64,000 nucleotides of DNA from Nesterenkonia sandarakina. GTDB lineage: Bacteria > Actinomycetota > Actinomycetes > Actinomycetales > Micrococcaceae. Location: NCBI RefSeq assembly GCF_013410215.1, contig NZ_JACCFQ010000001.1, positions 248,001-312,000 on the forward strand, written 5' to 3'. Both the position numbers and the translations under genes were made by a program. The notes under the pieces are model-generated. The model saw only the letters and a program-made list of their open reading frames with translations. It did no database searches and was not told the DNA's origin. Of this stretch, positions 1 to 64,000 are shown piece by piece (position 1 is the first letter of the stretch; every line of letters begins with the position of its first letter).

Positions 1-1
1 C

Positions 2-1222
2 CCGTTGGCGGCTCCGGCCTGCCGGGAGACCGGGGTGCAACGCGTGCTGACCGTGGCGGAGGGAGCCGCTGCGGGTGGCGAGCTCGCCGAGTTCCCGGTA
101 CCCGTGGAGGATTTCGCGGCGGCCCTGGAGGCAGGCGCGGAGTTCCACCGCGACGTCTCCGTGGAGCTCGACGACCTCGCCGTGATCCTCTACACCTCAG
201 GGACCACCGGCAATCCCAAGGGCGCGATGCTCACGCACGGGAATCTGACCTGGAATGCGATCAACGTGCTCACCGACTTCGACCTCTCCAGCACCGACGT
301 CGCACTGATGATCGCACCGCTCTTCCACGTCGCAGCGCTGGGCCAGGGGGCGCTGCCAGTGCTGCTCAAGGGTGGGAGCATCATCTTGGAGCAGCGCTTC
401 GAACCGGGCCGGGTGCTGGCGCTGATCCAGGAGCACCGGGTCACCAACATCTCCGGGGTGCCCACCACGTTCCAGCTGCTGTGTGAGCATCCGACGTGGC
501 AGGACACAGACATCTCCTCGTTGCGCAACCTCACCTGCGGGGGCTCCGCGGTGCCGCTGCGGGTGCTCGACGCCTACGAGAGCCGTGGACTGGCCTTCAC
601 CATGGGCTACGGGATGACCGAGACCTCCCCGGGCGCCACCACGCTGCCCCCGGCGTACTCGCGATCGAAGCAGGGCTCCGGCGGACTCCCGCACTTCCAC
701 ACCGATGTCCGGGTGGTGGACCCGGCCGATCAGCCCTGCCCGGTGGGCGAGGTCGGTGAGATCCAGGTGCACGGCCCCAACGTGATCGCTGAGTACTGGA
801 ACCGACCCGAAGCGACGGCCTCCTCCTTCGTCCAGGAGCCTGATGGCCGCTGGCTCAAGACCGGGGATATGGGGTACTTCGATGAGGACGGCTTCCTCTT
901 CATCTCTGACCGGCTCAAGGACATGATCATCTCCGGTGGAGAGAACATCTACCCGGCGCAGGTGGAGCAGCAGATCGCCGCTCTCGAGGCGGTGGCCGCC
1001 GTCGCCGTGATCGGGGTCGAGGATGCCCGCTGGGGCGAGGTCCCGCGTGCGGTGATCGTGGTGCGCGAGGGTCACGAGCTCACCGAGGAGCAGGTGCTGC
1101 GTCATCTGGACGGCAAGCTTGCCCGCTACAAGATCCCGAAGTCGGTGGTGTTCGTGGAGTCCATGCCGCGCACCGCCTCGGGCAAGATCCGCAAACCTGA
1201 CCTGCGCCGGCAGTACGCCTAG
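2..1222 (+). CDS. AMP-dependent acyl-CoA synthetase/ligase, 5' end cut by window
   Basis: An adenylate-forming enzyme that activates a carboxylic acid with ATP and joins it to coenzyme A. The frame is open to the left edge, so the N-terminus is missing; about 407 codons remain of a family usually 500-550 residues long. Visible motifs are the phosphate-binding loop YTSGTTGNPKGAMLTH, the A5 motif GYGMTETSP, the hinge TGDMGYFDEDGFLFISDRLKDM (split here by function, not by gap) and the C-terminal PRTASGKIRK lysine motif. Its stop overlaps the stop of the convergent PadR gene by four bases. Lying beside vanAB, it may be a feruloyl-CoA or other aromatic-acid ligase; the substrate is inference, and a fatty acyl substrate is equally possible on sequence alone. 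Confidence 0.9.
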   Translation, partial: PLAAPACRETGVQRVLTVAEGAAAGGELAEFPVPVEDFAAALEAGAEFHRDVSVELDDLAVILYTSGTTGNPKGAMLTHGNLTWNAINVLTDFDLSSTDVALMIAPLFHVAALGQGALPVLLKGGSIILEQRFEPGRVLALIQEHRVTNISGVPTTFQLLCEHPTWQDTDISSLRNLTCGGSAVPLRVLDAYESRGLAFTMGYGMTETSPGATTLPPAYSRSKQGSGGLPHFHTDVRVVDPADQPCPVGEVGEIQVHGPNVIAEYWNRPEATASSFVQEPDGRWLKTGDMGYFDEDGFLFISDRLKDMIISGGENIYPAQVEQQIAALEAVAAVAVIGVEDARWGEVPRAVIVVREGHELTEEQVLRHLDGKLARYKIPKSVVFVESMPRTASGKIRKPDLRRQYA

Positions 1223-1917
1223 GCGGTGGTCGAGGAGCCGGCCTCGGGGGTCTCGCCGGGCGATGCCGCGGGGTTCTCGGCGGGCGATGCCGCCTGCGGG
1301 GTCTCCTCGGGCGCTGCCGCGGCGTCGAGCGTTTCCAGCAGCTCCAGGCCCCGGTGCGCCCAGTCCACCTCGGCCTGGGCCTGGCGGATCAGCCCCTCAT
1401 AGGCGAAGGCCTTGAAGGCGACGATGCGCTCGTGCTGCTCGGCGGGGTAGCGCTCGAGCCGGGCGGCGATCATCGGATGTTCATGGGACTCGATCGCCTG
1501 GACCTGGCTGCTCCACTGCGCGATCTGCTCGGTGTAGTGCGCCGCGTGCTGCGTCAAGTGCATGCGCACGCTCGCCGGGTCCGCCCATTCGAAGTACGCG
1601 GCCTGCATATGGGCCACATCGCGCCAGGGGGCATATTTCAGCGGAGTGGCCATCCACTCGCGGAACGCCGTCACTCCGGCCTCGGTGATGTAGTAGCGCG
1701 TCTTGGTGCCCTTCGGACCCCAGCGTTCCTGGCGTCCCTCCACCAGCGCCTCGGACTCCATCCGGCGCAGCTCGGGATAGATCTGCGAGTCCGGGGCATG
1801 CCAGACGTGCCCCACCGAGCCCTCGAACCGCTTGGCGGTCTCGTACCCGGTCAGCGGAGCTGCGGTGAGGATCGCCAGGAGGGCGTAGCGCAGGCTCAAG
1901 GCGTGGGGACCTTCCAT
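1219..1917 (-). CDS. PadR-family transcriptional regulator (VanR-like by context)
   Basis: A 232-residue DNA-binding repressor-type protein. The N-terminal winged helix carries the PadR pattern LRYALLAILTAAPLTGYE, followed by the wing segment ending in TRYYITEAG, and a C-terminal helical dimerisation region (PadR_C, Vir_reg) to about residue 190. The tail is rich in Ala, Pro and Glu. It is transcribed divergently from vanA across a 139-bp AT-richer spacer that holds a matching dyad at 1958-1975. PadR-type repressors are known to control vanillate demethylase operons in corynebacteria, so local control of vanAB is the likely job; the inducer (vanillate or a related phenolic) is inferred. Confidence 0.88.
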   Translation of the reverse strand: MEGPHALSLRYALLAILTAAPLTGYETAKRFEGSVGHVWHAPDSQIYPELRRMESEALVEGRQERWGPKGTKTRYYITEAGVTAFREWMATPLKYAPWRDVAHMQAAYFEWADPASVRMHLTQHAAHYTEQIAQWSSQVQAIESHEHPMIAARLERYPAEQHERIVAFKAFAYEGLIRQAQAEVDWAHRGLELLETLDAAAAPEETPQAASPAENPAASPGETPEAGSSTTA

Positions 1918-1957
1918 GATGGGACAGATGCTTGCCCTCCACTATATCCAGAGCTAT

Positions 1958-1975
1958 TGTGTGACTCGGAACACA
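1958..1975. promoter_or_regulatory. Candidate PadR operator, TGTGT-N8-ACACA
   Basis: A perfect dyad with 5-bp arms and an 8-bp spacer lies midway between the divergent PadR and vanA genes. PadR operators are classically ATGT-N8-ACAT, so arm spacing fits. The surrounding bases are unusually AT-rich for this genome, and a second palindrome (ATAGCTAT) lies close downstream, towards vanA. Confidence 0.5.
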
Positions 1976-2056
1976 TATAACTATGGAGATAGCTATTGGC
2001 GTGGGCGAGTGGACCGGATGGGCCGCCGCGGCGTCGCAGAGCCTCAGGAGGCGGAC

Positions 2057-3175
2057 ATGACAGATCTCAGCCCGAGCGGCGCCACCGCGAAGAACATGGC
2101 CTACCCGCTCAACGCCTGGTACGTGGCCGGATGGGACTACGAGGTCAACCGGAAGAAGATCCTCTCCCGGAAGATCGCAGACCGTCCGATGGCGCTCTAC
2201 CGCACCGAGGAGGGCCGCCCGGTGGCCTTGACCGATGCCTGCTGGCACCGGCTGGCTCCACTGTCCATGGGCTCCCTGGTGGGGCCCGACGGGGTCCAGT
2301 GTCCGTATCACGGCCTGCAGTACAACTCGGCCGGACGCTGCACCTTCATGCCGGCGCAGAAGACGATCAACCCCTCGGCGATGGTGAACTCCTTCCCGGT
2401 GGTGGAACGGCACCGGTTCATCTGGGTCTGGCCCGGGGACCCGATGCTCGCCGATGCCGCCCTGATCCCGGACATGCACCAGATGGGCTCGGATGAGTGG
2501 GCGGGCGACGGCAAGACCATCGAGGTGCGCGCGAACTACCAGCTGGTGCTGGATAACCTGATGGACCTCACCCACGAGGAGTTCCTGCATTCCTCCTCCA
2601 TCGGGCAGAAGGAGCTCAGCGAGTCCGACATCGAGGTGACCCACGACGATCGCACCGTCACCGTCTCCCGGTTCATGGAGAACATCGACGCGCCGCCGTT
2701 CTGGCTGAAGAACATGCGGGACAAGTTCCCGGACTTCGAGGGCAAGGTGGACCGCTGGCAGATCATCGAGTTCCAGATGCCCTCGACCATCTGCATCGAC
2801 GTGGGCGTCGCGAAGGCCGGCACCGGTGGGCTCACCGGGGACCGCAGCCAGGGCGTGAACGGGTATGTGATGAACACGATCTCCCCGGTGGATCAGGCCA
2901 ATGCCATGTACTACTGGGCCTTCATGCGCAACTACCGGTTGGAGAGCCAGCGGATCACCACCGAGCTGCGCGACGGCGTGCACGGGGTCTTCGCCGAGGA
3001 CGAGGAGATGCTCACCGCCCAGCAGCAGGCGATCGTGGAGAACCCGGATCACGAGTTCTACAACCTCAACATCGATGCCGGCGGCATGTGGGTGCGCCGG
3101 CTGATCCAGCGCGCCGTGGAGGCGGAGCGCTCCATGATGGCCTCCGACGCCGATCTCTCTGACGCCAAGGGCTGA
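2057..3175 (+). CDS. vanA: Vanillate O-demethylase oxygenase subunit (Rieske)
   Basis: Terminal oxygenase of a two-component aromatic-ring O-demethylase, converting vanillate to protocatechuate and formaldehyde. The 372-residue product has the Rieske [2Fe-2S] ligands C62-x-H64 and C82-x2-H85, and the mononuclear iron motif around DNLMDLTHEEFLH with H173 and H178. Length matches VanA. I chose the ATG at 2057 because AGGAGG lies 6 bases upstream; the frame is open further left but has no ribosome site there. The reductase vanB follows 6 bp downstream, forming one operon. Other Rieske demethylases (dicamba or toluene-sulfonate type) share the fold, so the substrate is a strong inference rather than proof. 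Confidence 0.88.
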   Translation: MTDLSPSGATAKNMAYPLNAWYVAGWDYEVNRKKILSRKIADRPMALYRTEEGRPVALTDACWHRLAPLSMGSLVGPDGVQCPYHGLQYNSAGRCTFMPAQKTINPSAMVNSFPVVERHRFIWVWPGDPMLADAALIPDMHQMGSDEWAGDGKTIEVRANYQLVLDNLMDLTHEEFLHSSSIGQKELSESDIEVTHDDRTVTVSRFMENIDAPPFWLKNMRDKFPDFEGKVDRWQIIEFQMPSTICIDVGVAKAGTGGLTGDRSQGVNGYVMNTISPVDQANAMYYWAFMRNYRLESQRITTELRDGVHGVFAEDEEMLTAQQQAIVENPDHEFYNLNIDAGGMWVRRLIQRAVEAERSMMASDADLSDAKG

Positions 3176-3181
3176 TCCCGG

Positions 3182-4210
3182 ATGTCACAGGGAACCCAGC
3201 TGCGCTGGCAGCGCGCCACGGTGCTCTCACATCGGGCCGCCGCCGAGGAGATCGCCGAGATCGTACTCGCCGGGGAGGCTCCGCTGTTCACCGAGCCCGG
3301 CGCGCACATAGATGTGCGAGTACTCCCGGGCCGGACCGATTCAGAATCGGTGCGTTCCTACTCGGTGGTCGAGGGCGCGGCAGACGGCAGCTGGGTGAAG
3401 GTCGGGGTGCGCCGCTCCCCCACCTCGCGCGGCGGGTCCCGGTTCATGCACGCCCTGAAACCCGGGGATGCGCTGGAGGTGACCGCTCCGCTGCAGAACT
3501 TCCCGCTGCGGGTGGGTGCCCCGCGCTACGTGCTGCTCGCCGGCGGCGTGGGCATCACCGCGATCCATGCGATGGCCCGGGTGCTCAAACGCCTCGGCAC
3601 GGACTATCAGCTGATCTTCGTCGGACGCTCCCGCCCGGCGATGGCGTTCCTCGAGGAGCTGCGCGAGGAGCACGGACCCCGGCTGCGGCTCTCGGTGGAT
3701 GACGAGGGCGACGTCCTCGACGTGCACGAGCTGCTCGCGGATGTGGACGCCTCCACGGAGTTCTACATGTGCGGCCCCATCCGACTGATGGACGCGGTGC
3801 GCCGAGCCTGGATCGAGCGCGGGCTGCCGCTGCCGAACCTGCGCTATGAGACCTTCGGCAACAGCGGCTGGTTCGACCCGGAGGAGTTCGAGCTGCGGAT
3901 CCGCGGGTCCGAGCGCAACACTGTCGTCTCCTCGGAGGAGTCGATCCTGGAGGCGCTGGAGCGGGTCGGGGTGGAGCCGATGTACGACTGCCGCAAGGGA
4001 GAATGCGGGCTCTGCGTGGTCAAGGCGCAGCAGCTGAACGGGGTGATCGACCACCGGGACGTCTTCTTCGACGAGGAGGAGAAGAGCTCAGACACCAAGC
4101 TCTGCGTCTGCGTCTCCCGGGTGGCCTCGCGCAGCGGGGCTGGTGCCGAGGCGTGCGGCGCAGACTCATCGGCCCACGCCCGGCCCTCGCTGACCCTCGA
4201 CTTCCCCTGA
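3182..4210 (+). CDS. vanB: Vanillate O-demethylase ferredoxin-reductase subunit
   Basis: Electron-transfer partner of VanA: NAD(P)H to FMN/FAD to a plant-type [2Fe-2S] centre. The 342-residue chain has the flavin motif RSYSVV near residue 58, the nucleotide-binding segment GGVGITAI at 121-128, CGP at 197-199, and a C-terminal ferredoxin domain with C270, C275, C278 and C308. This domain order (reductase then ferredoxin) is that of phthalate dioxygenase reductase and VanB. About 29 residues follow the last cluster ligand, which is a little longer than usual. It starts 6 bp after vanA and ends before an inverted-repeat element. Confidence 0.9.
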   Translation: MSQGTQLRWQRATVLSHRAAAEEIAEIVLAGEAPLFTEPGAHIDVRVLPGRTDSESVRSYSVVEGAADGSWVKVGVRRSPTSRGGSRFMHALKPGDALEVTAPLQNFPLRVGAPRYVLLAGGVGITAIHAMARVLKRLGTDYQLIFVGRSRPAMAFLEELREEHGPRLRLSVDDEGDVLDVHELLADVDASTEFYMCGPIRLMDAVRRAWIERGLPLPNLRYETFGNSGWFDPEEFELRIRGSERNTVVSSEESILEALERVGVEPMYDCRKGECGLCVVKAQQLNGVIDHRDVFFDEEEKSSDTKLCVCVSRVASRSGAGAEACGADSSAHARPSLTLDFP

Positions 4211-4223
4211 CCCCTCCCCCCAG

Positions 4224-4297
4224 CGTTGAGGGGCGGATTCGGCGGGTATCTCATGGGCGAGAAGGCCCCAAGTGGTCGCAGAATCCGCCCCTCAACG
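4224..4297. repeat. Hairpin-in-hairpin intergenic element, copy A
   Basis: Perfect 17-bp arms, CGTTGAGGGGCGGATTC at 4224-4240 and its complement at 4281-4297, enclose a 40-nt loop. Inside the loop TCTC and GAGA can form a small second stem. The element sits between the convergent vanB and flavin-oxidoreductase genes. Its arms and loop length match the copy at 40726-40795 almost exactly. It could act as a bidirectional terminator but lacks the short loop and T-run of a standard one. Confidence 0.75.
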
Positions 4298-4317
4298 AAG
4301 GAGGCTGGGTGGGTGGG

Positions 4318-5340
4318 CTATTTCCAGCCCAGCGGCTTGGCCACGTGTTCCATCAGGGATTCGAGGATGTGGGCGTTGTAGTCCACCCCCAGCTGGTTGG
4401 GCACGGTGACCAGCACCGTGTCCGCGGCCTGGACGGCTTCGTCCTTGGCGAGCTCCTCCACCAGCACGTCCGGCTCGGCGGTGAAGCTGCGGCCGAAGAT
4501 GGCCCGGGTCTTCTCGTCGATCATCCCGATCTGGTCCTGGGAGTCGCGCTGGCCCAGGAAGTAGGCCCGATCCTGGTCCGAGACGATCGGCAGGATCGAG
4601 CGGGAGACCGAGACCCTCGGTTCGAAGCCGTGGTCGTGCTTGGCCCATTCCTCGCGGAAGGCCTGGATCTGCTTGGCCTGCTGGATGTGGAAGGCCTCGC
4701 CGGTCTCGTCGTCTTTCAGCGTGGAGCTCATCAGGTTCATCCCGCGCGAGGCAGCCCAGCGCGCGGTGGCGTCGGAGCCCGCGCCCCACCAGATCCGCTG
4801 ACGCAGACCCTCGGAGTGCGGCTCCAGGCGCAGCAGCCCGGGCGGGTTGGGGAACATCGGGCGCGGGCTGGGCTCGGCGAAGCCCTGCCCGGAGAGCACC
4901 TGCAGTGCCACCTCGGTGTGCCGGCGCCCCATGTCGGCGTCGGACTCCCCCTCGGCTGGCTGGTAGCCGAAGTGCCGCCAGCCCTCCACGGCCTGCTCTG
5001 GTGAGCCCCGGGAGATGCCGAGCTGCAGCCTGCCTTCGGCGATGAGATCTGCCGCTCCGGCGTCCTCAGCGAAGTAGAGCGGGTTCTCGTAGCGCATGTC
5101 GATCACGCCGGTGCCGATCTCGATCCGCGAGGTCTTGGCCCCGACGGCGGCGAGCAGCGGGAACGGCGAGGCCAGCTGCCGGGCGAAGTGGTGCACCCGG
5201 TAGTAGGCTCCGTCGACGCCGAGCTCTTCGGCCGCGACAGCGAGGTCGATGGACTGCAGCAGCAAGTCAGAGGCAGAACGGGTCTGCGAATGCGGTGAGG
5301 GCGTCCAGTGTCCGAAGGAGAGGAATCCGAGTTTTTTCAC
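4318..5340 (-). CDS. LLM-class flavin-dependent oxidoreductase
   Basis: A luciferase-like (bacterial luciferase/F420-or-FMN monooxygenase) TIM-barrel protein of 340 residues. The N-terminus LGFLSFGHWTP and the segment RIEIGTGVIDMRYENPLYFA are typical of the family, as is GRLQLGISRGSPEQAVEGW. It starts at GTG with a purine-rich GGAGGGGGTG about 11 bases upstream. It lies 28 bp after folD on the same strand and may share its transcript. The physiological substrate cannot be read from the sequence. Confidence 0.85.
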   Translation of the reverse strand: MKKLGFLSFGHWTPSPHSQTRSASDLLLQSIDLAVAAEELGVDGAYYRVHHFARQLASPFPLLAAVGAKTSRIEIGTGVIDMRYENPLYFAEDAGAADLIAEGRLQLGISRGSPEQAVEGWRHFGYQPAEGESDADMGRRHTEVALQVLSGQGFAEPSPRPMFPNPPGLLRLEPHSEGLRQRIWWGAGSDATARWAASRGMNLMSSTLKDDETGEAFHIQQAKQIQAFREEWAKHDHGFEPRVSVSRSILPIVSDQDRAYFLGQRDSQDQIGMIDEKTRAIFGRSFTAEPDVLVEELAKDEAVQAADTVLVTVPNQLGVDYNAHILESLMEHVAKPLGWK

Positions 5341-5368
5341 ATTTGAAATAACACCCCCTCCGCCGGGA

Positions 5369-6301
5369 CTATTCCGAGAGCGCGCGCTCCGCGGTGAGCA
5401 CCACGTTGGCCAGCAGCTCGGCCCGGGTCATCGGCCCCACGCCTCCGGGGTTCGGCGAATACCAGGAGGCCACCGCCTCGATGCCAGGAGCGAAGTCCCC
5501 GTAGATCTTGGCCTTGCCGGTCTCCGGGTTCACCTCCCGGGTGACTCCCACATCCAGGGCGATCACACCGGGCTTCAGGTCCGCCGGGTCGATCATGTGC
5601 TTGACCCCGGCGGCGGCGACGACGACGTCGGCGCTCCCCAGATGCGCGGGGAGGTCCTTGGTCCCGGTGTGGCACAGGGTGACGGTGGCGTTGATCTCGC
5701 GCCGGGTCAGCAGCAGCCCGATCGGCCGACCGATGGTGACCCCGCGTCCGACGACGACCACGTGCTTGCCGCGCAGGTCCAGCCCGTAATGGTCCAAGAG
5801 GTCCACACAGCCCTTGGGCGTGCAGGGAAGCGGGGTGCTGATCTCGTCATTGACGTTGGCGACCAGCCGGCCCAGGTTCATCGGGTGCAGCCCGTCGGCG
5901 TCCTTCTCCGGGGAGATCGCCTCCAGCACCTTCTGCGTGTCCAGGTGCTTGGGCAGCGGCAGCTGCACGATGTAGCCCGTGCAGGCGGGATCGTTGTTGA
6001 GCTTCTCGATCTCGGTGAGCAGCTGCTCCTGGGTGGTCTCCGCCGGGAGCTCCACCTGGATCGAGGTGATCCCCACCTCGGCGCAGTCCCGGTGCTTGCC
6101 TGCCACATAGGACTGGCTTCCGGGGTCTGCGCCGACCAGCACGGTGCCCAGGCCGGGGGTGATGCCGCGGGCCTTGAGCGCGGCGACGCGGTCGGCGAGG
6201 TCAGCCTTCAGCGCCTTCGCGGTGGCCTTGCCATCGAGGACCCGAGCGCCGGCCGGGGCGCCGGCGTCGTCGTTCTGGGGGGCAGCGGGGGTCTGCGTCA
6301 T
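5369..6301 (-). CDS. folD: Bifunctional methylenetetrahydrofolate dehydrogenase/cyclohydrolase
   Basis: Interconverts 5,10-methylene- and 10-formyl-tetrahydrofolate using NADP+, feeding one-carbon units to purine synthesis. The catalytic lysine lies in [15 protein letters not shown], followed by QLPLPKH, PCTPKG and the nucleotide-binding [16 protein letters not shown]. About 20 Ala/Pro-rich residues precede the conserved core. The start is uncertain: ATG at 6301 leaves 8 bp after the glyA stop, while in-frame GTG codons at 6313 and 6316 overlap glyA. It forms an operon with glyA, whose product makes its substrate. Confidence 0.95.
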
Positions 6302-6309
6302 ACCTGGGT

Positions 6310-7587
6310 TCACCACTCCTCGAGGCCCTCATAGAGCGGGAAGGCCTTGGTCAGCGCGCTGACGCGGGACTTCAGCCCGTGCAGGTCCGCGTCTGGCTTG
6401 AGCGCCTCGGCGATGATGTCGGCGACCTCGCTGAACTCCTTCTCGGCGAAGCCGCGGGTGGCCAGGGCCGGGGTGCCGATGCGCAGCCCGGAGGTGGTCA
6501 TCGGCGGGCGCGGATCATTGGGCACCGCGTTGCGGTTCACGGTGATGCCGACCTCGTGGAGCCGGTCCTCGGCCTGCTTGCCGTCCAGCTCGGAGCCGCG
6601 CAGGTCCACCAGCACCAGGTGCACGTCGGTGCCGCCGGTGAGCACCGAGACGCCGTGCTCGGTGACATCCGCAGCGATCAGCCGCTTGGCCAGGATCTGG
6701 GCACCTTCGATGGTGCGCTTCTGCCGCTCGGCGAACTCCTCAGAGCCGGCGATCTTGAACGCGATGGCCTTGGCCGCGATGGCGTGCATCAGCGGGCCGC
6801 CCTGCTGACCGGGGAAGACCGCGGAGTTGATCTTCTTCTTGTGCTCTTCCTTGGTCAGGATGATGCCCGAGCGCGGACCGGCAAGGGTCTTGTGCACCGT
6901 GGTGGTGACGACGTCGGCGTAGGGCACCGGGTTCGGGTGCAGTCCGGCGGCGACCAGGCCGGCGAAGTGCGCCATGTCCACCCAGAGGATCGCGCCGACC
7001 TCGTCGGCGATCTCGCGGAAGCGGGCGAAGTCCAGCTGCCGGGGGTAGGCCGACCAGCCGGCCACGATCATGTCGGGCTGCTCGGCGATGGCCTGCTCGC
7101 GGACCTTGTCCATGTCGATCACACCGGTCTCGGCGTCGACCTCGTAGGCGGCGATCTCGTAGAACTTCCCGGAGAAGTTCAGCTTCATGCCGTGGGTCAG
7201 GTGACCGCCGTGGGCCAGGGAGAGGCCCATGAGCTTATCGCCGGGCTTCAGGAAGGCGGTCATCACCGCAACGTTGGCCTGCGCGCCGGCGTGGGGCTGG
7301 ACGTTGGCGTGCTCTGCGCCGAAGAGCGCCTTGGCGCGTTCGATCGCGAGGTTCTCCGCGACGTCGACGAACTCGCAGCCGCCGTAGTAGCGCCGCCCCG
7401 GGTAGCCCTCGGCGTACTTGTTCGTGAGCACTGAGCCCTGGGCCTGCAGGACTGCGCGGGGGACGAAGTTCTCACTGGCGATCATCTCGAGGGTGTCGCG
7501 CTGGCGTCCCAGCTCATCCGAGATCGCCTGCGCGATCTCTGGATCGACCTCGGCCAACGGGGCGTTGTTGATATCCGGTGTGCTCAT
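6310..7587 (-). CDS. glyA: Serine hydroxymethyltransferase
   Basis: PLP enzyme that converts serine and tetrahydrofolate to glycine and methylene-tetrahydrofolate. The 425-residue length is normal. The PLP lysine is in [35 protein letters not shown] and HFAGLVAAG are further family hallmarks. An AAGGAGAG ribosome site precedes the ATG. It is first in the glyA-folD pair. I looked for a glycine riboswitch in the roughly 170-bp leader and saw no recognisable core. Confidence 0.97.
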
Positions 7588-7728
7588 GGACTGAAGCTCT
7601 CCTTGCGGATGAAGACGGGGCAGCGTGAGTCAGTCTATCGTCCAGTTCCGGCGCGCACGCCGAAGAGAGCGGGACGACCCCGTCAGGACAGGGATGTGGC
7701 CGTATGTGACACGTATCGGGTTTTATTG

Positions 7729-7739
7729 TGAATGATTCA
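7729..7739. promoter_or_regulatory. Candidate Fur-family operator (TGAATGATTCA)
   Basis: An 11-bp perfect dyad around a central G lies 21 bases before the start codon of the Fur-family gene, in an AT-rich patch. Fur-type repressors often bind such AT-rich dyads and control their own genes. It is a short match, so moderate to low confidence. Confidence 0.35.
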
Positions 7740-7760
7740 TAAGTGCGGCACACTGGAGTC

Positions 7761-8216
7761 ATGATCACCTCCGACTGGCCAGACCGGCTGCGCGAACGCG
7801 GACTCCGCGTCACCCGCCAGCGTCTCGCCGTCCTTGAGGTGGTCGCGGCGCAGCCACATAAGCCTGCCGATGCCATCCATAGTGCCGTGAAGGAGCAGCT
7901 GCCTGAGATCACCGTGCAGTCGGTCTACACGGTGCTGCATGATCTCACCGCCCGCGAGCTGCTGCGCAGATTCGATCCCCCAGGATCCCCGGCCTGTTAC
8001 GAGACCCGCACGCATGACAACCACCATCACGCGATCTGCACCCGATGCGGTCGGATCGAAGATGTGGAGTGCGTCCATGGGGAGGCCCCGTGCCTGCAGG
8101 CCCCGGCCAGTCTGGGAATGCAGATCCAGGTCGCCGACGTCGTCTTCCGGGGCATCTGCCGCGAGTGTGCCGCAGCCTCCGAAGATCTCGTGGGCTCCGG
8201 CGCCGCCGAGGCCTGA
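7761..8216 (+). CDS. Fur-family metal- or peroxide-responsive repressor
   Basis: A 151-residue winged-helix regulator. The DNA-binding half includes LRVTRQRLAVLEVV and the recognition region TVQSVYTVLHDLT. The metal-binding segment HDNHHHAICTRCGRIEDVEC and the C-terminal CRECA supply the histidines and CxxC pairs of regulatory and structural sites. The ATG at 7761 is favoured by GGAG just upstream; an in-frame codon 18 bases earlier has no such support. Actinobacterial relatives of this length include the peroxide-type FurA/CatR beside catalase genes, but no catalase is adjacent, so iron, zinc or peroxide sensing cannot be told apart. Confidence 0.88.
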   Translation: MITSDWPDRLRERGLRVTRQRLAVLEVVAAQPHKPADAIHSAVKEQLPEITVQSVYTVLHDLTARELLRRFDPPGSPACYETRTHDNHHHAICTRCGRIEDVECVHGEAPCLQAPASLGMQIQVADVVFRGICRECAAASEDLVGSGAAEA

Positions 8217-8286
8217 GGCCTTTCCCAAGCGTGATCCCCACGGGCGTCCGGTAACGCTCCCTTAGGTGGGTAGACCTGCACGACGA

Positions 8287-8330
8287 AGAGAGCCCCTGCG
8301 GGGAGCTGACGCTCTCCGCAGGGGCTCTCT
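8287..8330. terminator. Bidirectional terminator hairpin
   Basis: Perfect 15-bp GC-rich arms (8287-8301 and 8316-8330) around a 14-nt loop, placed between the convergent Fur-family gene and an acidic lipoprotein gene. Confidence 0.75.
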
Positions 8331-8346
8331 CGAGAAAAGACGACGA

Positions 8347-8622
8347 TCACATGTCTTCGTCTTCATCCATGGTCTCGTCCTCCATCGGGGACTCCTCCAT
8401 GGTCTCGTCCTCCATCGGGGACTCCTCCATGGTCTCGTCCTCCATGGGGGTCTCCTCCTCCATCGGAGTCTCTTCCATGGTGTCTTCCTCGGTGGCCGGA
8501 TCCTCGACTGCCGGATCCTCGGTGCCGCCGTCGTCGCAGGCGGTGGCGCCGAACAGGGCCAGGGAGCCGACGCCGACCACGCCGGCGAGGGTGCGAAGCT
8601 TGCTGGTTTCGGTGGTAGCCAT
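8347..8622 (-). CDS. Small acidic, repeat-containing secreted protein/lipoprotein
   Basis: A 91-residue protein with an export signal (residues about 8-30, LRTLAGVVGVGSLALFGATAC) ending in a Cys that could be lipidated, although ATAC is a weak lipobox. Everything after it is Glu/Asp/Met/Thr/Pro, made of repeated ETMEESPMED units ending DEDEDM, with no predicted fold. The repeats are perfect at DNA level (8366-8455). The start is set by GACGGAGG upstream of ATG at 8622. No known family is recognised; a low-complexity surface polyanion is the most that can be said. Confidence 0.75.
   Translation of the reverse strand: MATTETSKLRTLAGVVGVGSLALFGATACDDGGTEDPAVEDPATEEDTMEETPMEEETPMEDETMEESPMEDETMEESPMEDETMDEDEDM
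8366..8455. repeat. 30-bp in-frame tandem repeat, three units
   Basis: Units at 8366-8395, 8396-8425 and 8426-8455. The first two are identical; the third differs at two positions near its end. A degenerate fourth unit continues to about 8480. Each encodes ten residues, so copy number could change without breaking the frame. Confidence 0.9.
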
Positions 8623-8894
8623 AATTCGTTTACCTCCGTCATTCGCATCGAGAGATGCTGCGCGGTCTTTCCGCGGTCTGTCATCGTTGAGTGACCGTGT
8701 GGGGTCCCGTTGATGACCTGATTCCATCCTGCACAGATCGCAGGCCTCGGGAAAAGCCGAGGCGGGCCCCGGTGCGGAATTCACGGTGAACTCGGACGGG
8801 CTATGGAGCTGATGTTGTCCTGGAACGCGTTTTCTGAGCAAATCCTGGGAATCTCCCGAGCGTCGGTGTCCGCGCCGAGCAGCAGGTCCTCAGG

Positions 8895-9827
8895 TCAGAC
8901 CAGGGCGTTGAGGATCTCCTGGAGCTGTTCATCGTTGATGACGGTGTCCTCCTCGGGCTGCTCGGGAGTCTCGGCCTCGTCCCAGTCTGAGAGCGTGGCC
9001 TCCAGGTCCTCGGTCTCACCGGGCAGGACCAGGCCGACCAGCGCAGGTGAGTCGGAATCTGCCAGCACGGCGATCTCCATGTCCTCATTGGAGTAGACCC
9101 AGACGTTCTGGCCCTCTCGGGTGTCCACGGTGGAGTCCAGGTCGAGCTCCGCCAGCGAGTCCACCTCCAGGGACTCGGTGATCTCCGCGCGCAGCATCTC
9201 CAGGACGGCGGCCGGGGTGCGCGGCACCGCTGGCTCGGCAGTGCTGACGTCGACCCATTCGCCCTCTGCTCGCAGGGCGGTGTCCAGCTGCGCAGCGTCC
9301 ACCTCGGGCTCGACCTCTGGGGGGACCTGTGCCTGGTAGTCGAAGACGAAGGCCTCCAGGGACTGATAGACCTCGTCGCCGAAGCTGCGCACTTCGAACT
9401 CGGGTGTGTAGTCCAGCCTGGTGGTCGCGTCGCCCTCGAGCTCTCCGCTGACCGCGAGCTCGAAGCTCTCTCCCTCGCCCTCGTAGAAGTCTGGGGCGTA
9501 GCCGAAGAGCTCGTGGCCCCGGTCCAGGCCTGCGGTCATGGTGATGCTGACGCTCTCACCCTCCATGGAGGCAGCCCAGATCTCTTCTTCGATCTCCGCG
9601 ATGTCCGCGGCCTGCTGATCGTCCTCGTTCTCTGCGATCTCATCCGAGGACACGCCCTGGTCCTCGGCTCCTGAGGGATCCAGGTCCTCCTGCGGATTCT
9701 CCTCGACCCGGGGGTCCTCGTCTGCCGCGCCGCAGCCGATCAGGGCCAGGGCCGCGATGCCCAGTGCCGCCGTGGTGCCCAGGGTCCGGGTGACGCCCCA
9801 GGAGGGACTCTGCGTAGTGTTGCTCAT
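8895..9827 (-). CDS. Acidic lipoprotein, paralogue 1
   Basis: A 310-residue predicted lipoprotein. The signal peptide ends in ALALIGC at about residues 26-32; an acidic linker follows, then a beta-rich domain starting near EIEEEIWAASMEGESVSITM and ending in SDWDEAETPEQ. The same opening and closing pattern recurs in the next gene upstream, so the two are tandem paralogues. The layout resembles actinobacterial LppX/LprG-like lipoproteins, which bind lipids, but no diagnostic residue is visible and function is unknown. High Glu/Asp content fits a halotolerant host. Confidence 0.8.
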   Translation of the reverse strand: MSNTTQSPSWGVTRTLGTTAALGIAALALIGCGAADEDPRVEENPQEDLDPSGAEDQGVSSDEIAENEDDQQAADIAEIEEEIWAASMEGESVSITMTAGLDRGHELFGYAPDFYEGEGESFELAVSGELEGDATTRLDYTPEFEVRSFGDEVYQSLEAFVFDYQAQVPPEVEPEVDAAQLDTALRAEGEWVDVSTAEPAVPRTPAAVLEMLRAEITESLEVDSLAELDLDSTVDTREGQNVWVYSNEDMEIAVLADSDSPALVGLVLPGETEDLEATLSDWDEAETPEQPEEDTVINDEQLQEILNALV

Positions 9828-9919
9828 GGTCTTTCCCTTCGGATGTGTCGGGGACCCGGCTGTGGTGTCCAGGTTCCCCGTTTCTGCACAACCCCCCGTT
9901 GTGTTGGTCTTTCTGCGGC

Positions 9920-10732
9920 TCAGGCTCCCGTGTCAGCGTCCCCCGTGGACCAGCCCTGCTCGGCGGCGATCGCGTCGAAGATCTCATCCAGGGTCATCAC
10001 GTTCTCCGGCGCCTCGGGACGCTGCGCCTCGTTCCAGGCGCTGAATCGGTAGCTGGACTCTTCGTCGCGCATCTCCAAGAGATAGGGGGCGCCGGTCGCC
10101 GCCACCACGAACTCAGTGGAGCCCTCCGCGGCGGAGTAGACGTAGACCTCGGTGCCGTCTCGGGTCTCCGCGATGCCTTCGAGCGTGGCGATCTCCGTGT
10201 CATCGAGCTCGCGCCGCCAGGTGCTGATGAGATCCTCAGCGGAGAAGACCGCCTCGGCGCCGTCGGTGTTGAACTGAACCCACTGCTCGGCCACCACGGA
10301 GACGAGGAAGTCCTCCTCGATCAGGGCCGCGATCTCATCGTCCAGCTCGCTCATCAGCAGCGAGGCGAAATCCTCGCCGCGGAAGTACTCTGCGCCGTCG
10401 ATGGCGCGCTGGGTGAAGCTGACGTCCCCGGCGGTGAAGGTCATCTCGGAGTCGCTGCCGTCCACGGCCCCGATGATCAGCAGATCCCCGGTGTCGGTCT
10501 CGTCGATCTCTTGGAACATCTGGTCGACGTCGGCCTCGGAGGCCTCGATCTCACCTTCGATGCTCACAGTGTCGGCGGTCAGCATGGCGTCCCACATGCG
10601 GTCCTGGATCTCCCCGAAGCTCGGAACCTCAGGCTCGGCCTCCGCCGCCCCGTCCTTGAAGGGGTTGCCGCCGCAGCTCGTGAGCAGGACGACGGCGGCC
10701 AGACCGCTGCCAGCCAGAGCCGAACGCTTCAT
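9920..10732 (-). CDS. Acidic lipoprotein, paralogue 2
   Basis: A 270-residue lipoprotein with a short signal peptide and lipobox LLTSC at residues about 16-20. The mature domain opens with EIQDRMWDAMLTADTVSIEG and ends RFSAWNEAQRPEAPENVMTLDEI, mirroring the downstream neighbour. Start ATG at 10732 has GGAGACCCC immediately upstream. About 90 bp separate the two paralogues. Function unknown; an LppX/LprG-like envelope role is only a structural guess. Confidence 0.8.
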   Translation of the reverse strand: MKRSALAGSGLAAVVLLTSCGGNPFKDGAAEAEPEVPSFGEIQDRMWDAMLTADTVSIEGEIEASEADVDQMFQEIDETDTGDLLIIGAVDGSDSEMTFTAGDVSFTQRAIDGAEYFRGEDFASLLMSELDDEIAALIEEDFLVSVVAEQWVQFNTDGAEAVFSAEDLISTWRRELDDTEIATLEGIAETRDGTEVYVYSAAEGSTEFVVAATGAPYLLEMRDEESSYRFSAWNEAQRPEAPENVMTLDEIFDAIAAEQGWSTGDADTGA

Positions 10733-10907
10733 GGGGTCTCCTATAGGGGGTGTCACGGCGCGCACCGGTGAACGGTGTGAACGTCCCGCGCGGGTAGAGG
10801 TCTTCAGCGTAGCGCCTCACGGGCGCCTGACTGCGGCGATCTCAGCGGTCGGATGTCGCAGAGCCGGCGGGCGACAGACCGGACCTGCCTCGGCGCCGGG
10901 CGGTATC

Positions 10908-12599
10908 TCAGAGCAGCCGGGGATCACCCGGGCGCTTCACGCGCAGCCAGCGGTAGCCGTACCCCTCCAAGGTGACCTCGGTGCGCTGCTGGGCATCGAT
11001 CCCACAGGCACCATCTTGGAGCAGGTCGATGAGCTCGCTGCCCTGGTCGTGCTCGTCCAGCGTGAGCGGCACCGTGAGGGACTTTGGTGAGAGGTTGTGC
11101 AGCAGCACCATGGACTGATCCCCGCTGGTCATTCGATGCGCGAGCACCTCCTGGTGCGGCTGTTCCAGGATCCTCAGCTCGCCCCATCCCAGTTCCGGGC
11201 AGTCGCGGTAGCGTCGCGCCAACCGGCCGATGTGGTGCAGCAGCGAGTCGGGGTCCCTGCGGGCTTGGGCGGCGTTGACATGTTCCGGGCCGAAGGGGCC
11301 TTTCACGACCTTGCGTGCCAGCTTCGAGGGCTTGGCGGAGGAGAAGCCGCCGTTCTTGTCCCGACTCCACTGCATCGGTGTCCGAACCGCCTCGCGACCG
11401 GGGACCTCGAGGTTCTCCCCCATGCCGATCTCCTCGCCGTAGAAGAGCACCGGGGTGCCCGGGAGTGCGAACAGCAACGAGTAGGCCATCTTGATCCGCC
11501 GTGGGTCTCCGTCGAACATGGCTGGCAGGCGTCGGCGCAGTCCACGTCCGGCGAAGCGCATGTCCTGCTCCGGGCCGAAGGTGTCCAGGACCTCGTCACG
11601 CTGCTCAGCGCTGAGCAGGTCCAGAGTGAGTTCGTCGTGGTTGCGCAGAAAGTTCGCGTACTGGGTCTCGGTGGAGAGGTTCTGCGGGCGCTCCGAGAGC
11701 GCCTCGGCGAGCGGCCTGGCATCTTCGCGGGCGAAGGACAGGAAGGCCATTTGGTTCACGGCGAAGTCGAACTGCATGGTGAGCTCGTCACCGTCCTCCC
11801 CACCGAAGAACGCCAGCTGTTCCTCGTGTGGGAGGTTCACCTCACCCAGGATCATGGCGGAGCTCGTGCCAGTGGACCGTCGCTGCAGGAAGGCGCGCAG
11901 CGTGCGCAGGTAGTCATGGGGTTCCAGGAACTCGTGCTCATCCGCGCCGCTCAGTGTGGTCTGATTGATCGCGAACGGGACCGCGTCGACCCGGAAGCCG
12001 TCGACGCCGAGCTGGAGCCAGAACCCCATGGTCTTGGTGATCGCCTCGCGGACCTGCGGATTGGCGGTGTTCAGGTCGGGCTGGGTGTGTAAGAAGTGAT
12101 GCAGGTACCACTCCTCGGTCTTCTCGTCATAGGTCCAGATCCCATCTTCCTGGCCGGGGAACATGGCCTCCTCGGAGGTGTCCGGCGGAGTGTCGCTGCG
12201 CCAGACGTAGAAGTCCCGATAGGGGTTCTCCTTCGACGCCCGTGACTTTCGGAACCAGGGGTGCTGGTCCGAGGTGTGGTTGATGACCAGGTCCACGATC
12301 ACGCGGATCCCGCGGTCGTGGGCCACCCGGACCAGCTCGACGAAGTCACCGTGATCGCCGTAGCGCGGGTCCACGCCGAACATGTCGGAGATGTCGTAGC
12401 CGTTGTCGCGCCTCGGAGAGGGATAGAAGGGCATGAGCCACAGGCAGCTGACCCCGATGTCGGCGAGGTAGTCGATGCGCTGGGTGAGGCCTGGGAGGTC
12501 ACCGATACCGTCGCCGTCGGAATCCAGGTAGGTCTCGAGGTCCACGCAGTAGATGACGGCGTTCTTGTACCAGAGGTCTGCGGTGTCGGTGATGCGCAT
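10908..12599 (-). CDS. GH13 alpha-glucosidase-family enzyme, trehalose-synthase-like
   Basis: An alpha-amylase superfamily enzyme of 563 residues. Opening residues LWYKNAVIYCVDLETYLDSD and the TIM barrel resemble trehalose synthase (maltose-trehalose isomerase). The catalytic set is complete: nucleophile D205 in GFRVDAVPF, acid/base E253 in ILGEVN, and D322 in RNHDELTLD; INHTSDQHPWF is the first conserved region. The C-terminal pep2-like maltokinase part found in some TreS fusions is absent. Its start codon shares a base (TGATG) with the stop of the upstream flavin oxidoreductase, so the two are translationally coupled. Substrate may be maltose, trehalose or sucrose. Confidence 0.85.
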   Translation of the reverse strand: MRITDTADLWYKNAVIYCVDLETYLDSDGDGIGDLPGLTQRIDYLADIGVSCLWLMPFYPSPRRDNGYDISDMFGVDPRYGDHGDFVELVRVAHDRGIRVIVDLVINHTSDQHPWFRKSRASKENPYRDFYVWRSDTPPDTSEEAMFPGQEDGIWTYDEKTEEWYLHHFLHTQPDLNTANPQVREAITKTMGFWLQLGVDGFRVDAVPFAINQTTLSGADEHEFLEPHDYLRTLRAFLQRRSTGTSSAMILGEVNLPHEEQLAFFGGEDGDELTMQFDFAVNQMAFLSFAREDARPLAEALSERPQNLSTETQYANFLRNHDELTLDLLSAEQRDEVLDTFGPEQDMRFAGRGLRRRLPAMFDGDPRRIKMAYSLLFALPGTPVLFYGEEIGMGENLEVPGREAVRTPMQWSRDKNGGFSSAKPSKLARKVVKGPFGPEHVNAAQARRDPDSLLHHIGRLARRYRDCPELGWGELRILEQPHQEVLAHRMTSGDQSMVLLHNLSPKSLTVPLTLDEHDQGSELIDLLQDGACGIDAQQRTEVTLEGYGYRWLRVKRPGDPRLL

Positions 12600-13564
12600 C
12601 AGGCGCCCTTCAGTTCGGGGAGGATCGCCTTGCCGGCGAGGTCGAGCCAGTCCTGCTGTTCCTGACCCACGTGGTGCAGGTACACCTGGTCGAAGCCCGG
12701 TTCAGCGGCGGCAGCGATCCAATCCGTCAGCTGGCCGGGCTCCGCGGAGATCCAGACCGCCTTCGCCACGGTCTCGAGGCTGACCTCGGCGGCGGCAGAG
12801 TCGAAGTGCTCGGGGGTGGGCAGATCCTGGTCCAGCGGTGCGCCGAAGGTGTTGGTCCGCCACTGGTCGTGGGCGATGGCCTCGGCCCGTTCCCGGGTCT
12901 CCGCCCAGCTGAGGTGGACCTGCAGCATCGCGGGGCCCTCGCCTCCGGCCTCGCGGTAGGCGCTGAGCACCTCGTTCTGGACGTCGTCGGGCTGGTTCAG
13001 CGTGATCATGCCGTGGGCCCAGGTGGCGGCGAGGCGCGCGGCCTCGGGGGTGATGCAGGTGGCGTAGAGCGGGATGGGCTCGGCGGGACGGTCGTAGAGG
13101 TAGGCGTCGTCCACGCTGACGAACCCGCGGTGGCTGATGATCCGTTCTCCGCGGTGCAGCCGGGAGATGATGTCGGCGCACTCCGCGAGTCGGCGTCGTC
13201 GGGTCTCCTTGTCCATCCAGAGCTCTCCGGTGACATGCTCGTTCATCGCCTGGCCGGCACCCAGGGCGGCCCAGTAGCGGCCGGGGAACATCTCTCCGAG
13301 GGTGGCCGTGGCCTGGGCGACGATGGCCGGGTGGTAGCGCTGACCGGGGGCGATCACCGATCCGATGGGGAACTCTGTGGTGGCCAGTGCGGCGCCCAAC
13401 CAGGAGAGGGTGAAGCCCGAGTGGCCCTGCCGGTGGGACCAGGGCATGAAGTGGTCCGAGCTCATGGCCGCCTGGAAGCCGACCGTCTCGGCGTGCTGGA
13501 CGTCGCGCAGCAGCTGGGAGGGGGCGATCTGTTCCTGGGATGCGTGGAACCCGTAGATGGTCAT
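12599..13564 (-). CDS. LLM-class (non-F420) flavin oxidoreductase coupled to GH13 gene
   Basis: A 321-residue luciferase-fold protein: MTIYGFHASQEQIAPSQLLR at the N-terminus, AMSSDHFMPWSHRQGHSGF, GSVIAPGQRYHP and GRYWAALGAGQAMNEH are visible. These fit the TIGR03885-type group described as probable non-F420 flavin oxidoreductases. It is promoter-proximal in a two-gene operon with the GH13 enzyme, overlapping by one base. What a flavin enzyme does with trehalose-type metabolism is not known to me. Confidence 0.82.
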   Translation of the reverse strand: MTIYGFHASQEQIAPSQLLRDVQHAETVGFQAAMSSDHFMPWSHRQGHSGFTLSWLGAALATTEFPIGSVIAPGQRYHPAIVAQATATLGEMFPGRYWAALGAGQAMNEHVTGELWMDKETRRRRLAECADIISRLHRGERIISHRGFVSVDDAYLYDRPAEPIPLYATCITPEAARLAATWAHGMITLNQPDDVQNEVLSAYREAGGEGPAMLQVHLSWAETRERAEAIAHDQWRTNTFGAPLDQDLPTPEHFDSAAAEVSLETVAKAVWISAEPGQLTDWIAAAAEPGFDQVYLHHVGQEQQDWLDLAGKAILPELKGA

Positions 13565-13644
13565 ATGCGAGTGCCTCTCGTCGGGTGTGCTTCTCTCGAG
13601 GCTACTGAGAGTGCCCTGGTGATCGCCTGGACGTGGGAGAACTG

Positions 13645-14175
13645 TTACCTGGCGTCGTCGCCCTGCGCGACGCGGTGCGCGTCCTTATGCCCCAGGTAGA
13701 CCTCGGCGTTGCCGCGCAGTCCGGCGATCTCCTCGGCGGTGAGCTCGCGTCGAACCTTCGCGGGGACTCCAGCGACCAGGGAGCGCGGCGGGACCTGCGT
13801 GCCTTCGAGCACCACGGCGCCGGCGGCGATCAGGCTCTGCTCGCCGATCACGGCGCCGTTCATGATGGTCGCGCTCATGCCGATCAGCGAGCCGTCACCC
13901 ACGGTGCAGCCGTGGACCACCGCGGCGTGCCCCACGGAGATCCCGGCCCCGAGGGTGCAGGGGTGGCCCGGGTCGGCGTGCAGCACCGCGTTGTCCTGCA
14001 GGTTGGTGCCTTCGCCCACCACGATCGGGGCCGAGTCGCCGCGGACCGAGACGCCGTAGAAGGCGGAGGAGTCAGCCGCCATGGTGACCTCCCCGGTGAT
14101 CGCGGCGGTGGGAGCCAGGAACACGCGCTCACCGATCTGTGGCGTGTGTCCGTTGACGGTGAGCACATGTGCCAT
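13645..14175 (-). CDS. Gamma-carbonic-anhydrase-like hexapeptide protein
   Basis: A 176-residue left-handed beta-helix protein with metal ligands H66 (NAVLHAD), H83 and H88 (VGHAAVVHG), the spacing of the YrdA/CaiE group of gamma-class carbonic anhydrases. Hexapeptide repeats run to about residue 140, ending with AGVPAKVRREL. ATG at 14175 has AGGAG eight bases upstream; an upstream in-frame extension is rejected. Enzymatic activity of this subgroup is often undetectable, so carbonic anhydrase function is not certain. Confidence 0.88.
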   Translation of the reverse strand: MAHVLTVNGHTPQIGERVFLAPTAAITGEVTMAADSSAFYGVSVRGDSAPIVVGEGTNLQDNAVLHADPGHPCTLGAGISVGHAAVVHGCTVGDGSLIGMSATIMNGAVIGEQSLIAAGAVVLEGTQVPPRSLVAGVPAKVRRELTAEEIAGLRGNAEVYLGHKDAHRVAQGDDAR

Positions 14176-14230
14176 GTGGGTGACTCCTGGGATCCGGAGG
14201 GTATCGGGACGTGCGGGGAGGCTGCGGGGA

Positions 14231-15148
14231 TCAGTATCCCTGAGCGGGGTCCACCAGGCCCAGCATCGGTTCACCGGCGCTGAAGCGTCGATGGTTCGCG
14301 AGGATCCGCTCGCGCAGCAGCGGGACCACCATCTCGGTGGTGTCCGCGGTGTGCGGGGTGATCAGGCAGTTCTCCAGGCCCCAGAGCGGGTCGGTCTCCG
14401 GGAGCGGCTCGGGTTCGGTGACGTCCAGCCCGGCGCCGCGCAGGGCGCCCGAGCTCAGTGCCTGCGCGAGTGCCGCCTGGTCCACCAGGCTGCCGCGGCC
14501 GACGTTGGCCACCACGGCGCCGTCGGCGAGCAGTGCCAGCCGTTCGGCGTTGAGCAGGTGCCGGGTGGTCGGCGTCGCTGCGGCGGCCAGGGCGACCACG
14601 TGGGCACCCTGCAGCGCCTGGTCAAGACCCTCGAAGGCCACGGTGACATCGGCGTGCTCCACCGGTTCTGAGGTGCGACGGACCACGGTGACGTGGGTGT
14701 CGAAGGCCTTATAGAGCCGGACGATCTCTGCCGCAACTCCGCCTCCGCCGACGACGACGCAGCGCAGCCCGTTTAGCGAGATCCCACCCTCAGTGCCCCA
14801 GCTGGTGGCCAGGGCACGGGTCTTCAGCCCGCGCAGCGCGGCCAGGGTCAGCGCCAGCGCATGTTCCCCCACCGGCTTGGCGTAGGCGCCCTTCGCCGAG
14901 GTCCAGGTCAGGTCGGGGAACCGCTGCAGGATCTCGGAGTAGAGCTCGATCCCGGCGCTGGGCAGCTGCACCCATCGCACCTGCGGGTTGGCCTCGAGCA
15001 CCTCGGTGAGGTTGAGCTTCTTGAACATGCCGGTGACGATGACGCCCTCGGGCTGCTCATCCGCGCCGACCAGCTCGGCGCCCTGCTCGCGGAGCCCGGC
15101 GGCGAGCTCGGGGGCAGCTTCGGGCATGATGTGAAGTCGTCGAGTCAT
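14231..15148 (-). CDS. D-isomer 2-hydroxyacid dehydrogenase family protein
   Basis: A 305-residue NAD(P)-dependent oxidoreductase. The Rossmann motif is CVVVGGGGVAAEIVRLYKAF, the catalytic Arg is in NVGRGSLVDQ, the Glu in EPEPLPETDPLW and the His in ITPHTADT. The small catalytic domain at the N-terminus (VTGMFKKLNLTEVLEANPQV) is short, as in the glyoxylate/hydroxypyruvate-type subgroup. Start at 15148 is preceded by CAGGA. Precise 2-keto-acid substrate unknown. Confidence 0.87.
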   Translation of the reverse strand: MTRRLHIMPEAAPELAAGLREQGAELVGADEQPEGVIVTGMFKKLNLTEVLEANPQVRWVQLPSAGIELYSEILQRFPDLTWTSAKGAYAKPVGEHALALTLAALRGLKTRALATSWGTEGGISLNGLRCVVVGGGGVAAEIVRLYKAFDTHVTVVRRTSEPVEHADVTVAFEGLDQALQGAHVVALAAAATPTTRHLLNAERLALLADGAVVANVGRGSLVDQAALAQALSSGALRGAGLDVTEPEPLPETDPLWGLENCLITPHTADTTEMVVPLLRERILANHRRFSAGEPMLGLVDPAQGY

Positions 15149-15195
15149 GGATTCATCCTGCCACGCCCACTCCCCCACCCCCCGCATTACCTGGG

Positions 15196-15242
15196 CTTAT
15201 GTGTTCTACCGGGCCTGCCGTGGGCCCGGTAGAACACGTAAG
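15196..15242. terminator. Strong hairpin after isocitrate dehydrogenase gene
   Basis: Nineteen-base arms, one mismatch, around a 9-nt loop (arms 15196-15214 and 15224-15242). It lies 22 bp past the icd stop and before the next same-strand gene. Confidence 0.8.
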
Positions 15243-15264
15243 GGGAGGTAAAACGCTCAGGGGG

Positions 15265-17508
<2,244 letters not shown>

Positions 17509-17587
17509 TTATATGTTGTTTCCCTGATCACAAATCTACCCCAGATGGGCCTGCTGGCCCTGTTGACCCAGGGCTCGGCTCCGGGGC

Positions 17588-18922
17588 TCAGATCCCCAGC
17601 ACGGTGCGGGCGATCATGAAGTACACGATGAGTCCGGTGGCGTCGACGAAGGTGGAGATGAACGGGTTCGCGAAGACCGCCGGGTCTGCCCCGAGCTTCT
17701 TGCCCAGCAGCGGCATCAGTCCGCCCGCCGAGGCGGCGAGGGTGCAGATGGAGAACAAGGTCAGTCCGATCACGGTGCCGATGTCCCAGCCGTAGAACAG
17801 GCCGGCGACCAGGAAGCCCAGCACGCCGATCGTGGCGCCGAGCGTCATGCCCACGCGGACCTCGCGCCAGAGCACCTTGAACACGTCGCGGGTGCCCACA
17901 TCGCCCAGCGCCAGCGCGCGCACGACCGTGGTCGCGGCCTGGTTCCCGGTGTTGCCGCCGGTGCCGATCAGCAGCGGGACGAACAGGCTGAGCACCACCA
18001 TGGATTCGATGGTCCCCTCGAAGACGTCGAGCACCTGCACGGTCAGTGCGGCGCCCAGGGCCAGCACCAGCAGCCACACCACGCGGGAGCGCATGATCTG
18101 CAGCACCGGAGTCGAGAGGTAGGGCCGGTTCAGCGGCTCGGCGCCGCCGTGGCGGGCGGCGTCCTCGGATTCCGCGCGCTCCAGGATGTCCAGCGCGTCG
18201 TCGACGGTGAAGATCCCGACCACCCGGTGTTCGGAGTCGGTCACCGGCACGGCCAGGTGCTTGCGGTCCGCGCACATGCGGGCGGCATCCTCGGCGTCGT
18301 GGTCGGCGTCCACCGAGTCGGCCTCACGCATCAGGTCCACCACGAGCGCCTCCCCGGGGCTGCTGACCAGGTCGCGCAGCGAGACCACACCCTTGAGCAG
18401 CCGACCGTGATCGACCACCGGGAGGGTGTAGAGCGTCTCCGCGTCGTCGCCGGCCTTGCTGACCTTCTCCAGGGCCTGGGCGACGCTGAAGTGCTCCGGG
18501 ATCGCGACGAACTCCGGGCTCATCTGGCGCCCGATGGTGCCGTTGGGGTAGCCCAGCACGATGTTGGTCAGGCTGCGCTCGCGCGGGTCCAGGTGACGCA
18601 GCATCCGACGAGCCACCGAGGCGGGCATCTCATCCATGAGCCGGACCCGGTCATCGGGGTCCAGTGACTCGAAGTAGTGGGCCACCTCGGCGTCCTTGAG
18701 GCCCTCGACGATCTCGCTCTGCAGCGCCTGATCCAGCAGGTCGAAGGCCTCCACGGCCACACCCTTGGAGAGCAGCCGGAAGGCCACCGCCCGGTCCTTC
18801 ACCCCGAGGCGTTCCAGGAAGTCGACGATGTCCCCGACGTTGAGGTCATCGAAGGCGCGGCGCAGCTCCGTGAGCCGCTCCTCCCGGATCATGTCTTCGA
18901 GCTCGTCGAGCAGTTCGTTCAC
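17588..18922 (-). CDS. mgtE: Magnesium transporter MgtE
   Basis: Inner-membrane Mg2+ channel. The N-terminal MgtE_N superhelix (to about residue 120) is followed by two CBS domains that sense cytosolic Mg2+ (TLPVVDHGRLLKGVVSLRDL and LAVPVTDSEHRVVGIFTVDD), then five transmembrane helices with the pore motif IGTGGNTGNQAATT and NPFISTFVDATGLIVYF. I prefer GTG at 18922 because GGGGTGG lies just before it, giving 444 residues; an in-frame GTG at 18946 is the alternative. About 200 bp upstream separate it from purH; no M-box riboswitch was recognised. Confidence 0.93.
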   Translation of the reverse strand: MNELLDELEDMIREERLTELRRAFDDLNVGDIVDFLERLGVKDRAVAFRLLSKGVAVEAFDLLDQALQSEIVEGLKDAEVAHYFESLDPDDRVRLMDEMPASVARRMLRHLDPRERSLTNIVLGYPNGTIGRQMSPEFVAIPEHFSVAQALEKVSKAGDDAETLYTLPVVDHGRLLKGVVSLRDLVSSPGEALVVDLMREADSVDADHDAEDAARMCADRKHLAVPVTDSEHRVVGIFTVDDALDILERAESEDAARHGGAEPLNRPYLSTPVLQIMRSRVVWLLVLALGAALTVQVLDVFEGTIESMVVLSLFVPLLIGTGGNTGNQAATTVVRALALGDVGTRDVFKVLWREVRVGMTLGATIGVLGFLVAGLFYGWDIGTVIGLTLFSICTLAASAGGLMPLLGKKLGADPAVFANPFISTFVDATGLIVYFMIARTVLGI

Positions 18923-19149
18923 GGGTTCCACCCCTTTCAAGGGCACCGGGCGGGCATAGCGGCAGGTGTGCCGCGAGAACAGTCAGGACACTCAGTGGGG
19001 AGTCTCAGTCGTCACACACGATCAGGGCACGTGGCGGGGGCTTCGTCACGAGGTCTCCGCCGTGGCGGCCGGTCACCTGACCCGGACTTCCGGGCCGGGG
19101 CACGGCCTGCGTCGTCGCGGTCTCCCCTGTGCCGCGGCGCCGCAAACGA

Positions 19150-20841
19150 TCAATGGAAGAAGTGGCGGGTTCCGGTGAGGTACATGGTCAGGCCGGCGTC
19201 CCGGGCCGCGGAGATGACCTCCTCGTCGCGCTGGGATCCTCCCGGCTGGACGACGGCGCGCACTCCCGCGGCGATCAGGCTCTGCAGCCCGTCGGCGAAG
19301 GGGAAGAACGCGTCGGAGGCCGCGACGGACCCGCGGGCCCGCTCCACACCGTCACCGGCGAGCGTGTTCGCCCGCTGGACCGCGAGCCGGCAGGAGTCCA
19401 GCCGGTTCACCTGGCCCATGCCGATCCCCACCGTGGCCTGGTGCTTCGCCAGCAGGATCGCGTTGGACTTCACCGAGCGGATGGCGCGCCAGGCGAAGTC
19501 CAGGTCTGCCAGCATCGCCTCGTCGGCGACCTCGCCGGAGACCAGCTTCCAGCCGGAGGTGGTGTCCCCCTCGGCGTCCACGGCGTCGGAGGCCTGCAGC
19601 AGCATGCCCCCGGAGATCTGCTTGTACTCCACCCGATCGCGCCGGTGCCCCTCGGGCAGACGCAGCAGCCGGATGTTCTTCTTCTTGGTCAGGATCGCCA
19701 GCGCCTCCTCCTCGAAGGCCGGGGCGACGACGACCTCGGTGAAGATCTCCGCCACGGTCCGCGCCATCTCAGCGGTGATGGTGCGGTTCGCGGCGATGAC
19801 CCCGCCGAAGGCCGAGAGCGGGTCACAGGCGTGGGCGGTCCGGTGGGCCTGCGCCACGGTGGCACCCACGGCGACGCCGCAGGGGTTGGCGTGCTTGATG
19901 ATCGCCACGGCAGGCTGGGCGAAGTCGAAGGCGGTGCGCACGGCGGCGTCGGCGTCGACGTAGTTGTTGTAGCTCATCGCCTTCCCGTGCAGGGTCTCCG
20001 CCTGGGCCAGGCCGGGGCGGGCGCTGGAGTCCGCGTAGAGCGCGGCGGGCTGATGCGAGTTCTCCCCGTAGCGCAGGGTGTCCAGGCGCTGCAGCGCGAG
20101 TCCGGCGTAGGGCGGGAAGTTCAGCTTCTTCTCGGTGCGGCTCAGCGGCGAGGCCGGCACGGAGGCGGCGTCGAAGTCGTCGTCGAACTGCTGGGAGGTC
20201 CAGCGCGCCACGGCGGTGTCGTAGGCGGCGGTGTGCGCGAAGGCCAGCGCGGCCAGGCGCTGCCGGGCGCTGAGCGTGAAGCCTCCGGCCTCGGCGGCGG
20301 TGATGATGTCGTGATAGCGCAGCGGGTCCACCACCACGGCCACGGAGGCGTGGTTCTTGGCGGCCGCGCGGACCATCGAGGGTCCGCCGATGTCGATCTG
20401 CTCCACGATCTGATCCTCGGCGGCACCGGAGGCCACCGTGTCGGCGAAGGGGTAGAGGTTCACCACGACCAGGTCGAAGGGCTCGATCTCCAGCTCTTCG
20501 AGCTGGGCCCGGTGGTCCTCGCGGCGGCGGTCGGCCAGGATCCCGGCGTGCACCCGGGGGTGCAGCGTCTTGACCCGACCATCCAGGCACTCCGCGAAGC
20601 CGGTCACCTCCGAGACCTCCACCACCGGCACCCCGGCGGCGGCGATGCGCTGGGCGGTGGAGCCGGTGGAGACGATCTCGACCCCGGCGGCGTGCAGACC
20701 GGCGGCGAGGTCCTCCAGCCCGGTCTTGTCATAGACCGAGATCAGGGCGCGCCGGATCGGCTGCCGGGCCTGGGCGCCGGAGCTGCCCGACGGTGCAGCC
20801 GCGGTGGGGTTCTGGGCTGCGGAATCGCTGACGGGGCTCAT
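19150..20841 (-). CDS. purH: AICAR transformylase/IMP cyclohydrolase
   Basis: Catalyses the last two steps of IMP synthesis. The N-terminal cyclohydrolase domain ([52 protein letters not shown]) and the C-terminal transformylase domain ([43 protein letters not shown]) are complete; 563 residues is slightly longer than usual because of an Ala/Ser/Pro-rich N-terminal lead. ATG at 20841 has AGGAG five bases upstream. It uses the formyl-folate supplied by FolD elsewhere in the window. Confidence 0.97.
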
Positions 20842-20899
20842 GCACACTCCTGGGGTGGGGACGACGCTTCAGGGACCTGGGTCAGTCTACCGACTCGGT

Positions 20900-21580
20900 T
20901 CAGGACTCAAACTTGTAGCCCAGCCCACGGACCGTGATCAGGAACTCCGGCCGTGAGGGGTCCGGCTCGATCTTCGCGCGCAGCCGCTTGACGTGGACGT
21001 CGAGGGTCTTGGTGTCCCCGACGTAGTCCGAGCCCCAGACCCGATCGATCAGCTGGCCCCGGGTGAGCACCCGTCCGGCGTTGCGCAGCAGCATCTCCAG
21101 AAGCTCGAACTCCTTCAGCGGCAGGCTCAGCGGCGCGCCCGCAACCTCCACGGTGTGGCGTTCGATGTCCATGCTGACCGGCCCGGCGGTGACCAGGGAG
21201 CCGTCGTCGACCTCGGTCTCCACCCGGCGGCGCAGCACCGCCCGGACCCGGGCGAGCAGCTCCCGGGAGGAATAGGGCTTGGTGACATAGTCATCGGCGC
21301 CGAGCTCCAGCCCCACCACCTTGTCGATCTCGGAGTCCTTCGCCGTGAGCATGATCACGGGAACATTCGACTGCAGCCGGATCTGCCGGCACACCTCGGT
21401 GCCGGACTGGCCCGGGAGCATCAGATCCAGCAGGACCAGGTCGGCCCCCTCTCGAGTGAAGATCTCGACGGCGTCGAGCCCGTTCTCCGCGACGACGACG
21501 TCGTAGCCCTCCTTCTCCAAGGTGTAGGACAGTGCCTCTGAGAATGAAGGCTCATCCTCGACGAGCAGAATTCTGGTCAC
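20900..21580 (-). CDS. regX3: OmpR-family response regulator RegX3
   Basis: Phosphate-starvation response regulator, 226 residues. The receiver domain has the acidic pocket VEDE, phospho-acceptor D52 in LVLLDLMLPG and the lysine in YVTKPYS; the winged-helix effector domain ends in LITVRGLGYKFES. Its start lies inside senX3, overlapping by 29 bases, so translation is coupled. Pairing with SenX3 and divergent phoU identifies it as RegX3 (PhoP-like) rather than MtrA. Confidence 0.95.
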   Translation of the reverse strand: MTRILLVEDEPSFSEALSYTLEKEGYDVVVAENGLDAVEIFTREGADLVLLDLMLPGQSGTEVCRQIRLQSNVPVIMLTAKDSEIDKVVGLELGADDYVTKPYSSRELLARVRAVLRRRVETEVDDGSLVTAGPVSMDIERHTVEVAGAPLSLPLKEFELLEMLLRNAGRVLTRGQLIDRVWGSDYVGDTKTLDVHVKRLRAKIEPDPSRPEFLITVRGLGYKFES

Positions 21581-22838
21581 GCGTCTCCTCCTTCGCCGGC
21601 CCTGGTGTGGCCGGATCTTCTGCCTGATGGTGCGGTGCGGTGTCCTCAGTGACGGCCTGCTCGGCGCGGGTCAGCGCGGGCATGCCGCGGCCGAGCCCTT
21701 CGAAGGTATCCAGGCTCTCGTCGAGCTCGGGCAGGCGCACCGTGAACGTGGAGCCCCTGCCCTGCTGCGACCACAGCGCGACCTCGCCGCCGTGGTTGGT
21801 GATCACGTGTTTCACGATGCTCAGCCCCAGGCCGGTGCCGCCAGTCTGCCGGGAGCGCGCGGCGTCGACCCGGTAGAAGCGTTCGAAGATCCGCTCCTGG
21901 TTCTCCTTGGCGATCCCGATCCCCTGGTCGGTGATGGTGACCTGAGCGATCCCGTCCCGGCTGGAGAGCCCGATGCCGACCCGGGTGGACTCCGGGGAGT
22001 AGCGCACCGCGTTGTCGATCAGGTTCCGGAACGCCATCGCCAGCTGGTCGGCGTCGCCGTGGACCCGGTGCGGCAGCGCGCCCCCGATCTTGAGCTCGAT
22101 GTTCTTCGCCTCCGCCGGCAGCCGGGAGCGGTCTGCGGCGTCGGCGATCACGTCTTCGAGGTCCACCGGACGCCCGGCGTGCACCACGTTCTTGCCCTGC
22201 ACCCGGGAGAGCTCGATGATGTCCTGGACCAGCGCCGCGAGCCGGCGGGACTCCTTGTGCAGGCGCTGGGTGAAGCGGCGGACGGCGACGTCGTCGTCGG
22301 CTGCGTCCTCGATGGTCTCGGCCAGCAGCGAGATCGCCCCGACCGGGGTCTTCAGCTCGTGGGAGACGTTGGCGACGAAGTCGTTGCGCACCGCCTCTAT
22401 GCGGGAGAACTCGGTGCGGTCATCGGCGAGGACCAGGATGTACTCGTCCCCCAGCGGGGCCACGCGCAGATGCACCACCAGGGAGGTCTCCCCCTGCAGA
22501 CCGCGGGCCAGCTCATGCTCCTGATCGATGATCACCCCGTCGCCTCGGACCCGCGCGGTGAGAGCCAGCAGCTGCTGGTGCACCACGGTGTGCCCGCGCA
22601 CCAGGCCGAAGGCGTAGGCGGCGGGGTTCGCGCGGACCACCCCGTCCACGGTGTCCACCACGATGTAGGCCAGCCCCAGGGAGGCCAACACCTCGGTGGC
22701 GCCGGCGGGCATCGAGGGTTCGTCCACGTCGATGCCGGCGCCGCGCTGGGCCTCACTGACACGGAAGGCATACATGCCGACCACGCCCAGTGCCAGGCCG
22801 ACGACGCCGGAGAGTGCGGCGATGAGCAGGGGATCCAC
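21552..22838 (-). CDS. senX3: Sensor histidine kinase SenX3
   Basis: Membrane sensor kinase of the phosphate two-component system, 428 residues. One clear N-terminal membrane helix (residues about 5-25), a PAS-like domain from about 48 to 145, the H-box FVANVSHELKTPVGA with phospho-acceptor H160, and an ATPase domain with NLIDNAVRYSPE, DQGIGI and TGGTGLGLSI. The C-terminal tail is acidic and charged. First gene of the senX3-regX3 operon and divergent from phoU, with which it probably forms a signalling complex together with the Pst transporter. Confidence 0.95.
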   Translation of the reverse strand: MDPLLIAALSGVVGLALGVVGMYAFRVSEAQRGAGIDVDEPSMPAGATEVLASLGLAYIVVDTVDGVVRANPAAYAFGLVRGHTVVHQQLLALTARVRGDGVIIDQEHELARGLQGETSLVVHLRVAPLGDEYILVLADDRTEFSRIEAVRNDFVANVSHELKTPVGAISLLAETIEDAADDDVAVRRFTQRLHKESRRLAALVQDIIELSRVQGKNVVHAGRPVDLEDVIADAADRSRLPAEAKNIELKIGGALPHRVHGDADQLAMAFRNLIDNAVRYSPESTRVGIGLSSRDGIAQVTITDQGIGIAKENQERIFERFYRVDAARSRQTGGTGLGLSIVKHVITNHGGEVALWSQQGRGSTFTVRLPELDESLDTFEGLGRGMPALTRAEQAVTEDTAPHHQAEDPATPGPAKEETRDQNSARRG

Positions 22839-22899
22839 GAGCTACAGCTTAGGCCCGGCTCCCGGTGCCCGGCACCACATGGCCCGGGCGGCGCCCAGG

Positions 22900-22921
22900 G
22901 TTCAACCAGCGTTCACCTTCA
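22900..22921. promoter_or_regulatory. PHO box between senX3 and phoU
   Basis: Two 11-bp direct repeats, GTTCAACCAGC at 22900-22910 and GTTCACCTTCA at 22911-22921, with a weaker third unit (CGTTGACTGCT) following. This matches the GTTCACC-N4 repeat architecture bound by actinobacterial PhoP/RegX3. It lies in the divergent senX3/phoU promoter region, implying autoregulation. Confidence 0.75.
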
Positions 22922-23008
22922 CGTTGACTGCTGACTTCGCTGGTGTTCATCTGCGCCAGCGAGGATTCAACGTCGGGATACTCCACGGCGGGAAAGGAAC
23001 GCGAACAC

Positions 23009-23665
23009 GTGCGAAAGCTCTTTCAGGCAGACCTCATCAATCTCGGTGAGCAGCTGATCCAGATCACCTCTTTGGTCCATACGGCGATGGAGAAGGCCTA
23101 TACCGCCTTCGACACCACCGATCTCCAGCTCGCGGAGGAGGTCATCGCCGCCGACGCGCAGATCGACCGGCTGCAGGTGGAGCTCGACGAGAAGGCCATC
23201 GAGCTGCTCGCGCTGCAGGGCCCGGTGGCCTCTGACCTGCGCATGATCGTGGGTGCGCTGCGGATGAGCACCTCGCTGGAGCGCATGGGCGACCTCGCGC
23301 GGCACATCGCGCAGCTGGCGCGGATGCGCTACCCGGACCGGGTGGCCCCGGAGGCGCTGCACCCGGTCTTCGAGAAGATGGCCAAGCTCACCACGCAGAT
23401 CTCCGCCCGGCTGGTCACGCTGATGGAGACCCGCGAGCTGCACCTGGTGGCGGAGATCCATGCCCTCAACGAGCAGCTCAACGATCTGCACGCCTCGGTG
23501 TTCACCATCGTGGCCGCCGAGGACTGGCAGCAGAGCCCTGCCACCAGCGTGGACTCCTCCCTGGTCAGCCGGTTCTTCGAACGCTACGGCGATCACGCGG
23601 TGGCCGTGGCGAACAAGGTCGACTATCTGGTCACCGGCTCCTGGGACTCCCGCGAGCTCTCCTGA
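23009..23665 (+). CDS. phoU: Phosphate transport system regulator PhoU
   Basis: A cytoplasmic all-alpha protein with two PhoU three-helix repeats, 218 residues. It damps signalling from the Pst transporter to SenX3. The metal-binding signature appears as LERMGDLARHIAQLA and FFERYGDHAVAVANK. The GTG at 23009 is preferred: GGAAAGGA lies ten bases upstream and the encoded N-terminus VRKLFQADLINLGEQL is the normal PhoU start. An upstream extension in frame has no support. Confidence 0.95.
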   Translation: MRKLFQADLINLGEQLIQITSLVHTAMEKAYTAFDTTDLQLAEEVIAADAQIDRLQVELDEKAIELLALQGPVASDLRMIVGALRMSTSLERMGDLARHIAQLARMRYPDRVAPEALHPVFEKMAKLTTQISARLVTLMETRELHLVAEIHALNEQLNDLHASVFTIVAAEDWQQSPATSVDSSLVSRFFERYGDHAVAVANKVDYLVTGSWDSRELS

Positions 23666-23765
23666 GTCACTGCCTCCGGTGACCCGCATCCGGTGACGCG
23701 CCGGGTGATGCTCGCCGGGTGACCCGCTGGGTGACCCGCTTCGACCGATGCATATCGGTCAACGC

Positions 23766-23840
23766 ACATCGCTGGGGCGCAGACAGGCGGAACGATCGCA
23801 TTCTCTGCGAGAATTCCACCCGTCTGCGCCCCAGCGATGT
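23766..23840. repeat. Hairpin-in-hairpin intergenic element, copy C
   Basis: Perfect 19-bp arms, ACATCGCTGGGGCGCAGAC at 23766-23784 and its complement at 23822-23840, enclose a 37-nt loop in which TTCTC-TGC-GAGAA forms a second small hairpin. It lies between convergent phoU and gpmA. Arm sequence differs from copies A and B but the two-tier layout is the same. Confidence 0.75.
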
Positions 23841-23887
23841 CTGCGACGGCTGCTCGAGCCGCGGCTGGTTGGGCCTTGGCTTGAGCC

Positions 23888-24634
23888 TTACTTCTTGCCC
23901 TGGTTCGCGACAGCCTGGATCGCGTCCTTGGCGGCCTCGGGGTCCAGGTAGGTCCCGCCCGGGTTCATCGGCTTCAGGTCCTCATCCAGCTGGTAGTGCA
24001 GCGGGATCCCGGTGGGGATGTTCAGCCCGGCGATGTCCGCGTCGGAGATCCCGTCGAGGTACTTCACCAGGGCGCGCAGCGAGTTGCCGTGCGCGGCCAG
24101 CAGCACGGTCTTGTTCTCGCGCAGGTCCGGGACCACCGCGGACTCCCAGTAGGGCAGCATCCGGTCCACGACGTCCTTGAGGCATTCGGTGCGCGGCGCG
24201 GCGTCACCGAGGTCTGCGTAGCGCGGGTCCCCGATCTGGGAGAACTCGTCGTCGGCGGCGATCTCCGGCGGCGGGGTGTCGTAGGAGCGGCGCCACATCA
24301 TGAACTGGTCCTCGCCATACTGCGCCAGGGTCTCGGCCTTGTCCTTGCCCTGCAGCGCGCCGTAGTGGCGCTCGTTGAGCCGCCAGTCGCGCTTCACCGG
24401 GATCCAGAGCCGGTCGGCGGTCTCCAGCGCCAGGTGGGAGGTGGTGATCGCCCGCTGCAGCAGCGAGGTGTGCACCACGTCGGGGAGCAGCTGGTGCTCC
24501 TTGAGCAGCTCACCGCCGCGCGCGGCCTCTTCGCGGCCCAGCGCGGTCAGCGGGACGTCCACCCATCCGGTGAAGAGGTTCTTCTCGTTCCAGTCGCTCT
24601 GTCCGTGGCGGAGCAGGATCAGGTCATAGGCCAT
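23888..24634 (-). CDS. gpmA: 2,3-bisphosphoglycerate-dependent phosphoglycerate mutase
   Basis: Glycolytic enzyme interconverting 3- and 2-phosphoglycerate. 248 residues from [12 protein letters not shown], with phospho-acceptor H10 in [35 protein letters not shown] and second catalytic His in [13 protein letters not shown]. An in-frame upstream extension of 12 residues lacks family similarity. The phoU-gpm neighbourhood is conserved across actinobacteria. Confidence 0.96.
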
Positions 24635-24724
24635 GGAGTGTGTCTCACTTTCGGAGTCGGACGTGCACATCGATGCAGCGCGTTCGGTCGGTCAGGTCCG
24701 GGGCGGAGGCGCCCGGCCACCGGG

Positions 24725-25036
24725 TCAGTTGGAGACTTCGGGGTTGACGTCGGTCAGGTAGACCATCGCCATGCAGGCCGCAGCCACTGGGAAGATCAGG
24801 CCGAACGGGCCGGCCCCGAAGGCGCCGAGCAGCGCCAGGACGACGGCGCCGCCGGTCATGCCCAGCCAGAAGCCCTTGGTCCGCTTGAACGCGACGTCGA
24901 AGCGCTGCGCGTTCTTGGGGATGCACTTGGCCAGTGCGACCACGGCGAGCCCGAGGCAGACCAGGGCGAAGGCCAGGTGCATCCAGGCTTCGGTCTGCAG
25001 GACGAAGATCCAGAGGTCAGAGAGGGGTGACTGCAT
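24725..25036 (-). CDS. DUF2516-type small membrane protein
   Basis: A 103-residue protein with about three hydrophobic helices (residues about 18-38, 57-75, 78-95) and a conserved basic loop CIPKNAQRFDVAFKRTKGFW between helices. This matches the actinobacterial DUF2516 family of unknown function. It starts 9 bp after the upstream PLP-enzyme stop, so they are probably cotranscribed. Confidence 0.8.
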   Translation of the reverse strand: MQSPLSDLWIFVLQTEAWMHLAFALVCLGLAVVALAKCIPKNAQRFDVAFKRTKGFWLGMTGGAVVLALLGAFGAGPFGLIFPVAAACMAMVYLTDVNPEVSN

Positions 25037-25045
25037 ACCTCGATG

Positions 25046-26365
25046 TTATCGGATGGGCTCCGCATCCGGCGGGTCTGCGACCGCGGCGGTGCGCAGCGCG
25101 TTGAGCAGGTCCGCGAAGAGGTCCTCCACGTCCTCGATCCCCACCGAGAGCCGGATCAGACCGTCAGGGACCGAGGCGGGCTCCCCGGGATGACGACGAC
25201 GGCGCTCGGCCAGGGACTCCACGCCGCCCAGGCTGGTGGCCGGGGTCCAGAGCCGCAGCGCGCCGAGCACGGCGTCGGCCACTTCGGCCTCGGTCCGCTG
25301 CCCTGCCGCGGCCGAGGCACCGGGCCCTGCTGAAGCACCGGGCTGGTCGGCGTCGACCTCGATGGTCAGGATCGCGCCGAACCCGCCGAGCTGGGCGGCG
25401 GCGCGCGCATGCTGCGGATGTCCCGGCAGGCCCGGGTAGTTGACTCTGCGCAGCGGCAGTCCGACGTCCTGGCTGAGCTCTTCGAGCCGGCGGGCCAGCT
25501 CGGCGGCGCTGGCTTCCGAGGCGTCCAGGCGCACGGCGAGGGTGCGCACCCCGCGCAGGGCCAGGAAGACCTCCATCGGTCCCGGGATGGCGCCATGCAG
25601 GGTGCGGTGCTGGTGCAGCCGCGCGTGGATCTCGGGGTCTGCGGTCATCGCGGCGCCCATGATCAGGTCTGAGTGTCCGGAGAGGAACTTGGTCACCGAG
25701 TGGACCACCACGTCGGCACCGTGTTGCAGCGGACGCTGGCGCAGCGGGGTCGCGAAGGTGTTGTCCACCGCGGTGAGCACGCCGCGCTTCTTCGCGGCCG
25801 CCAGCAGCGCCGGGAGGTCCGCGACCTCCAACATCGGGTTGGTCGGGGACTCGATCCAGAGCATCACCGCGGCGTCCTGAGCGCTGGCCAGCGTGGCGAC
25901 GTCGTGCAGCGTGGTGGTGACCTGCTCGGTGTCGGCGATGTCCACCCGGTGCAGCGTCAGCAGACCCTGATCGGCCATCTGCTGGGCCAGCGCGGAGAAC
26001 CCCATATAGCTGTGTCGGGGCATCACCAGATGGCTTCCCGGGGCCAGCAGGTGGACCACCGCAGAGATGGCAGCCATCCCGGAGGAGAACAGCAGGCCCG
26101 GCAGCACCGGGACCGGATGCTCCTGCGCGGTGGTGAGCAGCCCCTGCGAGGCGGAGCTGGTGCGGGTCCCGGCCTCGAGCTGGGCCAGCAGCGCCTCCAA
26201 CGGCTCCCAGGACGGCATGCCCTCGCGGGCATAGTCCAGCGCCGCATGGACGCCGGGCCGGTAGGAGTAGGTCGAGGTGAAGTCCACCGGCATGTTCACG
26301 GGCTGGTTCGGTCCGTGGGCGCCGCGGCCCGCATTGACCACAAAGGTGCGTTCGCGCTGGTTCAC
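25046..26365 (-). CDS. Cys/Met-metabolism PLP-dependent enzyme (cystathionine gamma-synthase-like)
   Basis: Fold-type I PLP enzyme of 439 residues. The PLP lysine is in VVHSVTKFLSGHSDLIMG; SGMAAISAVVHLL, WIESPTNPMLEVADLP and AVDNTFATPLRQRPL are family motifs, and the end RLSVGIEDVEDLFADL is typical. It may carry out gamma-synthase, gamma-lyase or beta-lyase chemistry on homoserine- or cysteine-linked substrates; these cannot be separated by eye. An Ala/Gly/Pro-rich insert around residues 345-365 is unusual. Divergent from tmk. Confidence 0.85.
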   Translation of the reverse strand: MNQRERTFVVNAGRGAHGPNQPVNMPVDFTSTYSYRPGVHAALDYAREGMPSWEPLEALLAQLEAGTRTSSASQGLLTTAQEHPVPVLPGLLFSSGMAAISAVVHLLAPGSHLVMPRHSYMGFSALAQQMADQGLLTLHRVDIADTEQVTTTLHDVATLASAQDAAVMLWIESPTNPMLEVADLPALLAAAKKRGVLTAVDNTFATPLRQRPLQHGADVVVHSVTKFLSGHSDLIMGAAMTADPEIHARLHQHRTLHGAIPGPMEVFLALRGVRTLAVRLDASEASAAELARRLEELSQDVGLPLRRVNYPGLPGHPQHARAAAQLGGFGAILTIEVDADQPGASAGPGASAAAGQRTEAEVADAVLGALRLWTPATSLGGVESLAERRRRHPGEPASVPDGLIRLSVGIEDVEDLFADLLNALRTAAVADPPDAEPIR

Positions 26366-26469
26366 ACCGTTACGGTACCGCAGCGCGCGGCGCGAGCCCG
26401 GTGGCCGGTCGCCCAGACTCAGATTCGCGGCGTCAGGTCCGTGTCCGTCCGGCTGGGTAGGCTGGGTCC

Positions 26470-27123
26470 GTGACCCATCTCAGACGCGGAGGATTCCTCG
26501 CCTTCGAAGGCGGCGACGGCGCCGGCAAGACCACGCAGCTGGACCTGCTCGAATCCTGGTTCCAGGAGCTGGTGGTGCCCTATGAGCGCACCCGCGAGCC
26601 CGGCGGCACTGTGATCGGCGAGCGCATCCGCTCTCTGGTGCTCGAGCACGATCAGGGCGAGGTGGACCCCCGCACCGAGGCGCTGCTCTTCGCCGCCTCC
26701 CGCGCCGCCCATGTGGTCCAGCGGATCGAGCCTGCGCTGCAGGCCGGCCGGTTTGTGCTCTGTGACCGCTACGTGGACTCCTCGGTGGCGTATCAGGGTG
26801 TGGGCCGCGAGCTCGGCGCCCAGGCTGTGGCTGAGATCAACGCCTTCGCCACGGGCGGGCTTCAGCCCGATCTGACCGTGGTGCTGGACATCGACCCATC
26901 CGCCGCGCGGGCGCGCCGGGAGGGTCGCGACGGCCTCTCTGACCGGATCGAATCCGCCGAGGACGCCTTCCACGACCGGCTGCGGCACGCCTTCCTCGAC
27001 CGCGCCGCTGCTGCGCCCCAGCGGTATCTGGTGCTCGACGCCGCCGCCTCGGCCCAGGCGCTCCAGGCCGCGATCCGGGAGCGGGTCCAGGAGATGCTGG
27101 GTCAGGAGCTGCCGAACCCATGA
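26470..27123 (+). CDS. tmk: Thymidylate kinase
   Basis: Phosphorylates dTMP to dTDP. 217 residues with P-loop FEGGDGAGKTTQ, the DR(Y) motif VLCDRYVDSSVAYQG, and LID region ARARREGRDGLSDRIE. GTG start. It overlaps holB by four bases (ATGA), the usual actinobacterial tmk-holB pairing. Confidence 0.96.
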   Translation: MTHLRRGGFLAFEGGDGAGKTTQLDLLESWFQELVVPYERTREPGGTVIGERIRSLVLEHDQGEVDPRTEALLFAASRAAHVVQRIEPALQAGRFVLCDRYVDSSVAYQGVGRELGAQAVAEINAFATGGLQPDLTVVLDIDPSAARARREGRDGLSDRIESAEDAFHDRLRHAFLDRAAAAPQRYLVLDAAASAQALQAAIRERVQEMLGQELPNP

Positions 27124-28277
27124 GCGTCTACACCGAGCTGGTCGGGCAGGACGGGGTCGTGGAACAGCTGCGTCGAGCCGCGGGCTCCGGCACCCCGGCC
27201 CACGCCTGGCTCTTCACCGGCCCCCCGGGGTCGGGGCGGTCCAACGCCGCCCGGGCCTTCGCCGCCGCGCTGAACTGTGAGCAGGAGGAACCGGCGGCCC
27301 GGGGCTGCGGAGAGTGCCGGTCCTGCCGACTGGTGGCCGCGGAGAGCCACCCCTCGGTGAAGCTGGTCTCCACGGAGAACGTGACCTACAAGATCGACGA
27401 CGTCCGTGAGCTGATCACCACCGCGCAGGAGAAGCCGCAGGGCGCGCGCTGGCGGGTGATCGTGGTCGAGGACGCGGACCGGATGACTGAGCGCGCCACC
27501 AACGTGCTGCTCAAAGCCATCGAGGAGCCTCCCCCGCATACGCTCTGGGTGCTCTGCGCCCCGAGCCCGGCGGATGTGCTGGTGACCATCCGCTCCCGCT
27601 GCCGGCTGGTGAGCCTGCGAATCCCACCCACCGAAGCGGTGGCCCAGCTGCTGACCAGCCGCGACGGGCTCAATGAGCAGCAGGCGCAGTTCGCCGCGCG
27701 GGTCTCACAGAACCACATCGGGGTCGCCCGGCGGCTGGCCCGGGACCCGGAGGCACGTCGTCGTCGGGAGCAGGTGGTGACCCTGCCGCTGCGGCTGACC
27801 TCCTCCTCGGCCGCGATCAAGGCGGCCGGGTCCCTGGTGGAGATGACCCAGGCGGATGCGGCAAGCACCGCAGAGGCCCGGCTGGAGTCGGAGCAGGCCT
27901 CGTTGCGCCGGTCGCTCGGCCTGGAGGCCGAGGAGAAGATCCCGCCCAAGCTTCGCAGCCAGTTCAAGAAGCTCGAGGAGGAGAACACCCGACGGGCCAA
28001 GCGCGCCGTGGCGGACTCCCTGGACCGGGCGCTGATCGACCTGACCGCCGTCTTCCGTGACGTGCTGAGCCTGAAGCTGGGCACCGGCGTCGAGCTGATC
28101 AACGAGCATCTGCGCGAGGAGCTGCAGCGCTATGCAGAGTCCCTCAGCGCCGAGCAGACCCTGGCGGGGCTGGACGCGATCAATGCCGCCCGCACCCGGA
28201 TCACCCAGAATGTCCCCCCATTGCTAGCCATGGAGGCCCTGATGATGCAGTTCCTACCCGGGAGGTCCCGTGCCTGA
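27120..28277 (+). CDS. holB: DNA polymerase III subunit delta'
   Basis: Clamp-loader subunit, 385 residues. Contains a P-loop GPPGSGRSN in which the usual Lys is Arg, consistent with the non-hydrolysing role of delta', a zinc module with CGECRSC, and the sensor segment RWRVIVVEDADRMTERATNVLLKAIEEPP. Start overlaps tmk; its stop overlaps the following lipoprotein gene by eight bases, so all three are coupled. Confidence 0.94.
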   Translation: MSVYTELVGQDGVVEQLRRAAGSGTPAHAWLFTGPPGSGRSNAARAFAAALNCEQEEPAARGCGECRSCRLVAAESHPSVKLVSTENVTYKIDDVRELITTAQEKPQGARWRVIVVEDADRMTERATNVLLKAIEEPPPHTLWVLCAPSPADVLVTIRSRCRLVSLRIPPTEAVAQLLTSRDGLNEQQAQFAARVSQNHIGVARRLARDPEARRRREQVVTLPLRLTSSSAAIKAAGSLVEMTQADAASTAEARLESEQASLRRSLGLEAEEKIPPKLRSQFKKLEEENTRRAKRAVADSLDRALIDLTAVFRDVLSLKLGTGVELINEHLREELQRYAESLSAEQTLAGLDAINAARTRITQNVPPLLAMEALMMQFLPGRSRA

Positions 28278-29850
28278 GCGCCTCACCCTGTCCCGCAGAA
28301 TCCGCCTGGCGAGTCTCACCGCCGTCTCCGCGCTGCTGCTCTCAAGCTGCTTGAGCTCGGGCGGAGAGTCCGGCGCAGAGGAGACCGAGGCGGAGCAGCC
28401 GATCACCCCGACCTCGGTGCCCGCCGAGGCGCTGCCCGGTGAGCCTGCGGGCTACACCGAGTACTACGAGCAGAAGCTGGACTGGAGCGCCTGCGAGGAG
28501 ACCATGCGGTGCGCCGAGGTCACGGTGCCGATGGACTGGGCGGAGCCAGGCTCCGGGGAGGATCTGCAGATCCAGATCATCAGTTCCGATTCCGGCGGTG
28601 AGGACGCCGAGTACCTGCTCACCAATCCGGGTGGGCCCGGGTCCTCCGGCTACGACACCGTGGCAGAGGCGGCCTCGGCCGCGTTCAGCCAGGAGCTGCT
28701 GGAAGGCTTCAACGTGATCGGCTTCGATCCGCGCGGGGTGCACCGGTCCGCGCCGGTGACCTGCTTGGACGACGACGAGATGGACGAGTACCGCGAGCAG
28801 GTCACCGACGAGCAGCTCGACACCGAAGCCGCCTACGCGGAGGCCCGCGAGTCGGCCTCGGAGCTGGCTGAGGCCTGCGAGTCCGAGAGCGGGGAGCTTC
28901 TCGGCCATGTGGACACGCTCTCTGCGGTCCGCGATATGGACGTGATCCGAGCCGCCCTGGGGCAGGACGAGTTGAACTACCTGGGCTTCTCCTACGGGAC
29001 GAAGCTGGGGATGACCTACGCCGAGCACTACGGCCCACGGGTCGGACGCTTCGTGCTGGACGGGATGCTCGATGTCTCCATCGATGCCCATGAGCTCAAC
29101 CTTGGACAGGCCCGCGGCTTCGAGGAGGCACTGGAGAACTACGCCCAGTGGTGCACCGAGCAGGAGACCTGCCCGGCTGGTGACACCGTGGAGGAGGTCA
29201 CCGCCAGCGTGCAGGATCTCTTCGCCGGGGTCGAAGAGAGCCCGGCGCAGGGCGCAGACGGACGCACCATCAACGTCTCCACCCTGGTCAGCGGTTTCAT
29301 CACCCCGATGTACAGCCGCGAGGCCTGGCCGGTGCTCTCCGAGGCGCTGAGCATGGCGCTGCAGCAGCAGGACCTCAGCGCGTTCCAGTACTTCGCCGAC
29401 CTCCAGGCCGGGCGCACTCCCGATGGCAGCTATGAGTGGATCAACAACTTCGCCTTCACGGCCGTGATGTGCCTGGACTACCCGATGCCGGAGGATCCCG
29501 AGCAGATCGAGGCCGAGTTCGAGGAGGTCTCTGAGGAGGCGCCCACGTTCGGCCCCTACCTGGGGCACCGCGCCGTGGTCTGCGAGGAATGGCCCGCCGA
29601 GAACGTCTCAGAGCCCTGGGAGCCGGACCTCGCCGAGGTCGAGAAGCTGCTGATGATCGGGACCACCGGGGACCCGGCCACCCCGGTGGAATGGGCTGAG
29701 AACATGCACCAGGAGGTGCCACAGTCCTCGCTGATCATTCGGGAGGGAGAGGGACACCTGGCGTACCGGTCAGGCAACAGCTGCGTGGACGAGGCGGTGG
29801 ACGGTTACCTGCTCGACGGGGAGCTCGCCGAGGGCCGCACCGATTGCTGA
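28270..29850 (+). CDS. Alpha/beta-hydrolase lipoprotein (tripeptidyl-aminopeptidase-like)
   Basis: A 526-residue exported serine hydrolase. Signal peptide with lipobox LLSSC near residue 27, acidic linker, then a hydrolase fold: oxyanion region NPGGPGSSG, nucleophile elbow GFSYGTKLG, acid in MIGTTGDPATPVEWA and His in GEGHLAYRSG. This matches the SlpD/SlpE/TAP family that trims tripeptides from secreted proteins in actinomycetes. Cysteines in the C-terminal part suggest disulphides outside the cell. Overlap with holB recurs in related genomes. Confidence 0.9.
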   Translation: MPERLTLSRRIRLASLTAVSALLLSSCLSSGGESGAEETEAEQPITPTSVPAEALPGEPAGYTEYYEQKLDWSACEETMRCAEVTVPMDWAEPGSGEDLQIQIISSDSGGEDAEYLLTNPGGPGSSGYDTVAEAASAAFSQELLEGFNVIGFDPRGVHRSAPVTCLDDDEMDEYREQVTDEQLDTEAAYAEARESASELAEACESESGELLGHVDTLSAVRDMDVIRAALGQDELNYLGFSYGTKLGMTYAEHYGPRVGRFVLDGMLDVSIDAHELNLGQARGFEEALENYAQWCTEQETCPAGDTVEEVTASVQDLFAGVEESPAQGADGRTINVSTLVSGFITPMYSREAWPVLSEALSMALQQQDLSAFQYFADLQAGRTPDGSYEWINNFAFTAVMCLDYPMPEDPEQIEAEFEEVSEEAPTFGPYLGHRAVVCEEWPAENVSEPWEPDLAEVEKLLMIGTTGDPATPVEWAENMHQEVPQSSLIIREGEGHLAYRSGNSCVDEAVDGYLLDGELAEGRTDC

Positions 29851-29969
29851 ACTTTCTTCTACCTCTTGTAGAAATGCGCAGGTAGACTCAGATCACCGGT
29901 GACGACGACGTCCACTCGGCCTCTCTGACTCATCGGCATCATTCAGCTGATCTGCGTTAGGACGCTGCC

Positions 29970-31001
29970 ATGAACATTGAGTCCCCTGCCACTCCCGCTG
30001 CGACCTCCTCGGAGTCCAGCCAGGCCCATGACGCCCACGACCTCGCCCCAGAACCCACCGCAGCCGGTGAACAGCAACGCGCCCCACGACCGCTGGGGGT
30101 CCTCGTCGGATTCGACGGTTCGGCCAATGCCACCGCGGCGCTGCGCTGGGCCGCGCGTGAGGCGCACTTCCGCGCTCTGCCGCTGACCGTGATGAGCTCC
30201 TTCACCATCCCCCCAGCGGTGAGCGGATACCTGGAGAGCTTCCCGGATGCCGGGGGTCAGACCCTGGCACGGCAGGCCACTGAACGGACCCTGAACCTGG
30301 CCCGGGAACAGCTCGCAGGACATGCCGGAGAGGTCACCTACCGGCTGGAGCACGGCGACGCCGCCGGGGTCATGGTGAACCTGTCCGGGTCGGCCGAGTT
30401 GTGCGTGGTGGGAAGCCGCGGACGCGGCGGATTCACCGGACGGATCCTTGGCTCGGTGGCCGCGGCGCTGCCCTCCCACGCACACTCCCCCACCGTGGTG
30501 GTCCCGCACACCGATGAGTCCAGCGTGGGCGAGGGTCCGGAGGCGATCAGCACCGCTGACACCCGGCCTGTGGTGGTCGGCATCGATGGGTCTCCGCACT
30601 CCCGCAAGGCCGCGGTGGAGGCCGCCCGGACCGCGATCAGCCACGGCACCCGGCTGCAGCTGGTGATGGCGCTGCCACCTTTGACGACGGCGGCCATGTG
30701 GTACCCGGAGCTGGCGGCCCGGGAACAGGCCATGGTGCAGACCAGGGTGGATGACCTGAACAAGGACCTCGACGTGGAGGTCGGATGGGTCCAGGCCCAA
30801 TTCCCGGAGCTCTCGGTCACCGGTTCCGTGGAAGAGGGCTTCCCGGTCAACGTGCTCCAGTCCATGGGCGGACGGGTCCAGCTGACCGTGGTGGGCACCC
30901 GGGGCCACGGCGGGGTGCGCAGCGCACTGCTGGGCTCGGTCTCCCGGGAGCTGCTGCACCACGCGAGCGCACCCGTGATGGTGGTCCCCGCGCACGACTG
31001 A
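29970..31001 (+). CDS. Tandem-domain universal stress protein
   Basis: A 343-residue protein with two Usp domains. Domain 1 (about residues 45-180) opens GVLVGFDGSANATAALRWA and carries the ATP-binding motif GSRGRGGFTGRILGSVA; domain 2 (about 198-343) opens VVVGIDGSPHSRKA and carries GTRGHGGVRSALLGSVS. Both motifs fit the G-2x-G-9x-G(S) nucleotide-binding type. About 45 unstructured Ser/Pro residues precede domain 1. A TTCTAC-N5-GTAGAA dyad at 29857-29873 lies in its leader and could be an operator. Confidence 0.92.
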   Translation: MNIESPATPAATSSESSQAHDAHDLAPEPTAAGEQQRAPRPLGVLVGFDGSANATAALRWAAREAHFRALPLTVMSSFTIPPAVSGYLESFPDAGGQTLARQATERTLNLAREQLAGHAGEVTYRLEHGDAAGVMVNLSGSAELCVVGSRGRGGFTGRILGSVAAALPSHAHSPTVVVPHTDESSVGEGPEAISTADTRPVVVGIDGSPHSRKAAVEAARTAISHGTRLQLVMALPPLTTAAMWYPELAAREQAMVQTRVDDLNKDLDVEVGWVQAQFPELSVTGSVEEGFPVNVLQSMGGRVQLTVVGTRGHGGVRSALLGSVSRELLHHASAPVMVVPAHD

Positions 31002-31008
31002 GCGAGCT

Positions 31009-31037
31009 TTGACCGCGGTGAGGCGCACCAGTAAAGT
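31009..31037 (+). promoter_or_regulatory. Promoter of tRNA-Thr
   Basis: TTGACC at 31009-31014 and TAAAGT at 31032-31037 with a 17-nt spacer, about 30 bases before the tRNA. This is a close match to the vegetative actinobacterial consensus. Confidence 0.7.
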
Positions 31038-31067
31038 AGACCCTCGTGCGCCTCACCGCGGCGCCAC

Positions 31068-31140
31068 GCCGCCTTAGCTCAGTCGGTAGAGCGATTCACT
31101 CGTAATGAATAGGTCGCCGGTTCGATTCCGGCAGGCGGCT
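31068..31140 (+). tRNA. tRNA-Thr (anticodon CGT)
   Basis: A 73-nt cloverleaf: acceptor GCCGCCT pairing with AGGCGGC, D-arm AGCTCAGTCGGTAGAGC, anticodon loop CTCGTAA between ATTCA and TGAAT, T-arm CCGGTTCGATTCCGG. CCA follows in the DNA at 31141-31143. It reads ACG codons and marks the left border of the decayed integrated element. Confidence 0.96.
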
Positions 31141-31161
31141 CCACGAAAACCCCGCCAACTC

Positions 31162-31209
31162 AACGAAGTAGGCCCCTCCGGGAAGATTCCCAGAGGGGCC
31201 TACTTCGTT
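31162..31209. terminator. Hairpin terminator after tRNA-Thr
   Basis: Perfect 17-bp arms (31162-31178, 31193-31209) around a 14-nt loop, followed by a T-containing tract. It lies 19 bases beyond the encoded CCA. Confidence 0.8.
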
Positions 31210-31320
31210 CTGACGGCCTTTCTGAACGCCTTTATTGGTTTTGCGCCCAAAACTTCTAGATCCACAAACCCGCTTGTCAAGTAAGTTAGGAGCAATCACT
31301 CGACACGTCGGAGAGGCCCC

Positions 31321-32166
31321 ATGAAACGTTCCGCGCCCGCAATGCTCATTGGCGTAGCCCTTCTAGCGGTTTCGTGTTCTGACGACCAACTCGCCTCTCC
31401 CGCACCGGAGGAGACAGCGAGCGAGTCGCCCGACACTCAGACAGAACCGCCTACCGAAGACGCGGCCAGCGATACTCCAGAGCAGTCAGAGCCCCCAACG
31501 GATCCAGACCTCCCCTCTGACGACGACATCGAGTCGTTCGTCAGCGCCATAGCAACCTCCTCAATTTCCGACTTGGAGAGTGCGCGAGACCTCGTCGTCG
31601 AGGACTCCCCTGCCGCCAACTACCTGACCTATTACAGGCATTCTGAAGAGGCAGCGATCGATGGCGGGCTGCCCGCCCTCGAAGGCAACCGAGTCGGCGA
31701 AATCGATGCGGGTTTCGAGATATGCGCAACGGAGGAGGGCGAGGAGCGATGCTCGACTTACACGGACTTTGAAGGCGACGAGGGACGGATTACCAGTTTC
31801 CAAATCCAGGACAGGAATCTAACGGACCGTTTGGAGATGGGAACTGGCGAGGAGGTGAAGGGACCAGGGGGTTCGACATTCAAACTCGTGGCCGCATACA
31901 GAAACGCGAACGACAGCCACCTCCTGGTCGGATACGAAATGCGCAGTGGCGACCGAGAGCTAGAAATGCCACTGGCGAGTTACAGGGGGGCCGAGGGGAG
32001 GCAGTCGTCCTCCGACGGTCACATCGGCAGCTTCTCGCTCGCCCCAGATTCAATGAGCCACTACGTGGTGTCTATCCCCAATGCAGATCCAGGCGGCGAG
32101 CTATTTCTTGAGGTGTATGGCGACGACATCGGCCTCGAGACCGTGACTCTTACTGCGGCCGACTAA
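31321..32166 (+). CDS. Putative lipoprotein in tRNA-adjacent island, unknown function
   Basis: A 281-residue protein with signal peptide and lipobox LLAVSC (residues about 14-19), then a Glu/Ser/Pro/Thr linker to about residue 65 and a globular region of about 210 residues with a Cys pair (CATEEGEERC). GGAGAGG precedes the ATG. No family recognised. Base use is noticeably poorer in GC than the core genes nearby, and it sits between tRNA-Thr and an integrase remnant, so it is probably acquired cargo. Confidence 0.75.
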   Translation: MKRSAPAMLIGVALLAVSCSDDQLASPAPEETASESPDTQTEPPTEDAASDTPEQSEPPTDPDLPSDDDIESFVSAIATSSISDLESARDLVVEDSPAANYLTYYRHSEEAAIDGGLPALEGNRVGEIDAGFEICATEEGEERCSTYTDFEGDEGRITSFQIQDRNLTDRLEMGTGEEVKGPGGSTFKLVAAYRNANDSHLLVGYEMRSGDRELEMPLASYRGAEGRQSSSDGHIGSFSLAPDSMSHYVVSIPNADPGGELFLEVYGDDIGLETVTLTAAD

Positions 32167-32186
32167 GGGGCGATGAGATAATAGGG

Positions 32187-32714
32187 CTAGCCCGCTCGAC
32201 GGGCCGCGAAGTCCGCGAAGCTGACCACCGTGGAATCGGCCTCGGGCTCGGGCTCCGGGGGCGGTGTGGGCTCCGGTTCGGGCGCCGAGGAGCCTCCGAA
32301 CAGCGCGTCTCCCATCTTCCCGCTGGCCTCGCGCAGCAGCTCCTCCATGACGTGCTGATACCGGTTCAGCATTGACATCTGCGACCAGCCCATCATCTCC
32401 ATAACCACCCGCTCTTCCACGCCCTGCAGCAACAGCATCGTCGCGGCCGTATGCCGCCGATCGTGAACCCGCATAGGCGAGACGCCCGCGGAGGCGAGGA
32501 AGGCCCGCCACCGGTCCAGGTCAGCCTCGGAGGTCCACGGCCGACCATCGCCCTGGTGGAACGCCAACTCCACGGAGGTGCCCGCCGGGTCGACATAGGA
32601 CGGCCTGCCCGCCTCGACATGCTGGGCGTGCAGGGCCCGGAACTTTTCGAGCAGCGGGGCCGGCAGGTAGTTCGTCCGGGTCGAGGCGCTGGACTTCGCT
32701 ACGCCGAAGTAGAG
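32187..32714 (-). pseudogene. Tyrosine recombinase/phage integrase, C-terminal remnant
   Basis: The catalytic C-terminal half of a site-specific integrase. Reading back from the stop at 32187, residues RVHDRRHTAATMLLLQG (HxxR box) and GWSQMSMLNRYQHVM (catalytic Tyr) are intact, preceded by KSSASTRTNYLPAPLLEKF, the strand region before the active site. Similarity stops near 32714; the N-terminal arm-binding and core domains are missing. The tail is an unusual Pro/Glu stretch (PEPEPTPPPEPEPE). Its place about 1 kb from tRNA-Thr fits an element that integrated at that tRNA and then lost part of its sequence. Confidence 0.85.
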
Positions 32715-32803
32715 ACCACCGCCATGAGCTTGCGTGCAGTAACGGGCGTTCCCATCTGAACCTGAACAGCTCCTAGGGTCGGAGCAGCCACGACCGCTTC
32801 GGT

Positions 32804-33136
32804 CGACCCCACCCGCTCAGCCCCGCCGAGGAGTCCGGCTGGCAAGCACCCCGCGGCCCCATCGCAGTCGACACCATCTGCTACCTCGCCCGACCAAAAG
32901 GCCACTAGCGCACCGGCCGATACGCCGACCTGCTCAGAGACACAGCCCCCACCTTCCACACGACCAAGCCCGATAAGGACAAGCTCGAGCGAGCGACCAC
33001 TGACGCGCTCACCAGCTCAGGGGTCATCATCGACGACTCCAAAATCGTCGGAGGCTCCACCTGGAAGCAGTTTGCAGACACCCGCACCCCCGGAGCCCAC
33101 ATCATCATCCGAGACCTGCAGGAGCACACAGCATGA
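32804..33136 (+). pseudogene. RusA-like Holliday-junction resolvase remnant with internal amber codon
   Basis: One frame reads PIAVDTICYLARPKGH, then TAG at 32906-32908, then RTGRYADLLRD, then KPDKDKLERATTDALTSSG and VIIDDSKIVGG. These match the phage RusA endonuclease core, where the lysine/aspartate segment K-P-D-x-D-K-L and the DD pair are catalytic. Family members usually have Tyr in RPKGHY, so TAC to TAG is the likely mutation. No start codon is visible upstream in frame. Its TGA overlaps the next gene's ATG (ATGA), the normal tight packing of phage genes. Confidence 0.75.
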
Positions 33137-33808
33137 GCACCACCGCCCAGATCAAGACCACCGCCACCTGGCTACTCGAAGGACACGACCCGCTCGCCGA
33201 GCTTCGCCACAAAGGCACCCCCCCCCGGCCCTGGAAGCAGACAGACCTCACCGCCGAGCAGCGAGCGCACGCCGACGCCGGGGTCCTCGCCGAGCGGGCC
33301 CACCCGAACCTGGCGTCCTGGTCCATATCGATATTCTCGACGACCACACCGACCAGCAGCGCACCGCCCGAAGCACCGCCACCAGCATCGCCAGCAGCTC
33401 GGCGACGACACCATGCACGTCCAGCTCACCCGACAAGCCGACACCACCGCCACCGATGTGCTGCGATACGTCCGCGCAGCAGCACCGAGGCTCGACCCCG
33501 CCCAGCACGCCGAGGTCCTCGCCACCACCGCAGCGAAGCTAGACCAGATGAAGACGACCACCGCCCGCCACATGACCGAGGGCCAGCGGCTCAAGACCGA
33601 GTGCCCCTGGTGCCGCGGCGAGCAGCTCATGGTCCGCAGCATCGGAGCAGAGAAGAACCCGGGGGTGGTGATCCGATGCGAGACGGGCGCCTGTGAGCCC
33701 AGCCCGGGAGACTGCGGCACATGGCACCACGGGATGCCCTGCTGGCCACTGCACGAATGGGACTGGCTCACCCGGATGATCGACTGGTCCATGACCCGGA
33801 CGAAATAG
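33133..33808 (+). pseudogene. Phage-type zinc-finger-like protein gene broken by two frameshifts
   Basis: Meaningful protein runs through three frames: MSTTAQIKTTATWLLEGHDP and on to AERAHPNL (33133 to about 33318), VHIDILDDHTDQQRTARSTA (from 33321 to about 33390), then QLGDDTMHVQLTRQADTTAT to the stop at 33808. The last part has CPWC, a third Cys near GVVIRCETGAC and a conserved Trp-rich end (HEWDWLTRMIDW), like small actinophage proteins with a Cys cluster. Either segment alone would be a poor gene, so I read it as one decayed gene. A run of nine C bases near 33220 is a possible sequencing hazard but does not shift the frame as given. Confidence 0.65.
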
Positions 33809-33848
33809 GAGCCACTCACGTCGCCTGACAGGTAGTTATGCTGAGAGG

Positions 33849-35141
33849 ATGCCCAAACAGATAGACGAGGTCTTTGGGGTCTCCACTTCAATCCTTAGCG
33901 ATTCATACGTAGACCGCGGTGACCTCGACGAGAAGATCACCTCATACCTCCGGCGAGACAACCACATCGCCATTCGAGGAGCGTCAAAGACCGGCAAGTC
34001 TTGGTTGCGACAGAAGGTCATCCCCAACGCGCTTGTTGTGCAATGCAGACTCAATAAGACGGTCGAGGATATCTACCGTGAGGCCCTGGGACAGCTCGGT
34101 ATCCGGCTAGAGATTTCCCAGAGCGCCACCAGATCGCTCTCAGGCACGGTGGAGGCCCAGACGGAGTTCGGCACATCCCTCATTGGCAAAGTCAGCGCGA
34201 AGCTGGGCATCACGGGCAGCACTAGCAAGGCAATCGAAACGCAGGCTGTTCGCCAGAACATAAACGATCTGGATTTCATCTGTCAGCTGCTCAGAGAATC
34301 CGGCAAGCGGCTCGTGATCGAGGACTTCCACTACCTCAATCACGATGAGAGGAAGCGGTTCGCATTCGACCTCAAGGCCATGTGGGACCTAGAGCTTTTC
34401 GTGGTTGTAGTAGGAGTCTGGAGCGACACTAACCTCCTTCTACACCTGAACAGCGATCTGACCGGCAGAGTCCGCGAAGTGTCGGTCCTTTGGAGCGAGT
34501 CCGACTTGCTCGAGATATTGCGCCGCGGATCTCGTGCGCTCAACCTCCAGATCAGCCCCAAGTTGGCCACCGAGCTCGTAAGCATCAGCTACAAGAATGC
34601 CGGAATCCTTCAGCGGATAACCCTCGACTCTCTGGATGAAGCGGGCATCACAGGTGGGAAGGCAGCGGCGCAGAACCTCGATAGCCCCGAGTCGGTGAGC
34701 ACCGCCGCTATGTTTTACGCCGAAGAGTTGAACAGCGTCTATCAGACCTTCGCGCAGAACGTGTCTGCGGGGATCAAGAAACGCAGCAACTCCACCGGGA
34801 TCTATGCGCACGCCCTTGCAGTGGTGCTCGCAGCAGAAGATCAGGACCTAATAGAAGGGGTGCCGGCAAGTACCATCTTCGCCACGGCGCACGCCCGGGA
34901 AAGTCGCATCCAACAGGGCAACCTGAAGACCGCATTGGGCAACATAGAGCGACTCCAGATCGACGAGGATGGCCGAGGGCTGGTCCTAACCTTCGCCGAC
35001 AACAAGGTGCGAGCTGTGGACCAGCAGTTGTTGTTGTACAGGCGCTTTGCGACTGTCCGCTGGCCGTGGGAAGACATGATCGCCCAGGCGGACGCCGCCG
35101 GGGAAGACTACGCTGCGCCCACTTCAGGGGATCTTGAGTAG
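33849..35141 (+). CDS. P-loop (AAA/STAND-like) ATPase of unknown function, intact cargo gene
   Basis: A 430-residue protein. After a short lead, YVDRGDLDEKITSYL precedes a Walker A motif GASKTGKS at 44-51 and a Walker B RLVIEDFHYL with acidic pair near 158-159. The following VVVVGVWSDTNLLLHLNSDL resembles a sensor-1 strand, and SESDLLEILRRGS starts a helical lid. The C-terminal 180 residues (from about YAEELNSVYQTF) look like a separate helical or winged-helix region. No enzyme domain is fused. The ribosome site is weak (GAGAGG abuts the ATG). It is uninterrupted, of lower GC, and lies among broken phage genes. Such orphan ATPases occur in defence islands, but no family name is justified. Confidence 0.8.
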   Translation: MPKQIDEVFGVSTSILSDSYVDRGDLDEKITSYLRRDNHIAIRGASKTGKSWLRQKVIPNALVVQCRLNKTVEDIYREALGQLGIRLEISQSATRSLSGTVEAQTEFGTSLIGKVSAKLGITGSTSKAIETQAVRQNINDLDFICQLLRESGKRLVIEDFHYLNHDERKRFAFDLKAMWDLELFVVVVGVWSDTNLLLHLNSDLTGRVREVSVLWSESDLLEILRRGSRALNLQISPKLATELVSISYKNAGILQRITLDSLDEAGITGGKAAAQNLDSPESVSTAAMFYAEELNSVYQTFAQNVSAGIKKRSNSTGIYAHALAVVLAAEDQDLIEGVPASTIFATAHARESRIQQGNLKTALGNIERLQIDEDGRGLVLTFADNKVRAVDQQLLLYRRFATVRWPWEDMIAQADAAGEDYAAPTSGDLE

Positions 35142-35376
35142 ACCAGATAGCCGCTTCGTCCACGTAGAAGACGATGAGGCAGCACGGAGGGTGCTTGCCG
35201 ACAAACAGACCAACGACATCGCCGGCGACGACGACGGCGAGTTTGCAGACCTACTGGACTCGCTGGCGACCCTCGACGGCACGGAGTTTGGCGCGGCCAG
35301 TGTCGAGGAGAGCTTCTCCACGGCACCGGGCAGGACCCGACCCAGGCACCGGACAGTGCCCATGAGCTGCCGCTGA
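35134..35376 (+). pseudogene. ParB-like nuclease/methylase fragment
   Basis: Eighty codons reading DSRFVHVEDDEAARRVLADK, TNDIAGDDDGEFADLLDSLA and TLDGTEFGA. This resembles the segment after the ParB-like domain in actinophage DNA-methylase genes, where an ADNRTND..GYD motif is followed by an acidic helix. Both the ParB core before it and the methylase after it are missing. The frame begins inside the end of the ATPase gene, so the join is a rearrangement point. Confidence 0.5.
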
Positions 35377-35683
35377 TGGCGGCGCTGGTCGTCGATCGTG
35401 AACCTCGGCGAACCATCTCGCGGGACCGAGCAGCGCAGTTCCAAACGCACGAGACGGTGCACGCGGCGACCGCGATGACGGCCGGGGCAAAGGCTTCATC
35501 CTGCACCTTCGTTAGACCGAACACCAGGGTGTGCCGGCACCGTTCCCCCCAGGAAGAGATCACCCGCGACGTGATCCTGGCCCAATAAGCGGCCAGCACC
35601 GCCGGGGACCTTGCCATCCCGCCGGGATACCCGAGGATGACGGCAGGTTCCCTCACCCCGTAATCCCGCGGGTATCTCCGCTG
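35377..35683. other. Non-coding or decayed spacer
   Basis: About 307 bp between the ParB-like fragment and the cyclase-family stop. Short open frames exist in several phases but none has a ribosome site or recognisable similarity. I saw no copy of the tRNA-Thr 3' end that would mark the far attachment site. Confidence 0.5.
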
Positions 35684-36463
35684 TTAGTCGGAGGTCTGGA
35701 TGAGCGCGTAGACCCGCGACGGGCTTGCAGTTCCATCTACGATCGGCAGCGGAGCGACCACCAGCATCGCCCCCACCGCCGGCAGCTTGTCCAGATTCTG
35801 CAGCGAGGTGATCCCGTATTTGTCGTTACCCAGCAGGTGATAGTGGACCGGGAAGGGCGGGTCCAGTTCGGCGCCGCGGCCGGCGTCGATCCCGACGGTC
35901 TCCACACCGATGCCGGAGAGCGAGGTCTCTTCCGCGAGCCACAGGGCTGCCTCAGCCGAGATGCCAGGGGTGTGGGAGCCGGTCTCGTCGGCATTGAGGA
36001 ACGCTTCCTGGTCCTGGGAGAAGCGGTCCCAGCCGGTGCGCAGCAGCAGCCAGCCATTCTTCGGCAAAGGACCGTGCTTGCTCTCCCAGGCGCGGATGTC
36101 ATCGATCTGCAGCAGGAAGTCAGGATCCTGCTCGACCTGCGCCCTGATGTCGAGCACGGCGGCCGGCCCGATCAGTCGCTCGGGCGGGATCGAGGCCACA
36201 TCGTGACCGCCCTTGCCTGAGACCCAATGGACCGGCGCATCGAGATGGGTCCCCACGTGCTCGCCGGTGTGGATGTTGTGGTGCTTCCAGAACGGACCTG
36301 GTGCGTCGTACTCTGCAACCTTGTCCAAGCTGAAATCGATCAGGTTGACGAAGGGCTCCGGCAGCTTCAACGTCGGCGTTGAGGCCGAGAGCGGAGTTGT
36401 CATGTCAACGATGCGCACGGAGTTCTCAGACAGGCCTGCGATCAGCGCGTTGACTGCGGTCAT
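35684..36463 (-). CDS. Cyclase-family metal-dependent hydrolase (kynurenine-formamidase/isatin-hydrolase type)
   Basis: A 259-residue cyclase-superfamily enzyme. The metal-binding motif HxGTHxDxPxH is complete: H69, G71, T72, H73, D75, P77 and H79 in TGEHVGTHLDAPVHW. Further blocks are WLLLRTGWDRF and GIGVETVGIDAG, with PVHYHLLGND late in the chain. Such proteins hydrolyse cyclic or aryl amides (N-formylkynurenine, isatin) or related lactones. AAAGGTGG precedes the ATG. It lies 51 bp downstream of the thiamine-diphosphate enzyme and is probably in its operon. Confidence 0.87.
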   Translation of the reverse strand: MTAVNALIAGLSENSVRIVDMTTPLSASTPTLKLPEPFVNLIDFSLDKVAEYDAPGPFWKHHNIHTGEHVGTHLDAPVHWVSGKGGHDVASIPPERLIGPAAVLDIRAQVEQDPDFLLQIDDIRAWESKHGPLPKNGWLLLRTGWDRFSQDQEAFLNADETGSHTPGISAEAALWLAEETSLSGIGVETVGIDAGRGAELDPPFPVHYHLLGNDKYGITSLQNLDKLPAVGAMLVVAPLPIVDGTASPSRVYALIQTSD

Positions 36464-36514
36464 GTGGTTCCACCTTTTTCTGGTCGGGACGCTGCTGGTG
36501 AGGATATCGGAGCG

Positions 36515-38155
36515 TCAGTGGCCCTTGAAAGCCTCCGCCAGCCACCAGGAGCCTCCATCGTCTGCGATCTTCGCGTCGATCACCATTGGTGCATCCGGGT
36601 TCGACGCGACCCATTCACGCAGCGGCTCCAGATCGTCCGTGGAGCGGACGGTCATTCCTTGGGCGCCGAATCCTCGGGCGACCGCGGCGATGTCGGTGTC
36701 AGGGAACGTCACCGTCGTCAGGTCTTGCTCCCGGCCGAAATGGTGGACTTCGGCGGAGTAGGCGGCGTCGTTGTAGACCACCACGACCAGTGGCAGCTTC
36801 AGACGCACGGCGGTCTCCAGCTCCTGCACGGCCATCAGGAAGCCGCCGTCTCCCGTTCCCAGAACCGGCATCCGCGAGGGCTGCGCCACAGCTGACCCGA
36901 TCGCGGTGTACAGGCCGAGTCCGATCGACTGGAACGCCTGGGTGAAGCAGAATCCAAACTCATCCGGGACGTCGAAGTACTGACTGGGGTACCCCATGAA
37001 GTTTCCGGAGTCGATGCTGACGATGCGCTCGGCGGGAAGAATGCGGTTGATCTCCTTGGAGAGTTCCCGCGGATCCACGCTCTGACCGGGAGTGCCCAGG
37101 ACCTCGGTCGGGGTCTGATCCCAGCGCGCACCGGCGGCGATGCGCTCTTGCACACCACGGGTGCGGTAGCGGACCTTCTCCCGGTCACCACACCCTTCTT
37201 GCAGCGCCCTGGCCACGGCGGCCGAACTGCCGAGGATCGGAATGTCCACCGGCCGATGCGCCGCGAGCGCGGAGTCCTCCACGTCTACCTGCGCGACCAC
37301 AGTGTCGGGACCGATGAGCTTCCCGTGCCAGGTGGTCCACATGTTCAGGGCACAGCCGAACGCCACGATCAGGTCGGCGTTGCTGATCAACTCTGCACTC
37401 AGAGGCGATGCGAAGCCCCCGGAGATGCCGAGACTGAAGTCATCGTCGTTGAACAGCCCCTTGGCAACCGCGCTGGTCGCCAGCAGCGCCCCGGTCGCCT
37501 GAGCCAGGGACGCGATCTCCCGTTTCGCCCCGCGTGCACCACGCCCAGCCAGGAACACCGGCCGTTGGCTCCGCGATATCGCCGCTATGAGCGGCTCAAG
37601 CTCGTCCTGGGTCGGCACGATCTCGGGACGGGGATCCACGCCGAGCTGCGGGATCGCTCCGACCGCCGCTGCTGCCTGGAGGTCCAGGGGCAGGTTCAAC
37701 ACCACGGTGCGGCGATCTCTGAGGGCTTTCCGGTAGGCCCTCAGCGTGTCTGCGAGCGCCGATTCCGCGGAGTGGACGCGCTCAGCCTCGGCGCCCAGAG
37801 CTCCGGCGAAGCCGCTCTGGTCCATGGCGAAATTTGAATGAACCTGGTGGGCGGCGGCCTCGGCGGCCAGCACGACCATGGGGGTGCGCGATTTCGCGGC
37901 TTCTGCGATCCCAGTGCCGGCGTTGGTCAAGCCGCACCCCTGGTGCAGGCTCAGCACGCTGACCTGACCACTCATTCGTGAGTAGGCATCCGCCATCGTC
38001 GCCGCACCTCCTTCATGCCTGGCTGCGATGAAGGGGACTCCCGCCTCACGCAGCGCGTTGGTCACGACGAAATTGCCACTGCCGACAACTCCGAAGGCGT
38101 GGCCCACACCAAGGCGGGCCAGATATGCACCGATCTGCTCTGCGACCGTCGTCAT
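36515..38155 (-). CDS. Thiamine-diphosphate-dependent enzyme (acetolactate-synthase/benzoylformate-decarboxylase superfamily)
   Basis: A 546-residue ThDP enzyme. N-terminal Pyr domain with catalytic glutamate E48 in ARHEGGAATMADAYSR, central Rossmann domain, C-terminal PP domain with the ThDP/Mg2+ motif from G435-D-G to N462 (GTGDGGFLMAVQELETAV; YNDAAY). ATG at 38155 is set by AAGGAG five bases upstream. No acetolactate synthase small subunit is nearby, so branched-chain synthesis is unlikely. Paired with the cyclase-family hydrolase, it may decarboxylate an aryl 2-keto acid; that is inference. Confidence 0.88.
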   Translation of the reverse strand: MTTVAEQIGAYLARLGVGHAFGVVGSGNFVVTNALREAGVPFIAARHEGGAATMADAYSRMSGQVSVLSLHQGCGLTNAGTGIAEAAKSRTPMVVLAAEAAAHQVHSNFAMDQSGFAGALGAEAERVHSAESALADTLRAYRKALRDRRTVVLNLPLDLQAAAAVGAIPQLGVDPRPEIVPTQDELEPLIAAISRSQRPVFLAGRGARGAKREIASLAQATGALLATSAVAKGLFNDDDFSLGISGGFASPLSAELISNADLIVAFGCALNMWTTWHGKLIGPDTVVAQVDVEDSALAAHRPVDIPILGSSAAVARALQEGCGDREKVRYRTRGVQERIAAGARWDQTPTEVLGTPGQSVDPRELSKEINRILPAERIVSIDSGNFMGYPSQYFDVPDEFGFCFTQAFQSIGLGLYTAIGSAVAQPSRMPVLGTGDGGFLMAVQELETAVRLKLPLVVVVYNDAAYSAEVHHFGREQDLTTVTFPDTDIAAVARGFGAQGMTVRSTDDLEPLREWVASNPDAPMVIDAKIADDGGSWWLAEAFKGH

Positions 38156-38339
38156 CTGAACTCCTTCTTCGTGCGGAAGCGGCGCGCCCTGTTCCATGAC
38201 CGGCGGCCCGGTGCGGGAGGCCAGCGGATCGAAGAATTCGCGACCCTGGCGGATGAGCGGATTCCCGCGCCCCCGGACAGGTTGCACTGCCCGGGCCCGG
38301 CCTCTTGAATCCAACCCGACCGAGCATAAGACTTCGTCA

Positions 38340-38948
38340 ATGACTAGTCACCTGCTCACCTGGTCCGGCATCGATGATCCCGACCGGCTCGACCACGCCT
38401 GCGTCGAGATAGATTCGACCTCGATGCACGCCGTCGGAGGCACCCAGGCACGCCACTTCAGCTCGAGCTGGGAGCTCGAGATCGGCGAGGACTGGACGAC
38501 GCGATCACTGCATGTGACCACCCGCGGGTTCGGCTGGTCACGCTGGCTGGAGCTCACCCGCGCCGAGTCGGGACGGTGGTCTGCCGAGTCCGGCGGCCGG
38601 GGCGACACCAAGCTGCCCCCGCCGGGCCTGGAGGAGCCCGCCACCCTGGATGACGCCACCGACTGTGATCTGGGCCTGTGTCCGGTCACCAACACGATGC
38701 CGATCCGCAGACTCGGGCTCCTGGACCGAGACGTGCCCTCCACCCACCTGGTCATGGCGTGGGTGGAGATGCCCTCGCTGCGCGTGCAGCGCAGTGAGCA
38801 GGTCTACGCCTCGAAATGGACCGATGAGCGCCGATTGGTGAAGTACAGCACTCTGCGCGGCGACTTCAGCGCAGACCTGACCGTGGACTCCTATGGATTG
38901 GTCATCGACTACCCCACGCTGGCCCACCGAATCTCCAGCGACGAGTGA
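38340..38948 (+). CDS. Putative glycolipid-binding domain protein (DUF1089-type)
   Basis: A 202-residue protein with the features of the bacterial putative glycolipid-binding family: MHAVGGTQ near the start, ELEIGEDWTTRSLHVTTRG, DDATDCDLGLCPVTNTMPIRR (written here as a landmark) and KYSTLRGDFSADLTVDSYGLV (a landmark near the C-terminus). Start at ATG 38340; a longer reading into the upstream divergent gene is not supported. Its stop abuts that of the convergent pentapeptide gene with no gap. Biological role is not known. Confidence 0.82.
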   Translation: MTSHLLTWSGIDDPDRLDHACVEIDSTSMHAVGGTQARHFSSSWELEIGEDWTTRSLHVTTRGFGWSRWLELTRAESGRWSAESGGRGDTKLPPPGLEEPATLDDATDCDLGLCPVTNTMPIRRLGLLDRDVPSTHLVMAWVEMPSLRVQRSEQVYASKWTDERRLVKYSTLRGDFSADLTVDSYGLVIDYPTLAHRISSDE

Positions 38949-39644
38949 TCAGTCCGCCACCACCAGGCCCAGATGCTCGGCCAGCGACGGGGCCAGCTGC
39001 AGCAGCTGTTCCTCACTGATCACCGCACCCTTGAGCCCGGAGAGCCCCACGATCCGGCTGAGCTGAGCGCCACGCAGATCAACATCTTTGAACTGGGCGT
39101 GACCGACCTCCAGGGTTTCCACAGTGCACTCGGAGAACTTCATGCGCGTGGCGCGGGCCCCGGAGACGTCCAGCTCAGTGATCGTGCAACTCTCGAAGAG
39201 CACATCGCTGAGCACGGCGCTGCGCAGGTTCACCAGATCCAGCTTGCACCCGCGCAGCACCAGGCCGGTGACCCCGGCGTCGTAGAGCTCCGCGACCCCG
39301 AACCGGCTGGCCTCGATCACGACGTCGCGCCAGGTGGACCGTGGGGCCTTCAGATGTGGTGCGCTCACCCGCTCCCAATGGGATTCCGCCACCGAGGCCG
39401 CGGAAAGGTCCGCCTCCGCCAAGGTCACCGAGCGCAGTCTGCATTCGGTGAGCCTGCCTCCGGAGAGATCCACCCCGGTGAGGTCGGCGTCCTGAAGGAT
39501 CAGATGATCCCCCTGACCGGTGCGCTGCAGCTCCGCGGCGCTGCCGATCTCCAGCTGGTCCAGTCGCGGGGTGCGGAGTTTCGGAGCCTGAAGCTTCGTG
39601 GCCTGGAGTTTCGGGGCGGGGATCGGGGCCTCGGTCGGTCGCAT
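38949..39644 (-). CDS. Pentapeptide-repeat protein
   Basis: A 231-residue protein whose central part (about 40-205) is made of A(D/N)LxX repeats, such as DLTGVDLSGGRLTECRLRS, DLSAASVAES, LVNLRSAVLSDVLFES and DVDLRGAQL, giving a right-handed quadrilateral beta-helix. The N-terminus has short Lys/Leu/Gln repeats (KLQATKLQAPKL). Members of this fold include gyrase-protecting DNA mimics (Qnr/MfpA), but this one is less acidic and such a role is only a possibility. Confidence 0.85.
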   Translation of the reverse strand: MRPTEAPIPAPKLQATKLQAPKLRTPRLDQLEIGSAAELQRTGQGDHLILQDADLTGVDLSGGRLTECRLRSVTLAEADLSAASVAESHWERVSAPHLKAPRSTWRDVVIEASRFGVAELYDAGVTGLVLRGCKLDLVNLRSAVLSDVLFESCTITELDVSGARATRMKFSECTVETLEVGHAQFKDVDLRGAQLSRIVGLSGLKGAVISEEQLLQLAPSLAEHLGLVVAD

Positions 39645-39712
39645 CAGTCTGCCTCTCAGTCGCGCCCAGCCTAGCCCGGTGCCCAGACATGGCCCGGTGT
39701 TACAGTGCCAAG

Positions 39713-40159
39713 ATGGAACTTCGCGTAGCTGCCTATGCCGTGATCACGGACCAGGATGGGCGGATGTTGCTGCCGCACTGGCATGTCAGCGGCACCGCCA
39801 AGGGGTGGACGCTGCCCGGCGGCGGACTGGACCCGGGCGAGGACCCTGCCGACGGCGTCGTCCGTGAGGTCTTCGAGGAATCCGGCTACCAGGCCGAGGT
39901 GCAGGAGCTGCTGGGGATCGATAACTTCATCATCCCCGGTGAGCGCCGGATCCACCCGAGCGAGCGCGGCACGCCGTTGCAGAATCTGCGCATCATCTAC
40001 CGGGCGCGGGTCACGGGAGGCTCACTCACCGTGGAGCCCGAGGGGTCCACGGATGATGTGCGCTGGTTCAGCCACCCCGAGATCGACGCCCTGCACCGGG
40101 TCTCACTGGTCGACGTCGGGCGCCGCTTCGCAGGCCTGCTGACCGACGCCGCGCACTGA
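39713..40159 (+). CDS. NUDIX hydrolase
   Basis: A 148-residue diphosphohydrolase. The Nudix box is complete in GGLDPGEDPADGVVREVFEE followed by SGY (G-x5-E-x7-REVxEExG). Its substrate, a nucleoside diphosphate linked to another moiety, cannot be deduced. ATG at 39713 gives the normal beta-strand start MELRVAAYAVI. Confidence 0.92.
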   Translation: MELRVAAYAVITDQDGRMLLPHWHVSGTAKGWTLPGGGLDPGEDPADGVVREVFEESGYQAEVQELLGIDNFIIPGERRIHPSERGTPLQNLRIIYRARVTGGSLTVEPEGSTDDVRWFSHPEIDALHRVSLVDVGRRFAGLLTDAAH

Positions 40160-40219
40160 ACCCAGCCCGCTCGCTGAACCACGCTCAACCCGCGCTGAGC
40201 CCACAGGGTCAGCCGCTGC

Positions 40220-40648
40220 TCAGCCCGCCGCGTCGGAGGCGTCCTTGAGCGCCTCCTTCACCTGATCGGCCCGGCGACGCACCGCCACCAGCTCCCCATG
40301 ACCCAGGCGCACCATCGCCGCGGCCTCCGCGGTCGTGGCCAGGTGGTTCGCGGCCCGAGAGAGCGAGGAATGCAGCTTGGTGGCTCCTCCGGGCACCTGC
40401 AGGCCGTCGCTGAAGTGGCTGATCTGCGCCCTGCGGCAGAGCTCGTAGACGGTGTCCAGCTGCTCGGCCAGCTCGTCGCCGATCAGCACCAGCTGGCTGT
40501 AGGTGGCGTCGTCCTTCACGCCGTCGATCACCTGGTGGTACCGATCCAGCCCGCGCACGTAGCGGTCGTGGGCCTGCCGCCACAGCCCCTTGCCCAGCTC
40601 TTTGTCCAGGCGGCGGGCGCGGCGGCGGCGGGGAAAGAGCTTCATCAT
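40220..40648 (-). CDS. Hypothetical helical protein
   Basis: A 142-residue, largely helical, charged protein starting MMKLFPRRRRARRLDKELG, with no export signal or membrane helix. The middle (YSQLVLIGDELAEQLDTVYE) and SLSRAANHLATTAEAAAMVR resemble helical-bundle actinobacterial proteins of unknown role. No catalytic motif. It is followed by a 60-bp spacer and the NUDIX gene in convergent orientation. Confidence 0.65.
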   Translation of the reverse strand: MMKLFPRRRRARRLDKELGKGLWRQAHDRYVRGLDRYHQVIDGVKDDATYSQLVLIGDELAEQLDTVYELCRRAQISHFSDGLQVPGGATKLHSSLSRAANHLATTAEAAAMVRLGHGELVAVRRRADQVKEALKDASDAAG

Positions 40649-40725
40649 GATGCCGGTGAGTCTATCGAACCCGGACTTCCGCCACGCACCGTGGCCTCAT
40701 GATCCGTCACGGTCTCCCCCACGCG

Positions 40726-40795
40726 TTGAGTGGCGGATTCCGCGGCTGTTTCGGCCCGAGAACCCAGTCAACTAATCGTAGAATCCGCCGCTCAA
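40726..40795. repeat. Hairpin-in-hairpin intergenic element, copy B
   Basis: Fifteen-base arms TTGAGTGGCGGATTC (40726-40740) and GAATCCGCCGCTCAA (40781-40795), pairing fully in RNA with one G-U, around a 40-nt loop that contains TTCGG/CCGAG as a second stem. Arm sequence and loop length match copy A at 4224-4297. It follows the quinone oxidoreductase gene on the minus strand. Confidence 0.75.
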
Positions 40796-40819
40796 AGCCG
40801 GCGTGCGGGTCGGGAGGGG

Positions 40820-41809
40820 TCACTGCATAGTGAGCAGGATCTTGCCGGTGTGGCTGCCGGAGTCGAAATACTCCTGGGCGGCGGCGGCCTCATCCAGCGG
40901 GAAGGTCCGGTCGGTCTGGACGGCGATGTCCCCGGACTCGATCAGCGGCCAGATCTCCTCCCCCACGGCCTGAACGATCTCGGCCTTGGCCTCGGCGTCC
41001 CGGGCGCGCAGGGTGGTGGCGATGATCCGCAGCCGCTTGGCCAGCATCAACCCCAGGTCCAGCTCGGCGCTGCGCCCACCCTGGAGCCCGATGATCACCA
41101 GCCGACCGGCGGTGGCCAGGGAGCGCAGGTTGGTCTCCAGATACTTCGCCCCGACGACGTCGAAGATCACGTCCACCCCGCGCCCATCGGTGAGTTCCTG
41201 GATCCGGGCCGCGAGGTCCTCCTCCCGGTAGTTGATCACCTGATCGGCTCCGAGTTCGACGGCGAGGCTCGCCTTCTCCGCCGAGCCGACCGTGGTGAGC
41301 ACCTGGGCCCCCAGAGCGCGCAGGTACTGCAGCGCGAAGGACCCGATCCCTCCGGTGCCGCCGTGGACCAACACCGTGTCTCCTGGCCGGACTCCTGCCT
41401 CACCGCGCAGATTCGAGTGCACCGTGGCGGCGACCTCGATCAGCCCCGCGGCGTCGGTGAGACTGACCCCGGCCGGGACCGGCAGCACGTGCCGGGCGTC
41501 CACGGCGACCTTCTCGGCGTAGCCGCCTCCGGCCAGCAGCGCGACGACCTGCTTCCCGACCAGCTCCTTCACCGCGACGTCACTGCCCTGGCCTGCGGCG
41601 ACGACGCGGCCGGAGATCTCCAGCCCGGGGGTCTCGGAGGCCCCCTTCGGCGGCGGATAGACCCCGAGGCGCTGCATCACATCGGCCCGGTTCAGCCCGG
41701 CTGCGGCGACCTCGATCAGCACCTCACCGGTGCCGGGAGTGGGATCCGGCATCTCGGTGAGGCTGATGACCTCGGGACCTCCGGCGTCCTGGTACTGGAC
41801 TGCTCGCAT
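40820..41809 (-). CDS. Zinc-type alcohol-dehydrogenase-like NADPH:quinone oxidoreductase
   Basis: A 329-residue MDR-superfamily protein of the zeta-crystallin/QOR subgroup. Blocks include AAAGLNRADVMQRLGVYPPP, VLVHGGTGGIGSFALQYL (the nucleotide-binding motif is TGGIGS), DVIFDVVGAKYLETNL and the end AAAAQEYFDSGSHTGKILL. Zinc ligands are absent, as expected. ATG at 41809 has AGGAGC nine bases upstream. Confidence 0.9.
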   Translation of the reverse strand: MRAVQYQDAGGPEVISLTEMPDPTPGTGEVLIEVAAAGLNRADVMQRLGVYPPPKGASETPGLEISGRVVAAGQGSDVAVKELVGKQVVALLAGGGYAEKVAVDARHVLPVPAGVSLTDAAGLIEVAATVHSNLRGEAGVRPGDTVLVHGGTGGIGSFALQYLRALGAQVLTTVGSAEKASLAVELGADQVINYREEDLAARIQELTDGRGVDVIFDVVGAKYLETNLRSLATAGRLVIIGLQGGRSAELDLGLMLAKRLRIIATTLRARDAEAKAEIVQAVGEEIWPLIESGDIAVQTDRTFPLDEAAAAQEYFDSGSHTGKILLTMQ

Positions 41810-41911
41810 GCGCACGCTCCTCAACTCGATCCGGCTCTGGGACTCACGTATAGTCTGTGTCTGGAGTTTTCCACGAAACGCTGGGGAGCTCCATCAGGGC
41901 TGAGAAGTCCA

Positions 41912-41999
41912 GGAGCGCTGTCCGAGCGGCCGAAGGAGCTGGTCTTGAAAACCAGTGTGCGGCAACCCCGTACCGTGGGTTCGAATCCCACGCGCTCCG
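41912..41999 (+). tRNA. tRNA-Ser (anticodon TGA)
   Basis: An 88-nt class II tRNA with acceptor GGAGCGC/GCGCTCC, discriminator G, D-arm TGTCCGAGCGGCCGAAGGAG, anticodon loop CTTGAAA between CTGGT and ACCAG, a long variable arm (TGTGCGGCAACCCCGTACC) and T-arm GTGGGTTCGAATCCCAC. CCA is not encoded. Confidence 0.96.
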
Positions 42000-42113
42000 C
42001 TCAATGATGAGGTGGGGTCCCGAGAACGGGGCCCCACAGTGGTTCCCGAGCAGGTCTCCCGAGTTGCGTCCCGCACCGAGCACGCGGACACCGGTGGTGA
42101 GTCGGAGGTGCGG

Positions 42114-43412
42114 ATGCGCAAGGACACGGCCGGTCCCGGACTGCTGAGCGTGCTGCTCGGAGCGGTGGCCGTCGGCCCGCTGCTGCTCTATGGGCTCAGC
42201 GCCACCAGCGCAGAGATCATCACCGACCTCGGCATCAATGAGGCCCAGTTCGGGCTGCTGGCCACGGTCTGCTTCGCCTGCGCCGCAGTCGGCAATGCCA
42301 CGCTGGGACGCCTGGCCGACCGGCACTCAGACCTCGCGCTGATGACCGTGATCTTCCTGATCGCCTCGCTCGCCCTGGGTCTCGCCGGGATCCCCGGCGG
42401 CTACCTGGTGCTGGTGATCGCCGCCGGGCTCTCCGGCATCGCGCAGTCCTTCCCCAACGGGGTCACCAACCGCATCCTGCTGGAGCGGGTCCCGGCCAGC
42501 AAGCGGATCGGCTGGGTGGGGGTGAAACAGTCCGGGGTCCAGGTCAGCCAGCTCGTGGCCAGCCTGAGCTTCCCGCTGCTGGCGGTGCTGCTGGGCTGGC
42601 GCGGCACGGCCCTGCTCGCGGCCCTGGTGCCGCTGGTCCTGCTGGTGGTGACCTGGCGGATCCTGCGCAGTGTCCCGCCGCTGCACCCCCGGCGCGACGC
42701 CGCGAGCTCCCCCGCCGACGGCGGCCGTGGCACCTCCGGGGCGCCCGGATCCAAACCTGGGTCCGGTACACCCAGTGACTCCGGCGCGAGCCGCGAGGCC
42801 TCCGAGCCCCACCCCGCGGCGCCGCGCGGTCATTCCGCGGCGGTCTGGGCCCTGGCGGCCTTCGGCTGCCTCAACGGGATCGGGGTGCAGGCGACCAACG
42901 TCTACCTGCCGTTGTTCGCGGTCCGGGAGCTGGACTTCTCGCTGGTCCTGGGCGGCGCGACGGCCGCCGTCGCCGGTGTGGTCGGTGTGACCGCCCGCAT
43001 CGGCTGGGCCCGAGTGATGGCCCGGGGCACCTCCGGGCCGCTGCTGCTGCTGGTCCTGGCACTGACCGCACTGGCCGGCGTCGGCGCGTTCCTCGGCGCT
43101 GATGCCACCGGCTGGCCCGCGCTGCTGTGGACCGCGGTGGTCCTGCACGGCGCCTCCGCCCTCGGGGTCTCGGTGGTGCTGATGAGCGTGCTGCTGCGCA
43201 GCATCCCCTCGTCGAAGATGGCCTCCTCCTCCGGGGTGGTCACGGCGGGGATGTTCACCGGCTTCGCGATCGGACCGCTGGGGATGGGCCTGCTGGTCAG
43301 CTCCGCGGGAGGATTCACACTGGGCTGGGTCGCGGTCGCAGGGGTCTACCTGCTCTCCACGCTGCTGGCGGCGCTGCTGCTGCGCCGGCGTCGCCGGCCT
43401 TCGGGCCGCTGA
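42114..43412 (+). CDS. Major facilitator superfamily transporter
   Basis: A 432-residue integral membrane protein with about 12 helices. The MFS loop signature appears as GRLADRHSDLALM after helix 2, and NGVTNRILLERVPASKRI in the helix 4-5 region. A 40-residue Pro/Gly/Ser-rich cytoplasmic loop lies between the two six-helix halves (residues about 190-230). ATG at 42114 follows GGAGG by five bases. Substrate unknown; the family pattern suggests a small organic ion or drug. Confidence 0.85.
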   Translation: MRKDTAGPGLLSVLLGAVAVGPLLLYGLSATSAEIITDLGINEAQFGLLATVCFACAAVGNATLGRLADRHSDLALMTVIFLIASLALGLAGIPGGYLVLVIAAGLSGIAQSFPNGVTNRILLERVPASKRIGWVGVKQSGVQVSQLVASLSFPLLAVLLGWRGTALLAALVPLVLLVVTWRILRSVPPLHPRRDAASSPADGGRGTSGAPGSKPGSGTPSDSGASREASEPHPAAPRGHSAAVWALAAFGCLNGIGVQATNVYLPLFAVRELDFSLVLGGATAAVAGVVGVTARIGWARVMARGTSGPLLLLVLALTALAGVGAFLGADATGWPALLWTAVVLHGASALGVSVVLMSVLLRSIPSSKMASSSGVVTAGMFTGFAIGPLGMGLLVSSAGGFTLGWVAVAGVYLLSTLLAALLLRRRRRPSGR

Positions 43413-43510
43413 GCGATCCCTGAGCAATCGCTGAGCCGCAACATACCGGTGACAGGGTTCGCGCGCGCAGTACAGTGACACCTGAGCAGACCCTACCCAG
43501 GAGGTCACCC

Positions 43511-43834
43511 ATGACCGGTCACACGCCCCCGCAGGACGTCCAGCATGCCGCACAGCGGGCACTGAGCTGGATCGATGAAGGAAAAGCCGGTAAGGGATTC
43601 ACCGACACCGGCCGGAACCGGGCGAAGGAGCTCGCCGAGGGCGCCGAGGTTCCGCTGGAGCACATCCGCAAGATGCGCCAGTACTTCGCCCGGCACACCG
43701 TGGACCGCGACGCCGAGGGCTTCCATCACGGCGAGAACGGGTACCCCACCCCGGGTCGGGTCGCGTGGGACGCCTGGGGCGGAGACCCCGGTGAGACCTG
43801 GGCCAACCGCGAAAAGTTCGACGACGCCGACTGA
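43511..43834 (+). CDS. Small protein with phage-head-associated helical/GWGG-type domain
   Basis: A 107-residue soluble protein. Its core, AKELAEGAEVPLEHIRKMRQ then YFARHTVDRDAEGFHHGENG and AWDAWGGDPGETWANR, strongly resembles a short domain found in bacteriophage head-maturation and other phage proteins (MxxYFARH..D ... AWxxWGGDxGxxWA). Here it stands alone. AGGAGG lies upstream of ATG 43511. It precedes a DUF2945 gene by 51 bp. Function unknown. Confidence 0.75.
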   Translation: MTGHTPPQDVQHAAQRALSWIDEGKAGKGFTDTGRNRAKELAEGAEVPLEHIRKMRQYFARHTVDRDAEGFHHGENGYPTPGRVAWDAWGGDPGETWANREKFDDAD

Positions 43835-43885
43835 TCATCCACCGCAACACTGATCCTCCACCACAGCAGAGAGCAGGCACACCCC

Positions 43886-44089
43886 ATGGCATTCAGCAAA
43901 GGCGACAAGGTCTCCTGGAACACCCCGCAGGGCAAGACCCACGGGACCGTGAAGAGCAAGCACACCAAGGATCTGGAGCACCAGGGCCAGACCTTCAGGG
44001 CGTCCTCCGAGGACCCGGTCTACCTGGTGGAATCCGAGAAGACCGGCGCCGAGGCCGCGCACCACGAGAAGGCACTGGACAAGGGCTAG
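43886..44089 (+). CDS. DUF2945 (HVA1/Tudor-like) small protein
   Basis: A 67-residue protein beginning FSKGDKVSWNTPQGKTHGTV, then a basic linker and ASSEDPVYLVESEKTGAEAA. This is the conserved DUF2945 pattern, an SH3/Tudor-like fold named for fungal hypervirulence-associated proteins; bacterial function is not established. Probably cotranscribed with the preceding small gene. Confidence 0.88.
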   Translation: MAFSKGDKVSWNTPQGKTHGTVKSKHTKDLEHQGQTFRASSEDPVYLVESEKTGAEAAHHEKALDKG

Positions 44090-44159
44090 CCGTTCCGGAC
44101 CAGGCCCGGCCGCCGGGTCAGGCCTGGCCGGTCAGGGCAGGTTCCTCAGAGCTGCACGC

Positions 44160-45620
44160 TCAGGACCGGTTCGCCGCGATCCGCGAGGGTGACCGCACGA
44201 AGAACGCCCCTGCCACGGCCGCCAGGGAGACGATTCCGGCGATCATGAAGGCCGACTGCGCTCCGGAGGCCTGGGCCGCGATCTCCCCGAGGGAACCTGC
44301 CTCCTGGCTGGCCACCCGGGACATGGTGGTGATCAGGACCGCCACACCGACGGCGCCGGCCACCTGCTGCAAGGTGTTCAGCACCGCGGAGCCGTGGGAG
44401 TACAGGCTCGGCCGCAGCGAGCTCAGCGAGGCCGAGAAGAGCGGTGTGAAGGACATCGCCAGACCGAAGGACATCCCGATCTGGATGCTGGTGAGCAGCG
44501 CGACCGAGGTGTCCTCCCCGACCATGGAGTAGGACCAGAGGCCGACGGAGACCAGGATCGTCCCGGGAATCAGCAGCGGCCGGGGACCGCGGGCATCGTA
44601 GATGCGACCGACGATCGGCCCGAGCACGCCCATCACCACGGAACCTGGCAGCACGATCAGTCCGGCCTGGGTCGCCGAGAGGCCGACGACGTTCTGCAGG
44701 TAGAGCGGCAGCAGGGTCAGGCTGCCGAACATCGCCAGCGCCAGGACGGACATCACCACGACCGCCATCGTGAAGTTCACCGAGCGGAAGACCCGCAGGT
44801 CCAGCAGCGCCTGCTCGCGACGCTGCAGTCGCAGCTGACGCCACACGAACAGAATCAGCGCCACTGCTGCGGCGCCGAGCATCAGCGCCACCAGGCTGAT
44901 TGGGGTCTCTGCGGATTCTGCCCCGTGGGCGCTGCCGAGCTGGCTCAGCGCGAAGACCGCGCCGCCGAAGCCCAGCGCGGAAAGGATGACCGAGGCCACG
45001 TCGATCCGGCGGTACTGGGACTCCCCCAGGTTCAGCATCCACTTGGCGCCGATCAGCAGCGCGATCACGGCGATGGGCAGGATCAGTCCAAAGATCCAGC
45101 GCCAGCTCAGCGAATCCAGGATCACACCCGAAAGCGTGGGGCCGACGGCGGGGGCGAGCGCCATCACAATGCCGGCCCGGCCCATGATCCGCCCACGGGA
45201 GTGTTCTGGCACCACGTTCATCACGGTGGTCATCAGCAGCGGCATCATGATCGCGGTGCCCGAGGCCTGTACGATGCGGCCCAGCAGCAGCACCGCGAAG
45301 CCGGGGGCGACGAGACAGATCAGCGTGCCCAGGGTGAACAGGGTCATGGCGGCCAGGTAGACCCCGCGGGTGCTGAAGCGCTGCAGGACCAGGCCGGTGA
45401 TCGGGATGACCACGGCCATGGTCAGCATGAAGGCGCTGGTCAGCCACTGCCCAAGGGTGGGCGCGATGCCGAGCTCCACATTCAGCTGCGGGATCGCGAT
45501 GCCCATGGTCGTCTCGTTGAGGATCGCGACGAATGCGGAGATCAGCAGCAGCCAGATGACGCGCATCCCACGGGGATCGATCGCTTCTGGTCGAGCTTCG
45601 GTCTGGATGCTGACGGCCAC
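44160..45620 (-). CDS. DHA2-family (EmrB/QacA-like) drug:H+ antiporter
   Basis: A 486-residue, 14-helix MFS exporter. Motif A-like GLVLQRFSTRG, motif B LLGRIVQASGTAIMMPL and motif C ALAPAVGPTLSGVI identify an antiporter of the DHA2 group. GTG at 45620 is chosen because AAGGAG lies 7 bases upstream; an in-frame ATG at 45644 lacks a site. Divergent from the TetR gene with a dyad between, so it is probably repressed by it and induced by a toxic compound. Confidence 0.9.
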   Translation of the reverse strand: MAVSIQTEARPEAIDPRGMRVIWLLLISAFVAILNETTMGIAIPQLNVELGIAPTLGQWLTSAFMLTMAVVIPITGLVLQRFSTRGVYLAAMTLFTLGTLICLVAPGFAVLLLGRIVQASGTAIMMPLLMTTVMNVVPEHSRGRIMGRAGIVMALAPAVGPTLSGVILDSLSWRWIFGLILPIAVIALLIGAKWMLNLGESQYRRIDVASVILSALGFGGAVFALSQLGSAHGAESAETPISLVALMLGAAAVALILFVWRQLRLQRREQALLDLRVFRSVNFTMAVVVMSVLALAMFGSLTLLPLYLQNVVGLSATQAGLIVLPGSVVMGVLGPIVGRIYDARGPRPLLIPGTILVSVGLWSYSMVGEDTSVALLTSIQIGMSFGLAMSFTPLFSASLSSLRPSLYSHGSAVLNTLQQVAGAVGVAVLITTMSRVASQEAGSLGEIAAQASGAQSAFMIAGIVSLAAVAGAFFVRSPSRIAANRS

Positions 45621-45698
45621 TGCGGAACTCCTTGGCTGAATCACGGGACACGGGCGCGGTCTTGCGCGACGCCACGGAGAGACACTATATGACTATCG

Positions 45699-45713
45699 TG
45701 GCAGAGTCTGCCA
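45699..45713. promoter_or_regulatory. Candidate TetR operator (TGGCAGA-G-TCTGCCA)
   Basis: A perfect 15-bp dyad with 7-bp arms in the 116-bp spacer between the divergent TetR and exporter genes, 23 bases before the TetR start codon. Confidence 0.65.
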
Positions 45714-45736
45714 AAAGTGAACGTTAGACTGGACAC

Positions 45737-46348
45737 ATGGAGCAGTCACCGGCCCTCGGCATCAGAGAACGAGCCCGTGGCGCGCTGCGCGGAGAGCTGG
45801 CAGATGTGGCGCTGCGCCTCTTCGAAGAACGCGGCTACGACCAGACCCCCGTGGATGAGATCGCGTCCGCGGCGGGCATATCGCCACGGACGTTCTACCG
45901 CTACTTCAGCACCAAGGAAGACGTGCTCTTCGGTGATCTGCCCCCGACCAGCGTTGATCTGCCGGCGCTGCTGGAGGACCACCTGACCCGGGTGGGTCCC
46001 TGGGAGGCGCTGCACCTGACACTGCGCCACGTGGCGGAGAACATCCGCACCGAACGTGGCCGGTGGTCCCGGCTGCTGCGGGTGGTCAACACCAGCGACA
46101 CCCTGCGTGCCGGCCATCTGGAGCAGCAGATGAATCTGGCTCAGTCTTTGATCCCCACGCTGATCCCGGCATTGGAGGGTCCTGCGGGCTGGAGCGATCT
46201 GCGCGCCCGCGTGCTGGTGCACGCCGGGCTCACCTGCTTCGACACTTCCTTCTCGCACTGGGCCGAGCACGAGGGCGACATCGAGATGCTCGACGCCCTG
46301 GACATCGCGTTCACCACATTCCCGCGCACGGATACCGCGAAGTGTTGA
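45737..46348 (+). CDS. TetR-family transcriptional repressor
   Basis: A 203-residue regulator. The N-terminal helix-turn-helix reads YDQTPVDEIASAAGISPRTF with FYRYFSTKEDVLF following, the standard TetR pattern. The ligand-binding domain (about 75-200) is unlike any I can name. Most likely repressor of the divergent DHA2 exporter. Confidence 0.92.
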   Translation: MEQSPALGIRERARGALRGELADVALRLFEERGYDQTPVDEIASAAGISPRTFYRYFSTKEDVLFGDLPPTSVDLPALLEDHLTRVGPWEALHLTLRHVAENIRTERGRWSRLLRVVNTSDTLRAGHLEQQMNLAQSLIPTLIPALEGPAGWSDLRARVLVHAGLTCFDTSFSHWAEHEGDIEMLDALDIAFTTFPRTDTAKC

Positions 46349-46820
46349 ATCCCGGGCTTTCCAGCAATGGAACACGGACCGGATCGGCGCCAGCCACCTA
46401 GGAGAAATGTCATTTCTCTTGGACACAGCGGCCGAAAGATTGGTCCAAGTTCTAGGGTCGTTCCGGATGTCGCTCGCCCGGATGCCCTCCGGAGAGCGCT
46501 CGTGCAACGACCACAGCTGCGGACTGAGCTGCAACTTCACCCCCGTCTTGTCGCATTGCAGTGAGTGACGAGCGGGCACTCATCGGGGTTGCCTTTTAGA
46601 AGTCTCTCCACGCCCGGGACGCCGACTAGGCCTTCAGGGGGCATGCTGCTCAACCGCGACGCTGACCTAGGTGAATCGCTCTCGAAGGACGTGGCGAAAG
46701 TCCTCGGCTGGAAGTAGGGTTCCCCTAATTGCGCACGCGTGGCTGCAGCGGAGTCGAGTAGCCGGCCGGGGGTTTGCGGAAACCTAACCTCCATCGTTCA
46801 CGAGGGAAAGATTGGTCGCG
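46349..46820. other. 472-bp spacer without a supported gene
   Basis: No open frame here has both a ribosome site and recognisable similarity. A 24-codon frame MLLNRDADLGESLSKDVAK and on (from about 46643) could be the tail of a lost gene. The spacer holds a 17-bp perfect palindrome at 46402-46418. Base use changes here from GC-rich core to more mixed, marking the left edge of an accessory stretch. Confidence 0.5.
46402..46418. repeat. Perfect palindrome GAGAAATG-T-CATTTCTC
   Basis: Eight-base arms around one T, 54 bases past the TetR stop and about 400 bases before the AlbA_2 gene. AT-rich arms and single-base centre suit a protein-binding site more than a terminator. Confidence 0.5.
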
Positions 46821-48167
46821 ATGCTTGATACGAGTCGGCTGCCGAACGGTGAGGTCGGTTGGGGAAAATTGCTCGATTTTGTCCTCGAGGCTGGGGACAA
46901 AGCCGAAGCTCACTTCCTTGAGGTGAAGGGCCCCCTGGATCTGGGCACTCAGCCCCATCGAGCGAAGGTAGCGAAGTTCCTGCTCGGAGTAGCGAATCGG
47001 CAGCCAGACACGGCTGCAAGAGACTACAAAGGCTATGCGGTTCTAGTCGTGGGTGTTGGCCAGGGTCGCGCGGATGGCGTTCCCACTGGGACGGAGCACC
47101 ACAAGCTGTCGGACTCCCTCAGGAGATACCTCGGGGATGACTACCCTGGCTTTGATCTGCAACGGCTCCCACGTCCTGACGGCAGGGAAGTGCTGTTCAT
47201 CATTGCATCCCCACCCAAAGCGGGCGATCCACTCTATCCCTGTCACGCCAGCCTTGATGATGAGGCGAGCAAGCGGAAGCCAAAGCAGCACCTCCTTACC
47301 GAGGGGGCGGTCTACGTTCGATCCACGACGGAGACGCGGGTCGCTACAGCACAGGACATCAAGATGTTGAGCACTCGCGCTCAGAGCGTGGGCGCAAAGG
47401 CCATCGCCTTGGAGGTCCGCAATGTTGGTCCGATCCACAACGTCCCAGACCTAGACGAGGTGATCCTCGGCCTGTACCAGGTCACAGACGAACGATATCG
47501 AGGGAGGTATCTCAACCACCCCAAGAAGAGAGTCGAACCAAGCGTCCTCGTGCAGGCATTGGGGCGCATGGACCAAGGTCTAGGCGGTTATAGAGAGGTC
47601 AGCGCAGAAGAGCGCCAGACCCGACTGATGGTCTGGAGGTCAGAATGGGATCAACTCCTCGTTCAGGCCCGAGAGAGGTTCCTCGGCACGCTGTTGTCCG
47701 GATTTAGCTTCACAGTCGTGAGTCCCGGAACATTCATCGAGGAACCGCGGCTTGAGATTCGCCTGCACGGTTGCGAAGCGGCGGAGGTCACTCTCGATGA
47801 TTCCCCACACTTGGATGACTTCATCAAACCCGTGCCGGAACCGCGAAACTCCCTCATTCCACCGCATATGTCGTTTAACCCGGCGGCGCTGCGACGACAT
47901 GGCGAGGATCCGATCTCGTGGCACCTTGACGGCGATGACGTGGTCGTTGTGATGGAGCGTAACGACTTGCGTCCTCACACGCCGTGGCAGGCACCCGATG
48001 ACGAGCTTTCGGTCCTGGTCCGAGATGCGTCGGCTCAGACAATCAAGATCTCTTGGCGACTGACAGTGAAGGGAAGCCACGAATCCTGGGTGGGTGAAGA
48101 GGAAATCCCTACAGAGCAATCCCGCGACGCGCTGACGATCTTTCGGGAGCTCGTCGAGTTCGACTGA
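46821..48167 (+). CDS. AlbA_2/Schlafen-type domain protein, unknown function
   Basis: A 448-residue protein. Residues about 29-130 match the AlbA_2 (Schlafen-like) pattern: EAHFLEVKGPLDLG with the ExK motif, KVAKFLLGVANR, YAVLVVGVGQG and EVLFIIASPPKAGDPLY, then EGAVYVRSTTETRVAT. This fold binds nucleic acid or, in Schlafens, cleaves RNA; key acidic and lysine residues are present. The C-terminal 250 residues are of mixed alpha/beta type and not recognised. ATG at 46821 is preferred over a TTG nine bases upstream. GC content is lower than core genes. Defence or stress functions are possible but unproven. Confidence 0.75.
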   Translation: MLDTSRLPNGEVGWGKLLDFVLEAGDKAEAHFLEVKGPLDLGTQPHRAKVAKFLLGVANRQPDTAARDYKGYAVLVVGVGQGRADGVPTGTEHHKLSDSLRRYLGDDYPGFDLQRLPRPDGREVLFIIASPPKAGDPLYPCHASLDDEASKRKPKQHLLTEGAVYVRSTTETRVATAQDIKMLSTRAQSVGAKAIALEVRNVGPIHNVPDLDEVILGLYQVTDERYRGRYLNHPKKRVEPSVLVQALGRMDQGLGGYREVSAEERQTRLMVWRSEWDQLLVQARERFLGTLLSGFSFTVVSPGTFIEEPRLEIRLHGCEAAEVTLDDSPHLDDFIKPVPEPRNSLIPPHMSFNPAALRRHGEDPISWHLDGDDVVVVMERNDLRPHTPWQAPDDELSVLVRDASAQTIKISWRLTVKGSHESWVGEEEIPTEQSRDALTIFRELVEFD

Positions 48168-48381
48168 CCGGCACGTGCGACGGTCGCACGGACAGTTCAT
48201 CGTCCGCCGAGCGGGGGCGCATCAGGCTGCCCCTGGAGCGCCTACTTCAGGGAGCTCGTCACTTTTCGGAAATGAATGCTCGGGCACCACGTCCGTCATG
48301 CCCAGAATGGGTCTGAGCCCCCGTTCAGGTCTTGCGAGCCGCTAGGCCTTTACAGCAAGCGACGGCGGTCCATCCAGTGTT

Positions 48382-49779
48382 CTAGGTGCGGCCCTCAGGC
48401 CGCCCCTCACGACCGAGAGCCAGCAAGCTCAGACCAGTCTCGCGCCTTACCTGCACATCAATATCCGCTTCAGCCTGCATGGCCTCAGACGTCCGCCGCA
48501 TGTGGGTGAAGACGTAGATTCCGAAGGCTATTGCTCCGACCAAAAGTACGTGACCAATGCCGGGGATCAATGTGAGGAGAGCCCCGAGCACAATCGACGT
48601 CACGAGGGCCGCGGTTGCCCCAGCACGCATGGTCCTCGGAGACGACTTGCGATCCGCATCTCGGACTGTGACAGGCTTGCCCCTCACTGAGTACCTGACG
48701 GTATTGCGCTCATCCCCCTCGAAGCTCAGGAGGGCGATGTCACCGACTTCGGCGAAAGGCTGACCTGGATCATCGGATAGCTCCACCAATCGGGACCCTC
48801 TATGGCCACTCGACTCAGACGTGGCGGGATTTCTTGGGACACGAGACGGTTGCACGCTGGGAGACTCTTGTCGAGGTCTTTTCGTGGGCCGTTCCGTCGA
48901 GGTATTGCGTCCATTGCGAGAGGAATTGCTGGAGTAGGCGGGAGGCACTTCGTAAGAGCGCGCTTCTGAGACCAGTCGCGGGAGGATTGGCATGGAACGC
49001 AACCACTGGTCTGGGACCTCTGTGGACTTAGCGCCATGGATCGTAAGTTCGGCCGCGAGTCCAGAGCCCGTCAATTTGGACCAGACTCCGATGGTGCGCT
49101 CCATGTCGTTCGCGTGCTGGACGAGCGGCAGGTAATGCCTGGAGGTAGCGGTCGTCAGTTCACCGACTCGTTCATCGTCTAAACGCAGCTCTATGGTCTC
49201 CCGGATGCTCCCATTTTTCAGCGTCGATTCATTACGGTGCATCGTCAAGATGACCATTCCGGTTCCGCTGCTCGGCACGTAGTTGAACAGGTGCTCGAAG
49301 TGGTCTTCCTCCTTGGTGACTTGGTAAGAACGGCCGTATGGAAGAACGGCCGTGTTTGACGGATAACCATCGTTGACGGGGATCATCATTTCCGGTTCGG
49401 GCAAAGCCACACGGACATTGATCTGCGGTTCACCCTTCCACTGGTTAACGTAGGCGTGGGCAGACGCGGCCGCTCTGACTCTTGCGCCGGACGCCACGAT
49501 CCGTTGTACGGGGAGGGAGTACTCTGCGGCCATCTCTCTCGCGAGGTAGCCCAACACCTTCCCGTGTGAGCGCACTGAAACAGCCCTACGATCGTGCGGG
49601 TTGTCTTTCTCCGGGACGAGGTCGATGTGCAGCTCAGCCTGGACGGGATCACCGTTGGACGGCAGGCGAGGCAGTAACGCCAGGATCGCATCAGAATAGT
49701 AAAACTCACCGACAACATCCTTACTGGCCCACCCGCGGGCGGGGACCACGTACTCAAGACCTATCGCTTCGTCACTCAT
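48382..49779 (-). CDS. HIRAN-like domain protein with C-terminal membrane helices
   Basis: A 465-residue protein. Residues about 50-90 contain the HIRAN-type core VPEKDNPHDRRAVSVRSHGK then VLGYLAREMAAEYS, a domain that binds damaged or single-stranded DNA ends. A second alpha/beta region with LTMHRNESTLKNGS and RETIELRLDDERVGEL follows, then a Ser/Pro/Arg-rich linker (about 290-335) and two membrane helices (about 388-430). GAGGGGAAAGA precedes the ATG. Membrane attachment of a HIRAN-like domain is unusual. Convergent with the AlbA_2 gene; both share lower GC. Confidence 0.75.
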   Translation of the reverse strand: MSDEAIGLEYVVPARGWASKDVVGEFYYSDAILALLPRLPSNGDPVQAELHIDLVPEKDNPHDRRAVSVRSHGKVLGYLAREMAAEYSLPVQRIVASGARVRAAASAHAYVNQWKGEPQINVRVALPEPEMMIPVNDGYPSNTAVLPYGRSYQVTKEEDHFEHLFNYVPSSGTGMVILTMHRNESTLKNGSIRETIELRLDDERVGELTTATSRHYLPLVQHANDMERTIGVWSKLTGSGLAAELTIHGAKSTEVPDQWLRSMPILPRLVSEARSYEVPPAYSSNSSRNGRNTSTERPTKRPRQESPSVQPSRVPRNPATSESSGHRGSRLVELSDDPGQPFAEVGDIALLSFEGDERNTVRYSVRGKPVTVRDADRKSSPRTMRAGATAALVTSIVLGALLTLIPGIGHVLLVGAIAFGIYVFTHMRRTSEAMQAEADIDVQVRRETGLSLLALGREGRPEGRT

Positions 49780-49939
49780 TCTTTCCCCTCAGGTAAGTCC
49801 AAACCAGTATTCCAGGTAATCGGTACATGACTAGGTAATTTTGGAAAGATTGAGGTCTCTCTCCCGGGCGGCATGCCCCTGAGCCATTCCTGGTCTACCG
49901 GAATTCAAGACCACCAAGGCCAGAACTCGCCAGTGACGC

Positions 49940-50749
49940 TCAAGACTGGCAAGAAGGGCAGAAGTAGATCACCCGGTCGGCCACCGCGGCCTTGCGCAGC
50001 TCCGCCTCGCCCAGCTCGCTCTTGCGCACCCGGGTCCCGCAGCGCATGCAAGGTTTCCCGCCGCGCCCGTAGACCCAATACGGCGGCCCTGAGGTGGGGT
50101 TGGCGGTGGTACACCGCCGGATGCGAAGCCGGTTCACGGTCAGCAGCTTCTCGCTGAGCTCGATGACCCGAGCGAGATTGGCCACCTCTGCGACGGGCCG
50201 GGTGGGCAGGATTCCCGCGAGGAAACAGATCTCACTGCGGAATACGTTGCCGACGCCCGCGAGGTTGCGCTGGTCCAGCAGGGCCACGCCGATGCTGCGC
50301 TGGGGCGCCGAGAGCAGCCGCCGGGTGGCTTCCGCAGCGTCCCAATCCGGACCCAGCAGGTCGGGCCCCAAATGAGCGAGTCGCTCCGCCTCCTCTGCTG
50401 GGGAGAGCACGCTGAGCTCCCCCAGCGAGAAGCCCACGGCTTCCTGGTCCTGGGTGCGCAGCACGCAGCGCGCAGTATGAGCCGGACGTCGCCACCGAGG
50501 TCGTCCGCCCTGCTCATCACGGGGGTAGACGTGCCAGGTGCCCTCCATCTTCAGGTGGGACTGCACGGTGAGATCACCGAACTGCATCAGCAAGTGCTTG
50601 CCGCGGGCGATCACCCGTTCCACGGTCCTCCCGGAGAGATCCACGGTGGCGTAGCTGGGCACCCGGAAATCGCTCGAGGTCAACACCTTCCCGGCGAGGG
50701 CGGCGTGCAGCACGGCCGCCTGCCGGAACACGGTATCTCCCTCGGGCAC
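49940..50749 (-). CDS. nei: Endonuclease VIII-type DNA glycosylase
   Basis: Base-excision repair enzyme (bifunctional glycosylase/AP lyase) removing oxidised bases. 269 residues beginning with the catalytic PEGDTV (P2, E3), with HLKMEGTWHVY, the helix-two-turn-helix near NLAGVGNVFRSEICF and a C-terminal zinc finger CMRCGTRVRKSELG to YFCPSCQ. This is the actinobacterial Nei2 type. It begins one base after the stop of the PD-(D/E)XK-like gene, so the two are translationally coupled. Confidence 0.94.
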   Translation of the reverse strand: MPEGDTVFRQAAVLHAALAGKVLTSSDFRVPSYATVDLSGRTVERVIARGKHLLMQFGDLTVQSHLKMEGTWHVYPRDEQGGRPRWRRPAHTARCVLRTQDQEAVGFSLGELSVLSPAEEAERLAHLGPDLLGPDWDAAEATRRLLSAPQRSIGVALLDQRNLAGVGNVFRSEICFLAGILPTRPVAEVANLARVIELSEKLLTVNRLRIRRCTTANPTSGPPYWVYGRGGKPCMRCGTRVRKSELGEAELRKAAVADRVIYFCPSCQS

Positions 50750-50750
50750 G

Positions 50751-52112
50751 TCAGGTCTCCGTCAGTGGCCCGGCGGGCGCCGTGGCGGGTTCGCTGGAAT
50801 CCATCGAGGAGAGGTCCACGGATGCATACTGATCGTCCTGTACCCGCTCCTCCGGCTTCGCGCGAAGCTTCGGGGCTGGCGGGGTCCACGGCTTCAACCG
50901 TTGCAGCACGCGCCCGTAGAAGTCGTCGATCGAGGTGCCCACGGAGTCGATGAACGATGACTTCGCACGGGTGGATTTGGCTACGCCCATGGGATAGATG
51001 TGGGTGATCTTGAACCGGGTGATCTCCTTGTCGGGATCAGGGGCCAGGACCTTCTCGTCTTTGCGGATCTCGGTGATGGGTGCCGCCATCTTGCGACCTC
51101 GTCCGCTGGCCTCGATCACAACGTTCCCGAGGTCTTCCGAGAGCTGGCGCATCAGCCAGCGCACACGGGTCTCGCTGCGCGAATGGCCCGAGGCCGGAAC
51201 AGTGACCGAGACGTGGATCTGCTGACCCCGGAGATCACACTTCACCTCGAGGTCCGCCACCGTGTCGGGGATCCGAATCCGCGCGGCAAGACAGCTGTCT
51301 GCCACAAGTTCATCGACGAGCTCCGCCGTGCGCTCCTTCGGGTTCTGCAGCTGACGCCGCGGAAGCTGGGGGAAGACCTCGGTCCCCAGTTTCTGGCCCA
51401 GCCTCAGGCAGGTGTATCGAACGAGCGCATCGAACTTGGTCGCCACATCCACGACGTCTGGATCGCTCTTGCGCAGCACACCTTTTCGGGCGTCCTCACG
51501 CACCTTGGTCCACGAGGCACCCATGTCGGTGAATGCCAGCGCCCCCGAGTTATCGTGCTCCAAGTAGCGAATGAGCTCGCCGAGAATCCAGGCTTGATCG
51601 GGATCCTGGACGCCGTGGACCTCCTTCTGCATGAGGGCGATAGAGACGATCCGCACCCAGGAGAAGTGATACACCGGCACGCTTTTGACCTTGCGCTTGT
51701 CCAACACCAGTGGGTGGCTTCCCGCCACCGGTGGAATCTCGTTGGAGATGGTGATGACGGCGTCGTAGCCGTTGTCTTTGGCAAGATCGAGGTAGTTCTC
51801 CACCTGCTCCACCTGGAGCTCATTGGAGGAGGTCTTCACCTCGACGAGAGCGGTCCACTCCCGCTTGCCGCGCGATACCCGAATGACTCCGTCGGGCCGC
51901 AGCGCCTTCTTCCCCAGCTCAAAAGGGACTTCGACATAGGTCTCCACGTGTCCAGCCGGTGCGCCACAGGGCTTGAGCAATGCTCGGCCGAACTCATCGA
52001 CCGCGCTGATGACAGCCAGCAGCGCAGAGGTCGCTCTTCGCTCCTGCTCAATCGGACTTCCGATGCCCGATGTGGGAATAAGCCGAGCTTCATGCCAAGT
52101 CTTGGGAACCAT
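50751..52112 (-). CDS. PD-(D/E)XK nuclease-like protein, unknown function
   Basis: A 453-residue protein. The motif RPDGVIRVS (D74) followed by ALVEVKTSSNELQVEQVENY (E91, K93) matches the PD-(D/E)XK nuclease active site, with an acidic helix at residues 21-26 (IEQERR) before it. The remaining two thirds contain DALVRYTCLRLGQKLGTEVF and HVSVTVPASGHSRSETRVRW, which I do not recognise, and a charged tail. ATG at 52112 has AAGGGGT upstream; a longer reading is not supported. Sits one base upstream of nei, suggesting a DNA-repair or restriction-type task. Confidence 0.8.
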   Translation of the reverse strand: MVPKTWHEARLIPTSGIGSPIEQERRATSALLAVISAVDEFGRALLKPCGAPAGHVETYVEVPFELGKKALRPDGVIRVSRGKREWTALVEVKTSSNELQVEQVENYLDLAKDNGYDAVITISNEIPPVAGSHPLVLDKRKVKSVPVYHFSWVRIVSIALMQKEVHGVQDPDQAWILGELIRYLEHDNSGALAFTDMGASWTKVREDARKGVLRKSDPDVVDVATKFDALVRYTCLRLGQKLGTEVFPQLPRRQLQNPKERTAELVDELVADSCLAARIRIPDTVADLEVKCDLRGQQIHVSVTVPASGHSRSETRVRWLMRQLSEDLGNVVIEASGRGRKMAAPITEIRKDEKVLAPDPDKEITRFKITHIYPMGVAKSTRAKSSFIDSVGTSIDDFYGRVLQRLKPWTPPAPKLRAKPEERVQDDQYASVDLSSMDSSEPATAPAGPLTET

Positions 52113-52230
52113 CCGAATACCCCTTCGTACGCGAGAATTCACTCGAGCCTATAGGGATTTGCAATCCACCTGAGGGATTTCTTCTAAAAAACTCGTATCA
52201 CTCTCGCGCTGCGGAGGTTCCGGAAGAAGG

Positions 52231-53133
52231 TCAGGTCTGGTTCTTGAAGACCACGAGGAACTTGCGGGCTTCCTCTTTGGTCAGCGGGGAGTGGGCGGAG
52301 AGCAGCTCGGCCGCCTCATCCACCAGGTCATCGCGGAGCAGCGCGTAGAGCTGGTCGTGGACCCAGGGCTCCAGATCATCGTGGGAGAGAGTGATCTTCT
52401 CGTCCCCGCGCTGGACTTCGAGGTGGAAGCCAGCCATCTCTTCTTCATCGGTGTCCCAGTCCGCGGGGATGGTCAGCTCATCCTCGGGATCGAACCCGGA
52501 CTCTTCCATCAGACGCTTAGCACGGGCGTCCACATCGTGGGGAGCCTCAGCATCGTCCTTGTCGCCGCCCGGGATGTTCGGGATCTGCTGCGGGTTCTCC
52601 CCGATGATCTCGCCGGTCTGTGGGTCGGCCTCGCCCAGCGGCTTGGAGGGATCCCGCTCCGCACCGCGGCGATCCGAGGAGCCGGCGTCGTCGCGGACCC
52701 CGTCGATGACGTCTTCGATCAGCTCACCGTCGAGGACCTCATCCTCAGGAATATCGCGATCAGCGCCGCTGCGATCGGGGGCACCGAAGCCGGCGGCGTC
52801 GTCGGACCCGCCCAGTTCATCTGCGGCGCGCAGTTCAGAGGGCGACTGCTGTGGGTAGGCGTGCAGCGCCTGGACCGCGATGATGCAGTCCTTGATCGGC
52901 GCACCGGTGGACTGCTTGAAGATCGCCAGCGCGCGGCGGCCGTCCTCGGCGCCGATGGCGCGGTAGACCTCGCGGTGCTGCTCATCGGAGAGCGCTAGCG
53001 CGGCCTTGCGCGCGTTCTCCGGGGTCACCGCGTCCTTGATGCCGTCGTTGAGCTTCTGAGCCTGCCGCTGCATGAGCATGCGGATACCCAGGAACAACAT
53101 GACACCGACTGCGAGCACTACCAGTATTTCCAC
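52231..53133 (-). CDS. Membrane-anchored acidic protein with L7/L12-like segments
   Basis: A 300-residue protein with one N-terminal membrane helix (residues about 2-20) and a cytoplasmic part. Residues about 45-92 (ALSDEQHREVYRAIGAEDGR, RALAIFKQSTGAPIKDCIIA) resemble the C-terminal domain of ribosomal L7/L12; a second short match is at the C-terminus (PLTKEEARKFLVVFK). Between them lies a very acidic linker. Function unknown. It is divergent from manB. Confidence 0.7.
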   Translation of the reverse strand: MEILVVLAVGVMLFLGIRMLMQRQAQKLNDGIKDAVTPENARKAALALSDEQHREVYRAIGAEDGRRALAIFKQSTGAPIKDCIIAVQALHAYPQQSPSELRAADELGGSDDAAGFGAPDRSGADRDIPEDEVLDGELIEDVIDGVRDDAGSSDRRGAERDPSKPLGEADPQTGEIIGENPQQIPNIPGGDKDDAEAPHDVDARAKRLMEESGFDPEDELTIPADWDTDEEEMAGFHLEVQRGDEKITLSHDDLEPWVHDQLYALLRDDLVDEAAELLSAHSPLTKEEARKFLVVFKNQT

Positions 53134-53200
53134 ACCACCAGTCTACGTCGCTTCACCTGGGCGCGAGCCAGATGAATCCCGCTCACGTACGATAATGCGC

Positions 53201-54604
53201 GTGACTATTGATCTTTCAGCCTCCTTTAAGGCATACGACGTCCGCGGACTTGTGGACGAGACCATCACCGAAGAGTCGGTGCGCGCCGTGGGCGCCGCCT
53301 TCGTCGACGTCCTGGGCCTCTCCGGGCAGACCGTCCTGGTCGGCGGTGACATGCGCGCCTCCTCCGGGGACTTCACCGCAGCCTTCACCCAGGGCGCCAC
53401 CTCGCGCGGCGCGAACGTCACCCAGCTGGGCCTGATCTCCACAGACATGCTCTACTTCGCCTCAGGCACCATGGACGCCCCCGGTGTTGTCTTCACCGCC
53501 AGCCACAATCCGGCGCAGTACAACGGGATGAAGATGTCCAAGGCCGGCGCCGTGCCGCTCTCCGCCGAGACCGGACTGGAAGACATCCGCGACGCCGCCC
53601 AGGCCTACCTCGACGCCGAGGAGATCCCGGCCGTGGACGAGCCCGGCTCGGTGGAGCTGACCAACATCCTCTCCCAGTACTCCGAATACCTGCGCTCCCT
53701 GGTGGACCTCTCCGAGATCAGGCCGCTGAAGGTCGTCGTCGACGCCGCCAACGGCATGTCCGGGCTGACCACCGGGGCAGTGCTCGGAGATGACCTGCTG
53801 GCCGGGCTGCCGCTGGAGATCACCCCGCTGTTCTTCGAGCTCGACGGCAGCTTCCCCAACCACCCCGCCAACCCGCTGGAGTCGGAGAACCTCCGCGACC
53901 TCCAGGCCAAGGTGCGCGAGACCGGCGCAGACATCGGTCTGGCGTTCGACGGCGACGCGGACCGCTGCTTCGTGATCGATGAGCTGGGCGAGCCGGTCTC
54001 CCCCTCCGCGGTCACCGCGCTGGTCGCCCGTCGCGAGATCACCCGCGCCCAGGCCGAAGGCGAATCCACCCCCGTGGTGATCCACAACCTGATCACCTCC
54101 CGGGCGGTGCCCGAGGTGGTGGAGCAGGCCGGGGGCCGCGCCGTCGAGACCCGGGTGGGGCACTCCTACATCAAGGCCGTCATGGCGAAGGAGGAGGCGA
54201 TCTTCGGCGGAGAGCACTCCGCGCACTATTACTTCCGTGACTTCTTCAACGCGGACACCGGCATGCTCGCCGCCATGCACGTGCTGGCCTCCCTGGGACA
54301 CCAGGACCGTCCGTTGAGCGAACTCGCCGCCGAGTTCAACCCCTACTCCGCCTCCGGGGAGATCAACTCCGAGGTCGAGGACAAGGCCGGCGCCGCAGAA
54401 CGGGTCGAGGCCGCGTTCACCGACCGCGACGTGGAGATCTCCCATATGGACGGGCTCACCGTGCGGGCCACCGACGGCACCTGGTGGTTCAACCTGCGTC
54501 CGTCGAACACCGAGCCGTTCCTGCGCTTCAACGGCGAGGCCCACAGCTCCGAGCAGATGGAGTCCGTGCGCGACGAGGTCCTCGGGCTGGTCACCCAGGG
54601 CTGA
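53201..54604 (+). CDS. manB: Phosphomannomutase/phosphoglucomutase
   Basis: Interconverts mannose- or glucose-6-phosphate and 1-phosphate for cell-envelope sugars. 467 residues with the phosphoserine loop TASHNPAQYNGMKM, metal-binding FDGDADRC, sugar-binding GGEHSAHYYF and phosphate-binding RPSNTEPFLR. The start is uncertain: TACGAT at 53188-53193 looks like a -10 box whose transcript would begin at the GTG 53201, giving a leaderless message; ATG 53195 is two codons earlier. A longer in-frame reading overlaps the divergent gene and is rejected. Confidence 0.93.
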   Translation: MTIDLSASFKAYDVRGLVDETITEESVRAVGAAFVDVLGLSGQTVLVGGDMRASSGDFTAAFTQGATSRGANVTQLGLISTDMLYFASGTMDAPGVVFTASHNPAQYNGMKMSKAGAVPLSAETGLEDIRDAAQAYLDAEEIPAVDEPGSVELTNILSQYSEYLRSLVDLSEIRPLKVVVDAANGMSGLTTGAVLGDDLLAGLPLEITPLFFELDGSFPNHPANPLESENLRDLQAKVRETGADIGLAFDGDADRCFVIDELGEPVSPSAVTALVARREITRAQAEGESTPVVIHNLITSRAVPEVVEQAGGRAVETRVGHSYIKAVMAKEEAIFGGEHSAHYYFRDFFNADTGMLAAMHVLASLGHQDRPLSELAAEFNPYSASGEINSEVEDKAGAAERVEAAFTDRDVEISHMDGLTVRATDGTWWFNLRPSNTEPFLRFNGEAHSSEQMESVRDEVLGLVTQG

Positions 54605-54633
54605 TCGCGAGTTGATCACCGGCTGTTCCTAGC

Positions 54634-54670
54634 AGCGCGGGGCCCGGCACCTGGTGCCGGGCCCCGCGCT
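54634..54670. terminator. Bidirectional terminator between manB and siderophore operon
   Basis: Perfect 17-bp GC-rich arms around a 3-nt loop, between convergent genes; the most compact terminator hairpin in the window. Confidence 0.85.
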
Positions 54671-54682
54671 GTCTGGTCCAGC

Positions 54683-56821
54683 TCAGCTGCGCGTGGTGCG
54701 CTTGAGCAGCCACAGCAGGTACGGCGGGCCCAGCACCGCCACCACCAGCCCAGCCGGCAGCTGATCCGGGGCGATCACGGTGCGTCCGAAGGTGTCCGAG
54801 ACCGAGACCAGCACCGCGCCCAGCAGTGCGGCCACCGGCAGGAACCAGCGGTGCTCCCGGCCCACCAGCATCCGGGCCATATGCGGCGCCGCCAGACCGA
54901 CGAAGCTGATCACCCCGACGCCGACCACCGCCACGGCGGAGAGCAGCACCCCGATGATCAGCGCGGCGGCGCGCACGCCGGAGAGCCGCACCCCGAGGAT
55001 CCGCGGGGTGAGGTCATCGATGCTGATCAGGTCCAGTTCCCGGCGCAGAAGGATCAGCACCGGGATGGAGAGCAGCAGCATCAGCAGGATCGGGGCCAGG
55101 TCGCTCCAGGTGGTCCCGAAGGTGGAGCCGCCCAGGAAGGAGATCGCCATCGCCTGGTTATAGGGGTTCGTGGAGGAGATCAGCAGCTGGGTGATCGCCT
55201 GCGCCGCGGTCATCACCCCGATCCCGACCAGCACCACCTTCTCCGGGGAGCTCCCGCGTGATCCCGCGAGCAGGAAGACCACCAGACCCGCGAGCACCGC
55301 CCCCACGCTCGCTCCGGCGGACATGGTCCACGCCGAGGTGTTGAACAGGATCAGCGCAACCACAGCCCCGGCGCCTCCGGAGGCGGCCACGCCGAGGATC
55401 CCGGGGTCCGCCAGCGGGTTCCGAGTCACGGTCTGCACCAGCGCCCCGGCGATCGCCAGCACCGCGCCGGCCAGGATGGCCGCGGCCACGCGGGGGCTGC
55501 GGAAGTCCAGGGTGATCTCGATGGCGCGCGCCGCCTCCCCGGAGAGCCACAGCTGCACATCCCCCAGGCGCAGCCACCAGTCCCCCAACAGCAGACCCAC
55601 CCCGGCGAGCACCAGCAGCAGCACCGCCGCGGCGATGCTCAGGGTGACCCGGCGGCTCAGCGTGATCCCATGCGGCAGCGGCATCGCAGAGATCTCCTGA
55701 TTGCCTCCGGCGCTGCGCATCCGCAGCGCGAGCACCACCAGGAACACCGCGCCCACCAGGGAGGTGACCACACCGGTGGGGATGGCCACAGCCAGGTTCG
55801 GCCCTGCCACCGCAAAGACCAGGGCGCGGACGGCGACATCGGCCCCGATCACGATCAGCGCGCCGAGCAGCGCGGAGCCGGTCAGCGCCCAGGTGAAGCG
55901 GCCCAGTCGGCTGACCCGGGACGCGAGCAGCCGCACGATCGCCGGGGCGCAGAGACCCACGAAGCCCAGCGGCCCCACCATGGTGACCGCGGCCGCCGAG
56001 AGCGCCACCGCGCAGACCAGCAGGCCCCCGCGCAGCAACGCCACGTTGACGCCCATGGACTGGGCGGTGTCCGCGCCCAGGGAGAGCACATCGGTGCTGC
56101 GCGCGAGCAGCACCAGGCCGATGGTCGCGGCGATCACCACCGGCAGCAGCGGCAGCAGCCCGGAGAGCCCCGCCAGGTTCAGCGTCCCAGCGCCCCAGAG
56201 GAAGAGCCCTTGGGTGGACTGGGCGTAGAGCATCAGCAGCGCCGCGGTCACCGAGGCCAGACCCATCGCCACCACGGTCCCGGCGAGCACCAGCCGGATC
56301 GGGGCATGTTCGGAGAATCCGGCCAGCAGCAGCACGACGCCGGCCGCCACCCCGCCGCCGAGGAAGGCCAGCGCCGCGGAGCTCAGCAGCGGCAGCGAGA
56401 TCCCGAAGGCCGCGGCCGCGGTGAGCGCCAGGTGCGCCCCGGCGTTGACCGCCAGGGTGTCCGGGGAGGCCAGCGGGTTGCGGGTCATCGCTTGCAGGGC
56501 GCACCCGGCGATCCCCAGTGCCGCGCCCACCACCAGCCCGCCCACCAGCCGCGGAAGCCGCGAGTCCAGCGCGAGGGCCCGCAGCTGGGAGGCGGACTCG
56601 CCGTCGTCGGGGCTGAAGAGTGCCGCCAGCAGGTCCCCCGGCGAGGTGCCGGAGGTGCCCTGGGTCAGGTGGATCACCGAGAGCAGCCCCAGCAGCACCC
56701 CGGCGAGGACCAGCGTCCCCAGCGCGGTGGCGCGCGCCTTCGCCGGGGACCCCTGGGGTTCCCGGACCGGCTCGCGGGCAGGCGCGCCGGATGCCTGGGC
56801 GGCACTCTTCAGCTCAGTCAC
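54683..56821 (-). CDS. Iron-siderophore ABC transporter permease, fused double domain
   Basis: A 712-residue membrane protein made of two FecCD-type permease halves joined end to end (FhuB-like), each with about 9-10 helices. The N-half has AGCALQAMTRNPLASPDTLAVN and VGPLGFVGLCAPAIVRLL; the C-half repeats these as AGALVQTVTRNPLADPGILGVA and GVISFVGLAAPHMARMLVG. Both EAA-type coupling loops that meet the ATPase are intact. Last gene of the importer operon, 34 bp after the binding protein. Confidence 0.93.
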   Translation of the reverse strand: MTELKSAAQASGAPAREPVREPQGSPAKARATALGTLVLAGVLLGLLSVIHLTQGTSGTSPGDLLAALFSPDDGESASQLRALALDSRLPRLVGGLVVGAALGIAGCALQAMTRNPLASPDTLAVNAGAHLALTAAAAFGISLPLLSSAALAFLGGGVAAGVVLLLAGFSEHAPIRLVLAGTVVAMGLASVTAALLMLYAQSTQGLFLWGAGTLNLAGLSGLLPLLPVVIAATIGLVLLARSTDVLSLGADTAQSMGVNVALLRGGLLVCAVALSAAAVTMVGPLGFVGLCAPAIVRLLASRVSRLGRFTWALTGSALLGALIVIGADVAVRALVFAVAGPNLAVAIPTGVVTSLVGAVFLVVLALRMRSAGGNQEISAMPLPHGITLSRRVTLSIAAAVLLLVLAGVGLLLGDWWLRLGDVQLWLSGEAARAIEITLDFRSPRVAAAILAGAVLAIAGALVQTVTRNPLADPGILGVAASGGAGAVVALILFNTSAWTMSAGASVGAVLAGLVVFLLAGSRGSSPEKVVLVGIGVMTAAQAITQLLISSTNPYNQAMAISFLGGSTFGTTWSDLAPILLMLLLSIPVLILLRRELDLISIDDLTPRILGVRLSGVRAAALIIGVLLSAVAVVGVGVISFVGLAAPHMARMLVGREHRWFLPVAALLGAVLVSVSDTFGRTVIAPDQLPAGLVVAVLGPPYLLWLLKRTTRS

Positions 56822-56855
56822 AGCGTGTCAGTTCAATCTCTGCAGGTCAGGTCAA

Positions 56856-57863
56856 TCACTGCTGACCGGCGGTCTCGGCTGCGGTCTCGGCGAGGTAGTC
56901 GATCCACTGACCTGCCGAGGCGGGGCCGCCGTAGATCCAGATCTCCTCCACCGGGTGGGTGGCCTCATTCTCGACGAAGCCCAGCGAGTTCCAGACCGAG
57001 TTTTCCTCCAGCGCGGAGAAGGGGTCCTCGGGCTCCGTCTCGGCGGTCCACCAGTACAGGATCGTGTCATCCTCCAGCGCGGTGAGGCCCTCGATGTCGG
57101 ACTGGCTGATCGCGAAGGCCTCATCGCCCTCGTCCTCCCAGGCCGACTCCAGCCCGATCTCCTCACCCAGGGTCTGCGCGAGGGCGCCCGGGCCGTGCAT
57201 CCGGAAGGTGGCCGTGTTGCCCTCCACCGTCGGGTAGACCAGCACGAACGGAGTCCCCTCGGCGCCAGCGGCTTCAATGGCCTCAGCACCGGCGTCGCGG
57301 GTGGCCTCGAAATCGGCCCAGACCTCGTCCGCGCGGTCTTCGGCGCCGAGCAGCTCCGCGGTCATCCGGAAGTTCTCCTCCATGTTCCCCAGCGGATCCG
57401 AGGCGTCGGCGCCGGGCTGCAGCACCACCGGCGCGATATCCTCGAGGTCCTCCAGCAGCCCCTCCGGCACGGAGACGTCCACGCCGAGGATCAGGTCCGG
57501 GTCCGCCTGGCCGATGGCCTCCAGGCTGGGCTCGGTGCGCAGCCCCACGTCGGTGGTGTCCTCGTCCAGCGGAGCCGCGGAGTTCCACATCCCGTAGCCC
57601 TCCAGGTCAGCCACGCCGACCTGGTTGCCGCCGAGGATCTCGACGTTCTCCGTCTGCGCCCACTCCAGGGTGACCACGCGTTCCGCCGGGGCGTCGAGGG
57701 TGATCTCCTCGCCGCGGTAGTCGGTCACGGTGACCGGGCCGGAGTCGGCGGCCGCGGCGTCCTGCTCGGTCTCATCGACATCGGTGGTGCCACAGGCGGT
57801 CAGCGCCAGCAGGACGACGGCGGCTGCCGCGGTGGTCCTGCCGAGGCGGTCAGTGCGGTTCAT
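56856..57863 (-). CDS. Siderophore-binding lipoprotein of ABC importer
   Basis: A 335-residue FepB/FhuD-type periplasmic-binding-fold lipoprotein with lipobox LTAC at about residues 20-23. Conserved parts are RVVTLEWAQTENVEILGGNQ, DVGLRTEPSLEAIGQADPDL and ILYWWTAETEPEDPF. It follows the ATPase gene by 114 bp and precedes the permease. The ligand is probably a ferric siderophore; which one is not readable. Confidence 0.9.
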   Translation of the reverse strand: MNRTDRLGRTTAAAAVVLLALTACGTTDVDETEQDAAAADSGPVTVTDYRGEEITLDAPAERVVTLEWAQTENVEILGGNQVGVADLEGYGMWNSAAPLDEDTTDVGLRTEPSLEAIGQADPDLILGVDVSVPEGLLEDLEDIAPVVLQPGADASDPLGNMEENFRMTAELLGAEDRADEVWADFEATRDAGAEAIEAAGAEGTPFVLVYPTVEGNTATFRMHGPGALAQTLGEEIGLESAWEDEGDEAFAISQSDIEGLTALEDDTILYWWTAETEPEDPFSALEENSVWNSLGFVENEATHPVEEIWIYGGPASAGQWIDYLAETAAETAGQQ

Positions 57864-57977
57864 AGTGGGCGGGGTTCCTTTCGGTAGGGGTGAAGCGAGG
57901 ATGGAGATCTTGAGGCGGGCACGGCTGATTCCGGGCGCGACCGGGTGAGGGTCGGCCGGCCCGGCGTGCGGGGAGGC

Positions 57978-58826
57978 TCAGGCGGAGAGCAGCACCGGCT
58001 CGGCGAGCTCTTCGATCCGGGAGGTGGAGCGCCGACCGGCCCGCTGGGCGCGCACGGCGATCCCGCCGAAGGGCAGCGGGGCGACCTGGATGTCGACTCC
58101 GAAGGTGGCGCTGAGCCGTTCCGCGGTCATCACCTCGGTCGGGGTTCCGGCGGCGGTGATCCGGCCTTCGGAGACCAGGATGACGCGGTCGGCGATATCG
58201 GCGGCCTGCTCCAGGTCATGGAGCACCACTCCGATGGTCAGGCCGTGGGTGTCGGCGAGATCGCGGATCAGGTCCAGCAGGCTCATCTGGTGCTTGAGGT
58301 CCAGGAACGTGGTGGGTTCATCCAGCAGCAGCACGTCGGTCTCCTGGGCCAGGCAGGTGGCCAGCCAGACCCGCTGCAGCTGCCCGCCGGAGAGTTCCGC
58401 GACGGGACGGTGACGCAGCTCCTCGAGACCGGTGAGGCCGATGGCGCGCTCCACGGCGTCTCGGCAGGCCTGGTCGGTGCGGCTGAAGCGCCTGCGGTGC
58501 GGGTGGCGTCCGAGCTCGACCACTTCGGTCACGGTGAGACCGCCGGGGGTGGGGCGCTGCTGGGCGAGGATGGTCAGCCGCTTGGCGAAGGCCCGCGGTG
58601 AGAGTGCTGCGCTGTCCTCACCGTCCACGGTGACCTGCCCGGTGGTGTGCGCCAACCGGCAGATCCCGCGCAACAGAGTGGACTTGCCGCTGCCGTTGGG
58701 GCCGATCAAGGCGGTGACCCCTCCGGGGAGCAGCTCGATGCTGGCGTCGTGGACCACCGGGGAGGCTCCGTAGGAGACCGAGACGGACTCGGTGCGCAGC
58801 GCGGCGGGCTTCTGTTTGATTCGCAC
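57978..58826 (-). CDS. Iron-siderophore ABC transporter ATP-binding protein
   Basis: A 282-residue FecE/FepC-type ATPase: Walker A GPNGSGKST, Q-loop LAQQRPTPGG, signature LSGGQLQRVW, Walker B VLLLDEPTTFLD and switch VVLHDLEQA. First gene of the operon, 20 bases downstream of a DtxR/IdeR-like box. The order ATPase, binding protein, fused permease forms a complete ferric-siderophore importer. Confidence 0.94.
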   Translation of the reverse strand: MRIKQKPAALRTESVSVSYGASPVVHDASIELLPGGVTALIGPNGSGKSTLLRGICRLAHTTGQVTVDGEDSAALSPRAFAKRLTILAQQRPTPGGLTVTEVVELGRHPHRRRFSRTDQACRDAVERAIGLTGLEELRHRPVAELSGGQLQRVWLATCLAQETDVLLLDEPTTFLDLKHQMSLLDLIRDLADTHGLTIGVVLHDLEQAADIADRVILVSEGRITAAGTPTEVMTAERLSATFGVDIQVAPLPFGGIAVRAQRAGRRSTSRIEELAEPVLLSA

Positions 58827-58845
58827 ATCTGCATGTTAGCAAATT

Positions 58846-58864
58846 ATTGGGAAGGTGAACCTAA
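58846..58864 (-). promoter_or_regulatory. DtxR/IdeR-type iron box
   Basis: On the minus strand it reads TTAGGTTCACCTTCCCAAT, sharing 12 of 19 positions with the TTAGGTTAGGCTAACCTAA consensus, with a perfect left half. It lies just before the importer's first gene and overlaps the last four bases of the upstream dehydrogenase gene. Iron-replete repression is expected. Confidence 0.6.
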
Positions 58865-59805
58865 CTCGTTCGCAGAAGTTCCGTGGACCTGGTCCAGAGC
58901 CGCCTGGCATTCTCGGGGTCCAGTGCATAGGCCTTCACACCGTGGGTGCCGTTGACGATCTCCTCGACCGTCTCTGCCTGCTGGCAATCCTCGAGGTAGA
59001 GCCCGCCGACGCCGTCGAGCAGCGGGGATGCGGCGGCGAGGACCGACGTGGCAGCGCCCTGAGCGGGCGTCTTCACCGCGATGCCGGCCTCTGCCACATA
59101 GGCCTTGGTGTCGGCGAGCGCCTGCGGCTCCCAGTGACGCTGCAGGTTGGTCCAGATGCCTCCGGGCATCACGGCGTTGGCGGTAATGCCCGCTGTGGCC
59201 CACCGGCGTGAGGCCTCCACGGCGAAGAGCACGTTCGCGGTCTTGGACTGGCCGTAGGCCTGGCCGGGATCGTAGGTCCTGCGCTCGAAGAACAGGTCTT
59301 CGTAGACGATGTCTGACATCCCGTGTCCGGAGGAGCTGACCGAGACGATTCGGGCCTCGCCGGACTTGAGAAGTCCAGCATGGAGTCCCAGTGTGAGGGC
59401 GAAATGGCCGAGATGATTGGTGGCGAACTGCAGCTCCCACCCCTGCGGGGTCCGCAGCTCGGGCGTCATCATGATGCCTGCGTTGTTGATCAGCAGGTGC
59501 AGCGGACCTGACCAGCGGTCTGTGAACCGCTTCACCGAGCTGAGGTCGGCCAGGTCGAGTGCTCTGACCTCCAGGGAGGCCCCTGGATGGGTGCCGGCGA
59601 TGTCATCGGCGGCTCGGCGGCCCGCCGGCACATCGCGCACGGCAAGCACCACGTGAGCTCCGGCCCCGGCGAGTGCGCGGGCGGTCTCCACCCCGATCCC
59701 GGAGGAGGCTCCGGTCACGACCGCGGACTTCCCGCGCAGATCAATCCCTTCCAGAACCTCGGAGGCGGTGCTGGTCGCGGTGAAGCCGGAGGTGAAGCGT
59801 GCCAT
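58861..59805 (-). CDS. Short-chain dehydrogenase/reductase
   Basis: A 314-residue SDR-family oxidoreductase with cofactor motif TGASSGIGVETA, NNAGIM, catalytic Ser in IVSVSSSGHG and YGQSKTANV (YxxxK). Sequence and length resemble the retinol-dehydrogenase/protochlorophyllide-reductase-like group often annotated as oxidoreductase in actinobacteria. ATG at 59805 has AGAGGA upstream. Substrate unknown. A much longer frame through this region is a shadow of the opposite-strand gene. Confidence 0.9.
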   Translation of the reverse strand: MARFTSGFTATSTASEVLEGIDLRGKSAVVTGASSGIGVETARALAGAGAHVVLAVRDVPAGRRAADDIAGTHPGASLEVRALDLADLSSVKRFTDRWSGPLHLLINNAGIMMTPELRTPQGWELQFATNHLGHFALTLGLHAGLLKSGEARIVSVSSSGHGMSDIVYEDLFFERRTYDPGQAYGQSKTANVLFAVEASRRWATAGITANAVMPGGIWTNLQRHWEPQALADTKAYVAEAGIAVKTPAQGAATSVLAAASPLLDGVGGLYLEDCQQAETVEEIVNGTHGVKAYALDPENARRLWTRSTELLRTS

Positions 59806-59937
59806 CGGTATGGTCCTCTGATCCTTGGGGCATATGGGCTCCCACCTTCCACCGACAGTCTGGATGCTCGCCCGAAGCCGGGCGTCGCCAACCGGTGGTC
59901 GCATGGACTCCTCCCCCGGCCCCATAAGCTGATCACT

Positions 59938-61656
59938 ATGACGCTCTCCAGCCCGCTGCCCGAGACCCCGGATCCGGCCGACGCCGCACCCGGGGAGGCC
60001 ACGCTGACCATGTTGAACCCGGACTTCCCGTTCAGCTACGACCACTACCTGCAGCACCCGGCGGGTCTGGGCAACCTCCCGGAGCAGGCACAGGGCACCG
60101 AGGTCGCGGTGATCGGGGCCGGGCTGGCCGGCGTCGTCGCCGCCTATGAGCTGATGAAGCTGGGGCTGAAGCCGGTGATCTTCGAGGCGGGCGAGATCGG
60201 CGGCCGGCTGAAGACCCAGCCCTTCGCCGCGGCCCCGGAGGTGGTCGCAGACCTGGGCGGGATGCGCTTCCCCACCTCGGGCAAGGCGTTCTACCACTAT
60301 GTGGATCTGCTGGAGCTGCCCACCCGGGAGTTCCCGAACCCGCTGACCCCGGCGACACCTTCTACGGTGATCGAGCTCAAGGGCCAGTCGCACTATGCCG
60401 AGGACGCCAGTCACCTGCCGCCCTTCTTCGCCGAGGTGGCCCAGGCCTGGCAGCGCGCCCTGACCGAGGACGCAGAGCTCGCGGCGGTGCAGCAGGCTAT
60501 CTGCGAGCGCGACGTCGCCGAGCTGAAGCGGCTGTGGAACCAGCTGGTGCAGCGCTTCGATGATGAATCCTTCTACGGCTTCCTCTCCTCCACCCAGGCG
60601 TTCAAGGAGCTCAGCTTCGAGCACCTTGAGGCCTTCGGTCAGGTCGGCTTCGGCAGCGGCGGCTGGGACACCGACTTCACGAATTCGATCCTCGAGGTGC
60701 TCCGCGTGGTGTTCACCGGGGCCGATGATCACCACCGCAGCATCCTCGGCGGCGCCCAGCGGCTGCCGGTCCAGCTCTGGAAGCACTCGCCGGAGCAGCT
60801 GGCGCACTGGCCCGCCGGGACCTCGCTGGAGTCGCTGCACGGCGGCGCCCCGCGCGGCGCGGTCTCCGGGATCCACCGCGGCACCAGCCAGTCGCTGCCC
60901 GGCGGCGGGGTGCGGGTCACCGAGAAATGGGGCCGCACCCAGGAGTTCGCCGCCGCAGTGGTGACGTGTCAGTCCTGGCTGCTCTCGGCGCGGATCGACA
61001 CCGATGAGAACCTGTTCGCCCCGTCGATGTGGACCGCGATCGAGAAGAGCCACTACATGCTCTCCTCGAAGACCTTCGTGATGGTGGACCGGCCGTTCTG
61101 GCGCGACATCGACCCGGAGACCGGGCGCCCGGTGATGTCCATGACGCTCACCGACCGGCTCCCGCGTGCCACCTACCTGCTGGATGAGGGCCCGGACCGG
61201 CCTGCCGCGATCCTGCTCAGCTACACCTGGAACGACGACGCGCTGAAATGGCTTCCCCTGGACGCCGCGGAACGGACTCGGCTGATGCTGCACTCGCTGG
61301 CGAAGATCTACCCCGGGGTGGACATCGGCGCGCATATGATCGGCGAGCCGATCACCGTCTCCTGGGAGGCAGACCCGAACTTCATGGGCGCCTTCAAGAA
61401 CAACCTGCCCGGGCACTACCGCTATCAGGAGCGGCTCTTCGGACACTTCATCCAGGACCGGCTGCCGGAGCACCAGCGCGGGGTCTTTCTCGCCGGGGAT
61501 GACATCTCCTTCACCGCGGGCTGGGCCGAGGGCGCGGTGACCACGGCGTTGAACGCGGTGTGGGGCGTGCTGCACCACCTGGGCGGCACCGCCTCCCCGC
61601 AGAACCCGGGCCCGGGTGATCTCTGGGAGGACCTGGCCCCGGTGCGGCTGGACTGA
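59938..61656 (+). CDS. Flavin monoamine oxidase, tryptophan 2-monooxygenase-like
   Basis: A 572-residue FAD enzyme. The Rossmann motif is VAVIGAGLAGVVAAYELMKL followed by VIFEAGEIGGRL, then DLGGMRFP, and the C-terminal FAD segment GVFLAGDDISFTAGWAEGA. The MRFP and DDISFTAGW patterns are those of IaaM/phenylalanine 2-monooxygenase-type enzymes, which convert an aromatic amino acid to its amide (indole-3-acetamide or phenylacetamide) with loss of CO2. ATG at 59938. Divergent from the SDR gene and convergent with a carbon-nitrogen hydrolase that could act on such amides. Confidence 0.82.
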   Translation: MTLSSPLPETPDPADAAPGEATLTMLNPDFPFSYDHYLQHPAGLGNLPEQAQGTEVAVIGAGLAGVVAAYELMKLGLKPVIFEAGEIGGRLKTQPFAAAPEVVADLGGMRFPTSGKAFYHYVDLLELPTREFPNPLTPATPSTVIELKGQSHYAEDASHLPPFFAEVAQAWQRALTEDAELAAVQQAICERDVAELKRLWNQLVQRFDDESFYGFLSSTQAFKELSFEHLEAFGQVGFGSGGWDTDFTNSILEVLRVVFTGADDHHRSILGGAQRLPVQLWKHSPEQLAHWPAGTSLESLHGGAPRGAVSGIHRGTSQSLPGGGVRVTEKWGRTQEFAAAVVTCQSWLLSARIDTDENLFAPSMWTAIEKSHYMLSSKTFVMVDRPFWRDIDPETGRPVMSMTLTDRLPRATYLLDEGPDRPAAILLSYTWNDDALKWLPLDAAERTRLMLHSLAKIYPGVDIGAHMIGEPITVSWEADPNFMGAFKNNLPGHYRYQERLFGHFIQDRLPEHQRGVFLAGDDISFTAGWAEGAVTTALNAVWGVLHHLGGTASPQNPGPGDLWEDLAPVRLD

Positions 61657-61776
61657 GCGGGCGCTCGAGGCCGAGCGCAACCTCTGGTGAACGGGCGCTC
61701 GCGACTGCTGGTGAGCACGGCTGCTGGTGAGCGCAACCGCTGGTGACCGCGCGATGCGCGGCTGAGGCTCCGCTCC

Positions 61777-62568
61777 TTACAGCCAGCCCCGGTGCAGCTC
61801 TGCCCGTCGGTCCTGCAGGTAGTCCGCAGTGGCGGCGCCGGGACCCTCGCTGAGTTCGGGCAGGTCCACCACCAGCAGTCCCGGTTCCGCGCCCAGCTGC
61901 CCCAGCGGCTGCCCGGCCGGTCCCAGGACGACGCTGCGACCGTCGAAGATCAGCCCACCCTCGGTGCCGCAGTGATTCGCATAGGCCAGGGTGATCCCGT
62001 TCTCCACCGCGCGCGCTGGCAGCAGGATCCCGGGCACCGAGGCCTCGTCCCCGGCCAGCGCGGTGGGCACCATCAGCAGCTCAGCCCCGCGCACCGCGGC
62101 GGCGCGGACCATCTCGGGGAACTCCACGTCGTAACAGACCAGCAGCCCCAGCCGCCGTCCACGCCAATGGATCACCGGCGGGGGCTGGTCCCCGGGGAGG
62201 AACGCCGCCCGCTCCTCGGGTCCGAAGAGCTGGACCTTCTGGTAGCTGGCGAGCAGCTCGCCGTGGTCATCGGCGAGCTCGGCGGTGATTCCGCGCTGGT
62301 CCGGCGCCTCGGTGCCGGGCAGGGACCACACCAGGGCGATCCCCCGCTCCCGCGCAATGCTGAGCAGCCTGGACCGCGCGGCCTCGACCTGCTTCGGGCT
62401 GACCTGGGCGCGGATCATCTCCGGGACGTAGCCGAAGCCGAAGAGCTCCGGGGTGAGCAGCAGCTGCGCCCCCTGCGAGCGGGCCTGGGCTGCGGCGTCG
62501 TCGATCAGATCGATATTGTGCTCCAGCGCCAGCGGGCGGGCGGTCTGCTGCATCAGGGCGATTCGCAT
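61777..62568 (-). CDS. Carbon-nitrogen hydrolase (nitrilase superfamily amidase)
   Basis: A 263-residue hydrolase with the full catalytic triad E41 (LLTPELFGFGYV), K111 (YQKVQLFGPEER) and C145 (LLVCYDVEFPE). This places it in the amidase branch of the nitrilase superfamily, cleaving amides to acid and ammonia; nearest types are aliphatic or aryl-acetamide amidases. Context next to the monooxygenase suggests arylacetamide as substrate. A spacer of about 120 bp with repeated GAGCGCAACC and CTGGTGA words separates the two convergent genes. Confidence 0.85.
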   Translation of the reverse strand: MRIALMQQTARPLALEHNIDLIDDAAAQARSQGAQLLLTPELFGFGYVPEMIRAQVSPKQVEAARSRLLSIARERGIALVWSLPGTEAPDQRGITAELADDHGELLASYQKVQLFGPEERAAFLPGDQPPPVIHWRGRRLGLLVCYDVEFPEMVRAAAVRGAELLMVPTALAGDEASVPGILLPARAVENGITLAYANHCGTEGGLIFDGRSVVLGPAGQPLGQLGAEPGLLVVDLPELSEGPGAATADYLQDRRAELHRGWL

Positions 62569-62622
62569 GGGCCTAGTATCTCCCGAGCCCCTGATCGCGC
62601 GAGCCCCTGCGCACGGCGGCGC

Positions 62623-63963
62623 TCAGCGGCGTCGACCCTTGGTGCGTTCATTGGACTGCAGCCGCTTGGTCAGTGGGCGCATCAGCACGTCGCCGAGCAC
62701 GATCCCGGCGGCGATCGCCATGATGATGATCAGCGCGTCGAAGATCTCGTAGAGCCCGGCGGTCCGGTTGACCGAGGACTGGCTGATGGCGATCTGGTAC
62801 ATCCCGCGGAAGACGATCAGCCCGGGGAGCATGAACATCATCGCCGGGACCGCCACCACCAGCTGCGGGGCGCGCAGTCGCAGCGCCACGACCCGGGCCA
62901 GGGCCCCGACCACGGTGGCGCCCAGGATCGGGGTGAACCAGCCTCCGAAGCCCATCATCTCCCCGACCGAGACTCCGCCGAACCCGAGCGCGGCCACGGC
63001 TCCGGTGGGCAGCAGCAGCCGGTAGGGCGCCTGCTGCACGATGGCCGCGGTGATCGCGGTCAGGAAGACCAGTGCGGTGAGCACGCCCGGGTGGTAGATC
63101 CGCATGATCTCCCGGGTCACGTCCAGCTCCGGCGCTCCGGCGCGCCCGGTGAGCACGACGCCGACCATGATCCCTGCGGTGAGTCCGGAGAAGGCCACCA
63201 GCGAGGAGACCAGACGCCCGGCCGCAGTGATCGGGAAGGCGTTGATCGCGTCCTGGATGGCCGAGACGATCCGCACGCTGGGCAGCAGGATCATCAGTCC
63301 CCCGGCGACCACCATGGAGGTGGTGATCGGGGCGCCCAGGGTGAGCGCACACAGCGCCACGGCCGTGGCGAGGAAGCCGCCCACCGCGAGGGTGAAGATC
63401 TCCGGCACGCGCCAGATGGTGAGCTGGCGGATGACCGCGAGGACCAGAAGTGTCGCGAGGAACCCCAGCGAGGCGTCCAGCAGCGGGGCCCCGGTGTAGC
63501 TCGCGAAGAGCCCGGCGAAGAGCGCCCCCGCGGTGGCCACCACCCAGCGCGGGTATGGCTTGGGGTCCCGGAGGATGTCCTGCAGCGTCTCCTCGGCCTC
63601 GGCCCGAGTGATCCGTCCGAACGCGATATCGGTGACCAGGGTGTGCACCTCGGAGAGCGCCCGGAAGTTCGCGGACCAGGAGCGCACCACCCGCACCCGC
63701 GAGTAGGGCACCTTTCCGGGTGGGGACCAGTTGAGGATGATCGATTGGTTGGTGATGTCCACGTCGGTGTTCTTCATCCCGAACGCCGAGGTCACCGCGA
63801 GGATCGAGGTCTCCACCTCGAGTGCGCCCGCGCCGTACCGGAAGAGCGCCTCCCCGAGGTCCAGGACCAGGTTGATGGTGACGAGCTCGTCGGCCTCGCC
63901 TGGCTCCTGTGCCTGGTGCGGGTTCTCGAACGGGGTGCCGGAGAGCCAGTCCAGGGTCGACAT
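62623..63963 (-). CDS. Threonine/serine exporter family protein (ThrE)
   Basis: A 446-residue membrane protein with a soluble N-terminal part (ThrE_1 with GAGALEVETSILAVTSAFG and TNQSIILNW) and about ten helices. The proline/glycine-rich AVPAMMFMLPGLIVFRGMYQ segment is typical of the ThrE fusion found in corynebacteria, which exports L-threonine and L-serine by proton exchange. Only 37 bases of upstream DNA are in the window, including the dyad GACCGGTC...GACCGGTC. A different amino-acid substrate cannot be excluded. Confidence 0.88.
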   Translation of the reverse strand: MSTLDWLSGTPFENPHQAQEPGEADELVTINLVLDLGEALFRYGAGALEVETSILAVTSAFGMKNTDVDITNQSIILNWSPPGKVPYSRVRVVRSWSANFRALSEVHTLVTDIAFGRITRAEAEETLQDILRDPKPYPRWVVATAGALFAGLFASYTGAPLLDASLGFLATLLVLAVIRQLTIWRVPEIFTLAVGGFLATAVALCALTLGAPITTSMVVAGGLMILLPSVRIVSAIQDAINAFPITAAGRLVSSLVAFSGLTAGIMVGVVLTGRAGAPELDVTREIMRIYHPGVLTALVFLTAITAAIVQQAPYRLLLPTGAVAALGFGGVSVGEMMGFGGWFTPILGATVVGALARVVALRLRAPQLVVAVPAMMFMLPGLIVFRGMYQIAISQSSVNRTAGLYEIFDALIIIMAIAAGIVLGDVLMRPLTKRLQSNERTKGRRR

Positions 63964-64000
63964 CTGACCGGTCGCCTGGGAGACCTGGGAGACCGGTCGG

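Follow-up and report, generated by a model that had tools for sequence, protein, structure and literature searches.

The locus described here raises the question of whether two genes that lie almost end to end also work together. It is found in a 64,000-nucleotide stretch of the Nesterenkonia sandarakina genome (the window; G000:C1:248001-312000, where G000 is the window genome), in which a gene on the minus strand (50751..52112, ATG start) encodes a 453-aa protein and ends, at its TGA stop codon (50753-50751), one base before the GTG start of nei (50749). The original prediction described a 453-residue protein with D74, E91 and K93 in a nuclease-type motif, ending one base before nei, and took this tight coupling as a sign of joint action. 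The coordinates and the three residues were confirmed on the translation of the minus-strand frame. Whether the proximity carries functional meaning, and what the upstream protein might do if it does not, are considered in turn below.

Judged from its sequence, the upstream gene looks real and under purifying selection. In all six pairwise comparisons among the four genomes in which it is linked to nei, dN/dS was 0.031-0.051, ratios that are rough because dS comes close to 1 or exceeds it in five of the six pairs (0.23 in one, 1.0-2.9 in the rest). A GTG at 52142 is a possible alternative start, and we prefer the ATG at 52112 because the earliest start of the frame in G027 is the same ATG and because GAAGGGG stands just 5′ of it. 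The gap 5′ of the gene (52113..52230, minus strand) holds a 25-base block with a -10-like CCTATAG and a CGAG..CTCG inverted repeat (52132-52156), both recognized by eye, which is kept in the four nei-linked loci and has a single match in the window; a sigma-70 scan of this gap returned no promoter site. In G020, a perfect inverted repeat (GTGTGAG-N8-CTCACAC, L023 ~10600-10621, by eye) sits right after a CCTATA box and 5′ of a nuclease gene whose product is 70% identical, and this repeat, together with the shorter one at a like place in the window, is a possible operator.

The downstream gene (49940..50749, minus strand) encodes a Nei2-type endonuclease VIII of 269 aa. It matches NF040775 over residues 1-268 (E=1.7e-92), with a score of 309.5 bits that is under the cut-off of 400, a value also unreached in 29/29 other actinobacterial genomes searched. 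An N-terminal PE start is a hallmark of Nei2/endonuclease VIII proteins, and the translation shows P2, E3 and K51 as well as four C-terminal cysteines. Pro2, Lys51 and a tetracysteine zinc site are the residues named for Nei2 (PMC11323726). The same source describes nei2 of mycobacteria as working with Lhr from an lhr-nei2 operon (PMC11323726). Such a link was rejected for the window genome, in which the only Lhr-type (DEAD_assoc) match (343507-344073) is ~45 kb from nei2 (297943-298749). Downstream of nei (46812-49779), the window holds genes for a protein with a HIRAN domain (E=7.1e-7) and for one of 451 aa that has no Pfam match at E<=0.01. The corresponding position is taken in G018 by a gene with a resolvase domain (E=3.2e-15), among others, and in G012 by a 201-aa gene, TetR-like by eye, directly after nei. 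Since these genes differ between the window and its sister genomes, the downstream side of nei looks like an insertion hotspot.

The upstream side of nei bears more directly on the question of coupling. The 19-base nei leader (CCACTGACGGAGACCTGAC; 50750..50768, minus strand) doubles as the last codons (PLTET) and the stop of the nuclease gene, and it is identical in G021, a genome that has no nuclease gene; the leader version of G027 is likewise common to the nuclease-free G016 and G011. On the far side of the nuclease gene is a 300-aa gene (52231..53133, minus strand) that has matches in 29 of the 30 Nesterenkonia genomes. In five Nesterenkonia genomes (G021, G019, G016, G011 and G022), all of which carry a nei leader like that of the window, no nuclease gene separates the 300-aa gene from nei, and the interval between the two, counted with the stop codon, is 38-41 bases. 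The leader accompanies nei with or without the nuclease, and therefore the one-base gap follows from position. We suggest that the nuclease gene occupies a gap of ~40 bases between the 300-aa gene and nei2, with its frame extending into the nei leader, which provides its last codons and stop. The site may have been filled a single time and then emptied repeatedly, or filled on several occasions.

The distribution of the arrangement agrees with this picture. A survey of the nuclease carriers found it essentially only here: nei adjoins the nuclease gene in G000, G012, G018 and G027, one small clade in which the last three are close Nesterenkonia relatives of the window genome, with nuclease proteins 86-94% identical to that of the window. 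None of the 29 other nuclease carriers had an adjacent Nei-family match among the matches listed (NF040775 at E<=1e-10, a threshold that also picks up Fpg-type relatives and at which 27 of the 29 have a match), so the pair is not conserved across unrelated genomes. The nearest same-contig match listed was in G415, ~17 kb away (110653-111465, with the nuclease at 92668-93990); several of the 29 are fragmented drafts, and a few place the nuclease gene at a contig end, which leaves no distance to measure. The window nei is matched in 15 of 30 Nesterenkonia genomes at E<=1e-40, a threshold at which three nuclease carriers of the genus (G020, G026 and G029) have no match. With the pair confined to four genomes of one clade and five empty sites in other Nesterenkonia genomes, the tight coupling is probably accidental, and it is unlikely that the nuclease and Nei2 work as a pair; functional coupling was rejected on these grounds, which removes the proposed nuclease-glycosylase pair. 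The case illustrates how one-base spacing can arise where an accessory gene abuts the leader of an older gene.

If not a partner of Nei2, what is the 453-aa protein? A leading Glu, followed by D...E-x-K and then by Q-x3-Y, is the RecB-like PD-(D/E)XK pattern. Six residues in this order are unchanged in all 33 aligned proteins, which are 33-94% identical to the window protein: E24 (codon 52041-52043, minus strand as for the others), D74 (51891-51893), E91 (51840-51842), K93 (51834-51836), Q103 (51804-51806) and Y107 (51792-51794). The conserved Asp and (D/E)-x-K of the superfamily are thus present as D74, E91 and K93 in 33/33 rows, as is, after the E-x-K strand, the Q-x3-Y of the RecB-like subgroup (Q103 and Y107); the alignment omits L029 (frameshifted), L081, L093 (truncated where its contig ends), L097 and L098. 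Profile matches of the 33 members, judged on best E-values, are weak. The commonest is VRR_NUC, with 13 members at E<=0.1 (best 7.4e-4); at the same threshold, Tox-REase-7 is matched by 3 of 33, and the non-nuclease models matched are DUF7891 (4/33), Replic_Relax (3/33), MycE_N (2/33) and two others (one member each). The invariance and the predominance of VRR_NUC support the nuclease-type motif of the original prediction, and membership of the PD-(D/E)XK (RecB-like) nuclease family is well supported by residue conservation. Residues 1-165 (51618..52112, minus strand), the region of the invariant residues and the VRR_NUC matches, would hold a metal-dependent catalytic core built on E24, D74, E91-x-K93 and Q103-x3-Y107.

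Other searches place the family less precisely. The window protein itself is below every Pfam cut-off (14.3 bits for VRR_NUC, where the cut-off is 23.8), matches a trehalose repressor model weakly (E=0.012) and has no PADLOC match at E<=1. Among the 33 members, two PADLOC models were matched by one member each, the better being a type II restriction model (E 0.013). A Holliday-junction-resolvase PHROG was matched by 5 of 26 N-terminal halves, and a nicking and a transposase PHROG by one each; PDB-sequence profile searches gave no nuclease among the matches listed. In an AlphaFold2 model built from four sequences, the order of elements is compatible with a PD-(D/E)XK core (H20-46, E76-81, E86-93, H101-113, E120-123), but pLDDT there is <50, as it is for nearly all of residues 1-196. 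Neither the PDB nor a viral library yielded a Foldseek match at E<=0.001, and AddAB chain B is among the weak rows (E 0.32-0.64). A single-sequence fold of the 453-aa protein reached a pLDDT of 40.5 and was excluded from structure matching.

The C-terminal part is modelled with more confidence. Across residues 201-410 of the four-sequence AlphaFold2 model, pLDDT per ten-residue block is 52-92, and 18 of 21 blocks are at least 70 after rounding. The best row in VIA-align was an uncharacterized Pyrococcus protein (Z 7.3), and 11 of the top 14 rows were chains of YbjN-family proteins or type III secretion chaperones (Z 5.9-7.2), including Spa15, SicP, ExsC, the YscB-complex 1XKP and 2PLG, with 3CXJ in another top-14 row; all of the C-terminal matches are below Z 8, where according to the tool a match may be merely a common arrangement. 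Each of these six (Spa15, SicP, ExsC, 1XKP, 2PLG and 3CXJ) is also in the published DALI list for DR1245, a YbjN/T3S-chaperone-like protein that is a partner of the SSB-like DdrB (PMC3575483). Taken as a lead, this tentative and weak resemblance in the model suggests a YbjN/type III secretion chaperone-like fold for the conserved C-terminal domain, residues 197-410 (50883..51524, minus strand).

The family to which the protein belongs is a solitary, patchily spread group of actinobacterial accessory nucleases. Counting the window genome itself, 11 of 58 genomes carry the nuclease, and a search of 396 genomes of the phylum at E<=0.001 gave 25; of these 25, one is a false match (L098 in G071, by eye a radical-SAM protein) and another is only a short fragment that adjoins masked bases (L097 in G138). 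Relatives occur on 11 of 72,556 plasmid records, six from Streptomyces and five from Rhodococcus. No match was found in 50,697 phage records, and IMG/VR yielded one contig with a 5′-truncated relative. On this contig (L120 1-7004), the truncated gene lies beside genes that by eye resemble those for an HK97-type capsid protein, a terminase and an HNH protein, and it may border a prophage or satellite. One copy, in G009, is broken by a frameshift, and G029 has a second small fragment, in line with the turnover of an accessory gene. Across the 34 loci compared (the gene picker located the nuclease gene in 33 and missed L024), no neighbour is common to the whole family; neighbours within four genes gave matches in the window clade, between L026 and L029, and in scattered broad families found at up to eight other loci.

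A further clue comes from the plasmid relatives. The relatives on these 11 records share 35.8-42.9% identity with the 453-aa query, of which the alignments cover 89-98%, and in the three records examined the annotated protein begins earlier and is named as TerD family. Pfam TerD matches the fused protein of L080 at residues 6-172 (E=6.6e-43), and the other N-terminal extensions align with that of L080; the identity as TerD thus rests on Pfam for one fused protein and on annotation and alignment for the others. The 11 extension-bearing rows group together with support of 99/99 in an unrooted tree of the 33 rows, with a warning from the tool that two long branches meet inside this group. A profile custom-built from the N-termini of fused proteins was run against 34 loci and had matches only in those that hold a fused gene. 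In G217, a separate 208-aa gene (L117 2662-3288) stands ~2.5 kb upstream of the fused nuclease gene and matches the TerD-type N-termini of the fused proteins (E=2.8e-54). On a Rhodococcus plasmid (L016 8291-12142), the TerD-nuclease gene is followed, from ~1 kb downstream, by a set of genes for hypothetical, ThiF, Mov34/JAB and DUF6602 proteins. TerD is absent from the window protein and from 30 Nesterenkonia genomes, so that a place in the Ter stress response, judged by TerD in the protein or genome, is seen only for the fused relatives.

The case for a link between TerD and DNA processing has mostly been built on genomic context. A nucleotide-like signal has been proposed as what TerD senses (PMC7159879, PMC7824862), and a TerD-dependent anti-phage system has been mentioned (PMC3710099). 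Among the titles and abstract openings listed for TerD and endonucleases, a set to which Anantharaman 2012 did not belong, no description of the nuclease family was seen.

Do the genes around the nuclease point to a role in defence? Our neighbour set comprised 107 proteins from 28 loci, taken from at most two genes per flank, with the window clade, L024, L029 and all proteins >900 aa left out; the control was the first 107 of 118 proteins from 20 distant regions, of which 19 are represented. PADLOC matches at E<1e-60 were obtained for 3 neighbours vs 0 controls, and 84 PADLOC models (25 of them listed) were matched by neighbours at E<=1e-5 vs 20 in the control (best control E 9.9e-54). Two of the strong matches are a DpdF/PsyrT-like helicase (L102 3470-5464, E=3.1e-135) and an AbiEii protein (L111 4011-4859, E=4.2e-68), each encoded in the neighbourhood of a relative. 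The third is a CBASS cyclase, not placed to a locus by a search that covered 10 of the 107 neighbours; a regular expression for CD-NTase motifs gave no match. Three proteins are too few to speak of an enrichment, and the association with defence islands is suggestive only.

How, then, is the protein best understood? On balance, we think it probable that it is a solitary RecB-like nuclease with a C-terminal interaction or sensor domain, a DNA-cutting protein triggered by stress or an invader that acts alone and whose adjacency to nei is positional. A single-protein stress or defence effector is favoured because the gene stands alone, is patchy, occurs on plasmids of two genera and encodes a nuclease core that is conserved. 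The C-terminal part (~197-410) would serve in protein interaction or sensing, restraining or recruiting the nuclease, and the fused N-terminal TerD may be the sensor in the Streptomyces and Rhodococcus relatives. It is tempting to speculate further that this is a one-gene actinobacterial defence or stress effector, in which the nuclease is held by the YbjN/chaperone-like domain and is switched by TerD in Streptomyces and Rhodococcus, the Nesterenkonia form being triggered through its C-terminal domain. Stated in such detail, the proposal is more doubtful than otherwise, though if true it would mean a direct connection from TerD signalling to the cutting of DNA. The main rival is a role in DNA repair, with the nuclease acting on damaged or branched DNA, the C-terminal domain contacting repair proteins much as DR1245 contacts the SSB-like DdrB (PMC3575483), and TerD sensing stress. 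The RecB-like motif set, the Holliday-junction-resolvase matches and the weak AddAB rows are all in keeping with repair, but presence in only 11 of 58 genomes would be unusual for a core repair enzyme and no conserved repair neighbour was seen, and we hold this explanation to be possible rather than likely.

Two other explanations fare worse against the evidence presented above. The nuclease and Nei2 might still form a true pair peculiar to this Nesterenkonia clade, co-transcribed and with the nuclease cutting at Nei2 products, as the shared strand, the one-base spacing and its retention in four genomes would allow; yet the 29 carriers with no adjacency among the matches listed, the five close genomes that keep nei2 and a like leader without the nuclease, the three Nesterenkonia carriers with no nei match at E<=1e-40 and the nuclease gene's own conserved upstream block together make this very unlikely. 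It is at least as improbable that the PD-(D/E)XK domain is catalytically dead and now has a structural role or one in binding DNA. Catalysis is a prediction and residues 1-196 are modelled almost throughout at pLDDT <50, but six motif residues that are invariant in 33/33 proteins down to 33% identity, and dN/dS of 0.031-0.051, argue for a working active site. The remaining interest of the locus is in a compact family with a conserved nuclease, an unexplained second domain and, in some hosts, a fused TerD.

Comparison with known systems helps to define what is particular to this protein. Like the mycobacterial lhr-nei2 operon, the window has nei2, but with a nuclease gene upstream in place of lhr. 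A motif set of E, D, E-x-K and Q-x3-Y is common to the protein and to RecB, AddB, Cas4 and VRR-NUC. The protein has no significant sequence or fold match to these four and carries a different C-terminal domain; its loci showed no conserved helicase or Cas neighbour. To our knowledge, known YbjN/T3S chaperone-like domains are never joined to a nuclease, as the one in the window protein appears to be. The C-terminal model agrees in order with the alpha-beta3-alpha-beta2-alpha topology given for DR1245, plus one extra short strand (PMC3575483). An architecture of nuclease and YbjN-like domain, fused elsewhere to TerD, would be mildly novel. Among its closest counterparts are the fusions annotated as TerD family proteins on Streptomyces and Rhodococcus plasmids, which carry an N-terminal TerD extension that the window protein does without and which share with it, in the rows aligned, the same invariant residues.
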